A stretch of DNA of 64,000 bases, from contig JALHMS010000019.1 in NCBI GenBank assembly GCA_022843925.1, forward strand, positions 1-64,000. Direction: 5' to 3'. Positions 1-64,000 of the stretch are shown piece after piece. The position numbers and the translations under genes are program-made. Source of the DNA: Burkholderiales bacterium (GTDB lineage: Bacteria > Pseudomonadota > Gammaproteobacteria > Burkholderiales > Ga0077523). A model generated the notes under the pieces. It saw nothing but the letters and a program-made list of their open reading frames with translations. It was not told the origin of the DNA and did no database searches. Every line of letters begins with the position of its first letter. The stretch's first letter is position 1.

Positions 1-20
1 ATTCTGCGTCCACGCCGCCC

Positions 21-49
21 AAAAACAAAAATGGGCCCTCAGCCCATTT
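21..49 (-). terminator. Intrinsic terminator-like hairpin, minus strand
   Basis: An 8-bp stem (positions 29-36 with 42-49, GC-rich core GGGC/GCCC) has a 5-base loop. Read on the minus strand it is followed by a T-rich tail of the form TTTTTGTTTTTG, the classic intrinsic terminator layout. On the plus strand no T-run follows. No minus-strand gene is seen immediately upstream, so it ends either a short transcript or the leader of a gene lying left of the window. In many proteobacteria rpsB is divergent from map, but rpsB itself is not visible here. Confidence 0.6.
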
Positions 50-252
50 CCCCGAATTCGCACAGGGGCGGCATGTTAACAGACTGTTGCATCGAAGAAA
101 ATGCAGACGTAGTGAACGTGGCGTCCGAATGCCCTCGGCCCCCACTTCGCCGAGGCTCTCGACGGCGGTCGGGGCGGCGATGGGCGCCCTCGGACCCGAT
201 GGAAACGGACCGCGACGTCCCCTGGCACCTGCAGACTGCACCACGTCAAGGC

Positions 253-280
253 TTACGGGCCCTGGCCGCGTCGCTATAAT
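253..280 (+). promoter_or_regulatory. Putative sigma-70 promoter for map-glnD
   Basis: A perfect TATAAT at 275-280 has a weak -35 (TTACGG, 253-258) 16 bases upstream. It predicts a start near 287 and a leader of about 200 bases before map. The rest of 50-485 shows no convincing gene; open frames there look like codon-bias shadows. Confidence 0.4.
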
Positions 281-485
281 CACGCCGCTCGCGATTCCTG
301 TGGAAGTCGAGTCACGCTGGCTGGAAACCGATGGCGGGGAGGCGTCGCTCCGATCGCCTTCCCGGCAGGTTCCGGCCTTTCGATCCAGCATCCGAACCGG
401 TGCACTCCGTCCCGTGGTTTCGGCCTCCCGACTGCTCAAACAGCATCGGCGAAGGCTCCGGGCGTCCAAGGTGATTTCGCCCAGC

Positions 486-1280
486 ATGTCGGTCAATATC
501 AAGTCGTCGGAAGATATCCAGAAGATGCGGGTCGCAGGGCGCCTCGCCGCCGAGGTCCTGGACTTCATAGGCCCGCACGTAAGAGCCGGTGTCACCACCG
601 ACGAGCTCGACCGCCTCTGCCATGACTACATGGTGAACGTGCAGGGCTGCATCCCCGCGCCCCTCAACTACGCGCCGCCAGGCTACAAGCCCTACCCGAA
701 GAGCATCTGCACCTCCGTGAATCACGTGGTATGCCACGGGGTTCCCGGTGCCAAGGCGTTGAAGAACGGCGATGTCGTGAACATCGACATCACGGTGATC
801 AAGGATGGCTTTCATGGGGATACGAGCCGCATGTTCCACGTGGGAGAGCCTTCCATCCTCGCGAGGCGGCTTTGCGACATCACCTATGAGTGCATGTGGC
901 GCGGTATCCGCATGGTTCGACCGGGAGTCCACCTTGGCGATGTCGGTCACGTGATCCAGACGCACGCCGAAGCCAACGGCTTCAGCATCGTGCGCGAATT
1001 CTGCGGCCACGGCATCGGCCGGCGATTCCACGAGGAACCGCAGGTCCTGCACTACGGGAAACGCGCCACGGGCCTCAAACTCCAGGCGGGCATGACCTTC
1101 ACCATCGAACCGATGATCAACGCCGGCAAGGCGGGGATCCGCCAGCTCGGCGATGGCTGGACCGTCGTGACGAAGGACCACAGCCTGTCCGCCCAGTGGG
1201 AACACACGGTCCTCGTGACCGACGACGGCTTCGAAGTCTTGACGCTCTCGGACGCTGCGCCGCCTCCGCCTGCGGCCTGA
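486..1280 (+). CDS. map: Type I methionine aminopeptidase
   Basis: This cytosolic metalloenzyme removes the initiator Met from nascent proteins after deformylation. At 264 residues it matches the usual type I length. The dinuclear metal ligands are visible: Asp101 (NIDIT), Asp112 (HGDTSRMF), His175 (GHGIGRRFHEEP), Glu208 (FTIEPM) and Glu239 (QWEHTVLV); the substrate-site His is His84 (VCHGVP). The frame is open further upstream, but the conserved N-terminus (MSVNIKSSEDIQKMRVAGRLAA) and an AAGGTGA-like binding site fix the start at the ATG at 486. It is followed 6 bases later by glnD on the same strand. Peptide deformylase, which acts one step earlier, lies at 11137-11670. Confidence 0.95.
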   Translation: MSVNIKSSEDIQKMRVAGRLAAEVLDFIGPHVRAGVTTDELDRLCHDYMVNVQGCIPAPLNYAPPGYKPYPKSICTSVNHVVCHGVPGAKALKNGDVVNIDITVIKDGFHGDTSRMFHVGEPSILARRLCDITYECMWRGIRMVRPGVHLGDVGHVIQTHAEANGFSIVREFCGHGIGRRFHEEPQVLHYGKRATGLKLQAGMTFTIEPMINAGKAGIRQLGDGWTVVTKDHSLSAQWEHTVLVTDDGFEVLTLSDAAPPPPAA

Positions 1281-1286
1281 ACCGCC

Positions 1287-3881
1287 ATGAATGTCGCACC
1301 GCGCGTGAATCCCGACGCGTTCGATACCCGCGAGTACGTCGCGCGCAGCCGTTCGGCCCTGAAGGAAGGCCGGGACCGGCTCGCACGACGGTTCGACGAG
1401 ACGGGGCAACCCGCCGTGCTGTTGTCGCGCATGGCCGACCTCGTGGACGGTCTGCTGCGCGAAGCGTGGCACGGACTCATGCCCGAGGGTGCGGCGCTTC
1501 TCGCGGTGGGAGGTTACGGTCGCGGTCAGCTGTTCCCGCAATCCGATGTGGACCTGCTGATCCTGATGGGCGACGGCACCATCGACGCCCAGCAGCCGGC
1601 GATCGAGAAGTTCGTAGGAACGTTGTGGGATCTCGGGCTGGAAATCGGCCAGAGCACACGCACGATTTCCGAATGCGTCCTCCAGGCAAGGCAGGACATC
1701 ACGATCCAGACGAACCTGCTGGAAGCGCGGCTGCTCGCCGGCGATCCGCTGCTCTTCGAACGGTTCCGGACCGCCTTCCAGCAGTCCCTTGATCCGCGCG
1801 CCTTCTGCGAAGCCAAGCTGCTCGAACAGCACCAGCGCCACACGCGCTTCAACGACATCGCCTACAGCCTCGAACCGAACCTCAAGGAGAACCCGGGCGG
1901 ACTCCGCGATCTTCAGGTGATCCTGTGGATCGCCCGCGCGAGCGGCATGGGCGCTTCGTGGCGTGACCTCACCGCCCACGGCATCCTCACGATGGCCGAA
2001 GCGACGCGCCTGGCCCGCCATGAAGCGGTGCTGCAGTCGCTCAGGATCCAGCTGCACCATCTCGTCGGGCGCCGCGAGGACCGCCTCCTGTTCGATCTGC
2101 AGACGCGCATCGCGGAACGGATGGGGATGCAGGAGTCGATTGCACGCCGAGCCAGCGAACAACTCATGCAGCGCTTCTATCGCACCGCCAAGGCCGTGCT
2201 GCAGCTGTCGAGCATCGTGCTGGCGAATCTGCGGATCCGCCTGTTTCCCCCGCCCGATGCCACTCCGGTGGCCATCAACGAACGTTTCCGCATCGGCAAC
2301 GAGTTGCTCGAGCTGGCGAGCCCCGACCTGTTCGATCGTGAACCCTCGGCCATCCTGGAGACTTTCCTCGTCTGGCAGCAGCACCCGGAGGTGAAGGGAC
2401 TGGCGGCATCGACGCAGCGCGCGCTCTGGCATGCCCGCAGGCACGTGAACGCCGCGTTCCGTCAGGAACCCCGCCATCGCGAGCTTTTCATGCAGATGAT
2501 GCGCGGCCCGTCCGGCGTGGCGCGCACGTTGCGCCGCATGAACCGCTTCGGAATGCTCGGGCTGTACCTGCCTGCATTCGGCCGGATCGTCGGGCGGATG
2601 CAGCATGACCTCTTCCATGTCTACACCGTCGACGAGCACATCCTGCTCGTCGTCCGGAACCTGCGCCGTTTCGCCATCCCGGACATGGCCCACGAGTACC
2701 CGATGTGCTCGCGCCTGATGGCCGATTTCGCGCGGCCGGAAGTGCTCTACCTGGCGGGCCTCTTTCACGATATCGCCAAGGGCCGTGGCGGCGATCACTC
2801 CACGCTTGGCCGTGCCGACGCCCTGCGGTTCTGCCGCAGCCACGGCCTCGCCGCCGAGGACGTCGACCTGGTGGCATGGCTGGTGGAACACCACCTCAAG
2901 ATGTCGTCCACGGCGCAGAAGCAGGACCTGTCCGATCCAGCCGTGATCCGGCGATTCGCCGACATGGTCTCGACCGAACGACGCCTCGTCGGACTTTATC
3001 TGCTCACCGTGGCTGACATCCGCGGAACGAGCCCGAAAGTCTGGAATGCCTGGAAAGGGAAGCTCCTCGAAGATCTCTTCCGTGCAGCGCAACGGGCCAT
3101 CGGCGGTTCCGAAGCCCCCATCGAGGGATCGGTGCAGGACCGCAAGGAGCGCGTCCGGGTCCGCCTGCGGGCGTACGCGCTTCCGGAAGGGGCCGAGGAG
3201 AAGCTTTGGGCGCGCCTGGGCGACAGCTACTTCCTCAGGCACGAACCAGGGGACATCGCGTGGCACACGCGCCACCTCTTCTATCGAGCGGACACCCGCG
3301 AACCCGTCGTGAAGGCCCGCCTGTCCCCCATCGGCGAGGGCCTGGAACTGCTGATCTACTCGCCGGATCAGCCGCTGATGTTCGCGCGCATGTGCAGCTT
3401 TTTCGAGCGCCTCTCGTACAACATCGTGGAGGCCCGGATCTACACGACCCGCGACGGCTATGCGCTCGACCATTTTCTGGTGATGGATCCCGCCCAGACG
3501 CGTTCGCACTATCGCGATGTCATCAGCTACGTCGAACACGAGCTGGGCGAACGACTGCGGTCGGCGGCACCACCCGAACCACCCACGCGAGGCCGGGTGT
3601 CGCGTCAGCTGAAGGCTTTCCCGCTCACGCCGGAGGTGACCATACGCCCGGACGAGCGCGGGACCTACCACTACCTTTCGCTGATCGCCGGCGACCGTCC
3701 AGGCCTGCTTTCCAGGGTGGCCAGAACCCTGGCCGAGTACGGCATCCACGTCCAGAATGCCAAGATCAACACCCTTGGCGCCCGGGCCGAGGATGTTTTC
3801 CTGCTGAAGGGCGACGCCTTGCGGGACTCCAAGAAGGTCATCCGCCTGGAAGCGGATCTGATCCACCAGTTGGAAGCGTGA
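1287..3881 (+). CDS. glnD: Bifunctional PII uridylyltransferase/uridylyl-removing enzyme
   Basis: GlnD senses glutamine and adds or removes UMP on PII proteins, setting glutamine synthetase adenylylation and NtrB/NtrC activity. At 864 residues it has the full domain set: nucleotidyltransferase with GGYGRG at 75-80 and the DVD metal pair at 87-89; an HD uridylyl-removing domain with HDIAKGRGGDHS near 494; and two C-terminal ACT domains near 687 and 794, the latter containing LIAGDRPGLLSRVARTL. The ATG lies 6 bases after the map stop, so the two are probably co-transcribed. Its 3' end overlaps the convergent FlhB-like gene by 44 bases. It connects to the predicted NtrC-controlled amide genes at the right end of the window. 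Confidence 0.97.
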   Translation: MNVAPRVNPDAFDTREYVARSRSALKEGRDRLARRFDETGQPAVLLSRMADLVDGLLREAWHGLMPEGAALLAVGGYGRGQLFPQSDVDLLILMGDGTIDAQQPAIEKFVGTLWDLGLEIGQSTRTISECVLQARQDITIQTNLLEARLLAGDPLLFERFRTAFQQSLDPRAFCEAKLLEQHQRHTRFNDIAYSLEPNLKENPGGLRDLQVILWIARASGMGASWRDLTAHGILTMAEATRLARHEAVLQSLRIQLHHLVGRREDRLLFDLQTRIAERMGMQESIARRASEQLMQRFYRTAKAVLQLSSIVLANLRIRLFPPPDATPVAINERFRIGNELLELASPDLFDREPSAILETFLVWQQHPEVKGLAASTQRALWHARRHVNAAFRQEPRHRELFMQMMRGPSGVARTLRRMNRFGMLGLYLPAFGRIVGRMQHDLFHVYTVDEHILLVVRNLRRFAIPDMAHEYPMCSRLMADFARPEVLYLAGLFHDIAKGRGGDHSTLGRADALRFCRSHGLAAEDVDLVAWLVEHHLKMSSTAQKQDLSDPAVIRRFADMVSTERRLVGLYLLTVADIRGTSPKVWNAWKGKLLEDLFRAAQRAIGGSEAPIEGSVQDRKERVRVRLRAYALPEGAEEKLWARLGDSYFLRHEPGDIAWHTRHLFYRADTREPVVKARLSPIGEGLELLIYSPDQPLMFARMCSFFERLSYNIVEARIYTTRDGYALDHFLVMDPAQTRSHYRDVISYVEHELGERLRSAAPPEPPTRGRVSRQLKAFPLTPEVTIRPDERGTYHYLSLIAGDRPGLLSRVARTLAEYGIHVQNAKINTLGARAEDVFLLKGDALRDSKKVIRLEADLIHQLEA

Positions 3882-4173
3882 GGGACGGCCCCTCCTCGAC
3901 CGTCACGTCGCCGCGCTCCAGGCGGTACACCCACGCGAGCAGTTCGGCGATCGCGACGTAGAGCTGCGGCGGGATGCGGGCATCGAGATCCACCTGCATG
4001 AGCAGCGCCACCAGCTCCGGCGACTCATGCACGAAGACGCCGGCATCTCGAGCCTTCTCGATGATCGCCTGCGCGAGCACGCCACGCCCTCTGGCCACCA
4101 CCCGCGGCGCGCCCTCGGAAGCCTCGTAGGCAAGCGCGACGGCCGCCGATCGCGGATCAGGCGTCGTCGCCAT
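3838..4173 (-). CDS. FlhB-like cytoplasmic domain protein
   Basis: This 111-residue protein resembles the C-terminal cytoplasmic (substrate-specificity switch) domain of FlhB/YscU without the membrane part. It shows AVALAYEASEGAPRVVARGRGVLAQAIIEKARDAGVFVHESPELVALL, the usual pattern after the FlhB autocleavage site, but the NPTH cleavage motif is absent. Such stand-alone FlhB-like proteins often follow fliK and are thought to act on flagellar export specificity. The ATG at 4173 overlaps the fliK 3' end by 17 bases, indicating translational coupling. The last 44 bases overlap the 3' end of convergent glnD. Confidence 0.85.
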   Translation of the reverse strand: MATTPDPRSAAVALAYEASEGAPRVVARGRGVLAQAIIEKARDAGVFVHESPELVALLMQVDLDARIPPQLYVAIAELLAWVYRLERGDVTVEEGPSLTLPTGGSDPLPGG

Positions 4174-5227
4174 CGGGTGCGATCTCCAGGGCGATCAGCG
4201 ACAGCCCGCGCGCGGCGAGTGCATGCCGGAGTTCCTCCGCGGATTCCCTGAACGCCGGAACATGCTCGGTGCCCGGGATCACGCGTACCGACAACCGATC
4301 CTCGCGCAGACCCACGCGCAGTTCGACCTCGCCGAGGTTCGGGAGTGTGAGGCGCAGCTTCGATGTCCATCCCTGGGTAGGCGCGTCGGGCGATTCCCCG
4401 GGCCCATCTTCCTCGATCTGCCAGTCCATGGTCTGGCCGGGCCACACCTGTCCACTCCATACGATCGGCTGTCCCGCGAGGGCCTGCAACTGCCGGTCGA
4501 CCAATTGTGCGATCGCAGGCGCCGGCAGCGAAATCGCCTCCTGGTTGGATCCGGACTCGGCCACGGGAACCTGCCGTGTCGCCGGAGCGGCGCCGTCGGA
4601 TCGGGGCGCGACCGATCCGTCGGGATCGGCCTCGATCTGCGCCAGCATGCGACCCGCGACTGCCTGCGGCTCGGTACGGAGCGCCTGCAGCGGGCGGCGA
4701 CCGGCCACCCATTCCGCCTGGTGGGATTCGTAGAAGAGACCACTTCCTTCCACGGCCTGCCTCAGGGGCGGTACCAGACCATCGGCATCGGCCGGTGGGG
4801 CCGGCAGGAGAGGACTCGCCGACACAGCCGACGGGGCGATCTCCTGACCTTTCGTCGCCGCAGCCACGGCAGCACCCAGCCGGCTGCCAAGCGCGCTCAG
4901 GTCGACGCGCGCCGAGGGTGTTGCTGCCGGCTCGGGCAGCCCACGGTCCAGCAGGAAGGCTGGGCGCTCCCCGCCACGCAGCACCACGAGCGGGAGCTTG
5001 CCGGCGCCGTCCTGGAGCGCGCCTTCGGGAAGCGTCGCCTGGAACAACTGACCGGCCACGTCGAGAAGGACCACGTCGCGCATCGGCCGCCCGACGATGA
5101 TCGCGTCCACGGGCGTCCCGGCAGGAAGGGCCAGCACCTGTCCCGCGATCTCGGCCCTGCCCTCGAGGATCGGCCTGGCGGAACCCGCCAGGGGGACAGC
5201 GGCTCGCGGCGGTGTGATGCTCTCCAA
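4157..5227 (-). CDS. fliK: Flagellar hook-length control protein FliK
   Basis: FliK is an exported molecular ruler that stops hook growth and switches the export gate to filament substrates. The 356-residue product is low in conservation over its Ala/Pro-rich N-terminal two thirds. It ends in a recognisable FliK C-terminal domain (about 265-350: KLRLTLPNLGEVELRVGLREDRLSVRV, then an amphipathic helix and ARGLSLIALEIAPDG). The start is TTG at 5227 with AGAGG eight bases upstream. The downstream FlhB-like gene, whose relatives interact functionally with FliK, overlaps it. About 200 bases without a clear feature separate it from the DUF2802 gene. Confidence 0.82.
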   Translation of the reverse strand: MESITPPRAAVPLAGSARPILEGRAEIAGQVLALPAGTPVDAIIVGRPMRDVVLLDVAGQLFQATLPEGALQDGAGKLPLVVLRGGERPAFLLDRGLPEPAATPSARVDLSALGSRLGAAVAAATKGQEIAPSAVSASPLLPAPPADADGLVPPLRQAVEGSGLFYESHQAEWVAGRRPLQALRTEPQAVAGRMLAQIEADPDGSVAPRSDGAAPATRQVPVAESGSNQEAISLPAPAIAQLVDRQLQALAGQPIVWSGQVWPGQTMDWQIEEDGPGESPDAPTQGWTSKLRLTLPNLGEVELRVGLREDRLSVRVIPGTEHVPAFRESAEELRHALAARGLSLIALEIAPDGDDA

Positions 5228-5430
5228 GCGGATGACCTCTCGCTATCGAGTGGAACCGGGCACCCGCCCGGGATCGCAGACGCCTGCCCGCCACGAACGG
5301 ATGAAAATCGGAACACGACACGCCCGGCCGCGCATTCCACCGGAAACGCCCGCGCGGATCTCGGAAGCGAATCGTCCGCCCTCCCATGCGCCCGTGCGGC
5401 TGACGCCCATCCTGGCGCCAGGCGCCGAGT

Positions 5431-5907
5431 TCAATGCCGTGTGCTGTGGAGCGCCACGATCAGTTCAGCCTCACCCCGGGAGATCCCACAATCCCGCGCC
5501 AGGGCGACGGCGTCCCCGCCCTCCCGGGCAAGCTGGATCGCCTGGGCATAGGGCGTGGTGGCGGCCGGCGCCGCCGGCGCGGCGTTCACCGAGCGCTTCT
5601 GGAGCGACTCGAGGTCGGTCCGAAGCGTTGCCACCGTTCTGCGCAGTTCGTTGACCTCTTCCCGGAGGTGACCAAGCGCGTAGTTCTGCAGCGGTTGTGA
5701 CGCGGGATCGGGCCGGGCGCGCGTGCGAAACGGTAGTCGGGGCTGGCGGCCGAAGCGCAGCAGGAGCAGGAGTTCCGCCGCGTACACGGCCAGCACGGCG
5801 ATGATGGCGATCAGCAGTTCACGCCAAGTGATGACGATCGGATCCACGGGCCGCGCATGAGGTTTTTCGATGCGAGGGAGTGTGCAGGTGCCGGAAGACA
5901 CCGTCAA
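5431..5907 (-). CDS. DUF2802 membrane-anchored protein
   Basis: A single N-terminal membrane segment (about residues 27-48, ELLIAIIAVLAVYAAELLLLL) is followed by a linker, a coiled-coil region (LREEVNELRRTVATLRTDLESLQKRS) and a C-terminal DUF2802 domain (YAQAIQLAREGGDAVALARDCGISRGEAELIVALH) that looks like a small helix-turn-helix fold. The family is often found in flagellar clusters of betaproteobacteria but has no assigned function. The longest frame starts with TTG at 5907. A GTG at 5847, just before the membrane segment, is an equally plausible start and gives 138 residues. Confidence 0.72.
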   Translation of the reverse strand: MTVSSGTCTLPRIEKPHARPVDPIVITWRELLIAIIAVLAVYAAELLLLLRFGRQPRLPFRTRARPDPASQPLQNYALGHLREEVNELRRTVATLRTDLESLQKRSVNAAPAAPAATTPYAQAIQLAREGGDAVALARDCGISRGEAELIVALHSTRH

Positions 5908-5921
5908 TCGAGCGCTGGCAG

Positions 5922-6248
5922 TCAGCCCTGGTCGTAGGTCTTCTGGAGCTTCTGGACGTTTCCGGCACTCTCGAGGATCTCGCGCAGCTCGTGCATCCAG
6001 TCCTCGGTGAGGCTCCGGACCTCGGCATCGCGGGCCATGATGGCTTCGATCAGCTCGCGCTTCCGCGCGCGCAGCGCCGGCACACGCCCGGAGTCGACAT
6101 CCTGCTGTCGAAGCAGCGCCACCTGCCGATCACGTTCCTGCTCAATCCGGACTAGGGTGTCCCAATCATTGCCGCGCGCTGCTTCCAGCATTCGCTCGGT
6201 CAGCGCCAGGACCTCCCCGTAGGCTGCGACGACGGGTTCGGATGACAC
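5922..6248 (-). CDS. fliT: Flagellar export chaperone FliT
   Basis: FliT chaperones the cap protein FliD and in enterics also restrains FlhDC. The assigned product is 108 residues, almost entirely helical, with the FliT-like N-terminus SEPVVAAYGEVLALTERMLEAARGNDWDTLVRIEQERD and a C-terminal LTEDWMHELREI. The frame is open upstream to 6341, but that part would overlap fliS. The GTG at 6248 starts 4 bases after the fliS stop and is preferred. FliT sequences diverge strongly, so the call leans partly on its position after fliD-fliS. Confidence 0.75.
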   Translation of the reverse strand: MSSEPVVAAYGEVLALTERMLEAARGNDWDTLVRIEQERDRQVALLRQQDVDSGRVPALRARKRELIEAIMARDAEVRSLTEDWMHELREILESAGNVQKLQKTYDQG

Positions 6249-6252
6249 GCGG

Positions 6253-6714
6253 TCAAACCCTGCCGTAGCTGGTGGAGGAGCGCGATGGTGGCGCGTCCTG
6301 GGCCACGGCGACAGCAGCCCCCTGGGGGTTGATGAGGCCATCCCATGCCGTCTTCAGCGCGCGCAGGAGGTCGGACACCTCGTCGAGCATCGACGGATCA
6401 TTGCGCAGGTTGGCCAACATAAGGCGGTGACTCATGTACTCGTAGAGATCGCTCAGATTCGAGCCAAGCTCACCACCGGCTTCGGCATCCAGAGATCCAC
6501 GGAGCCCTTCCTCGATGATGCCGATCGCCTTGGAGATCGCCTGCCCCTTGGCCTGCTGATCGTCCGCTTCCATGCGGACCCGGGCGGTGGCGATCGCCCG
6601 GATCGCTCCGTCGTACAGCATCACGATCAGCATTTCGGGCGTCGCGCCGGCAACGCCGGTTTCGACATCCATGCGAGCGTAGGTTTTCAGAGCATGATCG
6701 ATCACATTGGTCAT
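6253..6714 (-). CDS. fliS: Flagellin chaperone FliS
   Basis: FliS binds the C-terminus of unpolymerised flagellin in the cytoplasm and delivers it to the export apparatus. The 153-residue protein contains the typical helices: ALKTYARMDVETGVAGATPEMLIVMLYDGAIRAIATARVRM near the N-terminus and LSDLYEYMSHRLMLANLRNDPSMLDEVSDLLRALKTAWDGL in the second half. A 20-residue tail rich in Ala, Ser and Pro extends past the usual end. It lies 70 bases after fliD and 4 bases before fliT. Confidence 0.93.
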   Translation of the reverse strand: MTNVIDHALKTYARMDVETGVAGATPEMLIVMLYDGAIRAIATARVRMEADDQQAKGQAISKAIGIIEEGLRGSLDAEAGGELGSNLSDLYEYMSHRLMLANLRNDPSMLDEVSDLLRALKTAWDGLINPQGAAVAVAQDAPPSRSSTSYGRV

Positions 6715-6784
6715 CTTTTTGAGTCGTCGTTCTCCGGCGCGAACGGGACACCCGTCTTCGTCGGTGAGTTTTCCAGGTGGGGCG

Positions 6785-8788
6785 TCAGGCCCGGTTGAGC
6801 GTCTCGAGTTGCTGGGTGAGGAACGAACTGGTCTGACGCATCCCGGACAGCATCACGTCGAGGGCGGTGAACTGCGCCAGATAGCGCGCCTGGACCCCGG
6901 TCAGGCGCCGTTCGAGGGTTTCCCGCTGCTTGGAGATGTCGTCGATCGACCGGTTGATCCCCTCCGTCCGGCTCGACAGCGGCCCGGTACTCGAAAGAAA
7001 ACCCTCGACCACTTCGCTGATGCGCGAGGCGAAGCCCTTGCCCACGGTCACGCTCCCGCGCGAACCGGTACTGCCTCCGGTCACTTCCACTTCGAGTCCC
7101 TCCGTGACGCTGCTGTCGGCGCCGGTGAGCACCTGTCCGGAGCCGGTCGCCGTCAAGCCATCGATGGTACCGGCCACGTCGACTCCGCTGGATGCGGTGG
7201 GGGATGAACCGAGCAGATCCGCCGCACCGATGCCGGCGATCGCGACGGCGGAATCGCTGCCGAAGCGCCGGGACACGATGGAGAGGATTCCGCCAGTGTT
7301 CTCGATGACGACGCCCTTCCCTGCCGCACTCAGCGTCGCGTTGCCGTTTACGGCGGACTGGACCACGGCCGACAGCGAGTCCGCCGTGTAGGTCCCTGCA
7401 GGAATGTTCACCGACGCGGAGGTGCCGTCGATGGTCAGGGTGATCCGGTCGTTCACGCCGCTGCTGATCGTCAGGTTCGCTGCGGCCGAGCCCGTGAGGC
7501 GCCCCTGCGTGGCGAGCTGCGTGATGTCGACCGCGTAAGTGCCGGCCCTCGTCGCTGCAGTCTGCCGCCGGACGTTCATGAGGCTGTCGGTGGCAGTTCC
7601 CGATGTCGCGAAGAGCGCGGCAAGCCCGTCCGGATTGGTGGTCGCCGCCGTCGACAGCTGGCCTGCATCGAGAGCCAGGCTCCCGTTCCGTTGAAACGTG
7701 ATGCCGACCTGCGACAGCGTCCGGAGGGAGAATCCCTCGCCCAGCGACTCGGCAAGCACGCTGCGCAGTTGCGCCTGGATGGACCGGACTGCCGCGTCGC
7801 CGTTCAGCGGCCCACTCGTCCCGGTCTGGCCCGCGCTCGTCGCCGGGCTGGCAGCGCTGGCGTTTACGAGCAAGGCGTTAAGGTCGTTGAACGACTTCAC
7901 GAAATCCTGGACGCCCCTCTGCGCTGCACTCGTATCGCGGCCGATGGCGATCGATGCGGTCCCGGCCTTCACAATGTTCAGCGTGACGCCCTGAACCACA
8001 TCAGCCAGGGAGTTCGACTTGCTCGTGACCGACAGCCCGTTCACTGTCAGCTCCGCATCCTGCGCCACGGCGGTCTGCGTCAATGCCTGTGCGCCGGCAG
8101 GATCGTTGGCAAGCAGGCCCTGAAGCGTGGCATCGCCGGTGACCGTGATCCTCATGCTGCCGGCGGCACCACTGGTGGACGATTGCAGGACCAGCCTGAA
8201 GGGATTCGCGGAGCCGTCCCCGACGATGCTCGCCTTCACGCCGATCCCGGCGCCGTTGATGGCATCCTTGATGCCGACGAGTGAATTGTTGCTTGCATCG
8301 ATCGTGACGGTGCCGGTGAGAGCCGTGCCGTCGGGAGCAAAGCTGGCGCCGGCGTATTGCCCGTTGGTCAGGGTACCGCCGGTGATCGTGCCGAACTCGA
8401 ACCGGATCTCCGTCGAGGTGCCGCTGCCGATGCTTGCGGTCGTGCTTGCCTGCCCGGTGGCGGCAAGGACCTGGTTCTGGGCCACCTTGACGACGTCCAG
8501 GTTGACCGTCCCCGACTGTGCGGTGGACGAGGCCGACGCCGTCGCAACCGTCGTGTCGGAAGAGCTCGCCGTGCGGGTCTGGAACCGTGATGCAGATGCC
8601 AGGGCATCCACGGCCCCCTGGAACGACGACAAGGCCGATCGTATGTTTCCATACGCCGACACCTGCGCCTGGAAGCTCGCCTCCCGCACGTTGAGCCGGT
8701 TCACCGGTTGCCGTTCGATCGCCATCAACTGCGACACGATCGACGAGACGTCGAGGTTCGAGCCCAACCCCGGGGATGATATGGCCAT
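6785..8788 (-). CDS. fliD: Flagellar filament cap protein FliD (HAP2)
   Basis: FliD forms the pentameric cap under which flagellin subunits fold at the filament tip. The 667-residue product starts MAISSPGLGSNLDVSSIVSQLMAIERQPVNRL, the standard FliD N-terminal heptad region. It ends with the coiled-coil C-terminus (ISKQRETLERRLTGVQARYLAQFTALDVMLSGMRQTSSFLTQQLETL) that forms the leg of the cap. The Thr/Ser/Ala-rich variable middle is typical, and the N-terminal coiled coil also matches. The ATG at 8788 gives the conserved start. Upstream flaG and downstream fliS are on the same strand. Confidence 0.96.
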   Translation of the reverse strand: MAISSPGLGSNLDVSSIVSQLMAIERQPVNRLNVREASFQAQVSAYGNIRSALSSFQGAVDALASASRFQTRTASSSDTTVATASASSTAQSGTVNLDVVKVAQNQVLAATGQASTTASIGSGTSTEIRFEFGTITGGTLTNGQYAGASFAPDGTALTGTVTIDASNNSLVGIKDAINGAGIGVKASIVGDGSANPFRLVLQSSTSGAAGSMRITVTGDATLQGLLANDPAGAQALTQTAVAQDAELTVNGLSVTSKSNSLADVVQGVTLNIVKAGTASIAIGRDTSAAQRGVQDFVKSFNDLNALLVNASAASPATSAGQTGTSGPLNGDAAVRSIQAQLRSVLAESLGEGFSLRTLSQVGITFQRNGSLALDAGQLSTAATTNPDGLAALFATSGTATDSLMNVRRQTAATRAGTYAVDITQLATQGRLTGSAAANLTISSGVNDRITLTIDGTSASVNIPAGTYTADSLSAVVQSAVNGNATLSAAGKGVVIENTGGILSIVSRRFGSDSAVAIAGIGAADLLGSSPTASSGVDVAGTIDGLTATGSGQVLTGADSSVTEGLEVEVTGGSTGSRGSVTVGKGFASRISEVVEGFLSSTGPLSSRTEGINRSIDDISKQRETLERRLTGVQARYLAQFTALDVMLSGMRQTSSFLTQQLETLNRA

Positions 8789-8860
8789 CGTTGTGCCTTC
8801 CGTTGGAAGTGGCTGCTGCGGTCGGACCGGTCCCGGATCCTCCGCGCTCTACCCGCGCGT

Positions 8861-9241
8861 TCAGGCTTTCTGGCTGATCAGCAGACCTTCCGTCTTGCTC
8901 ATGCTGCGCGCAAGCGCCAGCAACTCCTCCGAGGGGATCTGCCGGATCACCTCGCTCGTCTGCGAATCGACCACCTTGACGATCGTCTTGCCGCTGTCCT
9001 TGTCGATCGTGAACTGCAGATTGGCGCCAGCCGCCTCGGCGGCTTCCTGCGCACCCTGCAACGTCTGCTCGAGACTCGCGGTCTCTTGCGGTGCCGCCCT
9101 GGTCTGGGTCGTCTGCGCCTCCGGACGGACCTGGGCAGGCTGACCCTGCACTGCCGACGGGGCACCGGAGCCGCCGGAAGTGGCCCCTGCGTCCACGGTC
9201 CGTGGCTTGACTGCCGAAAGAATCGTCGCCTGTACAAGCAT
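8861..9241 (-). CDS. flaG: FlaG family flagellar protein
   Basis: The 126-residue protein has a Gln/Ala-rich N-terminal half and the FlaG core near the C-terminus (LQFTIDKDSGKTIVKVVDSQTSEVIRQIPSEELLALARSM). FlaG is linked to filament length control and is commonly encoded between fliC and fliD. The ATG at 9241 has GAGGAAA 8 bases upstream. It follows fliC across a 64-base gap that contains a stem-loop. Confidence 0.92.
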   Translation of the reverse strand: MLVQATILSAVKPRTVDAGATSGGSGAPSAVQGQPAQVRPEAQTTQTRAAPQETASLEQTLQGAQEAAEAAGANLQFTIDKDSGKTIVKVVDSQTSEVIRQIPSEELLALARSMSKTEGLLISQKA

Positions 9242-9267
9242 GATGGAATTTCCTCGATCCAGATCAC

Positions 9268-9295
9268 CCGCCAGCCAGCCAGAGCCGGCCGGCGG
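9268..9295 (-). other. Stem-loop between fliC and flaG
   Basis: The fliC-flaG gap can form an 11-bp stem containing two G-U pairs (9268-9278 with 9285-9295, read on the minus strand) and a 6-base loop. No T-run follows. It is more likely an mRNA-stabilising or partial-attenuation structure that separates abundant fliC message from flaG than a full terminator. Confidence 0.4.
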
Positions 9296-9305
9296 ATGGC
9301 ACTAC

Positions 9306-10775
9306 TTACCGAAGCAGCGACAGAACGTTGTTCGGGATTGCATTCGCCTGGGCCAGAACCGCGGTGCCGGCCTGCTGCAGGATCTGCGAGCGGGTCAGTG
9401 CGGCGGTCTCGGCGGCGAAGTCCGCATCGCGAATCCGCGAACGGGACGACGACAGGTTCTCGGAGGTCGTCTGCAGGTTCGACACCGTGTTCTCGAAACG
9501 CGACTGGAGCGCACCGAACTTGGCGCGTTGGCCGTTCACCGCGGCAAGTGCCGCGTCGACGATCCGCAATGCGTTGTTCGCACCGTTGACGTTCGAGATG
9601 TCGATACCGGAGACCGCCTGGAGCGTCGCCGAGCCATCCGTCACCGCGTCGGTCGCACCGTCGCCCACCACGGAGAAGCTCTTCTCCGCGTCGAACAGCA
9701 GGTAGCCCACCGAGATGTTGTCGGCGCCGGCTGCCACCGTGGCAGCCGTTCCGAAGTCATCGGACTGATCGTCGGGTGTACCGATGCCCGCCGGGTCGAA
9801 GTTGGAAACATCGATGGAACCACCCGAGGCGGCGCCGTTGGCGATGGTGATGTTCTCGCCCGTCTCGTTGGTGATGATGATGCCGTTCTGCGCATCGTTC
9901 AGCCTGGCGGTGACACCGGTCTTCGACGCGGCATCGTTGATGCCGGCCACGGCGTTCGCAAGACCTTCGGCAGTGTCGACTGCGCCGACGGTGAAGCTGA
10001 CGTTCACGGCCGACGTGTTCTTCGACGTGATCGCGAGGGTGTAGTTGGTGTCGGCCGTACCGAAGGCCACCAGCGACTGCGTCTGCGCAGTGGCAGTCAC
10101 ACCAGTCTTGTCGGAGACGGTGTTGACCTTGTTCGCCAGCGTGCGGGCGGTGTCCGTCGCGGACACCGTGACGGTTTTCGTTTCCAGGCCCTGGATGTCG
10201 AACGTGCCGGCGGCGTACGCTGCGGTTGCCGAGGCATCGATCGAGTTGGAACGGTAGTTGTTGTTGCCGTACACCGCAGTGCGGAAGTCGCCGGTCTGCG
10301 CGGTGATCACCTGGTTGGCGTTCGCGCCGACCTGGAACGAGGCCGACCCGAACGAACCGTCGAGCAGCTTCAGGCCGTTGAAGTCGGTCGTGTTGGCGAT
10401 ACGGTCCAGTTCCGAAACGAGCTGACCGACTTCCGACTGCAGCGCCTTGCGGTCGCCGGCGGAGTTCGACGCATTGGCCGACTGGACGGACAGTTCACGG
10501 ATCCGCTGCAGGATGTCGCCCGACGACTTGAGGGCGCCTTCGGCCGTCTGCGCCAGGGAGATGCCGTCGTTGGCGTTGCGGCGGGCCTGCTCGAGGCCGC
10601 GGATCTGGGCGGTGAATCGCTCGGAGATCGCGAGACCAGCAGCATCGTCCTTCGCGGAGTTGATGCGCAGGCCGGAGGACAGGCGTTGGAGGGCCGTGGA
10701 AAGCTGATTCTGAGACGTGCTCAGGTTGCGCTGCGCATTCAGCGATGCGACGTTGGTGCTGATGACTTGGGACAT
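9306..10775 (-). CDS. fliC: Flagellin
   Basis: This is the filament subunit, 489 residues. The D0/D1 N-terminus is unmistakable ([25 protein letters not shown], then [23 protein letters not shown]). The matching C-terminus reads [59 protein letters not shown] and ends VLSLLR. The Ala/Thr/Gly-rich middle is the surface-exposed variable D2/D3 region. The frame is open another 31 codons upstream, but the conserved Met at 10775 with AGAGGAAT 6 bases before it sets the start. Export and folding helpers follow directly. Transcription is predicted from a sigma-28 promoter about 100 bases upstream. Confidence 0.98.
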
Positions 10776-10873
10776 CTGTGATTCCTCTCGACGAAAGTCA
10801 AAGTTTTCAATACATGCAAAACGACTTTGGTTGCCCTCGCCAGTAACGGCCTTCCAAACCGCTGTCAATCCGG

Positions 10874-10900
10874 TTTACGGCTCGCCCCCTGAAATCTTGA
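10874..10900 (-). promoter_or_regulatory. Sigma-28 (FliA) promoter of fliC
   Basis: On the minus strand, TCAAG (10900-10896) is followed after 14 bases by GCCGTAAA (10881-10874), close to the flagellar sigma-28 pattern TCAAG-N14-GCCGATAA. It predicts a start near 10867 and a leader of about 92 bases before the fliC ATG. The remaining bases to 11136 hold no recognisable feature. Confidence 0.75.
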
Positions 10901-11136
10901 GTTCCGAGAGGATTCCGGGAGCGGCGACGGCACACCGGGACGGCCCGAGAAGGATTCTCCAGAGTCCGCCCTATGCAGGGAGTAACGACAGGAACCCGCA
11001 AGACCTGAGCAGCGAGCGCTCTGGGTGGCGTTGGCGAGGGACGCCCGCGCCGGGGCGCTGATACGACCGCTCCGAGGCGCGGACGAGCGATGCAACGATG
11101 GGATGCTGCCGCGGGGCGGCCGATGGCCCGTGCTGA

Positions 11137-11670
11137 TCAGTCGTCGGCCGCGGTGTCGCCGGGGAAGAGCACGTCCTGGAAGCCGAACTGACGGAGATCG
11201 CGGATTCGCATCGGGTACAGGATGCCGTCCAGGTGATCGCACTCATGTTGGACGACGCGGGCGTGGAAGTCGGCAACGGTTCGGTCGACGCGGCGCCCGA
11301 ACGCATCGAACCCCGTGTAACGCAACTGTCGAAATCGCGGCACCAGACCCCGCATGCCGGGGACGGAAAGGCAGCCTTCCCAACCGTCCTCCGTCTCGTC
11401 GGAAAGGGGTTCCAGCACCGGATTCACCAGGACGGTGTAGGGAATCTCCTCGGCGTCGGGATACCGGGCGCTGCGAAACCCGCCGAAGATCACCACGCGA
11501 AGCCCCACGGCAATCTGCGGTGCCGCGATGCCTGCACCCTGCATCGCCCGCATGGTGTCCTCCAGATCCATCACGAGCGCATGCAGTTCGGGCGTGTCGA
11601 AGGCCTCGACCTCGCGCGCCCTGGCAAGCAGCCTGGGATCCCCCATGCGGATAACTTCACGAATCGGCAT
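11137..11670 (-). CDS. def: Peptide deformylase
   Basis: This metalloenzyme removes the formyl group from nascent N-terminal Met. The 177-residue product has all three family motifs: GAGIAAPQ (45-52), EGCLS (98-102, metal ligand Cys100) and QHECDHLDG (141-149, ligands His142 and His146, catalytic Glu143). The start [15 protein letters not shown] at 11670 overlaps the preceding phosphorylase gene by 14 bases. Upstream in-frame codons belong to that gene. It is not next to fmt, its most common partner, but last in a purine salvage group. Confidence 0.96.
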
Positions 11671-12418
11671 GGTGCTCCACCAGACGCTCGAGGATGCTCC
11701 GTACGCGCGCCATCGCCTCCTGCAGAGCCGCATGGATGTCGTCCAGGCGGATGCTGTCCCGGCTGGTGCCGCGCCCGGCAGCATGATTCGCGACGACGGC
11801 GATGGCGGCGTACGCCAGATCGAGTTCCCGCGCCAGCGCCGCTTCGGGCATCCCGGTCATGCCGACCATCGTGCACCCGTCGCGATCCAGCCGATCGATC
11901 TCCGCGGCCGTCTCGAGCCGCGGGCCCTGCATGGCCGCGTAGACGCCTTCCGGGACGGCCTTCTCGCCGACATCCGTCGCAGCTCGGAGAATCGATTGCC
12001 GTAGCGACGCGTCGTACGGATGGGTGAAATCGATGTGGGTCACCGGTCGGTCGGGGCCTTCGAAGAAGGTCGACTTGCGGCCCCACGTGTAATCGATGAT
12101 CTGGTGCGGCACCGCGATGACGCCCGGCCCCAGGCCCGGCGCGATGCCCCCGACGGACGCGACCGACACCACGCGCCGGACGCCTTCGGCGTGGAGCGCC
12201 CAGAGGTTCGCGCGATAGTTGACCATGTGGGGCGCGATCGTGTGGCCGTACCCGTGCCGGGCGAGGAAGACGACTTCGCGCCCCCGGATGCTGCCGAACG
12301 TGAGGGCCCCCGAAGGCTCGCCGAACGGAGTGCGGACCACCTGCCTGCGCGAGACTTCCAGGTTGGCGAGCTGAGTGAGACCAGTGCCGCCGATGATGCC
12401 GAGTACCGGACCTTGCAA
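11657..12418 (-). CDS. MTAP/PNP-family phosphorylase, probably S-methyl-5'-thioinosine phosphorylase
   Basis: This trimeric nucleoside phosphorylase of 253 residues begins [14 protein letters not shown] at a TTG (12418) preceded by GGAG. That start lies directly behind the hpt stop. It shows the phosphate site (IGGTG; ARHGYGH), the [18 protein letters not shown] segment and [19 protein letters not shown]. The base-recognition stretch reads [10 protein letters not shown]. The Asn corresponds to the residue that selects 6-oxopurines in PNPs, whereas true MTA phosphorylases have Asp there. This suggests methylthioinosine or inosine/guanosine rather than MTA. The adjacent hpt would salvage the hypoxanthine released. 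The family is certain; the substrate is inferred. Confidence 0.85.
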
Positions 12419-12419
12419 G

Positions 12420-12973
12420 TCATTTCTCCGGAGTGAGGGCGTAGATCGCCGGGAGGTTGCGCCAGGCGCCGTGGACATCCATTCCGTAACCGAACACGTA
12501 GCGGTCCGGGACCGTGATGCCCACGAAATCCGCCCTGATGGGCTTCTCTCCGGGCAAGCGCTTCTCGCAGAACACGACGTTCAGGACCTCGGAGGCACCG
12601 GCTTCGAGAAGGGACGCACGAATCGCTGCGAGCGTATGCCCTTCGTCGAGGATGTCGTCCACCACCAGGACCACCCGCCCGCGCACGTCCTCCCGCGGCC
12701 GCACGCGCCAGTCGATGGCACCACCGGTCGTTCCGCCGCGATAACGTGTCGCATGGATGTAGTCGAGGTCCAGGGGAAACCTGAGCCGGGTCAGCAACTG
12801 CCCGCAGAACACGATGCCGCCTCCCATGACGGCCAAGACCAGGGGCTTCGCCTCGGAAAGACGCAGGGCGATGTCCCCGGCGACGCGTTCCACGGCGGCA
12901 GCCACGGCTTCCGGACCACACACGAGCTCGGCCCGGTCCAGGATGCGCCAGGCCTCCTCGCGCGTGAGCTGCA

Positions 12974-12974
<1 letters not shown>
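12420..12974 (-). CDS. hpt: Hypoxanthine-guanine phosphoribosyltransferase
   Basis: It converts hypoxanthine or guanine plus PRPP to IMP or GMP. The 184-residue protein has the type I PRTase fold: PRPP-binding motif VVLVVDDILDEGHT (101-114), flexible-loop region RYRGGTTGG (77-85) and the C-terminal hood FVGITVPDRYVFGYGMD (150-166). The ATG at 12974 overlaps the galU stop, and its own stop is immediately followed by the TTG of the phosphorylase gene. The pair forms a purine salvage unit. Confidence 0.93.
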
Positions 12975-17060
<4,086 letters not shown>

Positions 17061-17136
17061 GGATTGGACCGTTCGGTTGCGCCGAGGATACATCGCACCC
17101 CGGCGTCGGGCATCTGGCGTCGTCCGTCAGCGGGTC

Positions 17137-20100
17137 TCAAGCGGCACGCTCGTCCTGGAGACGCATCGCTTCATCGACATCGACCGCCACGACCCGGGAG
17201 ACGCCCAGCTCCCGCATGGTGACACCGACGAGCTGCTCGGCCATCTCCATCGTGATCTTGTTGTGGCTGATGAAGATGAACTGCGTGTGCTCGGACATCC
17301 GCTTCACCAGCTCGCAGAAGCGCGACGTGTTGGAATCGTCGAGCGGGGCATCCACCTCGTCGAGCAGGCAGAACGGCGCGGGGTTCAGCTTGAAGAGCGC
17401 GAACACCAGCGACACGGCCGTGAGTGCCTTCTCGCCGCCGGAAAGCAGCTGGATCGAGGCGTTCTTCTTGCCCGGCGGGCGGGCGATGATCTGGACGCCG
17501 CTGTCGAGGATCTCGTCGCCGGTCATCACCAGTCGGGCCTCTCCGCCGCCGAAGAGCTGCGGGAACATCTGCTGAAGGTTGGCATTGACCTCGTCGAAGG
17601 TGGCCTGGAGACGCTCGCGCATCTCGCGGTCGATCCGGCGGATGGCATCCTCCAGCGTGTTGACCGCCTCCGTGAGATCGGTCCACTGGGCATCCAGGAA
17701 GGCCTTGCGCTCGGAGGACTTCGCCAGTTCGTCGAGCGCCGCGAGGTTCACCGGCCCCAGGGACGCGAGTTCCTCCTGCAGACGGTTGATGTCTCCCTGC
17801 AGGACGTTTGGCCGGGGCGGCTTCTCCAGCGCCTCCGCGAGCGACGCGACGTCGGCGCCCGCCTCGGCGAGCTGCGCTGCGAAGCCTTCCTCCGCAATGC
17901 GCGCCTCCTGCTCCTCGAGCCGGAGTTGACCGATGCGCTCCCGGAGCGGTTCGAGACGGCGCTCGTGGGTCGCCCGCGCCTCGTCCGCGCCGCGCATCGC
18001 CCGCTCGGCCTCGGCCAGCGCGTCGCGGCGCTGGCCGAGGAGAAGCTCCCGCTCGTTCTTCGTCGCGAGCACGATGGCGAGTTCCTCGGCGATCGGCCCC
18101 TCCTCGAGACTCGCGGCCTCGGCCTCGGCGGCGTCCAGACCGCCCCGTGCCGCCGAGATCTGTTCGCCCAGCAACTGCAGGCTGCGCTGCAATTCGTCGA
18201 TGCGCGCATCGAGCGACCGTTCGGCAAACCGCGCTTCCTGCACGCCCCGTTCCGCCAGACCCGACAGTTCCCGCATGCGGGCAAGCGTGCTCTCGGCCTC
18301 GCGATGCCGGCCCTGGGCCGATGTGGATTCCTCGTCCACCCGGGCCAGCGTGTCGTCGGCGACCTCCGCCTCCAGGGTCGCCTCGGCGCGCGCCTCCTGC
18401 TCCAGGGCCTCCTCCTCGGCGATCTCGACGACCTCGCGCTCGATCTGTTCGATGCGATGTCGCGCGCGCTCGAGGGCCTGGTGGAGACGCACCTCTTCCA
18501 GCTCCACCAGGTGCCGTCGCTGCGAGAGGGTGGCCGTGCGGTTGCGGAGGCTCTCCAGTTCCTGACGGTGCTGGCGGAGTGCGGCATCCGTGCCGGCCAC
18601 CCGCTCACGCTGGGCCGACAGCTCCGCCTCGACGCCAGGAATGTCGGCCTCCAGACGCTCGATCTCCTGCTTCCGTTCGAGCAGCCCGTGGATCTCGGAA
18701 TCGGGGGCGTGGAAGGCCACGCTGTGTGCAGTGAATATGTGCCCTTCCCGGCACACGACCGCCGTGCCCGAGGGCAGCTCCGCGGCCTTCGTACGGGCCA
18801 CGACCGTGGTTTCGACGGCGTAGATGCCGCCGAGCCACTCGCCGAGCACGGCCGAGATCGAGGGATCGTCGCAGGTCACGAACGACGCGAGCGGCTCGCA
18901 TCCCGACGGCACGGGCGGCACGTCCACTGCCGGGGCGTTCGCCGGCTGGTACACGGCCAGCTTTCCCGGCGGGGACGCCCCGAACCAGTCCGCAAGCCGG
19001 CCGGGATCCTCCATGGCCACAGCGTTGAGCCGCTCCCGGAGCACGGCCTCGATGGCCCCCTCCCAGCCCGACCGCACGTGCAGCTTCTCCCAGAAGCGCG
19101 CCTCGTCCGACAGGCCGTGCTGCCCGAGCCACGCGGCCATCTGTTCGCTGGAACCCACCTGTTGTTGCAGGCCCACGAGTGCGTGACGACGCGCCTCCAG
19201 TGCCGCGAGTGTCTGGCGCGAAGAATCCAGCGCCCGGGACCACTCGCGGAGGTCCTCCTCCGCCTTGGGAATCGCCTCCGAGAGCATGGCCTGCCGCTCC
19301 CGGTTTCCAGCGATCTCCTCCTCGAGGGCTTCGCGTTCCATGCGCAGCGTCTCGATGCCGGCCTCGTCGGGCAGGACCAATCCGCTCCGTTCGCCGTTCA
19401 GTCTGTCGCGGCGCGCCTGCAGTTGCGCGATCAGCCGATCCGCCTGATCGCGACGGGTCATCGCGATATCGCGGGCCCGCTGCGCCTCGGCCACGGCCTG
19501 GCGCGCCTTGTCGACGTCCGCACGGGCATCCCGCCAGGCCTGCTCCGCGCGGGGCAGCGCCTCGCGGGCACTCGAGGCCCGGACCTCCTGCTGCTCGGTC
19601 TCGGCAGCGGCAAGTTCCCGCTGGGACTCGGCGTCGGCAAGGGCCTCCGCAGCGGCGACGCGACGCTCGGTCTCGCGGGCGATCTGCTCCTCGAGCTCGC
19701 GACGCCGGCTGTCCGCCCGCTGACGACTCTGGCGGAGGAACTGGAGCTGCTGCTCGGCCCGCGCCAGCTGCGCGTTGGCCTCGTACAGCTCGCCCTGGGC
19801 CGCGTGCACCGCGTCGCCGGCGGCGTAGTGGGTCTCGCGCAGGCTCTCCAACTGGGCCTCCGCCTCGCGCAGGGAAGCCGTGGTGCGCTCGAGGTCGAGG
19901 GTCATGGACCCGACCTCCTCGGCAAGCTTCGTCCGGCGCAGGCCCGCGTCGCGCTGGCGGACGCTCCACAGAAGCCACTGGTGGCGCCGGATGTCCGCTT
20001 CGAGCGTGCGGTAACGCTCGGCAGTGACGGCCTGCTCTTCGAGCCGGCCGATCTGGGCGCCGAGCTCGCGGCGCACATCCTCCACGCGCAGCAGGTTCTC

Positions 20101-20664
20101 CCGGCTGTCCTCGAGGCGCGCCTCGGTCTCCTTCCGTCGTTCGCGGTACTTCGAGACTCCCGCGGCCTCCTCGAGGAAGACGCGGACCTCTTCCGGCTTC
20201 GCCTCCACGATGCGCGAGATCATGCCCTGCTCGATGATGGCGTAGGCCCGGGCGCCGAGACCGGTGCCGAGGAAGAGATCGCTGACATCCCGCCGACGGA
20301 CCGGGATGTTGTTGATGAAGTAGCTGGAGTCGCCCCGGCGCTCGAGGACACGCTTGATGGCGATCTCGCCGTACTGGGACCACGCGCCGGCGGCCTTGCC
20401 GAGGCTGTTGTCGAAGACGAGTTCGACGCTCGCCCGGTTGGCGGGCTTGCGATCCCCCGAGCCGTTGAAGATGACGTCCTGCATGGTCTCGCCACGGAGA
20501 TGCTTCGCCGAGGACTCGCCGAGCACCCAGCGGACGGCATCGATGACGTTCGACTTGCCGCAGCCGTTCGGACCGACGACCCCGACGAGCTGCCCCGGGA
20601 GCGGCACGTGGGTCGGGTCGACGAATGACTTGAAGCCGGCGAGCTTGATGTGGGTGAGACGCAC
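17137..20664 (-). CDS. smc: Chromosome segregation SMC protein
   Basis: SMC is the ATPase of the condensin complex, working with ScpA and ScpB in chromosome compaction and segregation. The 1175-residue protein has Walker A GPNGCGKSN (31-39), two long coiled-coil arms rich in Glu, Arg and Ala, a hinge at about 500-640, the ABC signature LSGGEKALTAVSLVFALF near 1070 and Walker B FCLLDEVDAPLD near 1097. The start is GTG at 20664 (MRLTHIKLAGFKSF) with GGAG about 8 bases upstream. It is divergent from dapC. Confidence 0.97.
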   Translation of the reverse strand: MRLTHIKLAGFKSFVDPTHVPLPGQLVGVVGPNGCGKSNVIDAVRWVLGESSAKHLRGETMQDVIFNGSGDRKPANRASVELVFDNSLGKAAGAWSQYGEIAIKRVLERRGDSSYFINNIPVRRRDVSDLFLGTGLGARAYAIIEQGMISRIVEAKPEEVRVFLEEAAGVSKYRERRKETEARLEDSRENLLRVEDVRRELGAQIGRLEEQAVTAERYRTLEADIRRHQWLLWSVRQRDAGLRRTKLAEEVGSMTLDLERTTASLREAEAQLESLRETHYAAGDAVHAAQGELYEANAQLARAEQQLQFLRQSRQRADSRRRELEEQIARETERRVAAAEALADAESQRELAAAETEQQEVRASSAREALPRAEQAWRDARADVDKARQAVAEAQRARDIAMTRRDQADRLIAQLQARRDRLNGERSGLVLPDEAGIETLRMEREALEEEIAGNRERQAMLSEAIPKAEEDLREWSRALDSSRQTLAALEARRHALVGLQQQVGSSEQMAAWLGQHGLSDEARFWEKLHVRSGWEGAIEAVLRERLNAVAMEDPGRLADWFGASPPGKLAVYQPANAPAVDVPPVPSGCEPLASFVTCDDPSISAVLGEWLGGIYAVETTVVARTKAAELPSGTAVVCREGHIFTAHSVAFHAPDSEIHGLLERKQEIERLEADIPGVEAELSAQRERVAGTDAALRQHRQELESLRNRTATLSQRRHLVELEEVRLHQALERARHRIEQIEREVVEIAEEEALEQEARAEATLEAEVADDTLARVDEESTSAQGRHREAESTLARMRELSGLAERGVQEARFAERSLDARIDELQRSLQLLGEQISAARGGLDAAEAEAASLEEGPIAEELAIVLATKNERELLLGQRRDALAEAERAMRGADEARATHERRLEPLRERIGQLRLEEQEARIAEEGFAAQLAEAGADVASLAEALEKPPRPNVLQGDINRLQEELASLGPVNLAALDELAKSSERKAFLDAQWTDLTEAVNTLEDAIRRIDREMRERLQATFDEVNANLQQMFPQLFGGGEARLVMTGDEILDSGVQIIARPPGKKNASIQLLSGGEKALTAVSLVFALFKLNPAPFCLLDEVDAPLDDSNTSRFCELVKRMSEHTQFIFISHNKITMEMAEQLVGVTMRELGVSRVVAVDVDEAMRLQDERAA

Positions 20665-20753
20665 TGGGAGAACTCCGTCCGGGACTGTGCTGAAAGACGC
20701 CAAGAGGACGTTGGGACCAGGTGACGCCCGCGTACGGAAGTGTTCGGGCGACG

Positions 20754-20794
20754 CAAAAAAACAACCGCCTGGGAGCGGGGCTTGGCAGGCGGTT
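20754..20794 (-). terminator. Terminator-like hairpin upstream of smc, minus strand
   Basis: A perfect 9-bp stem (AACCGCCTG at 20763-20771 with CAGGCGGTT at 20786-20794) closes a 14-base loop. On the minus strand it is followed by G and seven Ts, a good intrinsic terminator. On the plus strand only four Ts follow. No minus-strand gene lies upstream (dapC is on plus), so it would end a short RNA or attenuate the smc leader. Confidence 0.6.
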
Positions 20795-20917
20795 TTCGCG
20801 GGGCCGATTGTAACCGAACTCCCCGCGCGGATCGGTGCCGGACGGGGCTCGGCGCACGCGGGCAGCGTGGCTCGTGCCGTACCACCGATGCGGGAAGACT
20901 CCGCTGCGCGCGCTCCC

Positions 20918-20923
20918 TATAAT
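20918..20923 (+). promoter_or_regulatory. Putative -10 element for the dapC operon
   Basis: A perfect TATAAT lies 43 bases before the dapC ATG. The -35 region is poorly conserved, so this is a weak call. The rest of the roughly 300-base smc-dapC gap holds the minus-strand hairpin and nothing else clear. Confidence 0.35.
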
Positions 20924-20965
20924 CCGCCGCCTGCCCCGATCCGCCCGCCCGGCGCTCCCACCTCG

Positions 20966-22162
20966 ATGAACCCCGATCTCTCCCGCCTGCAGCCATATCC
21001 GTTCCAGAAGCTCGCGACACTTTTCGCCGGTGCCACGAAGCCCGACGGGCTGGCGCCGGTGAATCTGTCGATCGGGGAACCGAAACACCCGACACCGCCC
21101 CTTATCAAGGAGGCCCTGGTGGCCGGCCTCGGCGGGCTCGCCGGGTACCCGGCGACCCTGGGGAGCGCCGGGCTTAGGGAGGCCATCGCCGGATGGCTGG
21201 GCCGCCGCTACGGGATCCCCCAACCCGACCCCGCCACCGAGGTGCTGCCCGTGAACGGCAGCCGCGAGGCGCTCTTCGCCTTCGCCCAGACGGTGGTGGA
21301 CCGCACTCGGTCGGGCGCGAGGGTGCTGATGCCGAATCCGTTCTACCAGATCTACGAGGGCGCAGCCCTGCTGGCGGGCGCGACGCCGGGCTTCCTGAAC
21401 CAGTTGCCGGAAACGGGTTTCGGATGCGGGTTCGAAACGGTCACCGACCGGGAATGGCGCGACACCCAGCTGATCTACGTGTGCTCCCCGGGAAATCCGA
21501 CGGGCCGGATCATGACGCTGGCGGAATGGCGGACGCTCTTCGAGCTGGCGGACCGCCACGGCTTCGTCATCGCGTCCGACGAGTGCTATTCGGAGATCCA
21601 CTTCGACGAGGCCAACCCGCCGATGGGGGCGCTGCAGGCCGCCCGCGCCCTCGGTCGAGACGACTACCGCGGTCTGGTCGTCTTCGGCAGCCTGTCGAAG
21701 CGCTCGAACGTTCCCGGGATGCGCTCCGGGTACGTGGCGGGCGATGCCGCACTGCTCGAGGCCTTCCTGTTGTACCGCACCTACCACGGCAGCGCGATGA
21801 GCCCGGCCGTGCAGGCGGCGAGCGAAGCCGCGTGGCGCGACGAAGCCCATGTGGTCGAGAATCGCCGGCTGTACCGCGAGAAATTCGACGCATTCCACGC
21901 GCGCCTCGCCCCGCTGATCGACATCGCGATGCCCGATGCGGGCTTCTACTTCTGGCTGCGGGTCGGTGGCGACGACGGCGCCTTCGCCCGCGACCTCCTC
22001 GAACAATATAATGTCACTGTGCTGCCCGGGAGTTTCCTCGCCCGCGAAGCCCGCGGCGTCAATCCCGGTGCGGGCTTCGTCCGCATCGCGCTCGTCGCGC
22101 CCGCTGCCGAATGCAACGAAGCGGCGGGCCGTCTCGCCGCCTTCCTCTCCAACCGCCGCTAG
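20966..22162 (+). CDS. dapC: Succinyldiaminopimelate transaminase
   Basis: This class I/II PLP aminotransferase of the lysine/diaminopimelate pathway makes N-succinyl-LL-2,6-diaminopimelate from the 6-oxo precursor using glutamate. The 398-residue product starts [22 protein letters not shown], a signature of this subfamily. It has the PLP Lys near 245 in [16 protein letters not shown], plus NPTGRI and [12 protein letters not shown]. The frame is open far upstream over the smc leader, but homology begins at the ATG at 20966. dapD follows 23 bases later, supporting the substrate call. Confidence 0.93.
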
Positions 22163-22185
22163 GCGTCAACAGGGTCCGATCCCGA

Positions 22186-23007
22186 ATGTCCAATCTGCAA
22201 TCCGTCATCGAAGACGCCTGGGAGAACCGCACCTCCCTGTCCCCCTCCTCCGCCCCCGCCGCGCTCAAGCAGGCCGTCGACGAAGTCGTGGCCGGTCTCG
22301 ATGCCGGCCGGCTGCGGGTCGCCGAGAAGATCGCGGGCGACTGGGTCACCCACCAGTGGATCAAGAAGGCAGTGCTGCTCTCGTTCCGCCTGGCCGACAA
22401 CGCCGTCATCCGCGACGGCTACACGAACTACTTCGACAAGGTGCCCGCGAAGTTCGCCGACTACGGGGACGCCGATTTCCGGGCGGGCGGTTTCCGCGTG
22501 GTCCCGCCCGCCGCGGCGCGCAAGGGCTGCTTCGTCGCGAAGAACGTCGTGCTGATGCCCTCCTACGTGAACATCGGCGCCTACGTCGACGAAGGCACGA
22601 TGGTCGACACCTGGGCCACCGTCGGCTCGTGCGCGCAGATCGGGAGGAACGTGCACCTGTCGGGCGGCGTGGGCATCGGGGGCGTGCTGGAGCCGATCCA
22701 GGCGAATCCGACCATCATCGAGGACAACTGCTTCATCGGCGCGCGCTCGGAGGTGGTCGAAGGCGTGATCGTCGGCGAGGGCTCCGTCGTGTCGATGGGT
22801 GTGTACCTGGGCCAGAGCACGAAGATATACAACCGGGCGACCGGCGAAGTCTCGTACGGCCGCATCCCGCCGGGCTCCGTCGTCGTGTCGGGCAATCTGC
22901 CTTCCGCCGATGGCAAGTACAGCCTGTACTGTGCCGTTATCGTGAAGCAGGTCGATGCCAGCACACGGGCGAAGACCAGCATCAACGAGCTGCTCCGCGG
23001 GGACTGA
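22186..23007 (+). CDS. dapD: Tetrahydrodipicolinate N-succinyltransferase
   Basis: It transfers succinyl from succinyl-CoA to tetrahydrodipicolinate, the step before DapC. The 273-residue protein is a trimeric left-handed beta-helix enzyme. The N-terminal helical domain has [15 protein letters not shown]. The hexapeptide-repeat region includes [65 protein letters not shown]. The C-terminus reads [24 protein letters not shown]. The ATG at 22186 agrees with the family N-terminus. It is co-directional with dapC, pilU and dapE. Confidence 0.97.
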
Positions 23008-23052
23008 TCCCCGGCCCCGCGCGCCGCGACTCGCCGCCCACAGGAGATCCGC

Positions 23053-24258
23053 GTGAGCCAGTACCTGATGCCGCTGTTCAAGCTGATGGCCGAGAAGGAC
23101 GCCTCGGACATGTTCGTGTCCGTCGGCTCGCCGATCCAGGTCAAGATCCTCGGGACCATCATGCCGGTCAACCAGCAGGTCATGGACGGCGAGACGGTCC
23201 GCAAGATCGCGTACGACCTCATGACCGAGAAGGAGGGGCGCATCTTCGACGAGACGTACGAGATGAACTTCTCGTACCCGGTCAGCGGGGTCGGGCGCTT
23301 CCGGGTCAACGTCTTCCGGCAGCGGGGCAACATCGCGATGGTGTTCCGCTACCTGAAGAACCGCACCGCCGGCTTCGAGAAGCTTCGCCTGCCGCCCATC
23401 CTGAAGGATCTCGTGATGGAGAAGCGCGGCCTGGTGCTGGTGGTGGGCTCCACGGGTTCCGGCAAGTCCACGACGCTCGCCGCGATGATCGAGCATCGCA
23501 ACCACACGAAACCCAGCCACGTCCTCACGATCGAGGACCCCATAGAGTTCGTCTACACGAACATCAAGTGCATCATCAACCAGCGCGAGGTCGGGCAGGA
23601 CACCCACTCGTACGAGAACGCGCTGGTGAACGCGATGCGGGAGGCGCCGGACGTCCTGATGATCGGCGAGATCCGCGACAAGCAGACGCTGCAGCATGCG
23701 CTGCTCTACGCGCAGACCGGCCACCTGTGCCTCTCGACGCTGCACGCGAACAACAGCTATCACGCGCTCGGCCGCATCATCAATTTCTTCCCGCACGATG
23801 CGCGCGAGGGGCTGCTGGCCGACCTGGCGACGACGCTCCGATGCATCATCTCGCAGCGCCTGGTGAAGGGCATCGACGGCAGCATGGTGGCCGCGGTCGA
23901 AGTGATGCTGAACACGAAACACATCGCCGAACTCATCAAGAAGGGCGACATCGACCAGATCAAGGAGGCCATGGAGCAGAGCCTGTCGCCCGGCTCCGAG
24001 ACGTTCGAGCAGGCGCTGTTCAAGCACTACGCCGCAGGCCTCATCTCGAAGGAGGAGGCGCTGCGCAACTCCGACTCGGCCTCCAACCTCGCGTGGCTGC
24101 TCGACAACGCCGGGGTCGGCTCGGCGAAGCCCGCCTCCGGCACGAGCGTCTTCGGGATGCCGTCGCAGGCGCCGTCCGTCTTCCCCAATCGCCAGTCGCC
24201 GCCCATCGACGGTGGCATCGACGCCACCATCGATCTGGACCGACTCCACAGGAGCTGA
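23053..24258 (+). CDS. pilU: PilT/PilU-type twitching motility ATPase
   Basis: This hexameric type IV pilus retraction ATPase has 401 residues. It has an N-terminal PAS-like domain (LMAEKDASDMFVSVGSPIQVKILG), Walker A GSTGSGKST at about 132-140, the Asp box IEDPIEFV, Walker B region VLMIGEIRD and the His box TGHLCLSTLHANNS. FPHDAREGLLADLATTLRCIISQRLV and the long C-terminal extension fit PilU better than PilT, which usually has about 345 residues and an AIRNLI motif. The start is GTG at 23053 after AGGAGA. It lies between dapD and dapE, although pili have no known role in lysine synthesis. No other pilus gene is in the window. Confidence 0.88.
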   Translation: MSQYLMPLFKLMAEKDASDMFVSVGSPIQVKILGTIMPVNQQVMDGETVRKIAYDLMTEKEGRIFDETYEMNFSYPVSGVGRFRVNVFRQRGNIAMVFRYLKNRTAGFEKLRLPPILKDLVMEKRGLVLVVGSTGSGKSTTLAAMIEHRNHTKPSHVLTIEDPIEFVYTNIKCIINQREVGQDTHSYENALVNAMREAPDVLMIGEIRDKQTLQHALLYAQTGHLCLSTLHANNSYHALGRIINFFPHDAREGLLADLATTLRCIISQRLVKGIDGSMVAAVEVMLNTKHIAELIKKGDIDQIKEAMEQSLSPGSETFEQALFKHYAAGLISKEEALRNSDSASNLAWLLDNAGVGSAKPASGTSVFGMPSQAPSVFPNRQSPPIDGGIDATIDLDRLHRS

Positions 24259-26321
<2,063 letters not shown>

Positions 26322-26367
26322 TCCGCAGCGCGGCCGGGAAAGCGATCCGCAGAGGATCGGACGCGCT

Positions 26368-27552
26368 TCAGCGCTTGTTGCCCGGCGGTTTCCGCGGAGC
26401 CGCCCGTTGCGCCGTCGCGGCGCCGCGAGACGGACGGCCGCCGCCCCCGGGTCGCGCCGGCGTCCGGGCACCCGGCGATGACGGACGCGCCGTCGACTTC
26501 CTTGCGGGCGACGGCGCCGGGGCGACGGGTTCGTCGTCCGCCACCTTCCCACCCGCCAGCCAGTCGAGCACGCTGCGCGTCTGGGCATCGGTGAGTTCCA
26601 GGTGTTGCCCGCGCTTCAGCCGGGGTGGCATGTTGACGATGCCGAATCGCACCCGCATCAGCCGGCTCACCTGCAGCCCCAGATGCTCGAACATGCGGCG
26701 CACGAGACGATTCCGCCCCTCGCGCACGACCACGCGGTACCAGTGATTCCTGCCCTCGCCTCCCTGTGCGACCAGCTGGTCGAAGCGCGCCGGGCCGTCG
26801 TCGAGCTCGAGACCGTTCACGAGCTGCCGCGCCTGGGCGTCGTCCAGTTCGCCCATGATCCGCACGGCGTACTCGCGTTCGACCTCGAAGCGCGGATGCG
26901 TGAGCCGGTTGGCCAGCTCCCCCGACGTCGTGAAGATGAGCAACCCGCAGGTGTTGAAGTCCAGCCGGCCGATCGCCAGCCACTTCCCGGCGCGGATGAC
27001 AGGCAGCTTGTCGAACACGCTCGGCCTGCCGTCGGGATCATCGCGCGACACGATCTCGCCCTCGGGCTTGTGGTACAGGATCACGCGGGGCAGCTTCGCC
27101 GACAGCTTGAACCGGATCTGACGACGCCCGATCTTCACGAGATCCTCGGGACTCACGCGCGTGCCGAGCGTCGCGACCTCGCCGTTCACCAGCACCTTGC
27201 CGGCGGCGATGAACTCTTCCATCTCGCGACGGGAACCGAGACCCGATTGCGCCAGCACCTTCTGCAGCTTCTGCGATGGCCCGACCGTCGACGCGGCGCC
27301 TGCGGAGACAGGCGGTGCGGCGGCGGGCGCACGGGGCGTGGTCGGGCGACGGGTGACCGGGACGACCGGCGGCTCCTTCACGGACTCGCGCCGGCCGCGC
27401 GTGGGCGGCTCCGGCAACACCTCGCGGAGCGATCGCGCCGAGTTCGGGGAGCGCCGCAGGCCGTTCGACGGACGTGCGGGGCGCTGACCCGGCGGGCGGG
27501 CGTTGTCGGAGGCGGCGCGCCCCCGGGCGGGTTTGCGCGGGCGTTCGCTCAT
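26368..27552 (-). CDS. rluB: 23S rRNA pseudouridine synthase RluB
   Basis: RluB isomerises a single uridine (2605 in E. coli numbering) in the 23S rRNA peptidyl-transferase region. The 394-residue protein has a basic Arg/Pro/Ala-rich N-terminal extension (about 1-85), an S4 RNA-binding domain (KLQKVLAQSGLGSRREMEEFIAAGKVLVNGEVA) and the RsuA-type catalytic domain with the active-site Asp near 195 in AIGRLDFNTCGLLIFTTSGEL. A low-complexity basic C-terminal tail of about 60 residues follows. Both tails are common in betaproteobacterial homologues. The ATG at 27552 lies 1 base after the recR stop. Confidence 0.93.
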   Translation of the reverse strand: MSERPRKPARGRAASDNARPPGQRPARPSNGLRRSPNSARSLREVLPEPPTRGRRESVKEPPVVPVTRRPTTPRAPAAAPPVSAGAASTVGPSQKLQKVLAQSGLGSRREMEEFIAAGKVLVNGEVATLGTRVSPEDLVKIGRRQIRFKLSAKLPRVILYHKPEGEIVSRDDPDGRPSVFDKLPVIRAGKWLAIGRLDFNTCGLLIFTTSGELANRLTHPRFEVEREYAVRIMGELDDAQARQLVNGLELDDGPARFDQLVAQGGEGRNHWYRVVVREGRNRLVRRMFEHLGLQVSRLMRVRFGIVNMPPRLKRGQHLELTDAQTRSVLDWLAGGKVADDEPVAPAPSPARKSTARPSSPGARTPARPGGGGRPSRGAATAQRAAPRKPPGNKR

Positions 27553-27553
27553 G

Positions 27554-28153
27554 TCAGGTTACCGGTCTGCGTTCGATGAAGGCCTGGGCCAGGGTGCCGC
27601 TGTCGACATACTCGAGCTCACCGCCGACGGGAAGTCCCCGGGCGATGCGGCTCACCCGCAGGCCACGGGCCCGCAGGGACTCGCCCAGGTAGTGCGCGGT
27701 GGCTTCGCCTTCCGCCGTGAAATTGGTCGCGAGGATGACTTCCGCCACGACACCGTCCGTCGCACGCCGCAGGAGACGGTCGAGATGCAGCTCGCGCGGT
27801 CCGATGCCGTCCAGCGGCGATAGTCGACCGAGCAGCACGTAGTACAGGCCCGCGTACGTCTGCGTCTGCTCCATGCGCATCTGGTCGGCCGGGGTCTCGA
27901 CGACGCACAGCAACGAAGTATCGCGCCGCGCGGATGCGCAGAGATCGCACAGGACGTCCTCGGTGAACGTGTTGCACCGCTCGCAGTGCCGCACGTGCGC
28001 GATCGCGGCCTCCATCGCCCGGGCGAGCTCGAGCGCACCGTCGCGATCGCGTTCGAGCAGGTGGTAGGCCATCCGCTGCGCGGACTTCGGCCCGACGCCC
28101 GGCAACACGCGCAGGGCATCGAAGAGGGACTGGAGGCGGCCTGGGGTGGACAA
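27554..28153 (-). CDS. recR: Recombination mediator RecR
   Basis: RecR works with RecO and RecF to load RecA on SSB-coated gaps. The 199-residue protein has an N-terminal HhH region ([27 protein letters not shown]), a four-Cys zinc finger ([16 protein letters not shown]), a Toprim domain ([38 protein letters not shown]) and a C-terminal Walker B-like [24 protein letters not shown]. It lies in the recurrent dnaX-ybaB-recR gene string and starts 34 bases after the ybaB stop. Confidence 0.96.
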
Positions 28154-28187
28154 GGAGATCGTGCCGGGAGACGCGTCGCGGGGCGCG

Positions 28188-28517
28188 TCAGAACGGCAGC
28201 TTGAAGCCGGGCGGCAGACCCATGCCGCCGGTCAGCGAACCCATGCGTTCCTGCTTCGTGGCCTCGGCACGGCGCACGGCGTCGTTCACGGCGGCAGCCA
28301 CGAGATCCTCGAGCATGTCCTTGTCGTCCGCCAGCAGCGACGGGTCGATCGTGACCCGCTTCACATCGTTGCTGCAGGTCATCACGACCTTGACCATGCC
28401 GGCGCCGGCCTGCCCTTCCACTTCCACCGTGGCGAGCTGCTCCTGCATGCGCTTCATGTTGTCCTGCATCTGCTGGGCCTGTTTCATCAGGCCGGCCAGT
28501 TGTCCCTTGTTGATCAT
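28188..28517 (-). CDS. YbaB/EbfC family nucleoid-associated protein
   Basis: This small DNA-binding protein of 109 residues starts [48 protein letters not shown], the diagnostic YbaB pattern of a helical hairpin followed by a beta segment. It ends with a Gly/Met-rich [13 protein letters not shown] tail. YbaB dimers bind DNA as tweezers. The gene is almost always found between dnaX and recR, as here. Confidence 0.95.
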
Positions 28518-28546
28518 CGAATCTCTCCAGGCATGGGGATGAGCTG

Positions 28547-30238
28547 CTACTGCAACGGACGCACGGAGCCTTCGATCAGCCGCGCATCGAAACTTTCCTT
28601 CAGTTCACGCACGAACGGGTCGGCGTCGATCGCCTCCGCCGCGCCGCGCTCGCGCGCTTCACGCTCGCGGTTCTCGTGGGCCGCGGGCGTTGCATCGCCT
28701 GCCGCCCCCAGCGCGAACTCGACGCGGACCTTGCCGAAACGCGTGGTCAGCGCCGCGACGAGTTTCTCGCGATAGGCCTGCTCCAGCAGATGCTTGTGCT
28801 CCGGCGGGACGGCCAGGTGCAGATGCCCCGGACCCACCGAAACGAACTCGCAGTGCTGCGCCAGCATGCGCGCCATCCCACCCAGCCCCAGTTGACTGAC
28901 GGTCGGCGGCCAGCTCGTCCTGTCGAGTGCCAGAAGCAGCTCGGGGTTCCCCGCGGGAGTCACATCCGCGGGGACCGCGCCAGGCATCGGCGACGACGGC
29001 TCCACCGAAGCGGTGGGGGATGCTGCGCCAGTCATGCGGGCGGCGGGCTTCGGTTCGGGCGCACGGGCCGTTCGCGAAGGTGCCGCCACCGTGCGCGACG
29101 CGCCACCGGTGGCTGCCGTCGCAGGCATGGTGCGCACAGGCCCGGCATCGCCTCCGGCATCCGGCACGAAGGCGAGCATGCGGACGAGCGTCATCGTGAA
29201 GCCGGCGTACTCGTCCGGCGCCAGGCCGAGATCGGCGCGACCGCGCAGGGCGATCTGATAGTGGATCTGCACATCCTCCGGCGTGAAGGCCGAGGCAAGC
29301 GCCATGAGGCGGACCCGCTCGGGTTCGTCGTCCTCGACTGCTTCCGGCAGCACCTGGGCCAGCGCCACACGGTGGAGAAGGCTCGCGAGGTCCTGCAGGA
29401 CGGTATCGAACGAAAGCCCCCGGGCATCGATGGCATCGGCCTGCGCCATCAGCCCTGCACCGTCCCGCTTCGCCACCAGTTCCAGCAGGGTGAACAGATA
29501 GCTGGCATCGATCACGCCCAGCATCTCGCGCACCGAGGCTTCGCTCACCGCGCCGCCACCGTGCGCGATGGCCTGGTCGAGGAGGCTGAGACTGTCGCGC
29601 ATGCTTCCTCGGGCGGCACGGGCCAGGAGCGCGAGCGCCGGAGCCTCGTACGTGACACCTTCGAGACCCAGCACCTTTTCGAGTTGCCCGCGGATGAGTG
29701 CGGGGGTCATCGACTTCAGGGAGAACTGGAGACAGCGCGAGAGGACCGTGACGGGGATCTTCTGCGGGTCGGTCGTGGCGAGGATGAACTTGACGTGCGC
29801 CGGCGGCTCCTCGAGCGTCTTCAACATGGCGTTGAAGGCATTGCGCGAGAGCATATGCACTTCGTCGATGATGTAGACCTTGAACCGGCCGGCCGTCGGC
29901 GCGTAGAGCGCGTTGTCCAGCAGCTCCCGCATGTTGTCGACCTGGGTGTTGGAGGCGGCGTCCAGCTCGATGAGATCGATGAAGCGGCCGCGGTCGATCT
30001 CCGTGCACGGCCCGCACACACCGCAGGGCGTGGCGGTGACGCCCGTCTCGCAGTTGAGCGCCTTCGCGATGATGCGCGCCAGGGTGGTCTTCCCGACACC
30101 GCGGGTGCCGGTGAGCAGATACGCGTGGTGCAGGCGGTTCTGGTCGAGGGCGTGCGAGAGCGCGCGCACCACGTGCTCCTGGCCCACCACATCGGGGAAG
30201 GTCTTGGGGCGGTACTTCCGGGCGAGCGCGAGGGTCAT
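28547..30238 (-). CDS. dnaX: DNA polymerase III subunit tau/gamma
   Basis: DnaX is the ATPase core of the clamp loader and tau tethers the polymerase cores. The 563-residue product starts [27 protein letters not shown]. It has Walker [10 protein letters not shown] near 47, the zinc module [16 protein letters not shown], Walker B IIDEVHML and the SRC motif region LSRCLQF. A Pro/Ala/Thr-rich linker and a C-terminal tau domain near 440-560 follow. The Met at 30238 is preferred over in-frame codons upstream, which lie in the leader. I saw no slippery A-rich site for a programmed gamma frameshift. Confidence 0.95.
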
Positions 30239-30337
30239 GCGACTGGATGATGCGACGAGAGCGATACGGCCTGGGGATCGAGGATCCGCATCTCCGCCGG
30301 AACCCATCCTCGGGATTCCGGCGGTACTGCATGGGGT

Positions 30338-30433
30338 GGCGAGCCTAACCCCCGGCACTTGCAGAGAATAGCTTTGGCTGCTTCCTTCCGGACCTGACCA
30401 GGTTCACTACCATGCAATGCGGGGAGGCCCGCC
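30338..30433 (-). ncRNA. ffs: Signal recognition particle 4.5S RNA
   Basis: The minus strand holds the universally conserved SRP domain IV: ACCTGGTCAGGTC followed by CGGAAGGAAGCAGCC, with the GGAA tetraloop and the asymmetric A-rich internal loop bound by Ffh. The ends pair (GGCGGGCCT at 30433-30425 with AGGCTCGCC near 30346-30338), giving a hairpin RNA of about 96 bases. It lies between the fumarase and dnaX genes on the same strand, a common place in betaproteobacteria. End positions are estimated from the terminal stem. Confidence 0.93.
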
Positions 30434-30493
30434 ATTGAAGCTCGTTGCGCCGGCTGCCCGGCGACTTTGCGACGCCGCCGTGAAGGCGGTGTA

Positions 30494-32008
30494 CTAACCC
30501 GCGACAACGGGGATCTTGCCGATCTTTGCCTGCCACTCTTTCGGCCCGGTGATGTGGACCGACGTACCACCCGCATCGACCGCCACCGTCACCGGCATGT
30601 CGACCACGTCGAATTCGTAGATGGCTTCCATCCCGAGATCCGCGAAGGCCAGCGTGCGTGAGGCCTTGATCGCCTTCGACACCAGATACGCTGCACCGCC
30701 GACGCCCATCAGGTACACGGCGCGGTTGTCGCGGATCGCATCGATCGCGACCGGTCCACGCTCGCCCTTGCCGACCATCCCGAGCAGGCCCGTCTTTTCC
30801 AGCATGGTACGCGTGAACTTGTCCATGCGGGTAGCCGTCGTGGGCCCTGCGGGGCCGACGACCTCGTCGCGGACCGGATCCACCGGGCCGACGTAGTAGA
30901 TGAACCGGTTCGTGAAGTCCACCGGAAGCGTCTCGCCCTTCGCCAGCATGTCGACCATGCGCTTGTGCGCGGCGTCGCGCCCCGTGAGGAGCTTGCCGTT
31001 CAGCAGCAGGACCTCGCCCGGCTTCCAGGAAGCCACCTCGGCCTTCGTCACGGTGTCCAGGTTCACGCGACGACCCTTCGAAGCGTCGTACGTGATGTCG
31101 GGCCAGTCGCTCAGCGACGGCGGCTCCAACTTCGCGGGGCCGGATCCGTCGAGCACGAAGTGCACGTGGCGGGTCGCAGCACAGTTGGGGATCATCGCGA
31201 GCGGCAGGCTCGCCGCGTGGGTCGGGTAGTCCTTGATCTTCACGTCGAGCACGGTGGTGAGACCGCCGAGCCCCTGCGCACCGATGCCGAGCGCGTTGAC
31301 CTTCTCGTACAGCTCCAGGCGCAGTTCCTCGAGCCGGCTCGACGGCCCGCGGAGGATGAGGTCCTGCATGTCGATGGGCTCCATGAGGCTTTCCTTCGCC
31401 AGGAGCATCGCCTTCTCCGCCGTGCCCCCGATGCCGATACCGAGGATCCCGGGCGGGCACCAACCGGCCCCCATGGTCGGCACCGTCTTCAGGACCCAAT
31501 CGACGATGGAGTCCGACGGATTCAGCATCACGAACTTCGACTTGTTCTCGGAACCGCCACCCTTCGCAGCCACCTCGATATCGAGGGTGTCGCCGGGAAC
31601 CAGAGACACCTGGATGACGGCCGGGGTGTTGTCCTTCGTGTTCTTGCGCGCACCCGCAGGGTCCGCGAGCACCGAGGCGCGCAGCTTGTTCTCGGGGTTC
31701 AGGTAGGCACGGCGGACGCCCTCGTTGACCATGTCCTCGACGCTCATCGTGGCGTCCCAGCGGACATTCATCCCCACCTTCAGGAAGACGTTGACGATTC
31801 CGGTGTCCTGGCAGATGGGTCGATGCCCTTCGGCGCACATGCGCGAATTCACGAGGATCTGCGCCATCGCGTCGCGCGCGGCGGGAGACTGCTCCAGCTC
31901 GTAGGCCCGGGCCAGATTGCGGATGTAGTCCGCCGGGTGGTAGTACGAGATGAACTGCAGCGCGTCCGCGATGCTGTCGATGAGGTCGTTCTGCCGGATG
32001 GTCGCCAT
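30494..32008 (-). CDS. fumA: Class I (iron-sulfur) fumarate hydratase
   Basis: This oxygen-sensitive [4Fe-4S] fumarase of the TCA cycle interconverts fumarate and malate. The 504-residue product fuses the alpha part (about 1-285) with the beta part (about 290-504). Cluster Cys candidates are in RPICQDTGIVNVF, GAGWCPPGILGIGIGG and MIPNCAATRHVHF. Substrate-site segments are GPAGPTTATRMDKFTRTMLEKTGLLGMVGKG and MGVGGAAYLVSKAIKASRTLAFADLGMEAIYEF. The ATG at 32008 gives the conserved MATIRQNDLIDSIADALQFISYYHP start. It is divergent from acs, and the shared region holds an FNR-like box. Confidence 0.95.
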   Translation of the reverse strand: MATIRQNDLIDSIADALQFISYYHPADYIRNLARAYELEQSPAARDAMAQILVNSRMCAEGHRPICQDTGIVNVFLKVGMNVRWDATMSVEDMVNEGVRRAYLNPENKLRASVLADPAGARKNTKDNTPAVIQVSLVPGDTLDIEVAAKGGGSENKSKFVMLNPSDSIVDWVLKTVPTMGAGWCPPGILGIGIGGTAEKAMLLAKESLMEPIDMQDLILRGPSSRLEELRLELYEKVNALGIGAQGLGGLTTVLDVKIKDYPTHAASLPLAMIPNCAATRHVHFVLDGSGPAKLEPPSLSDWPDITYDASKGRRVNLDTVTKAEVASWKPGEVLLLNGKLLTGRDAAHKRMVDMLAKGETLPVDFTNRFIYYVGPVDPVRDEVVGPAGPTTATRMDKFTRTMLEKTGLLGMVGKGERGPVAIDAIRDNRAVYLMGVGGAAYLVSKAIKASRTLAFADLGMEAIYEFDVVDMPVTVAVDAGGTSVHITGPKEWQAKIGKIPVVAG

Positions 32009-32090
32009 GGGTGCTTGCGTTCGCTGGGCTTGCCTGTGTGGAGCGGGGATCGATGCCGAGCCCCCGCAAGGGGCTCTCGACAGAGGCCGG

Positions 32091-32192
32091 AGTATAACCA
32101 AGCCCCCCTCCCCCCGCCACGCGGCGGTGGGTTTGATGCAGGTCAATCACGAGCGCCGGGAACAGGCTCCGCGCCGCCTCGCCGCCTATAAT
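32091..32192. promoter_or_regulatory. Divergent fumA/acs promoter region with FNR/ANR-like box
   Basis: TTGAT-GCAG-GTCAA at 32133-32146 differs by one base from the TTGAT-N4-ATCAA box of FNR/ANR regulators. On the plus strand a TATAAT at 32187-32192 would place the box centre about 60 bases before the acs start, a class I activator position. On the minus strand TATACT (32096-32091) is a candidate -10 for fumA, with the box about 55 bases upstream. -35 elements are poor in both directions, which fits activator dependence. Confidence 0.45.
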
Positions 32193-32269
32193 CGCCACGG
32201 ACCACGACGGCACCCAGGGAGCCTGCGCACAGGCCACCGTCCACACAGTCACCACGGGAGATTAGAGCG

Positions 32270-34249
<1,980 letters not shown>

Positions 34250-34360
34250 CCGTCGTCGGCGTCATCGGGGCCACTCGGCAGGGCGTCACCCTTCCCTTTT
34301 CGGCCCCGGTTGGCTATCCTCCGCCCCCTTCGGCGGGGGGAGCTCTGTCCCGCGCCGGGC
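34250..34360. other. acs downstream region
   Basis: A GC-rich hairpin (CCCCC-TTCGGCG-GGGGG type, about 34325-34340) follows acs but lacks a T-run. No gene is visible before the repeat island begins at 34361. Confidence 0.3.
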
Positions 34361-34408
34361 CAGCACAGCGGAGAGGTTGATGAGCGGTTTAAGTCGCACG
34401 CCTGGAAA
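34361..34408 (+). pseudogene. Truncated tRNA-Ser 5' half with upstream flank
   Basis: These 48 bases match 34736-34783 with a single T/G difference. They contain the nine flanking bases before tRNA-Ser plus its acceptor 5' strand, D arm, anticodon 5' strand and the anticodon loop through GGAAA. The match then stops inside the anticodon arm and passes into the 74-bp palindromic array. It cannot form a tRNA. It could be an integration or recombination scar, or a remnant of a duplicated tRNA gene. Confidence 0.85.
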
Positions 34409-34702
34409 ACAACCGCGAGGTTGTTTCGGCGAAGGCTAACCTGACCGTCTCGGGCAGGTTAAGCGAAGCGGCCGAAGCCACAACAACCTACCGGTTGTTT
34501 CGGCGAAGGCTAACCTGACCGTCTCGGGCAGGTTAAGCGAAGCGGCCGAAGCCACAACAACCTACCGGTTGTTTCGGCGAAGGCTAACCTGACCGTCTCG
34601 GGCAGGTTAAGCGAAGCGGCCGAAGCCACAACAACCTACCGGTTGTTTCGGCGAAGGCTAACCTGACCGTCTCGGGCAGGTTAAGCGAAGCGGCCGAAGC
34701 CA
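34409..34702. repeat. 74-bp palindromic tandem repeat array, four copies
   Basis: Units begin at 34421, 34495, 34569 and 34643. The first three are identical and the fourth diverges only in its last bases. A partial unit tail (ACAACC) joins the truncated tRNA at 34409. Each unit is itself a long imperfect hairpin: outer GGTTGTT/AACAACC (7 bp), then TCGGC/GCCGA, then an inner perfect stem AACCTG-a-CCG-tct-CGG-g-CAGGTT. Neighbouring units can also pair through AACAACC-tacc-GGTTGTT. No coding potential is evident. Confidence 0.9.
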
Positions 34703-34744
34703 CAGCGTAGCGCTGGCAAAGCAAGACGATGGTCGCAGCACAGC

Positions 34745-34835
34745 GGAGAGGTGGATGAGCGGTTTAAGTCGCACGCCTGGAAAGCGTGTTTAGGTGAATA
34801 ACCTAACGAGGGTTCGAATCCCTCCCTCTCCGCCA
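34745..34835 (+). tRNA. tRNA-Ser (anticodon GGA)
   Basis: The complete 91-base type II tRNA includes an encoded CCA (34833-34835). Acceptor GGAGAGG (34745-34751) pairs with CCTCTCC. The anticodon stem CACGC/GCGTG closes the loop CTGGAAA with anticodon GGA, reading UCC and UCU. A long variable arm (TTTAGGTGAATAACCTAA region) identifies it as Ser. The T arm is GAGGG-TTCGAAT-CCCTC. A duplicated 5' half lies 375 bases upstream and a copy of its 3' end lies 169 bases downstream. Confidence 0.95.
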
Positions 34836-35165
34836 CAAACGAAAAGCGCCCCAGCCATGGGGCGTTTGCGTTTGTGGCGATGGGACGGATGAGAACCGGG
34901 GTTCGACCAGAACGCATGCGTTCTGGGACGCCGCTCGCGGCGATCCCGCAGGGACGGACGGATCGCCCTACGGCGAGACGGCCGCAATCCCTCCCTCTCC
35001 GCCACAAACGAAAAGCGCCCCAGCCGTGGGGCGTTTGCGTTTGTGGCGAAGGGCGGGATGTAGAACCCGGGTTCGACCAGAACGCATGCGTTCTGGGACG
35101 CCGCTCGCGGCGGTCCCGAGACAGCGTCTCGGGATGACGGTATCGCCATAGGGCGATACCCACAC
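34817..35165. repeat. 169-180-bp tandem duplication carrying the tRNA-Ser 3' tail
   Basis: The stretch from the T arm of tRNA-Ser onward (34817-34985) is repeated at 34986-35165. The copy includes the last 19 bases of the tRNA (AATCCCTCCCTCTCCGCCA), the large hairpin, a 20-bp perfect palindrome (34907-34926 and 35077-35096, half-site CCAGAACGCA) and a CGCCGC-tc-GCGGCG hairpin. A decayed third unit begins at 35166 (AATCC). The copies differ at scattered bases, so this duplication is older than the 74-bp array. Confidence 0.8.
34833..34877 (+). terminator. Large hairpin after tRNA-Ser, probable terminator
   Basis: Immediately after the tRNA, CCACAAACG (34833-34841) pairs with CGTTTGTGG (34869-34877), and inside it CGCCCC pairs with GGGGCG, giving one long stem with A/T-rich flanks. 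If the outer stem is left out, the inner stem followed by TTTGCGTTTG resembles an intrinsic terminator. The structure is copied within the downstream repeat at about 35002-35046. Confidence 0.55.
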
Positions 35166-35183
35166 AATCCTTCCCGCCTCATC

Positions 35184-35880
35184 ATCCATTCGCCAAGGCG
35201 CTTCGTGGGTCGAGCATTGCTCGACGCGGCGATGGCGTGAGCACAGCAACGCATCCTGGGACGCGGGCGTCGGGCAAAGCCCGACCTACGGGGCTTGTTT
35301 CCAGCCCCGAGGCATCCAGTCGCCAAGGCGCTTCGTGGGTCGAGCATTGCTCGACGCGGCGATGGCGTGAGCTCAGCAACGCATCCAGGAACGCAGGCGT
35401 CGGGCGAAGCCCGACCCACGGGGCTTGGTTTCAGCCCCGTGGCATCCAGGGGCGAAGGCCCTTCGTGGGTCGAGCACCGCTCGACGCAGCGATCGCATGA
35501 GCTCAGCAACGCATCCAGGAACGCAGGCGTCGGGCGAAGCCCGACCCACGGGGCTTGTTTTCAGCCCCGAGGCATCCAGGGGCGAAGGCCCTTCGTGGGT
35601 CGAGCATCGCTCGACGCAGCGATCGCATGAGCTCAGCAACGCATCCAGGAACGCAGGCGTCGGGCGAAGCCCGACCCACGGGGGTTGTTTCCAGCGTCGA
35701 TGAATCCAGTGACGAGGACCCTTCGTGGGTCGAGCATCGCTCGACGCCGCGTCGGCTTGGGCCCAGCGCCGCATCCAGGAACGCACGCGTCGGGCAAAGC
35801 CCGACCCACGGGGGGTGTCGTCAGCGTCGATGCATCCAGTGGCGCGGACCTCCATGGATCAAGCTGCAGCTCGACCCACG
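35184..35880. repeat. 130-bp tandem repeat array, five copies plus a decayed sixth
   Basis: The landmark CTTCGTGGGTCGAGCA falls at 35201, 35331, 35461, 35591 and 35721, exactly 130 bases apart, with a degraded copy at 35851. Each unit contains two hairpins, GTCGAGC-att-GCTCGAC and GTCGGGC-gaa-GCCCGAC, so most of the unit folds back on itself. Copies are similar but not identical. Open frames on both strands here translate the repeat and are not genes. No spacers separate the units. The same family occurs at 43690-44046. 35881-36153 shows no feature. Confidence 0.9.
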
Positions 35881-36153
35881 ACAACCACCCATTCGCCCAA
35901 CCGCGAACGGATCCCGCGCCCATGTCGCACGCCCGTCATCCAGCGCCCGCAAACTCACCTGTTCGCGTGTCGCTGCCCGCGCCACCACGAACACGGCCCC
36001 ACCTCGACGCCTGACGACGACACCTCGGCCGCGCCTGGGATGAACGCCCACCAACCCGATGAATCGACGCGGAACTCTCAGGCGAACCCTCGGGTCAGGG
36101 GGCCCACGAACGATCGAGAACACGATCGACACCGGACACTCGGGAGGTGCCAC

Positions 36154-36420
36154 ATGTCCTATCACTCCGTGCAGATCCATCTCGCGCTGACGAGGCTTCT
36201 CGCCGCCTATGGCCTGGCGGCGGCGATGCCTGCGATCGCGTGCGAGACCATCGATACCGGCAACCGGGTGGCGTATCAGGTCACCGTGCGCGACGGAGCG
36301 AAGGACGCTTTCGCGCACGTCCTGCGCGAGGCATTGGGCGAGAAGCGGGACACCTCCGCCGGCCGAGCCCTGCTGAGCGTCGACGACGCCGGAAAGATTC
36401 TCCAACTGGCCTATCGCTGA
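36154..36420 (+). CDS. Small exported hypothetical protein
   Basis: This 88-residue frame has a strong binding site (GGAGG 6 bases before the ATG). It has a likely signal peptide of about 29 residues (hydrophobic LTRLLAAYGLAAAMPA, then AIA-CE, which could also be read as a lipoprotein-like Cys). The mature part of about 58 residues contains VAYQVTVRDGAKDAFAHVLREALGE and one Cys near the predicted N-terminus. I do not recognise a family. It follows the repeat island and converges with the sensor kinase 11 bases later. Confidence 0.5.
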   Translation: MSYHSVQIHLALTRLLAAYGLAAAMPAIACETIDTGNRVAYQVTVRDGAKDAFAHVLREALGEKRDTSAGRALLSVDDAGKILQLAYR

Positions 36421-36431
36421 CCTGCACGCGT

Positions 36432-39400
36432 TCAGGGCAGCTTCACTGTCAGTCCCTGTTCAGCGGCATCGTTCGTCACCGGCGCGTGCAGGGGCAGAGT
36501 CACCGAGAAGCAGGCGCCGCCGCCCGCTTTGTTCTCCGCCCAGATGCGGCCGCGATGCTGGAGCATGATCTCGCGACAGATCGCCAGACCGAGACCGGTG
36601 CCCCCGGCCCCGCTTTTCGTCTTGCTGCTCTGGACGAACTTGTCGAAGACAGTCTCCAGCTCGGCCGGCGGGATGCCGATCCCGTCGTCTTCGATCGACA
36701 GGAGCGCCATCGCATCAGCGCCTGAACCGGTCGCGCCGATCGCCACACGCACCGTGCCGCCCGTCGGAGAGAACTTCACGGCGTTGGCGAGCAGGTTCCG
36801 CACGACCTGTCCCATGCGCCCCTGGTCGCACCAGGCCGCTACCGCCGCCGTATGCACGACCTCGATGGTCACGTCCGACTGACGGGCCAGAACCGAGACC
36901 TCGGCCACCACCGTCTCGACGATCTCCGCGAGCGCCCATGACCGGAACTCGTACCGCATCTGACCCGCCTCGAGCTTCGAGAGATCGAGCACGTCGTTCA
37001 GAACGCGGAGCAGGCGCGTGCCGCTGTGGTGGATGTTCTCCAGGTACTTCACGATCTTCGCGACGGGAACGTGTTCCGTTGCCGCCTTCTCCATCCCGAG
37101 CTGCGAGAACGACAGGATGGCGTGCATCGGCGTGCGCAGTTCGTGCGACATGTTGGCCAGGAACTCCGACTTGGCGCGGTTCGCGGCCTCGGCCAGGTCG
37201 CGCGCCTCCACCAGTTCGGCCGTGCGTTCGCCGACGATCCGCTCCAGCTCATCGCGATGCCGTCGGAGTACCTCGCGGGCCGCGCGCGATTCGGTGACGT
37301 CGACGTTCGCCGTCACGATGTAGGCGGAACCGTCGTCGAGATGCGTGCCCACCTTCGTCTTCAGCAGCCAGTGCGTGGTGCCATCGGGAAACGGCACCTC
37401 CACTTCGCGCACCAGGGGCAGACCGGAACGGAGGGCCTCGTCGTCCTCGGCCCACGCCCTGCGCCGGTACTCGTCCGAGTGCAGATCGCCGTCCCCCAGT
37501 CCGAGCAGCTCGCCCCGCGGCCTTCCTAGGCCGCGGGCGGCGGCGTCATTGACCATCACCCAGCGGTGCTCCCGATTCTTGACCATGATCGGGATCGGCA
37601 CGGCATTGATGACGGCATCGACGAACTGCCGGCCGCGTTCCGCGACCATCTCCGCCTCGCGACGCGCCGAGATGTCGATGCCGACGGTGATGACGAGGCG
37701 TCGTTCCTCGGGATCGACGACGGCGCGCTTGAACTTCATCACCCAGCGGATGCCTCCGGACGCGAGTTCGAGGGATTCCTCCATCACACTTGGATCACCC
37801 GTCAGCGCGAGCAGGTGCTGCGCCAGGTAGGCGCCGCCGCGCTCCGCACCGAAGATCTCGACGTCGTCGCGGCCGATCACGTCGTCGCGATCGCGGCCGA
37901 TCTGGTCGAGGAAGAACTGGTTGACGAGCACCCAGCGTCCCGCCTCGTCCTTCGCGACGAACGCCACCGGCAGCGCATCGAGCATCCGCGCCAGGAAGCG
38001 CTCACCCTGCTCCGCCCGGCGCTGCGCCTCCTTGAGTTCGTCGATGGGCGTGTACATGCCGATCAGGTGCGGTTCGCCGTCGCCCAGGTCGACCGCGGTC
38101 TTGCTGACGAGCATCCACGGAGGCGCGTTGGGGAGTCGACCTTCCGCCTGGAACGAGAACAACCGGCCCGCGGCGGCGAAAGCTCGGTCGTCCTCGGCGT
38201 GCGCTGCCCGGGCGACGTCGGGCGCGATCAGCTCCTCGTCGCGGCGGCCTTCGATCCGTTCCTTCGGAAGCCCGTGCCAGAGGGCTCCGGCCCGGTTCAC
38301 CTTCACGATGCGATGCGCCCGGTCCTTCACGAACACGGGGTGCGGAAGCGCGTCGAGCAAGGCGTCGAGGAATCGATGACTGGTCCTGATCGCCTCCTCC
38401 ATCTGGTAGCGCGCGGTGATGTCCTGGCTCGACACGACAAGGATCGTGTCACCGTCCCGCATGGCGACCGGCGTCTTGGTCTTGTAGATCCGGGACGACT
38501 GGCCGTTCGGCTCCGTGAAGCTCTCTTCCACGGCCATCACCTTGCCGCTGTCGAGCACCTTCGCATCCTGCGCCTCGTAGAGCGCCGCACTGGCGGGCGG
38601 ATAGAGATCCGCGTCACGCTTTCCGAGAAACTCCTCGCGGGTACGCCCATTGAGGGCGAGGTGCGTGTCGTTGGCCATGATGTACCCGCGGCTCCGGCTC
38701 TTCGCGACGACGGAGAAGGGCAACGCATTCAGCACCGCATCCAGAAGATAGCGGCTGTCCTCCAGCGCCTCCTCGAGCCGGCGATGCCGAGTGACGTCGA
38801 GCACCGAGGTCACGACGTAGACCGAGCCGTCGCGGCGGCGTACTGCCACCTTCTCGGCGATACCGGTCGCGGGTTCGCCGTCGGCGCCGATGCCGGCGAC
38901 CTCATAGCGCACCACCTCCGTCTGGAGCATCGCCAGGCGATCACGCTCGCGATTCCACCTCGCCGTTTCGGCGTCGTAGCCGGCGAAATCGTCCCGGCCG
39001 AGCAGTTCCTCCCGCGAGCGACCGATCCATCGGCACATCGCATCGTTCACGACAACGTATCGAAGGTTTGCATCCTTGACGCCCGTCGGCGCCGGTACTG
39101 CATCGAGAAGGTCGCCCAGGAGACGCGCCTCCTCGTCCACGGCATGCGCGGCAGGCGGCCGGTCGGCGAGGTTCGGGTTGGCGACCGGCCCTCGCAAGGC
39201 AGGACGGTCCAGGCGGCGGACAAGGCCGAACAGCAGGAAGGCGAGGACGGCGCCCGTCGCCAGCACCCCGACGCCGGCGCCGTCAGGATCGGCCGGCGCC
39301 GCAACGTCGAGCCGGAAATCCACGCCACCGCGCTTCAGGTCGTGATGCCCCGCGGACCCCACGTCGGCTTGTCGCTCCCGGGATCGCCCATCGATGCGGG

Positions 39401-40184
39401 TCGTGCTGTCGCCCGCGTCGACCATCGTCAGCCGCAGCGCGAGCGGTGTCGAACCCGCAGCATCTTCCGCCAGGAGGACCGATGTCGGCACCCGCGCGAA
39501 CACGATGCCGACGGCGTCGCCGTGCGCCGATGCTCCCCCGGCGCGGTGCGGGACAGGTACGTAGACCATCAGGGCTGGCGAAGCGCCCTCCGCCGATCGC
39601 GCGGGCGCCGCGGCCTCGCCCGGTGCAGCACGGGCGTAGGCGGGCCGGTCCGATGCGATGGCGCGCTCGATGGCACGGCGGCCGGCAGGATTCCCCGCGA
39701 TGTCGGATGGCGCAGGGCCGGCGTCGGCACCTGCGCGCGTCGAGACGAAGTGGATGACGGGAAATCGCAGCGGCGTCTGCGCCGCTTCGGACGCCAGCGC
39801 CATTCCGACGGCCGCGGCCCCCCCGGAGCCGGCACCGTCGGCAGCGATCCGCTGCACGAAGCGGGTCCACTGCGCCGGGTCGAGGTGCGGATTCTCTGCG
39901 GCGAGCGCGGCCGCTGCGATCAGGAGGCGATCGGTGTCGTCGAGACGTTGCTGGAATCGATGGAAGGCATTGGCCGAAAGCGCTTCGAAACGATGCTGCC
40001 GCAACTGGGCCTGCTGTTGACGGTCGTGGACCCAGAAGCCCGCGACGAGAAGCAGCGACAGGACGAGGACGAGCCACGGCGCCGCGGTGCGGTGTCCGGT
40101 CGGCGCGGGTGTCGGCGTCGGTGTCGGCAGCAACGGCGGGTACTCCGAGCTCACTGGGGCGTGGGACAAGCTTCCTCCGGACAC
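36432..40184 (-). CDS. Membrane multi-PAS sensor histidine kinase
   Basis: The 1250-residue protein has a membrane segment at about 35-52, a CHASE-like periplasmic domain to about 300 and a second membrane segment near 305-325. Five successive PAS domains start near 350, 475, 605, 725 and 850, each with a (L/I)LDA-type start and VVND/VNQ core. HisKA follows with the phosphoacceptor His near 1015 (NMSHELRTPMHAIL), then HATPase with NLLANAVKFSPTGG, DDGIGIPPAEL and GTGLGLAICREI. No receiver domain or adjacent response regulator is seen, so it is an orphan kinase. A TTG at 40169 behind GGAGGAAGC is an alternative start. A sigma-28-like promoter lies just upstream. The signals sensed cannot be told. 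Confidence 0.93.
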   Translation of the reverse strand: MSGGSLSHAPVSSEYPPLLPTPTPTPAPTGHRTAAPWLVLVLSLLLVAGFWVHDRQQQAQLRQHRFEALSANAFHRFQQRLDDTDRLLIAAAALAAENPHLDPAQWTRFVQRIAADGAGSGGAAAVGMALASEAAQTPLRFPVIHFVSTRAGADAGPAPSDIAGNPAGRRAIERAIASDRPAYARAAPGEAAAPARSAEGASPALMVYVPVPHRAGGASAHGDAVGIVFARVPTSVLLAEDAAGSTPLALRLTMVDAGDSTTRIDGRSRERQADVGSAGHHDLKRGGVDFRLDVAAPADPDGAGVGVLATGAVLAFLLFGLVRRLDRPALRGPVANPNLADRPPAAHAVDEEARLLGDLLDAVPAPTGVKDANLRYVVVNDAMCRWIGRSREELLGRDDFAGYDAETARWNRERDRLAMLQTEVVRYEVAGIGADGEPATGIAEKVAVRRRDGSVYVVTSVLDVTRHRRLEEALEDSRYLLDAVLNALPFSVVAKSRSRGYIMANDTHLALNGRTREEFLGKRDADLYPPASAALYEAQDAKVLDSGKVMAVEESFTEPNGQSSRIYKTKTPVAMRDGDTILVVSSQDITARYQMEEAIRTSHRFLDALLDALPHPVFVKDRAHRIVKVNRAGALWHGLPKERIEGRRDEELIAPDVARAAHAEDDRAFAAAGRLFSFQAEGRLPNAPPWMLVSKTAVDLGDGEPHLIGMYTPIDELKEAQRRAEQGERFLARMLDALPVAFVAKDEAGRWVLVNQFFLDQIGRDRDDVIGRDDVEIFGAERGGAYLAQHLLALTGDPSVMEESLELASGGIRWVMKFKRAVVDPEERRLVITVGIDISARREAEMVAERGRQFVDAVINAVPIPIMVKNREHRWVMVNDAAARGLGRPRGELLGLGDGDLHSDEYRRRAWAEDDEALRSGLPLVREVEVPFPDGTTHWLLKTKVGTHLDDGSAYIVTANVDVTESRAAREVLRRHRDELERIVGERTAELVEARDLAEAANRAKSEFLANMSHELRTPMHAILSFSQLGMEKAATEHVPVAKIVKYLENIHHSGTRLLRVLNDVLDLSKLEAGQMRYEFRSWALAEIVETVVAEVSVLARQSDVTIEVVHTAAVAAWCDQGRMGQVVRNLLANAVKFSPTGGTVRVAIGATGSGADAMALLSIEDDGIGIPPAELETVFDKFVQSSKTKSGAGGTGLGLAICREIMLQHRGRIWAENKAGGGACFSVTLPLHAPVTNDAAEQGLTVKLP

Positions 40185-40204
40185 GCATGGACCACCAGCC
40201 GCGG

Positions 40205-40231
40205 TTTACGGCGCGCCCCCCTTGGCCCTGA
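40205..40231 (-). promoter_or_regulatory. Sigma-28-like promoter upstream of the PAS kinase
   Basis: On the minus strand TCAGG (40231-40227) is followed after 14 bases by GCCGTAAA (40212-40205). The -10 is identical to that of fliC, the spacing is the same, and the G-rich spacer and flank (GGGGGCG before GCCGTAAACCG) also match. It predicts a start near 40198, with a 14 to 29-base leader. The -10 lies in one arm of a 10-bp inverted repeat (GGTTTACGGC at 40203-40212, GCCGTAAACC at 40274-40283). Confidence 0.55.
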
Positions 40232-40416
40232 GCCCGGCGGGTACCGATGCCAATGGTCCTTCGCCTGACGGCGGCCGTAAACCCCTTCTCGCAAAGATAC
40301 TGCTCCGTACGGAGGCGACCCGGAATCCGCGCGTCCGAGACGTGCACAGGCCCTGCCCGCGCGCGGGATCACAGGCAGCGGTGCCGTCCGGCACTCCCCT
40401 CGGGCAGAATCGCGCC

Positions 40417-41106
40417 ATGTGCGTGAACTATCGCCCCGCCACCCGCGAGTCCATCCGGGTGCACTTCGACCTCGAGCCCCCCGCCTTCGACTACGCGCCG
40501 GAAATCTTCGCGGGTCAGGCGGCGCCTGTCTTCCTGTCGACCCCGATCGACGAGGAGGACGTCGCCGGGTGGGTCTGGCGGGAAGCCATGTTCGGTCTGG
40601 TACCCCACTGGGCGAAGAGCGCCGCCGTCGCGAAGCAGACCTACAACGCCCGCACCGAGACGGTGACCGAGAAGCCGAGCTTCCGCACGCCGTGGCGAAG
40701 GCGCCAGTTCTGCCTCGTGCCGATGCAATCGTTCTTCGAGCCGAACTACGAATCGGGGCGCGCCGTGCGCTGGTCGATCGGTCGCGCCGACGCCCGCCCC
40801 TTCACGGCCGGCGCGATCTGGGACATCTGGCAGGCACCCGGCGGACCGCGCCTCCATTCGTTCTCGATGCTCACTGTGAACGCGGACGCGCACCCCCTGA
40901 TGGCGCGGTTCCACAAGCCCGGCGACGAGAAGCGATCCCTGGTGATCGTGCCACCGGCGGCATGGGACGGCTGGATGCGCGGCGACGCGACGGTCACCGA
41001 TGAACTGCTCTCGGGACCGCCATCTGACGAGTTCCGTGGCGCGCCGGCGCCGTTGCCCAAGGCGGGCGCTGCAGCGCGGAATCTGGATCTGTTCGACGGC
41101 CCTTGA
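40417..41106 (+). CDS. SOS response-associated peptidase (SRAP, YedK/HMCES family)
   Basis: Family members protect abasic sites in single-stranded DNA by forming a thiazolidine crosslink through Cys2. The 229-residue protein starts MCVNYRP, so Cys2 is exposed once Met is removed. It has the other conserved elements: WGL-like FGLVPHWAK, the YNARTETV segment with active-site Asn and Arg/Glu, SFFEP in place of the usual FYEW, and the late His in MARFHKPGDEKRSLVIV. The ATG at 40417 is required to place Cys at position 2. It is a single gene, convergent with queE. No LexA box was noticed upstream. Confidence 0.92.
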   Translation: MCVNYRPATRESIRVHFDLEPPAFDYAPEIFAGQAAPVFLSTPIDEEDVAGWVWREAMFGLVPHWAKSAAVAKQTYNARTETVTEKPSFRTPWRRRQFCLVPMQSFFEPNYESGRAVRWSIGRADARPFTAGAIWDIWQAPGGPRLHSFSMLTVNADAHPLMARFHKPGDEKRSLVIVPPAAWDGWMRGDATVTDELLSGPPSDEFRGAPAPLPKAGAAARNLDLFDGP

Positions 41107-41139
41107 GCCCGCGGCGTCGATGCCGGCGCCCGCCCCGCT

Positions 41140-41775
41140 TCAGGCGATTCCGACCACCTTGTGGGTCTGGACGCTCAAACGCCACTGGGGGTGGGCGAGG
41201 CAGTACGCGATCGCCAGTGCGGTGTTGCGCTTCGCATCGGGTCCGTCCATCGGCTGCAGGAAGAAGTGCTGGAACGCGAGGGACTCGAAGCGATCCGGCA
41301 TCGCCTCGGGCTGAGGAAACACGAGCTTCAGTTCCGTCCCCCTCGTGAGCACGACCTCGGCAGCGGCCTTCGGACTCACGCAGATCCAGTCGAGTCCGGC
41401 GGGCGCCGGCTGCGTGCCGTTGGTTTCGACGGCGACCTCGAACCCGAGGGCGTGGAGCGCCGCCACCAACGGCTCGTCGAGCTGCAGCAGCGGTTCGCCG
41501 CCGGTGCACACCACGAGTGGTCGACCAGTGATCGGCTTCGGCCAATGGGAAGCGACGGCCTGCGCGAGATCCTCCGCCGTGGCGAATCGACCGCCCCCGG
41601 GACCATCCGTCCCGACGAAGTCCGTGTCGCAGAACGTGCACACGGCCTTCGCCCGGTCCTCCTCGCGCCCCGACCAGAGATTGCAGCCGGTGAAGCGGCA
41701 GAACACGGCGGCGCGGCCGGCCTGGCCGCCCTCGCCCTGCAGCGTGTAGTAGATCTCCTTGACGGTGTACGCCAT
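41140..41775 (-). CDS. queE: 7-carboxy-7-deazaguanine synthase (QueE)
   Basis: This radical SAM enzyme converts 6-carboxytetrahydropterin to 7-carboxy-7-deazaguanine in queuosine synthesis. The 211-residue product shows MAYTVKEIYYTLQGEGGQAGRAAVFCRFTGCNLW and the unusual cluster motif C-X14-C-X2-C (Cys31, Cys46, Cys49). This is the long-loop variant known from Burkholderia QueE rather than the common CX3CX2C. VCTGGEPLLQLD and VETNGTQ follow. It starts 2 bases after the queD stop. Confidence 0.95.
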   Translation of the reverse strand: MAYTVKEIYYTLQGEGGQAGRAAVFCRFTGCNLWSGREEDRAKAVCTFCDTDFVGTDGPGGGRFATAEDLAQAVASHWPKPITGRPLVVCTGGEPLLQLDEPLVAALHALGFEVAVETNGTQPAPAGLDWICVSPKAAAEVVLTRGTELKLVFPQPEAMPDRFESLAFQHFFLQPMDGPDAKRNTALAIAYCLAHPQWRLSVQTHKVVGIA

Positions 41776-41777
41776 GG

Positions 41778-42875
41778 TCAGACCGGCATCGCCGGCAAGG
41801 CGTCGCCGTGGAAGGCGATGGCGCCGCAACCGGGTGTTTCGTGGAGGTCCACCCGATCGAGCGACGGAAGCTGCTGCCGCGTCGTCTTCAGGATCCACCG
41901 CGCGAGGCTGCCGGTGTCGGCGTCGTCGACCCCGGTCATCTCGTGCAGCGGCCTGTGATCCAGCGACCGGAAGATCGGCTTGAAGAGGGCCTTCACGTCG
42001 CCGAAGTCGACGGTCCATCCCATCATGGCGTCGAGCGGGGCCGACAGGTGCAGGCGCAGCGTGTACGTGTGGCCGTGGAGCCGGCGCAGGGGGTTGCCGT
42101 CCGGAGCACGGGAGAGCCGGCGGGCGCTGTCGAGCGTGAACTCCTTCCAGATGCGGTACTGCGATCCGTCGAACATCGCGCCGCAGGAAGCCGTCTCGTA
42201 CACCGTGACCCACGAGAGGCCGGGCAGCGTCGGCGCGAGGCGCGCCCAGAGCCAGCTCGACAGCATCTCGCTCGTCGGATTCGACAATCCGTCGAGATCG
42301 TTGAGGCAGGCGTGATCGAGCAGCGCGTGGAGGGGCGCCCAGGCCGCATCGAGCCGGTCGTGGTCCGGACCGACAGCGAGCGCCGCGGCGTCGAGTCGCA
42401 CGTGCACGATCGCCTCGAACCCGTGGCCGTGCATCCGGCCGCACTTGTGCCCCTCCGGCACGTTGGGGAGCACGTGCGCCGACTGGAAGACGTAACGTCG
42501 CCACGCGTGGGCCTGGCCCTCGGCATCGATGTCGACGCCCCCGCGTTCCGAACTGCGCACGCCGACCTGCGCGATTCGCGGTGCAGCCACGCGTGCCCGC
42601 AGCCAGTACGCGAGCTGCGTATCCGAGGGGTCCGGCAGCACCTCGTTCAGATGGCGGTAGTCGAGCGGGGCAACGCCCGCCTGCAGCGCAGTCCGCAAGG
42701 CATCGACCTCTCCGCCCGGGAACGTCGCCCAGCCTTCGGGCGGATCGCATCGGACGGTTGCGAGGAACCCGTGGCCGTGCAGTCCCCGGGTTCGATGACC
42801 TTCCGGCGCCGAGGAGAGTTGCCGCGCGGATTCGAACGTCGCCGCGGCGGTGCAGAGCGTCCGGATGGCGGTCAC
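41778..42875 (-). CDS. queD: Three-domain 6-carboxytetrahydropterin synthase (QueD fusion)
   Basis: QueD converts dihydroneopterin triphosphate to 6-carboxytetrahydropterin and is normally 120-140 residues. This 365-residue protein is three tandem PTPS-like domains (about 1-115, 120-237, 240-365). Only the middle one keeps the full site: Zn ligands His134, His149 and His151, nucleophile Cys145, His188 and Glu227. Domains 1 and 3 keep HGH (33-35, 267-269) but have Arg18/Arg252 for the first Zn ligand and Thr29/Leu263 for the Cys. Domain 3 keeps His307 and Glu346. The GTG start at 42875 overlaps the queC stop, and queE follows. It is part of queC-queD-queE. Confidence 0.93.
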
Positions 42876-43582
42876 GACGCAGCCATCCCGAATCGCACCA
42901 GCAACGGATCAGCCACGCCAGCCTCGGCAAACCCCTTCGCCCGCAGCAGACACGAGTCGCACTCCCCGCAGGGTCGGCTGTCCTCGCCGGGGTCGTAACA
43001 GCTCGTCGTGCCGCCGTAGTCGACGCCGAGGCGCAGCCCTGCCTGGATGATCTGTCCCTTGGTCATCTCGATGAGCGGCCGATGGATGACGAGCCGCTGC
43101 GTCCCCTCGACCCCGGCCCGGGTCGCGAGATTGGCCATCCGCTCGTAGGCGTCGATGTACGCCGGCCGACAATCGGGATAGCCCGAGTAGTCGAGCGCAT
43201 TGACCCCGATGAAGATGTCGCTGGAGCCGATCGTCTCGGCCAGCGCCAGCGCGAAGCTCAGGAAGATGGTGTTGCGGGCGGGCACGTAGGTGACGGGAAT
43301 CCCGTCGGACATCGCCGCGGCCGATCGCCCCTTGGGCACCGCGATATCGCTCGTGAGCGCGGACCCGCCGAAGACCCTCAGATCGATGTCGACCACCGTA
43401 TGGCGCACCGCGCCCATGGCAGCCGCAACCGCCTGCGCCGCCTCCAGTTCGATCACGTGCCGCTGCCCGTAGCGGAAGCTGAGCGGGTACGGCGCGAATC
43501 CCGCCGCCTTCGCCATCGCGAGCACCGTCGTCGAATCCAGCCCTCCGCTGAGGAGGACCACCGCTGGCCTGCCACCACCCAT
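42872..43582 (-). CDS. queC: 7-cyano-7-deazaguanine synthase (QueC)
   Basis: QueC converts 7-carboxy-7-deazaguanine to preQ0 using ATP and ammonia. The 236-residue protein has the PP-loop [11 protein letters not shown] near the N-terminus, [40 protein letters not shown] and a C-terminal zinc site ([23 protein letters not shown]). The ATG at 43582 gives [17 protein letters not shown]; in-frame codons further upstream run into the repeat region and are disregarded. It is first gene of queC-queD-queE. QueF and Tgt are not in the window. Confidence 0.96.
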
Positions 43583-43689
43583 GCACCTTCTCCCGGCTCG
43601 TCCGGCGATCGCCGGGCGCCGAAGGGTAGTCAGGAGCGGCGCCGGCGGCAATGGGTAGCGGTAGCGAGGTTTCGGCGGGGGGCGGTTGT

Positions 43690-44046
43690 GCTCATCGCCG
43701 AGGGGTCCGATGGCGAGGGCCCTCCGTGGGTCGAGCATTGCTCGACGCTACGCTGGCTTGGGTGCCTCGGCGAATCCAGGGACGCGGGTGTCGAGCGAAG
43801 CTCGACCCACGGGGTGTGTTTTCAGCGTCGATGCATCCCGTGGCGAGCGCCCTCCGTGGGTCGAGCATTGCTCGACGCTACGCTGGCTTGGGTGCCTCGG
43901 CGAATCCAGGGACGCGGGCGTCGAGCGAAGCTCGACCCACGGGGGGTGTTTTCAGCGTCGATGCATCCCGTGGCGAGCGCCCCTTCGTGGGTCGAGCATC
44001 GCTCGACGCGGCGATGGCTTGGGCGCAGAGGCGAATCCAGCAACGC
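43690..44046. repeat. Second 130-bp repeat cluster, three copies
   Basis: Landmark CC(T)TCGTGGG or CCTCCGTGGG falls near 43721, 43851 and 43982, about 130 bases apart. Outer arms CCGTGGGTCGAGC and GCTCGACCCACGG form a 13-bp inverted repeat, with inner GTCGAGC-gaa-GCTCGAC. The sequence clearly belongs to the same family as 35184-35880 but forms its own sub-type, so copies are more alike within a cluster than between clusters. The array runs to the edge of the VWA gene stop (44055). 43583-43689 holds no feature. Confidence 0.88.
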
Positions 44047-44054
44047 GGGCCTCG

Positions 44055-46778
44055 CTACCGCCCGCCCCGCCGACGGATCCGGGGCCCGCGCCAGGGTGCT
44101 CGACGCACCGCGAGATCGAGTAGAAAGGCCGTGAGGCTGCCTACGACGCACCAGGGCCAAAGCCCCTTTGCGACCCGACCACCATCGCCGCGGATCTCGT
44201 GAATGTCCGCTGCGGTCGGTGCGAAGACCCCACCGGTCGCCTCGCTCAACGCACGCAGGGTCTCCAGGTCGGGCGGCGACGCCCGCAACTCGTCGGACCA
44301 CGGATACGGGATCGATCGGGTCGCGACCGCCTGCGCGTCGGCGCGCGAGAAGCCACCGCCCGGCATCAGTTCGAAGAGCCAAGGTTGCGCCCGACCCGCT
44401 TCGAGTGCCTGCTCTGCCGAATAGCGTCCAGGCGCCACCTGTCGAAGCGCGAGCATCGTCGCGCCGCCCGCGGGATCGGTGACGCGCACCAACGGTGCCA
44501 GCCCGTTGCGATGGCGACGACCCGGGCTCAGTGCGCGCACCTCGACCGTGGCTTCCCGTCCCGTCCGCGACACGCGCAGGGACACGGCCTCGTCTCCCCA
44601 GACCCGCGCGGCATCGCGGACCAGCTGCGCCCACAGACGGCCGTAGCCCTCCCATCCGATCCAGTCGGTCGCCCAGCGATTCTTGGCGTCCGACAGGAAT
44701 GCCACCGTGCGCCCCAGGCCGTAGTGCGTCGTGGCGAGCAGCGGCTGCGCCTTCGGCCCCTCGAGCAGGACGTCGGCGAACGTCTTCGCGCGTGTCGCCA
44801 CCATGCCGCGCAGCGGTGGCCCGTCGTTGAAATCGACGCCTTCGAGCGCAGCGACCCGATGGGCAACCTTGGGCCGGAACGCCGTCTCGACGAGCGACTC
44901 GCCCAGCAGCCGCCGCGTCTCGGCCACGAAGAGGCCCGGGATCTCGGCGTCGGTGCCCGCGACGTAGGCACGGCCGCCACCGATCGCCGCGATGTCGCCC
45001 ATCAGCGGAAGGTTCGGCTTGTCGCCGAGTGCGACCGTCGACACCGTGATCTTCGCTTCGGCGAGTTCGGCCACCAGCGCCTCGATCGCGCCGGGCTCCG
45101 GCAGCGGCTCGGCAGGGTCCACCATGGGCACCGCGATACCGTCGCGCCGCATCGCGTCCTCCCTGCCCTTCAGGATGAGCGCCTGGATCTCCCGCGGGTT
45201 GGGCATGCCCGATCCGCCGGCGAGCGGCTGGGCGGTGATCCCGTCCGACAGCAGGATCACGTGCTTCGTGGTGGCGGTCGAGTCGCGCAGCAGGCGCCGC
45301 GCCTCCACCAGCGCCGGATGGATGCTCGTCTGCCCGCGCGCGGTCATGCTGGCGATGAGGTCCTCCGCGCGCCGCTTGTTGCCGACCGGCGCGAGCGGCA
45401 CGACTTCGTGGGGCTGCGAGTCGAATGCCACGACCGCCAGCCGATGCCGCGCCTCCAGCAGGTCGAGCGACGACAGCGCCGCGGTCTTCGCGAGTTCCAG
45501 CTTCCGGCCACGCATGCTGTGGGATCTGTCGATCAGCAGCACCAGATCGAGATCGCGCTTCTTGCGGCGTGCTTCGAAGCGCACCGGCAGAAGCCGCTCC
45601 AGCGGACTCCCGGACAGGCCGTCCTGACCGTGCGTACTCTCGCCCGCGATGAAGACGAGCCCGCCGCCTTCGTCGCGCACGAAGGTCTCGACCCGGCCGG
45701 CCATCCTCGCGTCGAGGCTCTGCGCGAGGATGTCGCTCAGGATGACGACGTCGAACGCCGCGAGCGACGTCGCCTCGACCGCGAGAGCGTCCGGCGTCAC
45801 GACCGTCACGTCGATGTGATGGGCGCGCAACGCGTCCGCGAGATGGCGGGCACTCTCGGGGATGCCCTCCACGTACAGCGCCCGGGGACGCGGCCCGACG
45901 GCGACGCGCAACGCCAGGGCATCGTTGCCGGGGAACGCATCGCCCGCGGCGCGCACGCTCGCCCGTAGCGGCACCAGCCCGGCCTGCGGCAGGACCACGT
46001 CGAAGGCGATGTCGTTGCTTCCCGGTCGCAGCGACACCGCGGCGGCGCCCAGTTGTCGTTCGCCGCTCGCCAGCTGCACACGACCCGCCATCGCGCTCAG
46101 CGCATGGACCGTCACCACGACGGTGACGGGTGCCTGCTGGCGGACGCCCTCCGGCACTGCGATCGCATCCACCCAGGCATCCGTTGTCACGGCGGATTCG
46201 GCGGGCACGGCGAACACCCGGATCTGCTCCGCCTGCAGGCGCGGCAGCATCCGCCAGAGATCGCCGCGCGTCTGGACGCCGTCGGAGATCAGCACGAGGC
46301 GACGCGCACCGACCCCATCGAAACTCCCGGCAGCCACCCGCAGGGCCTGCTCGATGTCGGTCGCGGACTGGCCGATCGCGTGCGCTTCGACCGGCGTGTC
46401 CGATGCCGACACGGCCACGGCGGGGATGTCGTCGATCGCCTCGACGACCGTCGCGCGATCCCCGAACACCACGTAGCGCGTCGACGCGGGGCGATGCAGC
46501 GCGTTGCCTGCGCGGACGCCGTCGAGCGCGCGCTCGATGAAGCGCGTCGACACGCTGCGCGATACGTCGATGGCGTACACCACGGAGACCGCATCGCTGC
46601 GGACGAGCGTGCGCGGCTGCGCGAGCGCGAGCACCGCCAGCGCGATGGCAAGACTCCGGAGGATCGTCGCGAGACCCAGGCGCCGCCCCGCGTGATGGCG
46701 CCGCGCCATGACCGCGAGCAGCCAGACGATCGGCAGCATCGCGAGCAGCCAGAGCATCTGCGGATGCGCCAAGCTCAC
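44055..46778 (-). CDS. Membrane protein with two von Willebrand A-type domains
   Basis: The 907-residue protein has two N-terminal membrane segments (about 7-25, 38-55) and a first VWA-like domain (VVYAIDVSRSVSTRFIE, about 65-190). A beta-sandwich region and a class I amidotransferase-like fold (AFDVVILSDILAQSL) follow. The second VWA domain (about 410-600) has a full MIDAS (LVLLIDRSHSMRGRKLELAK). A C-terminal domain and a final membrane segment near 880 end the protein. The start is GTG at 46778 with TGAGG upstream. Such proteins accompany BatA-like genes in MoxR-linked envelope clusters; the function is unknown. Its stop abuts the 130-bp repeat cluster. Confidence 0.82.
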   Translation of the reverse strand: MSLAHPQMLWLLAMLPIVWLLAVMARRHHAGRRLGLATILRSLAIALAVLALAQPRTLVRSDAVSVVYAIDVSRSVSTRFIERALDGVRAGNALHRPASTRYVVFGDRATVVEAIDDIPAVAVSASDTPVEAHAIGQSATDIEQALRVAAGSFDGVGARRLVLISDGVQTRGDLWRMLPRLQAEQIRVFAVPAESAVTTDAWVDAIAVPEGVRQQAPVTVVVTVHALSAMAGRVQLASGERQLGAAAVSLRPGSNDIAFDVVLPQAGLVPLRASVRAAGDAFPGNDALALRVAVGPRPRALYVEGIPESARHLADALRAHHIDVTVVTPDALAVEATSLAAFDVVILSDILAQSLDARMAGRVETFVRDEGGGLVFIAGESTHGQDGLSGSPLERLLPVRFEARRKKRDLDLVLLIDRSHSMRGRKLELAKTAALSSLDLLEARHRLAVVAFDSQPHEVVPLAPVGNKRRAEDLIASMTARGQTSIHPALVEARRLLRDSTATTKHVILLSDGITAQPLAGGSGMPNPREIQALILKGREDAMRRDGIAVPMVDPAEPLPEPGAIEALVAELAEAKITVSTVALGDKPNLPLMGDIAAIGGGRAYVAGTDAEIPGLFVAETRRLLGESLVETAFRPKVAHRVAALEGVDFNDGPPLRGMVATRAKTFADVLLEGPKAQPLLATTHYGLGRTVAFLSDAKNRWATDWIGWEGYGRLWAQLVRDAARVWGDEAVSLRVSRTGREATVEVRALSPGRRHRNGLAPLVRVTDPAGGATMLALRQVAPGRYSAEQALEAGRAQPWLFELMPGGGFSRADAQAVATRSIPYPWSDELRASPPDLETLRALSEATGGVFAPTAADIHEIRGDGGRVAKGLWPWCVVGSLTAFLLDLAVRRAPWRGPRIRRRGGR

Positions 46779-46785
46779 GGCGACC

Positions 46786-48549
46786 TCATCGGGCGATGCG
46801 CCGCGTGAACGCCGCCCAGTCGATCAGCAAGAGCAGCAGGACGGCGAACACCAGCAGGCCCCAGCGCTCGATCGGCAACCCACCCGGCGTTTCCGTGGCG
46901 CCCTCTGCCGCCGCGAATCGGCTGCGGTTCACGTCTGCGATCCGTGGATCGAGCACCGCTGTCGCGATGCGGACCACACCGCCCGGCGCGCGCGCCGTGT
47001 AGATGTCGGGGCGGATCGCGTCGAACAGCGTGGCGCCGGGGCTCCCGTGCGTCGGCACGGGATTGCCCCGCCCGTCGCGGATCTCCGCTTGCGGGAGCGG
47101 CACGCGAACCGGACCGAGCGGTTCGGTCCGCACGAGCTCCGTCGCTGTGAGATGGGCCAGCACGTTGCCGAGAAAGACGGGGAAGTCCGCCCGCAGCGGG
47201 AGATCCGTGTCCCCAGGAAGGAAACCCGTCGCGGTCCACGGCACGCCCGTCCGGCCCGTGATCACGAGGGCACCGGCGTCGACGCCGACGAGACGCGTCA
47301 CGCCGTCCGGCACGCGGCTCCAGAGCGCTGCCCGGCGTACGCTCACGGCGTGCCACGGAACGCCTGCCGCCTGCGCGCCGCGCGATACGTCGGGCGCGAC
47401 CGCGACGCTGCCGACACTGCGATCCGCCCGTGGCAACCACGAAACCTCGGGAGGCCGGAAGAGGAGCGCGCCGCCGCTCGGTGGCTGCGGTGGCGCGAAG
47501 CCATCGAACACGAACGCGTCGAACCCGGCGCGCGGGCGATACCGCGCCGGATCGACCACCTCGACCCGGACCCCCGGCAGGGCCGCGAGCGAATCCGCCA
47601 GCGCCGCGTTGCCACGCGTGACCAGCAGAACGCGCTTCGTGCGATGGGGATCGACGACCGCGTAGGCGATGTCGTCCCCTGGGAGAGCGTCGCCCGGAAC
47701 ACGTGCGGCGGCCGCCAGCACGCCGCCCTCGAAGCCGGAGATGTCGAACGTCGCGTCGACCCGCTCCCCAGGTGCGATCGCGAGGGACTGCGTGATCGAG
47801 AATCGCTCGCCACCCCGCAGCGTGAGGCGCACCGACTGCGGCGCGGGGGACGCGTTGAAGACCTGCACGAAAGCCTCGACCTGCAGAGGGTCCGCCGGCG
47901 ACGGCTGCACCGAAAGCCGCAGCACCGCCACGTTGTCCGCGGGTTCGAACACCGAGTGCACGATCGCATCCCCGGGCAGATCGATGCGGGCAACGCCGTC
48001 CCCGACGACGTGCACCTCGATGTCGCGCCCGCCCGGCAGGCCAGGAGGACCCGGTGCGCCGGCGCTCGCGACTTCGATGCGCTCCACCGCCGCGAGCGCC
48101 TCGTCACGCGTGCCGAACCCGGTGGACGGCGCGGCGCCCATGGCATCGACGACCATCACGGGCCCGGGCGCGCCGACGATCACGCTGCGCGCCACGGACT
48201 GCGCGTGCTGCCATCGCGTCTGCCCATCACGCGTCCGCGTGGCGAGCGACGGACTGTTGTCGAGCAGCACGACGGTCCGCCGTGTCCCGTCGCCGAACCC
48301 CTGCACCTCGGGGCGCGTGATCGCGACGACACAAACCACGCCGATCGCAAGGGCCAGCGCGAGCGCGAGCCACCAACGCCAGGGCTCCCGACGGATGCCG
48401 GCCTGCTTCGCCGCGCGTTCCCACAGCAGGGTCGAGGCGACGACGCGCCGCATCGGGCGCGGCCGCCAGAGATGCAGCCCGACGATGACCGCAACCACCA
48501 GCGCGAGCAGTGCCGCACCGATCGGCGCGGAGGCGATGAGCGGGATCAT
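46786..48549 (-). CDS. BatA-type N-terminal domain membrane protein
   Basis: The 587-residue protein has an N-terminal membrane segment (IGAALLALVVAVIVGLHLWRP), the BatA N-terminal domain pattern (PMRRVVASTLLWERAAKQAGIRREPWRWWLALALALAIGVVCVVAI) with a second segment, and a VWA-like VVLLDNSPSLATRT. Extracytoplasmic beta domains and a C-terminal membrane helix (WGLLVFAVLLLLLIDWAAF) follow. The VWA-like motif is DNSPS rather than DxSxS-complete, so metal binding is doubtful. It overlaps the upstream gene by 4 bases and is followed 7 bases later by the VWA protein. The trio is an operon. Confidence 0.78.
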   Translation of the reverse strand: MIPLIASAPIGAALLALVVAVIVGLHLWRPRPMRRVVASTLLWERAAKQAGIRREPWRWWLALALALAIGVVCVVAITRPEVQGFGDGTRRTVVLLDNSPSLATRTRDGQTRWQHAQSVARSVIVGAPGPVMVVDAMGAAPSTGFGTRDEALAAVERIEVASAGAPGPPGLPGGRDIEVHVVGDGVARIDLPGDAIVHSVFEPADNVAVLRLSVQPSPADPLQVEAFVQVFNASPAPQSVRLTLRGGERFSITQSLAIAPGERVDATFDISGFEGGVLAAAARVPGDALPGDDIAYAVVDPHRTKRVLLVTRGNAALADSLAALPGVRVEVVDPARYRPRAGFDAFVFDGFAPPQPPSGGALLFRPPEVSWLPRADRSVGSVAVAPDVSRGAQAAGVPWHAVSVRRAALWSRVPDGVTRLVGVDAGALVITGRTGVPWTATGFLPGDTDLPLRADFPVFLGNVLAHLTATELVRTEPLGPVRVPLPQAEIRDGRGNPVPTHGSPGATLFDAIRPDIYTARAPGGVVRIATAVLDPRIADVNRSRFAAAEGATETPGGLPIERWGLLVFAVLLLLLIDWAAFTRRIAR

Positions 48550-50063
48550 CGGGCGCTTTCCGCGGCCCGCGCGTCGGCATCGCGGCGATGGCGCGTGAGC
48601 GTGTAGCGCTTCACGGCCGCGCGATACTCGACGGGTGCAGCGGGTGCGGAGGCCGTGCCCTCCGCATCGCTCTGCGAGGCCCCGCCGGACGCGCCGAACC
48701 CGACGCGGGCCACCTGCGCCCGGGTGGCGGCGTAGAACGATTCCTCGGTCCCCGTGGCGGTGTTGTCGGCGTCGCCTGCGGCGCTCTCCGGCACCTTCAC
48801 CGCCTTCAGCTGCACCGCGAGCCGCTCGGTGCGCCGACCGAGCACCTGATCGCCCTGCTCCGGCGCGGCGAGGTTGCCGACGGGTTGATCACCGTCGCCC
48901 GCACCCCCGGTGCTGACACCCACGCGGCGCCCCATCGCGCCACCACCCACATTGGCGCGTCCCGCCCCCTCGGTCGTGTCGGCCTCGCCGTGCACCGCAT
49001 CGCGGCCGGCGGTGCCGCTGCGCGACAGCGCACGCAGCGACGTGTTGAGCGCGTCCTCGCCGGCGGTCTGTTCCCGCTTCACGCCGGGCTGCGCATCGTC
49101 CTGGTCCGCCCGCAACTCGCGATCGAGTCGCGCGGTGGGCCGCTCCGCATCGTCCGTGCCGGGGCTGCGGGCCGCAGGCGTCGACGTCTCCGACTTCAGC
49201 AGGCTCGCGAGACGCTCCAGGATCCCCTGCGCGAGGGCATCGGTCATCTGCTCGCCCGGGCCGTCGGCGGCACCGCCTCCCGAGACGGGTGCCGACGCTT
49301 CCGACCGGGCTGCGCGCAACGCCTCGACCGCGGCGCGCGCATCGCGCGCCGCGATCGCCTCCGCCAGCGTGCGGCCCTCGGGACTGCGCCCGAACCCCGC
49401 TGCCAGCGCCTGCACCTGCTTCCAGAGAGTGGTCGCCTCGCGCTGCGTGGTGGCGTCGGGGGCAGGATCGTCCGGATCGTCGGAAAGACGAGGTGCCGCG
49501 CCTTCCGACTCCAAACCGGAAACCGCGCGACCCACTGCGACGACGCCCTCCGATGAACCCGCGACCGGTGGCGCACCCGGCGGAAGCCACCACGCCAACC
49601 CAAGCGCAAGGATCGCCGCCGCGGCTGCGAGCACTGCGCGCGGCGGCACCGAGAAGGGAAGCAGTCGCGGCCAGTCGAGCCCGTGCGCGACGGCCGCCGC
49701 GCGCTGCACGTGTTGACCCACGAAGGGTGTGGCATCGCCGCGGGTCGCGAACCAGTACGCGCTGGCGAGTTCCTCGTGCAGACCCGCCGCCGCGTCCACG
49801 CGCGACGCCACCGATTCGAGCGACGGCTGGAAGCGCAGCCGTATCGCGAGACCGATCGCGACCAGCGCCCCGCCGACCATCAGCAGGGCGCGAAGCGCGA
49901 CGACCACCGCGGCATCGGTGGCCACACGACCGACCACCGCGGCGCACGCGACGATGGCCAGCAGGAACGCGGCACCCCAGGCACCGTCCCGCAGCCATCG
50001 CTGCCGGCGGATGCGCCGCGCCGCGATCCGCAGGCTGTCGACCAGAAGCTCGCCGGGCACCAT
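48546..50063 (-). CDS. Two-pass membrane protein with long charged soluble region
   Basis: The 505-residue product has membrane segments at about 29-50 and 56-73, then a soluble stretch (SLESVASRVDAAAGLHEELASAYWF) and another segment near 145-163 (AVLAAAAAILALGLAWWL). About 330 mostly disordered, Gly/Asp/Ala/Arg-rich residues follow, with a predicted helix at the very end (EYRAAVKRYTLTRHR). The layout is like DUF4175-type proteins found beside BatA/VWA genes, but I cannot assign a family securely. It is first of the three-gene unit, and there is no MoxR or DUF58 gene upstream as would be usual. Confidence 0.7.
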   Translation of the reverse strand: MVPGELLVDSLRIAARRIRRQRWLRDGAWGAAFLLAIVACAAVVGRVATDAAVVVALRALLMVGGALVAIGLAIRLRFQPSLESVASRVDAAAGLHEELASAYWFATRGDATPFVGQHVQRAAAVAHGLDWPRLLPFSVPPRAVLAAAAAILALGLAWWLPPGAPPVAGSSEGVVAVGRAVSGLESEGAAPRLSDDPDDPAPDATTQREATTLWKQVQALAAGFGRSPEGRTLAEAIAARDARAAVEALRAARSEASAPVSGGGAADGPGEQMTDALAQGILERLASLLKSETSTPAARSPGTDDAERPTARLDRELRADQDDAQPGVKREQTAGEDALNTSLRALSRSGTAGRDAVHGEADTTEGAGRANVGGGAMGRRVGVSTGGAGDGDQPVGNLAAPEQGDQVLGRRTERLAVQLKAVKVPESAAGDADNTATGTEESFYAATRAQVARVGFGASGGASQSDAEGTASAPAAPVEYRAAVKRYTLTRHRRDADARAAESAR

Positions 50064-50168
50064 GGGCCGTCAGACTCCCGCCCGCCCAGCAACCACGAGC
50101 ACTTCGTGATGGCCGTTGTGAAACCGTATGATCCCGCCGTCGCGCAATGCCGACCCGGAGATCCCACG

Positions 50169-51581
50169 ATGCGCATCATCCGTTCTGCCGCGAGCAGGTG
50201 TCACCGCGGTCTCGCACTCGCGAGCCTGCTGCTCGCGATGGTCCCCGGCGCGGGGGCGGCCGATCGACCGCACGTCGTGGTGGTGCTCGCGGACGATCTC
50301 GGCTGGCGCGACGTGGGCTTCCACGGGAGCCCCCTGCGCACACCGACGCTGGATCGACTTGCGGCCGGCGGTGCGATGCTCAATGCGTTCTACGTGCAGC
50401 CCTACTCCAGCCAGACCCGCGCGGCGTTGCTCACGGGACGGTATCCGATGCGATACGGCCTGCAGACCTTGTCCCTGACGCGGGCGAGCACCTACGGCCT
50501 CCCCGTGGAGGAGCGAACGCTCGCGCAAGCGCTGAAGGATCGCGGCTACCGCACCACCTTCGTCGGGGAATGGCTGCTGGGCCACGCGAAGCCCGAGTTC
50601 TGGCCCACGCGCCGCGGCTTCGACAGCTTCTACGGTTCGCTCGCCGGCACGGAAGAATCCTCGCTGCGCAAGGGCGCGAAGACCGACTGGCGTCGCGGCG
50701 AGCGCGCGATTGCGGAGACAGGTGACGTCACGGCGCTGCTCGCGAAGGAGGCAACGGCGCAGATCCAGCGACACGACCCTGCCACGCCGCTCTTCATGGT
50801 CGTCTCGTTCAACGCCCCGGCCCGCCACGGCGACATGTCGCGCGCCGCCCTCGACGCGTACGCCGACATTCCCGACGACACGCGCCGCAGCTACGCGGCC
50901 GCGGTGACCGGACTCGACGCCGCTGTCGGGCAGATCGTCGCCGCGCTCGAGGCCAGGAAGATGTTCGAGAACACGCTGATCGTGTTCCACAGCGACAACG
51001 GCGGTGCCGTCCCGTTGAAGTCCGCGACGGGCGATGCCGACGTCCGCAACCCGGCGGCCGACAACGGGAACTTCCGCGAGGGCCGCGGCAGCCTCCACGA
51101 GGGTGGCGTGCGCGCCGTCGCCCTGGCCCACTGGCCCGGCAGGATTCCGCCGAGGACCGTGGTCCCGGATGCCCTGCACGTCACCGACCTGCACGCGACC
51201 GTGCTGGCGCTCGCCGGTGCCGCGCCCGACGCCGAACGCGCGAGCGACGGGGTGGATGTCTGGCAGGTCATCGCAGCGCGGGCGCGCTCGCCCCGCAAGG
51301 AACTCCTGCTGAACGTGGACGACTTTCACGGGGCGATCCGGATCGGCGAGTGGAAGCTCATCGTGCATGCGGCCCTGCCTGCAAAGCTGGCGCTGTTCGA
51401 CATTGCCAACGATCCACAGGAAGCCGACAACCAGGCGGCCACCTATCCGGACCGCGTGAAGGAGCTGCTCGACCGACTCAATGCGCACGCCTACGACATG
51501 GCGCCATCGCTGTACCTCGAAGCGCTGGCGACATCGGCGAGTCCGGCCGTATGGCACAGGAACCCGCCGCGCCGCTTCTGA
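50169..51581 (+). CDS. Sulfatase-fold protein with degenerate active site
   Basis: This 470-residue protein of the arylsulfatase superfamily has a signal peptide (about 1-30, LALASLLLAMVPGAGA). Metal ligands persist (ADDLG, Asp42/Asp43; FHSDNGG). The formylglycine motif C/S-x-P/A-x-R reads S80-S-Q-T-R84 before AALLTGRYPMRYGLQ. The GKWHLG motif reads GEWLLG (133-138), losing Lys and His. The usual xAPH reads NAPA. The late GxK-x-EGG Lys is Arg (GRGSLHEGGVR). The fold is clear but hydrolase activity is doubtful; binding or another chemistry is possible. The ATG at 50169 has only a weak binding site, and further in-frame starts lie upstream. Confidence 0.85.
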   Translation: MRIIRSAASRCHRGLALASLLLAMVPGAGAADRPHVVVVLADDLGWRDVGFHGSPLRTPTLDRLAAGGAMLNAFYVQPYSSQTRAALLTGRYPMRYGLQTLSLTRASTYGLPVEERTLAQALKDRGYRTTFVGEWLLGHAKPEFWPTRRGFDSFYGSLAGTEESSLRKGAKTDWRRGERAIAETGDVTALLAKEATAQIQRHDPATPLFMVVSFNAPARHGDMSRAALDAYADIPDDTRRSYAAAVTGLDAAVGQIVAALEARKMFENTLIVFHSDNGGAVPLKSATGDADVRNPAADNGNFREGRGSLHEGGVRAVALAHWPGRIPPRTVVPDALHVTDLHATVLALAGAAPDAERASDGVDVWQVIAARARSPRKELLLNVDDFHGAIRIGEWKLIVHAALPAKLALFDIANDPQEADNQAATYPDRVKELLDRLNAHAYDMAPSLYLEALATSASPAVWHRNPPRRF

Positions 51582-51595
51582 GACGCGGCGCAGGG

Positions 51596-52645
51596 TCAGC
51601 GCAGGGCATCGAATTCCCGCAGCCTCTCGCGGGCGCTGTCGAGCAGCGCGCGCACCCAGACACCCGCCTTCTCGAAGTCCGCAACCGTCGAGGCCGAAAC
51701 GCGCGCCGCCGCCTGTCGCCAGAGTGCCTGCTCCTCGGCGGTCGCCGTCCGGACGACGTCCCCGCGGCCCGCCGCTGCCTTGCGGGCCGATACCGCGGCG
51801 ACGTCCAGCACGCGTCCCAGCCAGGCGGACGTTTCGATCCCGCTGTTCGCGTTGACCGCGGCCTTCAGATCATCGGCGAGCCCGCGGAAGCTGGCGGTGC
51901 TCATCGCCAGCACGTAGACGATGGAGGCGACGCCGGTGCCATCGGGTCCGAACTCGACATGCCCGTGGGTCTCCCGATCGATGCCCGACGTCGCGGCGCG
52001 CTCCCACGGCAGCAGCACGCCGTCGAGCTTTCCACGCTTCAAGCCGTCGGCCATCTGCGCAGCCGACATCAGGCTGGCCTCCGCCCCCATCGCCGCGAGC
52101 AGCGCCACCTCGCCCGCGGACTCCGCTGCGATGCGCCGACCGGCGAGGTCGGCCGTGGCGTCGGCCGCACGGGCCCAGTGGAGCTGCGAGCCATCGCCGA
52201 CGTGGGTCGCGATGACCCGGACGCCGTCGAGATCGCGGTCCTGGATGTCGTTCACGCGGACGAACTCGGACAACGCCCGGCTGCCGCCCTCCGCACGGCG
52301 CACCGTGAACGGCAGCGTGAACACCGCGAAGGCGCCGAACTGCGCCGTCGACGGTCGGAGCGGCGTCCAGATCACATCGGCATCGCCGTCCACGGCCTTG
52401 GCGTACAGACCCTCGGCGTCGCCACCGAGCGTCGACGCCGCGTGCGGATGGAAGCGCATCCTGCCGCCGGCGTCCTGCTCGACCTTCTGCACCCAGGGCA
52501 GCAGGAAGCCGGTGTGGAACGCCGACGCTGCAGGTTGTGCATGATGAAAATCGAGCGACACGCCGTGCGCGCCGGCGTCCTGGAGGGCGGCCGCGCCCAG
52601 CGCGACGACCGCCAGGCACCGCCGAAGACGTCCCGGGATCGTCAT
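51596..52645 (-). CDS. TRAP-type DctP-family solute-binding protein
   Basis: The 349-residue periplasmic protein has a signal peptide (about 1-26, ending DAGAHG). The DctP pattern includes FHHAQPAASAFHTGFLLPWVQKVEQDAGGRMRFHPHAASTLGGDAEGLYAKAVDGDADVIW, the substrate-carboxylate Arg region and FAVFTLPFTVR. No DctQ or DctM membrane components are nearby. The gene begins 2 bases after the cytochrome c stop, so it is co-transcribed with the PQQ dehydrogenase system. Known lanthanide dehydrogenase operons carry a periplasmic binding protein (XoxJ) thought to help activate the enzyme. This one could play that part or deliver a substrate; both are inferences. Confidence 0.82.
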   Translation of the reverse strand: MTIPGRLRRCLAVVALGAAALQDAGAHGVSLDFHHAQPAASAFHTGFLLPWVQKVEQDAGGRMRFHPHAASTLGGDAEGLYAKAVDGDADVIWTPLRPSTAQFGAFAVFTLPFTVRRAEGGSRALSEFVRVNDIQDRDLDGVRVIATHVGDGSQLHWARAADATADLAGRRIAAESAGEVALLAAMGAEASLMSAAQMADGLKRGKLDGVLLPWERAATSGIDRETHGHVEFGPDGTGVASIVYVLAMSTASFRGLADDLKAAVNANSGIETSAWLGRVLDVAAVSARKAAAGRGDVVRTATAEEQALWRQAAARVSASTVADFEKAGVWVRALLDSARERLREFDALR

Positions 52646-52647
52646 GG

Positions 52648-53028
52648 CTATTCGTCGTCCTGGACCGTTTCGAGGAACGTGTAGATCTTCCACACCACGT
52701 CGTCGGGCAGCACGCCCTTCCAGACCGGCATGCCCTTGTCGAGGCGGCCCTCGTTCACGGTGGTGAGGAACATGGTGATGGCGTCGTCGCCGTAGCGGAT
52801 GCGCAGACGCCGCAGATCGCGGGGCCGCTCGCCCTGCTCGGCCCACGGACCGTGGCAATGGGAACAGTACTGGTTGAAGAGACTGCCGCCCTCCTGCACC
52901 GACGGCTTGTCGCCGGTGTACGGATTGACGGGGCGGGCAGCCGAGTCGTCGCTGGTGGCGAACGACGGTGCGACGACGAGCGCGGCAGCGATGGCGACGC
53001 GCGAGATGCAGTGCATTCCGGACTTCAC
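52648..53028 (-). CDS. Class I c-type cytochrome (electron acceptor of the PQQ dehydrogenase)
   Basis: The 126-residue periplasmic cytochrome has one haem site, Cys55-S-H-Cys58-His59 in FNQYCSHCHGPWAEQGERPRDL, and a likely distal Met in DKGMPVWKGVLPDDVVWKIYTFL. The Sec signal runs to about residue 25 (VAIAAALVVAPSFA-TS). The GTG at 53028 has GGAGGG 10 bases before it. ATG codons at 53058 and 53016 are alternatives. It lies between the PQQ dehydrogenase and the DctP-like gene, and resembles the PedF/XoxG type of partner cytochrome by context and size. Confidence 0.88.
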   Translation of the reverse strand: MKSGMHCISRVAIAAALVVAPSFATSDDSAARPVNPYTGDKPSVQEGGSLFNQYCSHCHGPWAEQGERPRDLRRLRIRYGDDAITMFLTTVNEGRLDKGMPVWKGVLPDDVVWKIYTFLETVQDDE

Positions 53029-53169
53029 GAACAAGATGCCCTCCCTACGATCAGGCAAGAAGATCGATCGTGGGGCTGCCCCCCGGCAATCGACCGATGC
53101 GGACGAAAAAACGGCGGAGCCCGGAGAGCCCCGCCGTTTCGACTCGGAGTGATGCGATCCCGACTCCGA

Positions 53170-54867
53170 CTACAGCGCGAAGACCATCAGGATGCCGCCC
53201 TCGGGGCTGGCTTCCATCATCTTCTGGCCGATCTTCCCGAAGAAGGAAGGCGGCCCCTTCAAACGGCCCGCCACCACCGCGATGTACTGCTTGCCGTCGA
53301 TCGAGTACGTCACCGCGCTCTGCGTGATGCCGGTGCCGACACGGAACTGCCACAGCACCTTGCCCGTCTTCGCATCCACGGCCTTGAAGATGCCATCCAG
53401 GTTGCCGTAGAACACGAGGCCACCGGCGGTCGTCATCGCACCGCTCGCCCACATGTTCGCTTCCTCGATGGTCCAGACCTTTTTCTTCGCCACCGGATCC
53501 CACGCGATGAACTCGGCAAGGTGTGAACCCGTGGCCCCACCCATCGCGAGGTTGAACTCGGACGCGAGGTAGAACTTGCCGGGCGTGTATTCCTCCTCGC
53601 GGTTCGCGATGTCCATGCACATGTTGAACGCCGGGATGTACACGAGGCCGGTCTGCTTGCTGAACGACATGGGCGACCAGTTCTTGCCGCCGATCAAGTT
53701 CGGGCAGACGTTGCGCGCCCACTTGCCGAGCTGCGGTCGCTTCTCGTTGTTCGGCGCTTCCACCGGACGGCCCGTTTCGAGGTCCACGTGCGTGGCCCAG
53801 TTGACGGTCACGAACGGATCGGCGGCGACGACCTTGCCGGTGTCCCGGTTCAGCACGTAGAAGAAGCCATTGCGGTCGGCGTGCAGCAGCGCGGGAACGG
53901 ACTTGCCGCCGATCGTGAGATCGGTGAGCACGGCCTCGTTGATGCCGTCGTAGTCCCAGGCGTCGTGCGGGGTGTACTGATAGCCCCAGGTGATCTTGCC
54001 GGTGTCGGCATCGAACGCGAGCTGGGACGCCGACCAAAGGTTGGGATACTGCGACACGTCGCTGCTGTCGGACCCCCGCGTCTGCGCGCCCCACGGTCCG
54101 GCATTGCTGGTGGACCAGAAGACCAGGTTGCGCTTCGCATCGTAGGAACCGACACCCCACGTGGACGCTGCCCCGGTCTTCCAGGAGTCGCCCTTCCACG
54201 TCTCGTTGCCCGGCTCGCCTTCCCCGGGGATGGTGTAGGTCTTCCACACCTGCTCACCGGTCGACTGCTTGTACGCCGCCACGAAACCGCGCACGCCGTA
54301 CTCGCCGCCGGCCATGCCGGTGATCACGAGATCCTTGACGATGAGCGGTGCCGAGGTGATCGCGTAACCCTTCTTGTAGTCCGCCACGGTGACGGTCCAC
54401 AGCCGCTTGCCCGTCTTGGCGTCGAGCGCTTCGAGCTTCGCGTCCAGACGGCCGAAGAATACCTTGCCGTTCGCCACCGCCACACCGCGGTTGTCGAGGC
54501 CGCAGCACACGGTCGCCATGTAATCGGAAGGCATCTCCGGCTGATAGGTCCACTTCCTCGCGCCCGTCTTGGCGTCGAGTGCGAACACGTATCGGGGTCC
54601 CGTGGAACTGGTGACGTACATGGTGTCGCCGATGATGATCGGGGTCGACTCCTGGCTCTCGAGGGTGCCGAGCGAGTGCACCCACGCCACCTTGAGGTCC
54701 TTCACGTTGCCGGTGTTGACCTGGTTCAGGGTGCTGTACCGCGTGTTCGCGGCGTCGCCCCCGTACTGCGTCCACTCGTTGCCCGACTGGGCCATGGCAG
54801 CCCCCGACGTCAACGCCATCACCGACACGGCGCACGCGCCGACCAGCCTCTTCCGGATACCGTTCAT
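53170..54867 (-). CDS. PQQ-dependent alcohol dehydrogenase, lanthanide-type
   Basis: This quinoprotein alcohol dehydrogenase of 565 residues oxidises alcohols in the periplasm and passes electrons to cytochrome c. The signal peptide is about 1-26 (cleavage AMA-QSG). The eight-blade propeller carries repeated W-docking motifs (DAKTGARKWTY, DAKTGKRLWTV, DADTGKITWGY, DAKTGKVLWQF). The vicinal disulfide is Cys121-Cys122. Candidate metal ligands are Glu189 and Asn255, and the catalytic Asp305 lies in HDAWDYDGINE. Asp307, two residues on, is the extra acidic ligand diagnostic of lanthanide-dependent XoxF/PedH enzymes; calcium enzymes usually have Ala there. No C-terminal haem domain is present. The start has GGGAGGTG upstream. 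The substrate is unknown. Confidence 0.93.
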   Translation of the reverse strand: MNGIRKRLVGACAVSVMALTSGAAMAQSGNEWTQYGGDAANTRYSTLNQVNTGNVKDLKVAWVHSLGTLESQESTPIIIGDTMYVTSSTGPRYVFALDAKTGARKWTYQPEMPSDYMATVCCGLDNRGVAVANGKVFFGRLDAKLEALDAKTGKRLWTVTVADYKKGYAITSAPLIVKDLVITGMAGGEYGVRGFVAAYKQSTGEQVWKTYTIPGEGEPGNETWKGDSWKTGAASTWGVGSYDAKRNLVFWSTSNAGPWGAQTRGSDSSDVSQYPNLWSASQLAFDADTGKITWGYQYTPHDAWDYDGINEAVLTDLTIGGKSVPALLHADRNGFFYVLNRDTGKVVAADPFVTVNWATHVDLETGRPVEAPNNEKRPQLGKWARNVCPNLIGGKNWSPMSFSKQTGLVYIPAFNMCMDIANREEEYTPGKFYLASEFNLAMGGATGSHLAEFIAWDPVAKKKVWTIEEANMWASGAMTTAGGLVFYGNLDGIFKAVDAKTGKVLWQFRVGTGITQSAVTYSIDGKQYIAVVAGRLKGPPSFFGKIGQKMMEASPEGGILMVFAL

Positions 54868-55054
54868 GCTTCACACCTCCCAGTGTGTTGTTGTGACGTT
54901 CGAACGCACTTCCAGCACTCCCGCGCGGCATCCGGCATGCGCCGGCACTGCGGAGAGCTTGGAACCGTTGAAACCACAAGGTCGTCCCGGCAGGCGTTCG
55001 ACGGGATCCGGTGAAATCATCCGGAAACCGTGCGCCGACACCATCGACGGACCA

Positions 55055-55166
55055 CGCGCGCGGGTGACGCCGCGCGCGCCTGACGCCCCGCTCGATGACG
55101 GATGCGATCCATGCATCGCCCAAGCAGGTGGCTGTTGAAAGCATAATACAATTTTGAATACAATTT
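55055..55166. promoter_or_regulatory. Divergent control region with GntR-type half-sites
   Basis: Within the 304-base gap between the dehydrogenase and the GntR gene, an A/T-rich patch (55144-55166) holds two direct copies of AATACAATTT (55145-55154 and 55157-55166), 12 bases apart. The ATACAAT core resembles half of the ATTGTATACAAT-type operators known for GntR regulators of malonate genes (MdcY/MatR). CATAAT at 55142-55147 could be a -10. A 9-bp hairpin (55055-55063 with 55070-55078) lies nearer the dehydrogenase. The rest shows no feature. Confidence 0.45.
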
Positions 55167-55171
55167 CTCGG

Positions 55172-55897
55172 ATGAAGAAGCAGGTGTCCACGAGTCGCAA
55201 GACCGGCAAAACAACCCCGGTCGCCGGCCGCAGGGTGGTGGAACCGCGCGTGCCCCGGACCGCCCTGTACGAGTGGGTGGTCAACCGGATCCGCGACAAG
55301 ATCTACGCATACGAACTGAGCCCCGGCGACTGGATCGACGAACAACGGCTCGCAGACGAACTCGGCATCAGCCGCACGCCGGTGCGCGAAGGTCTCAAGC
55401 TGCTGGCGGCCGAGGGACTCGTGACGGTGAAACCGCGCCGCGGCAGCTACGTCACCAAGCTCACCGACGACGACATCGACCAGATCTTCGTGCTCATGGC
55501 GCGCTTGGAAGGCTGGTGCGCAATGGAGGCGACGACCCGCCTCGACGACATCTCGCTGCTGGAACTCGAACGTCTGCACGAGGCCCTCGAAGTGCACGCC
55601 GCCGCCCACGACGCAGGGCGCTATCACGAGACGAACGTCGAATTCCACGCAGCCATCCAGCAACTCTCCGGCAACCGCTGGCTGGCGAACGTCGTGGCGG
55701 AGCTGCGCATCGTGATGCGGCTCGCCCGCGTGCAGACGCTCCGCCATCCCGGCCGCTTCGAGTCCTCGATCGACGAACACCGCGACCTCATGGCCGCTAT
55801 GCGCGCCCGCGATCCCGACCGTGCGGAAGCCAGCATGCGGCGCCATCTGCTGAACCAGCTGGATGTCCTGCATGCGCTCGCCGGCCGTCCGAGATGA
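55172..55897 (+). CDS. GntR-family regulator, FadR/FCD subfamily
   Basis: This ligand-responsive repressor of 241 residues has a basic N-terminal tail and a winged helix-turn-helix (about 32-95: LYEWVVNRIRDKIYAYELSPGDWIDEQRLADELGISRTPVREGLKLLAAEGLVTVKPRRGSYV). The all-helical FCD effector domain (about 100-230) has the metal/effector motif ETNVEFHAAIQQLSGNRW and HPGRFESSIDEHRDLMAAM. The ATG at 55172 lies 6 bases after the direct repeats, so self-repression is likely. It leads the operon through the CoA ligase; a malonate-like or organic-acid effector is inferred. Confidence 0.92.
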   Translation: MKKQVSTSRKTGKTTPVAGRRVVEPRVPRTALYEWVVNRIRDKIYAYELSPGDWIDEQRLADELGISRTPVREGLKLLAAEGLVTVKPRRGSYVTKLTDDDIDQIFVLMARLEGWCAMEATTRLDDISLLELERLHEALEVHAAAHDAGRYHETNVEFHAAIQQLSGNRWLANVVAELRIVMRLARVQTLRHPGRFESSIDEHRDLMAAMRARDPDRAEASMRRHLLNQLDVLHALAGRPR

Positions 55898-55910
55898 ACG
55901 GGAGGAACCC

Positions 55911-56738
55911 TTGACCTACGCAGACTCCGACGGCGTGCGCCTGTACGTCGAGGACACGGGCACCGGCGTCCCCGTCGTCTTCGTGCACGAGCTGGCCGGC
56001 GACCATCGCTGCTGGGAGCCGCAGGTCCGCTTCCTCGCGCGCCGGTATCGGTGCGTGACGTTCAACGCGCGCGGCTACCCCCCCTCCGACGTGCCCGATT
56101 CCGTCGAGGCGTACAGCCAGCAGCAGGCCGTGGAGGACATCGCGAACGTGCTCCGGAGCCGCGGCATCGAACGCGCACACATCGTCGGCCTCTCGATGGG
56201 CGGGTACGCAACGCTCAACTTCGGACTCGCGTATCCGGGCATGGCCCGATCGCTCGTGGTCGCGGGCGCAGGCCACGGCTCGGACCCCGACAAGCGCGAA
56301 GCCTTCATCGCTGACTGCACCGATCTCGCCGAGCGGATCCTGCGCCTGGGCATGGCGGAAGGCATCCGGCACTACGCGAACAGCGCGGTGCGCCGCCGCT
56401 ACGCGGAGAAGGATCCGCGCGGCTTCGAGGAATTCAACGGTTACTTCGGCGAACACTCCCCGCTCGGGACCGCGCTCACCATCCGCGGTTGCCAGATGCG
56501 CCGGCCGACGGTCTACGAACTCGGCCCGCGACTCGCGGAGATGCGCGTACCGACGCTGGTGATCACCGGCGACGACGACGAACCCTGCGTCGAGCCCGCG
56601 CTCTTCATGAAGCGGACGATCCCGGGCGCCAGGCTCTGGGTGGTGCCTCGGACGAGCCACCCCATCAACCTCGAGGAACCGGACGCCTTCAATCGCGCCC
56701 TTCTCGATTTCTTCACCGACGTCGACCGGACTCCCTGA
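55911..56738 (+). CDS. Alpha/beta-fold hydrolase
   Basis: The 275-residue hydrolase has nucleophile Ser95 in GLSMGG, the acid in VITGDDDEP and His in RTSHPINLEEPDAFN, forming the triad. The oxyanion-hole region is VFVHELAGDHRCW, where the usual HG is HE. The TTG at 55911 has GGAGGA 7 bases upstream and follows the GntR stop by 13 bases; the earlier in-frame ATG lies inside the GntR gene. It is similar in pattern to ring-cleavage or enol-lactone hydrolases, but the substrate cannot be deduced. It is 3 bases from the SDR gene. Confidence 0.88.
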   Translation: MTYADSDGVRLYVEDTGTGVPVVFVHELAGDHRCWEPQVRFLARRYRCVTFNARGYPPSDVPDSVEAYSQQQAVEDIANVLRSRGIERAHIVGLSMGGYATLNFGLAYPGMARSLVVAGAGHGSDPDKREAFIADCTDLAERILRLGMAEGIRHYANSAVRRRYAEKDPRGFEEFNGYFGEHSPLGTALTIRGCQMRRPTVYELGPRLAEMRVPTLVITGDDDEPCVEPALFMKRTIPGARLWVVPRTSHPINLEEPDAFNRALLDFFTDVDRTP

Positions 56739-56741
56739 CCC

Positions 56742-57514
56742 ATGGATCTCGAACTCTCCGGCAAGCGCGTGCTCGTGACCGGCGCCTCGCGCGGCATCGG
56801 CTACGCGTGTGCCCGCCACTTCGCCCGCGAAGGTTGCGAGGTGACGCTCGTCTCCAGTTCCGAGGACGCCCTGCGCGCGGCCGCGGCCAGACTGACGGAG
56901 GAGACCGGCGCGACCGCGGCCATCCATCGCGCCGATCTATCGCAGAACGCCGGCGTGGAGTCCCTCCGACCGCTGGCGACCACGGTCGACATCCTCGTCA
57001 ACAACGCCGGCGCGATTCCCGGCGGCGGTCTGGCGGACATCGATTCGAAGCGCTGGCGCGAAGCATGGAGTCTCCCAAGATGTTCGGCGACGTCGACCTC
57101 ACGCGGATGGCGCTCGCCCCGATGATGGCGCGGGTTGCGGGCGTGATCGTGAATGTTCTCGGCATTGCCGGGGCGTCGCCGCGCCACGACCACGTGTGCG
57201 GCTCGACCGCGAACGCCGGACTCATGGCCTTCACGAAATCCGTCGGCGGGCACGGCAGCCGGCACGGAGTGCGTGTCGTCGGCGTGAACCCGGGGCCGAC
57301 CGAGACCGAACGCCTCGTGAAGCTGTTCTCGACCCGCGCGCAGACGAGCCTCGGCGACGCCGCGCGCTGGCCCGAACTGCTCGCGGATCTGCCGTTCGGC
57401 CGTCCGGCCACCGCGGAAGAGATGGCCGACCTCGTGGTGTTCCTCGCCTCGGCGCGGGCGTCGTACCTGCGCGGGCTGGTCGTCGACGCCGACGGCGGCG
57501 CGATGTACCGCTGA
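56742..57514 (+). pseudogene. SDR-family oxidoreductase, frameshifted
   Basis: The N-terminal part (56742 to about 57075) encodes LSGKRVLVTGASRGIGYACARHFAREGCEV and DILVNNAGAIPGGG, the NAD(P) fold. The C-terminal part continues in another frame (KMFGDVDLTRMALAPMMARVAGVIVNVLGIAGASP to ADGGAMYR, ending 57514). Frames join near the CCC at 57074-57076 if one base is added, giving about 257 residues, the normal length. The catalytic Tyr position reads HDHVCGSTANAGLMAFTK, so YxxxK is not seen. Either a real one-base deletion or a sequencing error in the C-run is possible. The neighbours are intact and tightly spaced. Confidence 0.8.
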
Positions 57515-57520
57515 CACCCC

Positions 57521-58810
57521 GTGTCGAGCGCCTTTGCCCGCCGGCCACTGAACGAGCAGCTCGATCTGCTGCTGGGCGCCGATGCCCATCGGGCGCCTCC
57601 CGCACCGATGACACCGGGCGACGTGGTGGTCAGGACAGCCACCGTGAAGGGTCACGCCGTGGTCGTCCTCGCCTTCGACTGGACCCGGTCGCGCGGCTCC
57701 ATCGGCCCCGCTGAGGCCGTGCAGATCGGCGAGGCGCTCGCCCTGGCCATCGCGCAAGGCGTCCCGGTGGTGTTCCTGATGAACACGAGCGGCATGCGGG
57801 TGACGGCAGGCATGCAGACTGTCGTGGCACTGCGGACACTGTTGCGGACCGTGCTCGACGCCCGGCTCACCGGCCAGCGGATGGTCGCGCTGATCACGCA
57901 TCACGCCTTCGGAGGCGCCAGCATCCTCGCGTCGCTCTGCGACCGGCGCGCGATGCACGCGGAAGCCATCCTCGCCATGTCCGGGCCGAAGTTGATCGAA
58001 CGTATCGCCGGCCGGGAGGCGCTGGCGGCCGACGATCCAGAGGCCGTGCGCGCGCTGCTCGGTGGAGCCGCGCGGGTGGCCGTGACCGACGCCACCGAAC
58101 CGTGCGATGACGCTGCGGACGCCTACCGCGCTGTGCTCCTGCGCTGGCTGGGCGGGCCTGCCGAAGACGCTGCTCCGCAAGTCGAGAGCTGGTGCCAGGC
58201 CTTGCGTGGGCGGCTGGGTCCCCACGTGCTTCCACCGGTGATCCCCGCGAGCATCGACTCCCTGGACACCCCGACCCGTCGCACGTTGCTTCGCATCCTC
58301 GGCGACGACGCGCGGTTGCAACGCGCCGGAGATCTCATCGTGGCCACCGCCCCCGGGACCGGCGGGCCGCTCGTCCTGGGTCTCGTCGGGGGACGAACGG
58401 CGACGGCGCCACTGTCGCTCGCGCTCGCCGAACAGTTGCTCGCCGTCGGCCCGGAGACGCGGTCCGTCGTCGTGCTGGCCGACGTCGAGAACCATTCCGC
58501 CGCCCCCGAGGACGAGCGTGTCGTGCTTTCCGAGTACCTCGCCCTGCTCGCGCTGTCCCTGCGCGCGACGCATCACCGCGGGCACGACGTCAAGGTCATC
58601 GTCACGGGCGTCTCGGGCGGCGGCATCTTCGCAGCGCTGGCGGCCGGTGCGACGCGCGTCGAGATGCTGCGGGAGGCGCGTATCCAGGTGCTGTCGGCGG
58701 AAGCGCTCGCCGCGATCGGGCAGCAGGCCGTGCCGGAGGACGAATACGCCACCGCCGCCCTGCGCGCCGGCGCCGTGGACGCCATCTTCGAGGAAGCACC
58801 AACCCAATGA
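57521..58810 (+). CDS. Fused carboxyltransferase, malonate decarboxylase beta-gamma (MdcD-MdcE) type
   Basis: The 429-residue protein has two crotonase-like carboxyltransferase halves. The N-terminal half (about 20-215) resembles MdcD: RSRGSIGPAEAVQIGEALALAIAQGVPVVFLMNTSGMRV and HHAFGGASILASLCDRR. The C-terminal half (about 260-425) resembles MdcE: ADVENHSAAPEDERVVLSEYLALLALSLRATHHRGHDVKVIVTGVSGGGIFAALAAGA. In known biotin-independent malonate decarboxylase these subunits act on malonyl bound to the ACP MdcC. Neither MdcC nor MdcA is nearby. The GTG start is 6 bases after the SDR stop, and the end overlaps the CoA ligase (ATGA), which could supply malonyl-CoA. Confidence 0.75.
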   Translation: MSSAFARRPLNEQLDLLLGADAHRAPPAPMTPGDVVVRTATVKGHAVVVLAFDWTRSRGSIGPAEAVQIGEALALAIAQGVPVVFLMNTSGMRVTAGMQTVVALRTLLRTVLDARLTGQRMVALITHHAFGGASILASLCDRRAMHAEAILAMSGPKLIERIAGREALAADDPEAVRALLGGAARVAVTDATEPCDDAADAYRAVLLRWLGGPAEDAAPQVESWCQALRGRLGPHVLPPVIPASIDSLDTPTRRTLLRILGDDARLQRAGDLIVATAPGTGGPLVLGLVGGRTATAPLSLALAEQLLAVGPETRSVVVLADVENHSAAPEDERVVLSEYLALLALSLRATHHRGHDVKVIVTGVSGGGIFAALAAGATRVEMLREARIQVLSAEALAAIGQQAVPEDEYATAALRAGAVDAIFEEAPTQ

Positions 58811-60348
58811 CCGACAACGCCAATTTCTTCGACTGCGGCATCCGTCCGGTACTCGCCGCCCCCGATACCCCTTGCCTCCTCCTCGCGGACGGCGGTGTCG
58901 TCACATACGGAGATCTCGACCGGCTGTCGGCGCGGTACGCCAACCTCCTGCGCGCGCTGGGTTGCGAGCCCGGCACATGGGTGGCGGTCTGTGTCGAGAA
59001 ATCCCCCCGGTCGCTGGCGCTCTATCTCGCCTGCCTGCGCGCGGGGCTCGTCTTCCTGCCCCTCAACACGGCGTACAAGCCCGCCGAGCTTTCGTACTTC
59101 CTCGGCGACGCGAAGCCGCACGTCTTCGTGTGCCCGCCCGCCATGGCGGCATCGTTCGGCCCACAGGCCCTTGCGCTGGGCGTTCCGCACGTGTTCGACA
59201 TGGACGAGAACGGCGACGGTGCGTTGTCCGCGGCGGCAACTGGCTGCGACGAGAGCTTCCCCGCAGTGCATCGACGCCCGGATGATCTCGCGGCCGTCCT
59301 GTACACCTCGGGCACCACGGGTCGACCGAAGGGCGCGACGATCAGCTGTCGCGCCGTCGCCTACGCGGCCCGCACTCTCGGCGCCATCTGGGAATTCTCG
59401 CGCAACGACGTGCTGCTGCACGCACTGCCGATCTTCCACGGCCATGGCCTCTTCGTCGCGTGCAACGTCGCCCTTGCGGCGGGCGCCCGGATGCTCTTCC
59501 TGCCGCGGTTCCAACTCGACACCGTGCTCGCCGCGCTGCCCTCGGCCACGACGATGATGGGGGTCCCGACCTTCTACCACCGGATCCTCGCAGACCCGCG
59601 CTTCACGCGGGAGACGTTCGCGCATCTCCGCCTCGTCACCTGCGGCTCTGCGCCCCTTCTGCCCGACGCGCAGGCCGCGTTCCGCGAACGATTCGGCCAC
59701 GACATCCTGCAGCGGTACGGCACCACCGAGACCATGATCCTCACTTCGAATCCACTGCACGGTGAACGGCGACCAGGGTCGGTGGGCCGCGCCCTGCCCG
59801 GCGTCGAACTGCGCATCACGGACGACGACGACCTGCCCCTCGCCGATGGCGCGATCGGGATGATCCAGGTGCGGGGCGACGGCCTGTTCTCCGGCTATTG
59901 GGGCCTCCCGGAGAAGACGGCCGAAGACTTCACCGCCGACGGCTACTTCCGTACCGGCGACCTCGGGACACGCAGCGCGGACGGCTATGTGGCCATCACC
60001 GGTCGCGCGAAGGACCTCATCATCTCGGGCGGCTACAACGTCTACCCCGCCGAGGTGGAGGCGGTGATCGACGGGTGTCCCGGCATCGCGGAGTCCGCCG
60101 TCATCGGTGTCCCGCACGCGGACTTCGGCGAGGCGGTCGCGGCGATCGTCATCGCCCGATCCCCTGACGAACCGGTCGTGCCCGAGCAGGTGATCCGCCA
60201 CGCGAAGGAGCGCCTCGCCAACCACAAGGTGCCGAAGTTCGTGGTCGTCGTGGGCGACTTCCCGCGCAACACCCTCGGCAAGATCCAGAAGAACCTGCTC
60301 CGGGAAACCTACGCAGGACTCGCGGCCCCGCACGACGCGCGGCGCTGA
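58807..60348 (+). CDS. Acyl-CoA synthetase, malonyl-CoA synthetase (MatB)-like
   Basis: This AMP-forming ligase of 513 residues carries LYTSGTTGRPKGATISCRAV (A3), FHGHGLFVACNVALAAGARMLFLPRF (MatB-like), YGTTETMILTSNP (A5), YFRTGDLGTRSADGYVAITGRAKDLIISGGYNVYPAEVEAVID (A7-A8) and FPRNTLGKIQKNLL (A10 Lys). The length, the HGHGLF motif and the ERYGTTET-type region favour MatB over long-chain ligases. Context with the MdcDE-like protein supports malonate or a short dicarboxylate; the exact acid is inferred. It is the last gene of the GntR-led operon. Confidence 0.85.
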   Translation: MTDNANFFDCGIRPVLAAPDTPCLLLADGGVVTYGDLDRLSARYANLLRALGCEPGTWVAVCVEKSPRSLALYLACLRAGLVFLPLNTAYKPAELSYFLGDAKPHVFVCPPAMAASFGPQALALGVPHVFDMDENGDGALSAAATGCDESFPAVHRRPDDLAAVLYTSGTTGRPKGATISCRAVAYAARTLGAIWEFSRNDVLLHALPIFHGHGLFVACNVALAAGARMLFLPRFQLDTVLAALPSATTMMGVPTFYHRILADPRFTRETFAHLRLVTCGSAPLLPDAQAAFRERFGHDILQRYGTTETMILTSNPLHGERRPGSVGRALPGVELRITDDDDLPLADGAIGMIQVRGDGLFSGYWGLPEKTAEDFTADGYFRTGDLGTRSADGYVAITGRAKDLIISGGYNVYPAEVEAVIDGCPGIAESAVIGVPHADFGEAVAAIVIARSPDEPVVPEQVIRHAKERLANHKVPKFVVVVGDFPRNTLGKIQKNLLRETYAGLAAPHDARR

Positions 60349-60902
60349 TCGCCGAGTGCGCCCTCGCCTCCGCGCAGGCTGATCCGGCGTGCGGATGGCA
60401 TCGGTCATCTACGCCCCGGTGCAGCCCACGGCGACGGGGCGGTGCACGGACTCAGTGCACGCAGGTGCAAGACGGAGCGCCTGCCGTCCCGGTCAGCCGG
60501 ACCATCCGGTCTGGGACCTCGCGGGATCGGCGCAGGCAACCGTGCGGCGTATGCCACGCCCGACATCCATCAAGCCTCTGGCAGGCAAGGACAAACGTGA
60601 CATCGCGCGCGCTGGCATGGCGATTCGCCCAGCGCCCTCGACCACGACATTCGGCACAAAGCGCAGATCAGCGCATCCGTGGCCGGGATCCTGCTATCCA
60701 GACCCGCCTGACATGACACACGAGATCTGCTGCCTGCCGATTTCCGGCCTGGAGTCTCCCGTCGGATGCCGGCCATGCCCGACCAAGCCGGACGGTGCGG
60801 ACCCCCTCGCCAGTCGCCGTGTGAGCGGATGACGTCCGGCGTCTCTGCGCCCAGTGCCTGTCGGTCGGCGGGACCACTTCACATCAGACATATGAATGCC
60901 AT
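60349..60902. other. Intergenic stretch with distal NtrC-like box
   Basis: No convincing gene lies here: the one plus-strand frame (60389-60832) has no binding site or recognisable fold. TGCAC-N7-GTGCA at 60443-60459 matches the core of the NtrC dyad but departs at one inner position. It would be about 510 bases before the predicted acetamidase transcription start, a possible distant enhancer. Confidence 0.4.
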
Positions 60903-60919
60903 TGCACTCTTGCGGTGCA
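60903..60919 (+). promoter_or_regulatory. NtrC binding site
   Basis: TGCAC-T-CTTGC-G-GTGCA matches the NtrC consensus TGCAC-Y-N5-R-GTGCA at every defined base. It lies about 57 bases before the predicted sigma-54 start of the acetamidase gene. It indicates induction under nitrogen limitation through the GlnD-PII-NtrB/NtrC chain. Confidence 0.65.
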
Positions 60920-60941
60920 GTCCGAGGAAATGCAGTATTCG

Positions 60942-60957
60942 GGGCAGCTTTCGAGCA
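60942..60957 (+). promoter_or_regulatory. Sigma-54-like promoter of the amide operon
   Basis: GGGCAG-CTTTC-GAGCA has the invariant GG and GC (60943-60944, 60955-60956) with ten bases between, as in TGGCAC-N5-TTGCA. Outer positions match only partly. A start near 60968 gives a 55-base leader to the acetamidase ATG. Support comes mainly from the adjacent NtrC box. Confidence 0.5.
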
Positions 60958-61022
60958 TCGCGCGTCCGGATGCCAAGCGTCGCACGAGCCCCCCAACCAA
61001 GACTTGTAGCAGGAGAGAGTAG

Positions 61023-62015
61023 ATGAGCAGCTGGCTTGCCGAATCGATCATGTACACGCGCGGTGTCGCGAAGGGGAAGGTCGGCACGACCCACGACCTG
61101 AACGAGGCGCGTCAGGGCAAGTACCACTACACGATGGGCCCGTATTCCGACCCGGTCATGACGATCAAGCCCGGCGACCGCGTGGTGGTCGAGACGCGCG
61201 ACGCATTCGAGGGCGCCATCAAGACCGAGCGCGACATGCCCACGAAGGTCCTGAAGATGCCGTTCCTGAACCCGCAGAACGGCCCGATCATGATCGAGGG
61301 CGCCGAGAAGGGTGACACCATCGCCGTCTACATCGAATCGATGAAGCCGCGCGGCGAAAACCCCCGCGGCACGTGCGCGATGATCCCCGAGTTCGGCGGC
61401 CTGACCGGCACGTACTACACCGCGACGCTGAACGATCCGCTTCCCGAGATCGTCCGCAAGATCAACGTCGATGAGCAGTTCGTGTACTGGAGCGACCGCG
61501 TCACCCTGCCCTACAAGCCGCACATCGGCACGCTGAGCTGCTCGCCCGAGATCGACTCCATCAACTCGCTCACGCCGGACAATCACGGCGGGAACATGGA
61601 CCTCCCCGACATGGGGCCCGGCAGCATCACCTACCTGCCCGTGCGCTCGCCGGGCGGCCGCCTCTTCATCGGCGACGCCCACGCCTGCCAGGGCGACGGC
61701 GAGGTCTGCGGCGTGGCCGTCGAGTACCCGACCGTCACCACGATCCACGTCGAACTCATCAAGGGTTGGAGCATCGAGTGGCCGCGCCTCGAGAACGAGG
61801 AAGTGATCATGGCCATCGGCAGCACGCGTCCCCTCGAGGACGCCACGCGCATCGCCTATCGCGAACTCGTCTACTGGATGGCGAAGGACTACGGCTTCGA
61901 CAAGTGGGACGCCTACATGATGCTGAGCCAGTGCGGGAAGGTGCGCCTCGGCAACTTCGTCGACCCGAAGTACACGGTCGGCGCGGCGATCAGCAAGAAG
62001 TATCTGAAGACCTGA
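61023..62015 (+). CDS. Acetamidase/formamidase family protein
   Basis: The 330-residue protein of the FmdA/AmdA family hydrolyses short amides to ammonia and formate, acetate or similar acids. Recognisable segments are IKPGDRVVVETRDAFEGAIK near the N-terminus, GAEKGDTIAVYIESMKPRG, HIGTLSCSPEIDSINSLTPDNHGGNMDLPDMGPGSITYLPVRSPGGRLFIGDAHACQGDGEVCGVAVEYP (the family core, with putative metal/active-site Asp and His) and a C-terminal AYRELVYWMAKDYGFDKWDAYMMLSQCGKVRLGNFVDPKYTVGAAI. AGGAGAGAG precedes the ATG. It is first gene of the predicted NtrC-dependent operon. Confidence 0.92.
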   Translation: MSSWLAESIMYTRGVAKGKVGTTHDLNEARQGKYHYTMGPYSDPVMTIKPGDRVVVETRDAFEGAIKTERDMPTKVLKMPFLNPQNGPIMIEGAEKGDTIAVYIESMKPRGENPRGTCAMIPEFGGLTGTYYTATLNDPLPEIVRKINVDEQFVYWSDRVTLPYKPHIGTLSCSPEIDSINSLTPDNHGGNMDLPDMGPGSITYLPVRSPGGRLFIGDAHACQGDGEVCGVAVEYPTVTTIHVELIKGWSIEWPRLENEEVIMAIGSTRPLEDATRIAYRELVYWMAKDYGFDKWDAYMMLSQCGKVRLGNFVDPKYTVGAAISKKYLKT

Positions 62016-62139
62016 CGTCCGGGTGGCCCGCCTCCGGCGGGCCGTCGCAGGGCGACGATCCACCACATACACCAAAAGGCGTGGCATTCGGCGCGGCGGC
62101 AGCGCGCGTACCGACCATGGCACACGGAGGAACCGGAAC

Positions 62140-63540
62140 ATGAGTGACAACAACTGGCACTACCTCGAACTGCTCGACATCGGCAAGCGTATCCAGGCGA
62201 AGGAGATCTCTTCGGTCGAAGCCACCCGCGCGCAACTCGAACGCATCCAGAAGCTGGACGGTCAGCTGAAAAGCTATGCGCACCTGATGGCCGATGCAGC
62301 CCTCGCCGATGCGCGCCGCGCCGACGAGGAGATCCTGCGCGGCACGATCCGCGGCCCGCTGCACGGCGTGCCGATCGCGGTGAAGGATCTCTGCTGGACC
62401 AAGGGCGTCCCGACGGCCGCCGGCATGACCATCCACAAGGATTTCCGCCCGGACCGCGATGGCACCGTCGTCGCGAAGCTCCGTGAAGCCGGCTCCGTGA
62501 TCCTGGGCAAGCTGCAGCTCACCGAAGGCGCCTACGCCGATCACCATCCGAAGATCACGCCGCCCGTGAACCCGTGGAACAAGGACCACTGGTCCGGCGC
62601 ATCGTCGAGCGGTTCCGGCGTCGCCACCGCGGCCGGCCTCTGCTACGGCTCGCTCGGCTCCGACACGGGCGGGTCGATCCGCTTCCCCTCCGCGGCCAAC
62701 GGCTGCACGGGCCTGAAGCCCACGTGGGGCCGCGTGAGCCGGTTCGGCTGCTTCGAACTCGCGGCGACGCTCGACCACCTGGGCCCCATGACCCGCAGCG
62801 CCGCCGACGCCGGCGCGATGCTGTCGGTGATCGCCGGCGCTGACATCAACGACCCGACTTCCAGCCTTCTGCCCGTACCGAACTACCTCGCCGGCATGAC
62901 GCGCGGCCTCCGTGGCCTGCGTATCGGCGTCGACACCAAGTGGAACACCGCCAACGTCGAGGAGGGTGTGAAGTCCACGCTCGCGGCGGCTCTGAAGGTG
63001 ATCGCCGATCTCGGCGGCGACATCCGCGAAGTCACGTTCCCCGATCCCGAGCAGGTCATCGCCGACTGGTTCCCGCTGTGCGGCGTCGAGACCGCCGTCG
63101 CGCACGAGGCGACGTATCCGTCCCGCAAGGACGAATACGGCCCGGGCCTCGCCGGCCTCATCGAGCTGGGCCGCAGCCAGACGGGCCTCGACTACCAGAA
63201 GATCGTCCTGCGGCGGAACGACTTCCGCGGGCGCGTCGAGGCGGTGTTCCAGAATATCGATCTGCTGCTCGTTCCCGCCACCGCCGTGGCCTCGCCGACG
63301 ATGGCGCAGATGGCCGGGCTCGCCGAGGACGCCAATCTCATCTCGGGGCTCCTGCGCTATACCTGCCCCTTCGACATGACGGGCAGCCCGACCATCACGC
63401 TGCCCGGGGGCTTCACGCCGCAGAACACGCCCACCGCGTTCCAGTTCGTGTCCCGTCACTTCGAGGAGGAACTGCTCGTCCGTGCGGGCTGGGCCTACCA
63501 GCAGGCGACGGACTGGCATCGCATGCACCCGGCGCTTTGA
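62140..63540 (+). CDS. Amidase-signature family amidase
   Basis: The 466-residue Ser-cisSer-Lys hydrolase has Lys82 (GVPIAVKDLCW), the cis-Ser near 155 (HWSGASSSGSGVATAAGL) and nucleophile Ser179 (GSDTGGSIRFPSAANGCTGLKPTWGRVSR). The start at 62140 is supported by GGAGGAA upstream and by the family N-terminus; an in-frame region upstream is rejected. Family members include malonamidase and aliphatic and aryl amidases, so the substrate is open. Given its neighbours, a short-chain amide is likely. The last six codons lie within a 30-bp triplicated repeat. Confidence 0.93.
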   Translation: MSDNNWHYLELLDIGKRIQAKEISSVEATRAQLERIQKLDGQLKSYAHLMADAALADARRADEEILRGTIRGPLHGVPIAVKDLCWTKGVPTAAGMTIHKDFRPDRDGTVVAKLREAGSVILGKLQLTEGAYADHHPKITPPVNPWNKDHWSGASSSGSGVATAAGLCYGSLGSDTGGSIRFPSAANGCTGLKPTWGRVSRFGCFELAATLDHLGPMTRSAADAGAMLSVIAGADINDPTSSLLPVPNYLAGMTRGLRGLRIGVDTKWNTANVEEGVKSTLAAALKVIADLGGDIREVTFPDPEQVIADWFPLCGVETAVAHEATYPSRKDEYGPGLAGLIELGRSQTGLDYQKIVLRRNDFRGRVEAVFQNIDLLLVPATAVASPTMAQMAGLAEDANLISGLLRYTCPFDMTGSPTITLPGGFTPQNTPTAFQFVSRHFEEELLVRAGWAYQQATDWHRMHPAL

Positions 63541-63612
63541 GGCCGGTACGACATGCGCCCGGCGCCTCGAGGCCGGTACAGCTTGCACCCGGATCGGTGA
63601 GGCCGGCTGCGC
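63523..63612. repeat. 30-bp direct repeat, three copies, spanning the amidase stop
   Basis: Imperfect units begin at 63523, 63553 and 63583, each with (A/T)TGC(A/G)CCCGG, then GAGGCCGG at the end. The first unit encodes the amidase C-terminus (MHPAL-stop) and the others follow the stop. The remaining bases to 63724 contain nothing else clear except the binding site of the next gene. Confidence 0.7.
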
Positions 63613-63724
63613 TCCACGATCCGCAGGAAGCAACCGCACCGTCACCGGTGAGCCCGCCTCGGCAGGCGCGCCGGACCGGGGGTGCGGGAACAATCCGATG
63701 TTCAACAGTCATCAGGAGCAGAGC

Positions 63725-64000
63725 ATGAAACTTCGAACACGTCTTTCCATCATCGCGGGTGCGCTGTCGGTCACGGCCGCCCTCACCGCGCCGACCTTCG
63801 CGGCCGACCCCATCAAGATCGGCCTGCTGGAAGACATCTCCGGCGACCTCGCCGTCCTCGGCAAGCCGAAGCTGAACGGTTCGCTCCTCGCGGTCGAAGA
63901 GATCAACAAGGCCGGCGGCATCATGGGCCGCCAGATCGAGCTGATCCACCTGGACCCCCAGGGTGACAACGCGCGCTATCAGGAATTCGCGCGCCGCCTC
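63725..64000 (+). CDS. ABC transporter amide/branched-chain amino acid-type binding protein (partial)
   Basis: The window ends after 92 codons. The product begins with a Sec signal peptide (MKLRTRLSIIAGALSVTAALTAPTFA, cleavage after AFA or near it). The mature start DPIKIGLLEDISGDLAVLGKPKLNGSLLAVEEINKAGGIMGRQIELIHLDPQGDNARYQEFARRL is typical of type I periplasmic binding proteins of the Leu/Ile/Val, urea and short-amide (FmdD/AmiC/UrtA) group. AGGAGCAGAGC precedes the ATG. Position after acetamidase and amidase suggests uptake of short amides or urea, with permease and ATPase genes probably beyond the edge. Confidence 0.85.
   Translation, partial: MKLRTRLSIIAGALSVTAALTAPTFAADPIKIGLLEDISGDLAVLGKPKLNGSLLAVEEINKAGGIMGRQIELIHLDPQGDNARYQEFARRL

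What the first reader, a model, noticed from the sequence alone, without database searches (positions are those of the whole stretch)
34361..34835. A tRNA-Ser gene interrupted or duplicated at its anticodon loop by a palindromic repeat array
A 48-base copy of the tRNA-Ser(GGA) 5' half and its flank (one mismatch) stops inside the anticodon arm and runs straight into a 74-bp repeat array. The array is followed by an intact tRNA-Ser 375 bases later. Breakage at the anticodon loop is where tyrosine recombinases often cut. But the repeated part is the 5' half, not the 3' half most islands use, and no integrase is present. This could be a relic of an unusual element, or a repeat that uses tRNA genes as a target.
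Basis: partly seen in the sequence, partly recalled or inferred. Interest (0 to 1): 0.7.

Follow-up and report, generated by a model that had tools for sequence, protein, structure and literature searches.

The report
Hairpin element inserted into tRNA-Ser anticodon
One copy of a duplicated serine tRNA gene is split right after its anticodon by a small DNA hairpin repeat; the same hairpin sits in or at the ends of many genes in beta-proteobacteria, often beside a second version of the gene's own ending, which points to an apparently undescribed kind of mobile DNA cassette.

Summary
The copied tRNA 5' half ends exactly after the anticodon (CTGGA|AAGCG in the intact gene). A 74-bp hairpin unit starts there, four copies in tandem. 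In two relatives the last copy is followed by the first bases of the tRNA 3' half (AAGCG). So one tRNA copy was interrupted in its anticodon loop and an intact copy lies downstream. Of 11 genus members with the locus, three are occupied and eight uninterrupted. The hairpin is not tRNA-specific: it is a dispersed Burkholderiales element (69 of 300 sampled genomes) that sits after GA|NAA-type sites, in open frames through recG, murC, mnmG and thiC, in IS-like repeats, and at the 3' ends of glmS, gapA, smpB, trpE, mraY and others. At gene ends the unit carries a copy of the gene's own end plus an arm complementary to the start of that copy. The two gene-end copies differ mostly synonymously (78% against 21% expected), so both evolved as coding C-termini, though only one ends the gene now. 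No tyrosine recombinase was found on the contig, and no mobilising enzyme is consistently present. How it moves is not shown. No description was found in the papers searched, except that identity with the Bordetella repeat BRE could not be tested.

The parts
34361..34406 (+). copy of the tRNA-Ser(GGA) 5' flank (9 bp, 34361-34369) and 5' half (34370-34406), ending after the anticodon GGA
   Evidence: (D6)
34407..34480 (+). hairpin unit 1: arm AAACAACC, loop GCGA, arm GGTTGTTT, core, ending CCA
34481..34554 (+). hairpin unit 2
34555..34628 (+). hairpin unit 3
34629..34702 (+). hairpin unit 4
34703..34735 (+). linker, beginning CAGCGT; the same place reads CCA|AAGCGT in G003 and CCA|AAGCG in G004, the start of the lost tRNA 3' half
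34736..34744 (+). second copy of the 9-bp tRNA 5' flank
34745..34835 (+). intact tRNA-Ser(GGA); unoccupied equivalent of the insertion point is 34781|34782 (CTGGA|AAGCG)

Best explanation
The array is a dispersed, apparently non-autonomous hairpin element of beta-proteobacteria that sits directly after GA|NAA-type sites. Here it sits after the anticodon of one copy of a duplicated tRNA-Ser(GGA) gene. Shown by sequence: the exact junctions, the uninterrupted genes in relatives, the same junction rule at many other genes, and the conserved covarying hairpin. Inferred: the tRNA gene was duplicated before or during the insertion (the only intact copy lies downstream), the 3' half of the interrupted copy was then lost, and the unit amplified to four by tandem duplication. 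Inferred mechanism: the element is used as a single-stranded hairpin. Its first arm pairs with a second arm beside the core, and at gene ends that second arm is templated from the target, for example by snap-back copying or template switching at a replication fork. There the same process, or later recombination with a foreign allele, leaves a unit that carries its own version of the gene end, so the gene stays intact. The mover is unknown.
For: (1) Junctions: CTGGA|AAACAACC in G000 and G003, CTGGA|CAACTTGA in G004; far end GCCA|AAGCGT in G003, GCCA|AAGCG in G004, GCCA|CAGCGT in G000; CTGGA|AAGCG in 8 uninterrupted relatives. (2) Elsewhere: 18 core matches in this genome, 9 of 12 genus members (two of them by one weak match each), 69 of 300 order members. 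(3) Site rule: of 40 distinct contexts with an exact 6-nt arm partner upstream, 29 follow GA, 8 follow CCA (the end of the preceding unit), 3 neither. (4) Covariation: 12 of 19 pairs changed on both sides; score 0.339 against 0.132 shuffled, 0 of 500. The first unit base pairs with the base beside the second arm in 36 of 40. (5) The arm follows the gene-end copy: mean 7.6 of 10 against 4.07 (null maximum 4.93); where the two copies differ, the upstream one fits better in 23 of 31, the downstream in 6, equal in 2. (6) Open reading frames run through it in genes read as recG, murC, mnmG, thiC. (7) Gene-end copies differ synonymously: 230 of 294 changed codons, 78%; random expectation 21%, maximum 30%. 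(8) Occupied and empty forms of the same IS-like repeat.
Against: No genome with a plain tandem tRNA-Ser duplication without insert was seen, so the order of events at the tRNA is not shown. After AAGCG(T) the 3' half of the interrupted copy is missing. The tRNA units are the minimal type (arms AAACAACC/GGTTGTTT), not matched to the tRNA sequence, so target-templated arms are not seen at this site. 82 of 130 units had no exact 6-nt arm partner within 200 nt, so the arm rule was tested on a part. Y1 transposase was not found in 7 of 14 and RVT_1 in 9 of 14 core-carrying genomes, so no mover is identified.
Confidence: 0.75

Rival explanations
1. Plain tandem duplication of tRNA-Ser that later eroded; the 74-bp array grew there by chance and has no link to the break.
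For: A duplication of at least the 9-bp flank and the 5' half did happen; the 3' half of the first copy is largely gone.
Against: The break is exactly at the element's usual GA| junction, and the element's far end meets AAGCG, the next tRNA bases, in G003 and G004. The same core sits after GA in unrelated genes.
Confidence: 0.1
2. A Y1/HUH (RAYT or IS200/IS605-like) transposase moves the hairpin as single-stranded DNA, as for REPs.
For: Strand-asymmetric hairpin, insertion next to a short fixed motif, no target duplication in the empty/filled comparison; Y1_Tnp in 7 of 14 core-carrying genomes.
Against: Not found in 7 of 14, including copy-rich G173, G299 and G406; the consensus lacks the GTAG/CGTC tag named in the title of PMC3733652.
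Confidence: 0.2
3. Reverse-transcriptase-mediated insertion of a structured RNA.
For: Covarying stem-loop; the gene insertions examined are read in the sense orientation of the gene.
Against: RVT_1 in only 5 of 14 core-carrying genomes; no Rfam family at gathering threshold on the array.
Confidence: 0.08
4. Relic of a tyrosine-recombinase island at tRNA-Ser.
For: Break in the anticodon loop; direct repeats flank the insert.
Against: No Phage_integrase match on the contig; the 5' half is repeated; the insert is made of hairpin units that occur at many non-tRNA sites.
Confidence: 0.03
5. The gene-end units spread only by ordinary homologous recombination between species, not as mobile cassettes.
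For: Gene-end copies give homology; the outer two of the three glmS ends are exchanged between G000 and G003.
Against: Does not explain the first insertion, the GA| rule or the arm that matches the gene-end copy.
Confidence: 0.3

Closest known systems
Rickettsia palindromic elements (RPE); seen in passages of PMC2229807 and PMC3733652 and the starts of their abstracts in a listing
   Same: Short palindromic elements, many found in frame inside genes
   Different: Other bacteria; no relation of sequence was tested; gene-end copies with a matching arm were not mentioned in the passages seen
BRE, Betaproteobacterial repeat element of Bordetella (PMC3110155; abstract, passages and section 14 read)
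   Same: Beta-proteobacterial, 75-91 bp in Bordetella, tandem copies, mostly intergenic, some in ORFs
   Different: Reported in Bordetella, Polaromonas, Delftia, Acidovorax and others; none of the 74 stretches hit here bears these names (a strict pattern). Its sequence is only in a figure, so identity could not be tested
REP / RAYT elements (PMC3733652; passages)
   Same: Dispersed hairpins, sometimes inside genes
   Different: No GTAG/CGTC tag in the consensus; Y1 transposase not consistently found; arms vary with the target
Integron gene cassettes with attC hairpins (recalled)
   Same: Tandem units, each ending in a strand-asymmetric hairpin, inserted serially at one point
   Different: No fixed GTTRRRY boxes at the ends (recalled motif); units carry gene ends, not ORFs; integron integrase not tested
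Islands that rebuild a tRNA or gene 3' end on integration (recalled)
   Same: The incoming DNA restores the end of the target gene
   Different: Units of about 74-180 bp, no integrase on the contig, and at this tRNA the 5' part is repeated

Membership tests
Tyrosine-recombinase tRNA island | integrase gene next to the att site | tested here: not met
   Phage_integrase: 8 matches in the genome, none on the window's contig
Tyrosine-recombinase tRNA island | repeat of the tRNA 3' end at the far side | tested here: not met
   the 5' half is repeated around the insert; a 3'-end repeat further downstream goes with another palindrome
REP/RAYT | Y1 transposase (TnpA_REP) in the genome | tested here: inconclusive
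   found in 7 of 14 core-carrying genomes; past presence cannot be excluded
REP/RAYT | GTAG or CGTC tag at the foot of the hairpin | tested here: not met
   consensus of A1 has CGGnGnAGGC...GGCCGnAGCC; A1 was selected by a pattern
Coding palindromic element (RPE-like) | in-frame presence inside conserved genes | tested here: met
   open frames through the element in recG, murC, mnmG, thiC (gene names by my reading of the translations, not by a family search)
RPE of Rickettsia | sequence relation to RPE families | not tested
   no RPE sequence at hand
BRE | sequence identity to the Bordetella repeat | not testable with these tools
   sequence only in a figure of PMC3110155; host list differs
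MITE | terminal inverted repeats of an IS and target-site duplication | tested here: not met
   filled and empty forms show no duplication beyond an ambiguous A; ends vary with the target
Integron cassette array | conserved attC end boxes | tested here: not met
   unit ends follow the target sequence; box motif recalled
Integron cassette array | integron integrase in the genome | not tested
   only the broad Phage_integrase family was searched, in G000 only

The most novel reading that the evidence does not exclude
A class of mobile hairpin cassettes in beta-proteobacteria whose unit is a gene 3' end followed by an arm complementary to the start of that end and a conserved hairpin. The cassette inserts at the matching GA|NAA site of the same gene in another genome, rewrites its C-terminus and stacks in arrays. 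The arm is copied from the target, so each cassette becomes specific to its site.
Probability: 0.3. Interest if true: 0.88.

Novelty: new variant of a known kind. Interest (0 to 1): 0.7.

Why it matters
A hairpin family that enters conserved genes and a tRNA gene of which only one intact copy was found, without destroying them, and that carries or acquires a matching piece of its target, would be a new way for bacterial genes to exchange their ends and for small selfish DNA to survive. The clear junction rule, the empty sites in relatives and the arms that follow the gene-end copy make the question of how short hairpins move testable.

Tried and rejected
A tRNA-specific target was rejected. 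A relation to a described RNA family: nothing on the array at gathering threshold. At E up to 5 the hits on the array itself had E 0.46 or worse, all below gathering; lower E-values (for example sX4, E 0.0005) lie over the intact tRNA. A carrier phage, virus or plasmid: no match (pattern in viral contigs; with the window unit; with one other core against plasmids). An autonomous element flanked by cores: the inverted pair in G195 1.4 kb apart (L219) encloses no ORF of 90 aa or more that I read as a transposase (reading of translations only). A Y1 transposase or reverse transcriptase as common mover: not found in 7 and 9 of 14 genomes.

A reading-frame bias: 42 of 45 gene-end units have the site in the GA|N codon phase. 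By my own grouping of the non-tRNA rows this is 19 of 21 genes, and 65% of GA|NAA sites in long ORFs lie in that phase anyway, so p is about 0.009, which I count as weak support only. For the core copies in RHS-like sequence, translated one base off the frame, so I draw nothing from it.

A first local run of ARAGORN inside a script printed nothing, presumably through wrong arguments; find_trnas was used instead. G005 has tRNA-Ser at two contig ends (C7, C50); the ends overlap in sequence, so I count one locus.

Limits. The patterns fix many core positions, so the invariant columns of A1 are partly imposed. A1 holds 56 of the 81 sequences listed, chosen by me for variety. Searches use only units with a detectable second gene end; pairs with a local alignment score under 18, a late start or fewer than 8 codons were dropped. 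In some searches one row (L001) is the tRNA array and not a gene; one search leaves out the tRNA-locus loci. Rows of one gene in related species are not independent; with one row per gene group (19 groups, a few possibly the same gene) the share is 129 of 165. tRNA scans covered 103 loci, not all that were held.

Full report
What is there. The window belongs to a 5.57-Mb genome (G000, 64 contigs, contig C19). The reported repeat is real: 47 of 48 bases match between 34361-34408 and 34736-34783, the 74-bp array has four units, and the intact tRNA-Ser(GGA) lies at 34745-34835. No second full-length match to it was listed in the genome.

Exact junctions. The copied 5' half ends after the anticodon, CTGGA at 34406. 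The insert begins AAACAACC, so the two extra matching bases are chance. In G003, whose array is split over two contig ends, the last unit ends GCCA and is followed by AAGCGT; in G004 by AAGCG; these are the first bases of the tRNA 3' half. In G000 that position reads CAGCGT. So the insert interrupts CTGGA|AAGCG. Eight relatives (G001, G002, G005, G006, G007, G008, G010, G011) have an uninterrupted gene; in G009 no tRNA match was listed. After AAGCG(T) the interrupted copy does not continue as a tRNA; about 30 bp later the flank and an intact gene begin. G004 has two units of different sequence, about 6.5 kb from acs, so the event is old or happened more than once.

A dispersed element. The same core lies elsewhere in this genome: 18 matches of covariance model R1 at E 0.01, in 9 of 12 genus members, two of which (G009, G011) have a single weak match. 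A strict pattern found 74 stretches in the collection of 84,980 species genomes. The titles that name a group below Proteobacteria are beta-proteobacterial (Rhodocyclaceae, Oxalobacteraceae, Methylophilaceae, Gallionella, Thiobacillus and others); four are titled only Proteobacteria or Pseudomonadota. In a sample of the order 69 of 300 genomes had a match at E 1e-6. In a sample of the class (143 genomes, G000 and at least one other of the order among them) only G000 and one weak match were found. No hits in viral contigs (pattern), phages or plasmids.

Structure. Across 56 sequences the core folds as one long hairpin with GNA internal loops on both sides and a one-sided bulge that contains GCGNAGC. 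Twelve of 19 pairs change on both sides; the covariation score is 0.339 against 0.132 in shuffles (0 of 500 as high) and at most 0.061 when slid. Seven pairs never vary, partly because the search pattern fixed them. That GCGNAGC forms very stable DNA mini-hairpins is recalled, not tested.

Where it sits. Three settings were seen. (a) Inside genes: open frames run through it in genes that I read as recG, murC, mnmG and thiC. (b) Inside IS-like repeats of G195, G173 and G299, where occupied and empty forms can be compared. Empty: AGCGA|GTACCGCG (L234, G299) and AGCGA|GCACCGCG in a related repeat (L233, G199). Occupied: AGCGA|AAACGCAGTTTCGG...CCGAAGCCA|GCACCGC (L220 and others, G195). A second site of the same repeat, CCGAGA|CATA, is empty in L219 and L220 and holds inserts of different length in L222 and L239. 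(c) At gene 3' ends, with the gene end present on both sides of the core: glmS, gapA, smpB, acs, trpE, mraY and others (names from my reading). In the genus, gapA is occupied in G000 and G003 and carries no core in the other 8 of the 10 genomes found. glmS is occupied in G000, G003, G001, G005 and (with a related core) G002; no core was seen in G004, G007, G008, G009 and G010; the G006 stretch printed was not clearly the glmS end, and G011 had no match.

The junction rule. Of 40 distinct contexts in which the arm beside the core has an exact 6-nt partner within 200 nt upstream, 29 begin after GA, 8 after CCA, which is the end of the preceding unit, and 3 after other bases. 82 of 130 units had no such partner; some of these have shorter arms, as in AAACGAAGTTT. 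With arms shuffled between units about 6 partners are found per trial and 23% follow GA. Of 45 gene-end units (one of them the tRNA row), 36 begin after NGA. An independent test, looking for a second copy of the 10 bases after the core, found one in 50 of 134 units against 15 (maximum 20) with shuffled partners. The anticodon loop of tRNA-Ser(GGA) contains such a site.

Gene-end units. The arm beside the core is complementary to the start of the gene-end copy upstream of it: 7.6 of 10 bases against 4.07 for shuffled partners (maximum 4.93). Where the upstream and downstream copies differ, the upstream one fits better in 23 of 31, the downstream one in 6, and 2 are equal. Thus arm and upstream copy mostly belong to one unit. 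The two gene-end copies differ in 294 codons over 46 rows, of which 230 are synonymous (78%; random expectation 21%, maximum of 300 trials 30%); with one row per gene group 129 of 165. A copy made in place and then left untranslated would not be expected to keep this pattern. So I infer that both copies were coding C-termini, probably in different genomes, before they came together. Some pairs are identical (for example gapA in G000), so recent duplication in place occurs too. At glmS the outer two of three copies are exchanged between G000 and G003.

Reading of the tRNA case. The units at the tRNA are of the minimal type: their arms do not match the tRNA. I therefore read the locus as a minimal element inserted at a GA site of a redundant tRNA copy, tandem amplification of the unit, and loss of the 3' half. 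Whether duplication preceded the insertion or came with it is open. No sigma-70-like promoter consensus was found in 34230-35200, so where the intact tRNA is transcribed from is not known.

How it may move. Not shown. The conserved hairpin, the pairing of the first unit base with the base beside the second arm (36 of 40) and the arm that matches the gene-end copy point to a single-stranded intermediate with snap-back or template-switch copying. Neither Y1 transposase (7 of 14) nor reverse transcriptase (5 of 14) is consistently found in carriers. Host replication or recombination functions, or an unrecognised enzyme, remain.

Literature. Searches for the core strings and the peptide gave 0 papers. 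Other searches showed in their listings no description that I recognise as this element, with one reservation: BRE of Bordetella (PMC3110155: abstract, passages and section 14 read), whose sequence I could not compare. Also seen: small mobile repeats (PMC2229807: passages) and tagged REPs (PMC3733652: passages). Most subscription papers are missing from the library, so novelty is provisional.

Noticed in passing
34818-35160: A second, different palindrome family in the T loop: the tRNA-Ser 3' end and its terminator are repeated at 34986 after the junction TTCGA|ATCCC, preceded by an imperfect inverted copy of the tRNA 3' end. The same kind of repeat follows tRNA-Ser(CGA) in this genome (C3, L038) and in G002 (L032).
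   Followed up: partly
35183-35813 and 43711-44054: Two 130-bp tandem arrays; the first contains imperfect inverted pairs of the type CGTGGGTCGAGC...GCTCGACGC / GCGTCGGGC...GCCCGACCCACG.
   Followed up: no
L274 (G000 C23, glmS end), L276 (G002): A related but different core (GGGGCGGAACTCA...TGAGTGGAGACC) occupies the same GA| site at the glmS end.
   Followed up: partly
L206-L209, L212: Core copies inside what looks like RHS/YD-repeat coding sequence, on several contigs of G000 and in G003; frame not established.
   Followed up: no
G004 C1:144400-151150 (L056): About 6.5 kb with other ORFs lies between acs and tRNA-Ser in G004, and the tRNA is inverted relative to acs in G001 and G005, so this neighbourhood rearranges.
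   Followed up: no
L081, L089, L093, L125, L127, L133 (Methylotenera, Methylophilus, Methylophilales and other records): A short-core subfamily (AACCTTTAGGTT), several copies with a similar longer first hairpin.
   Followed up: no
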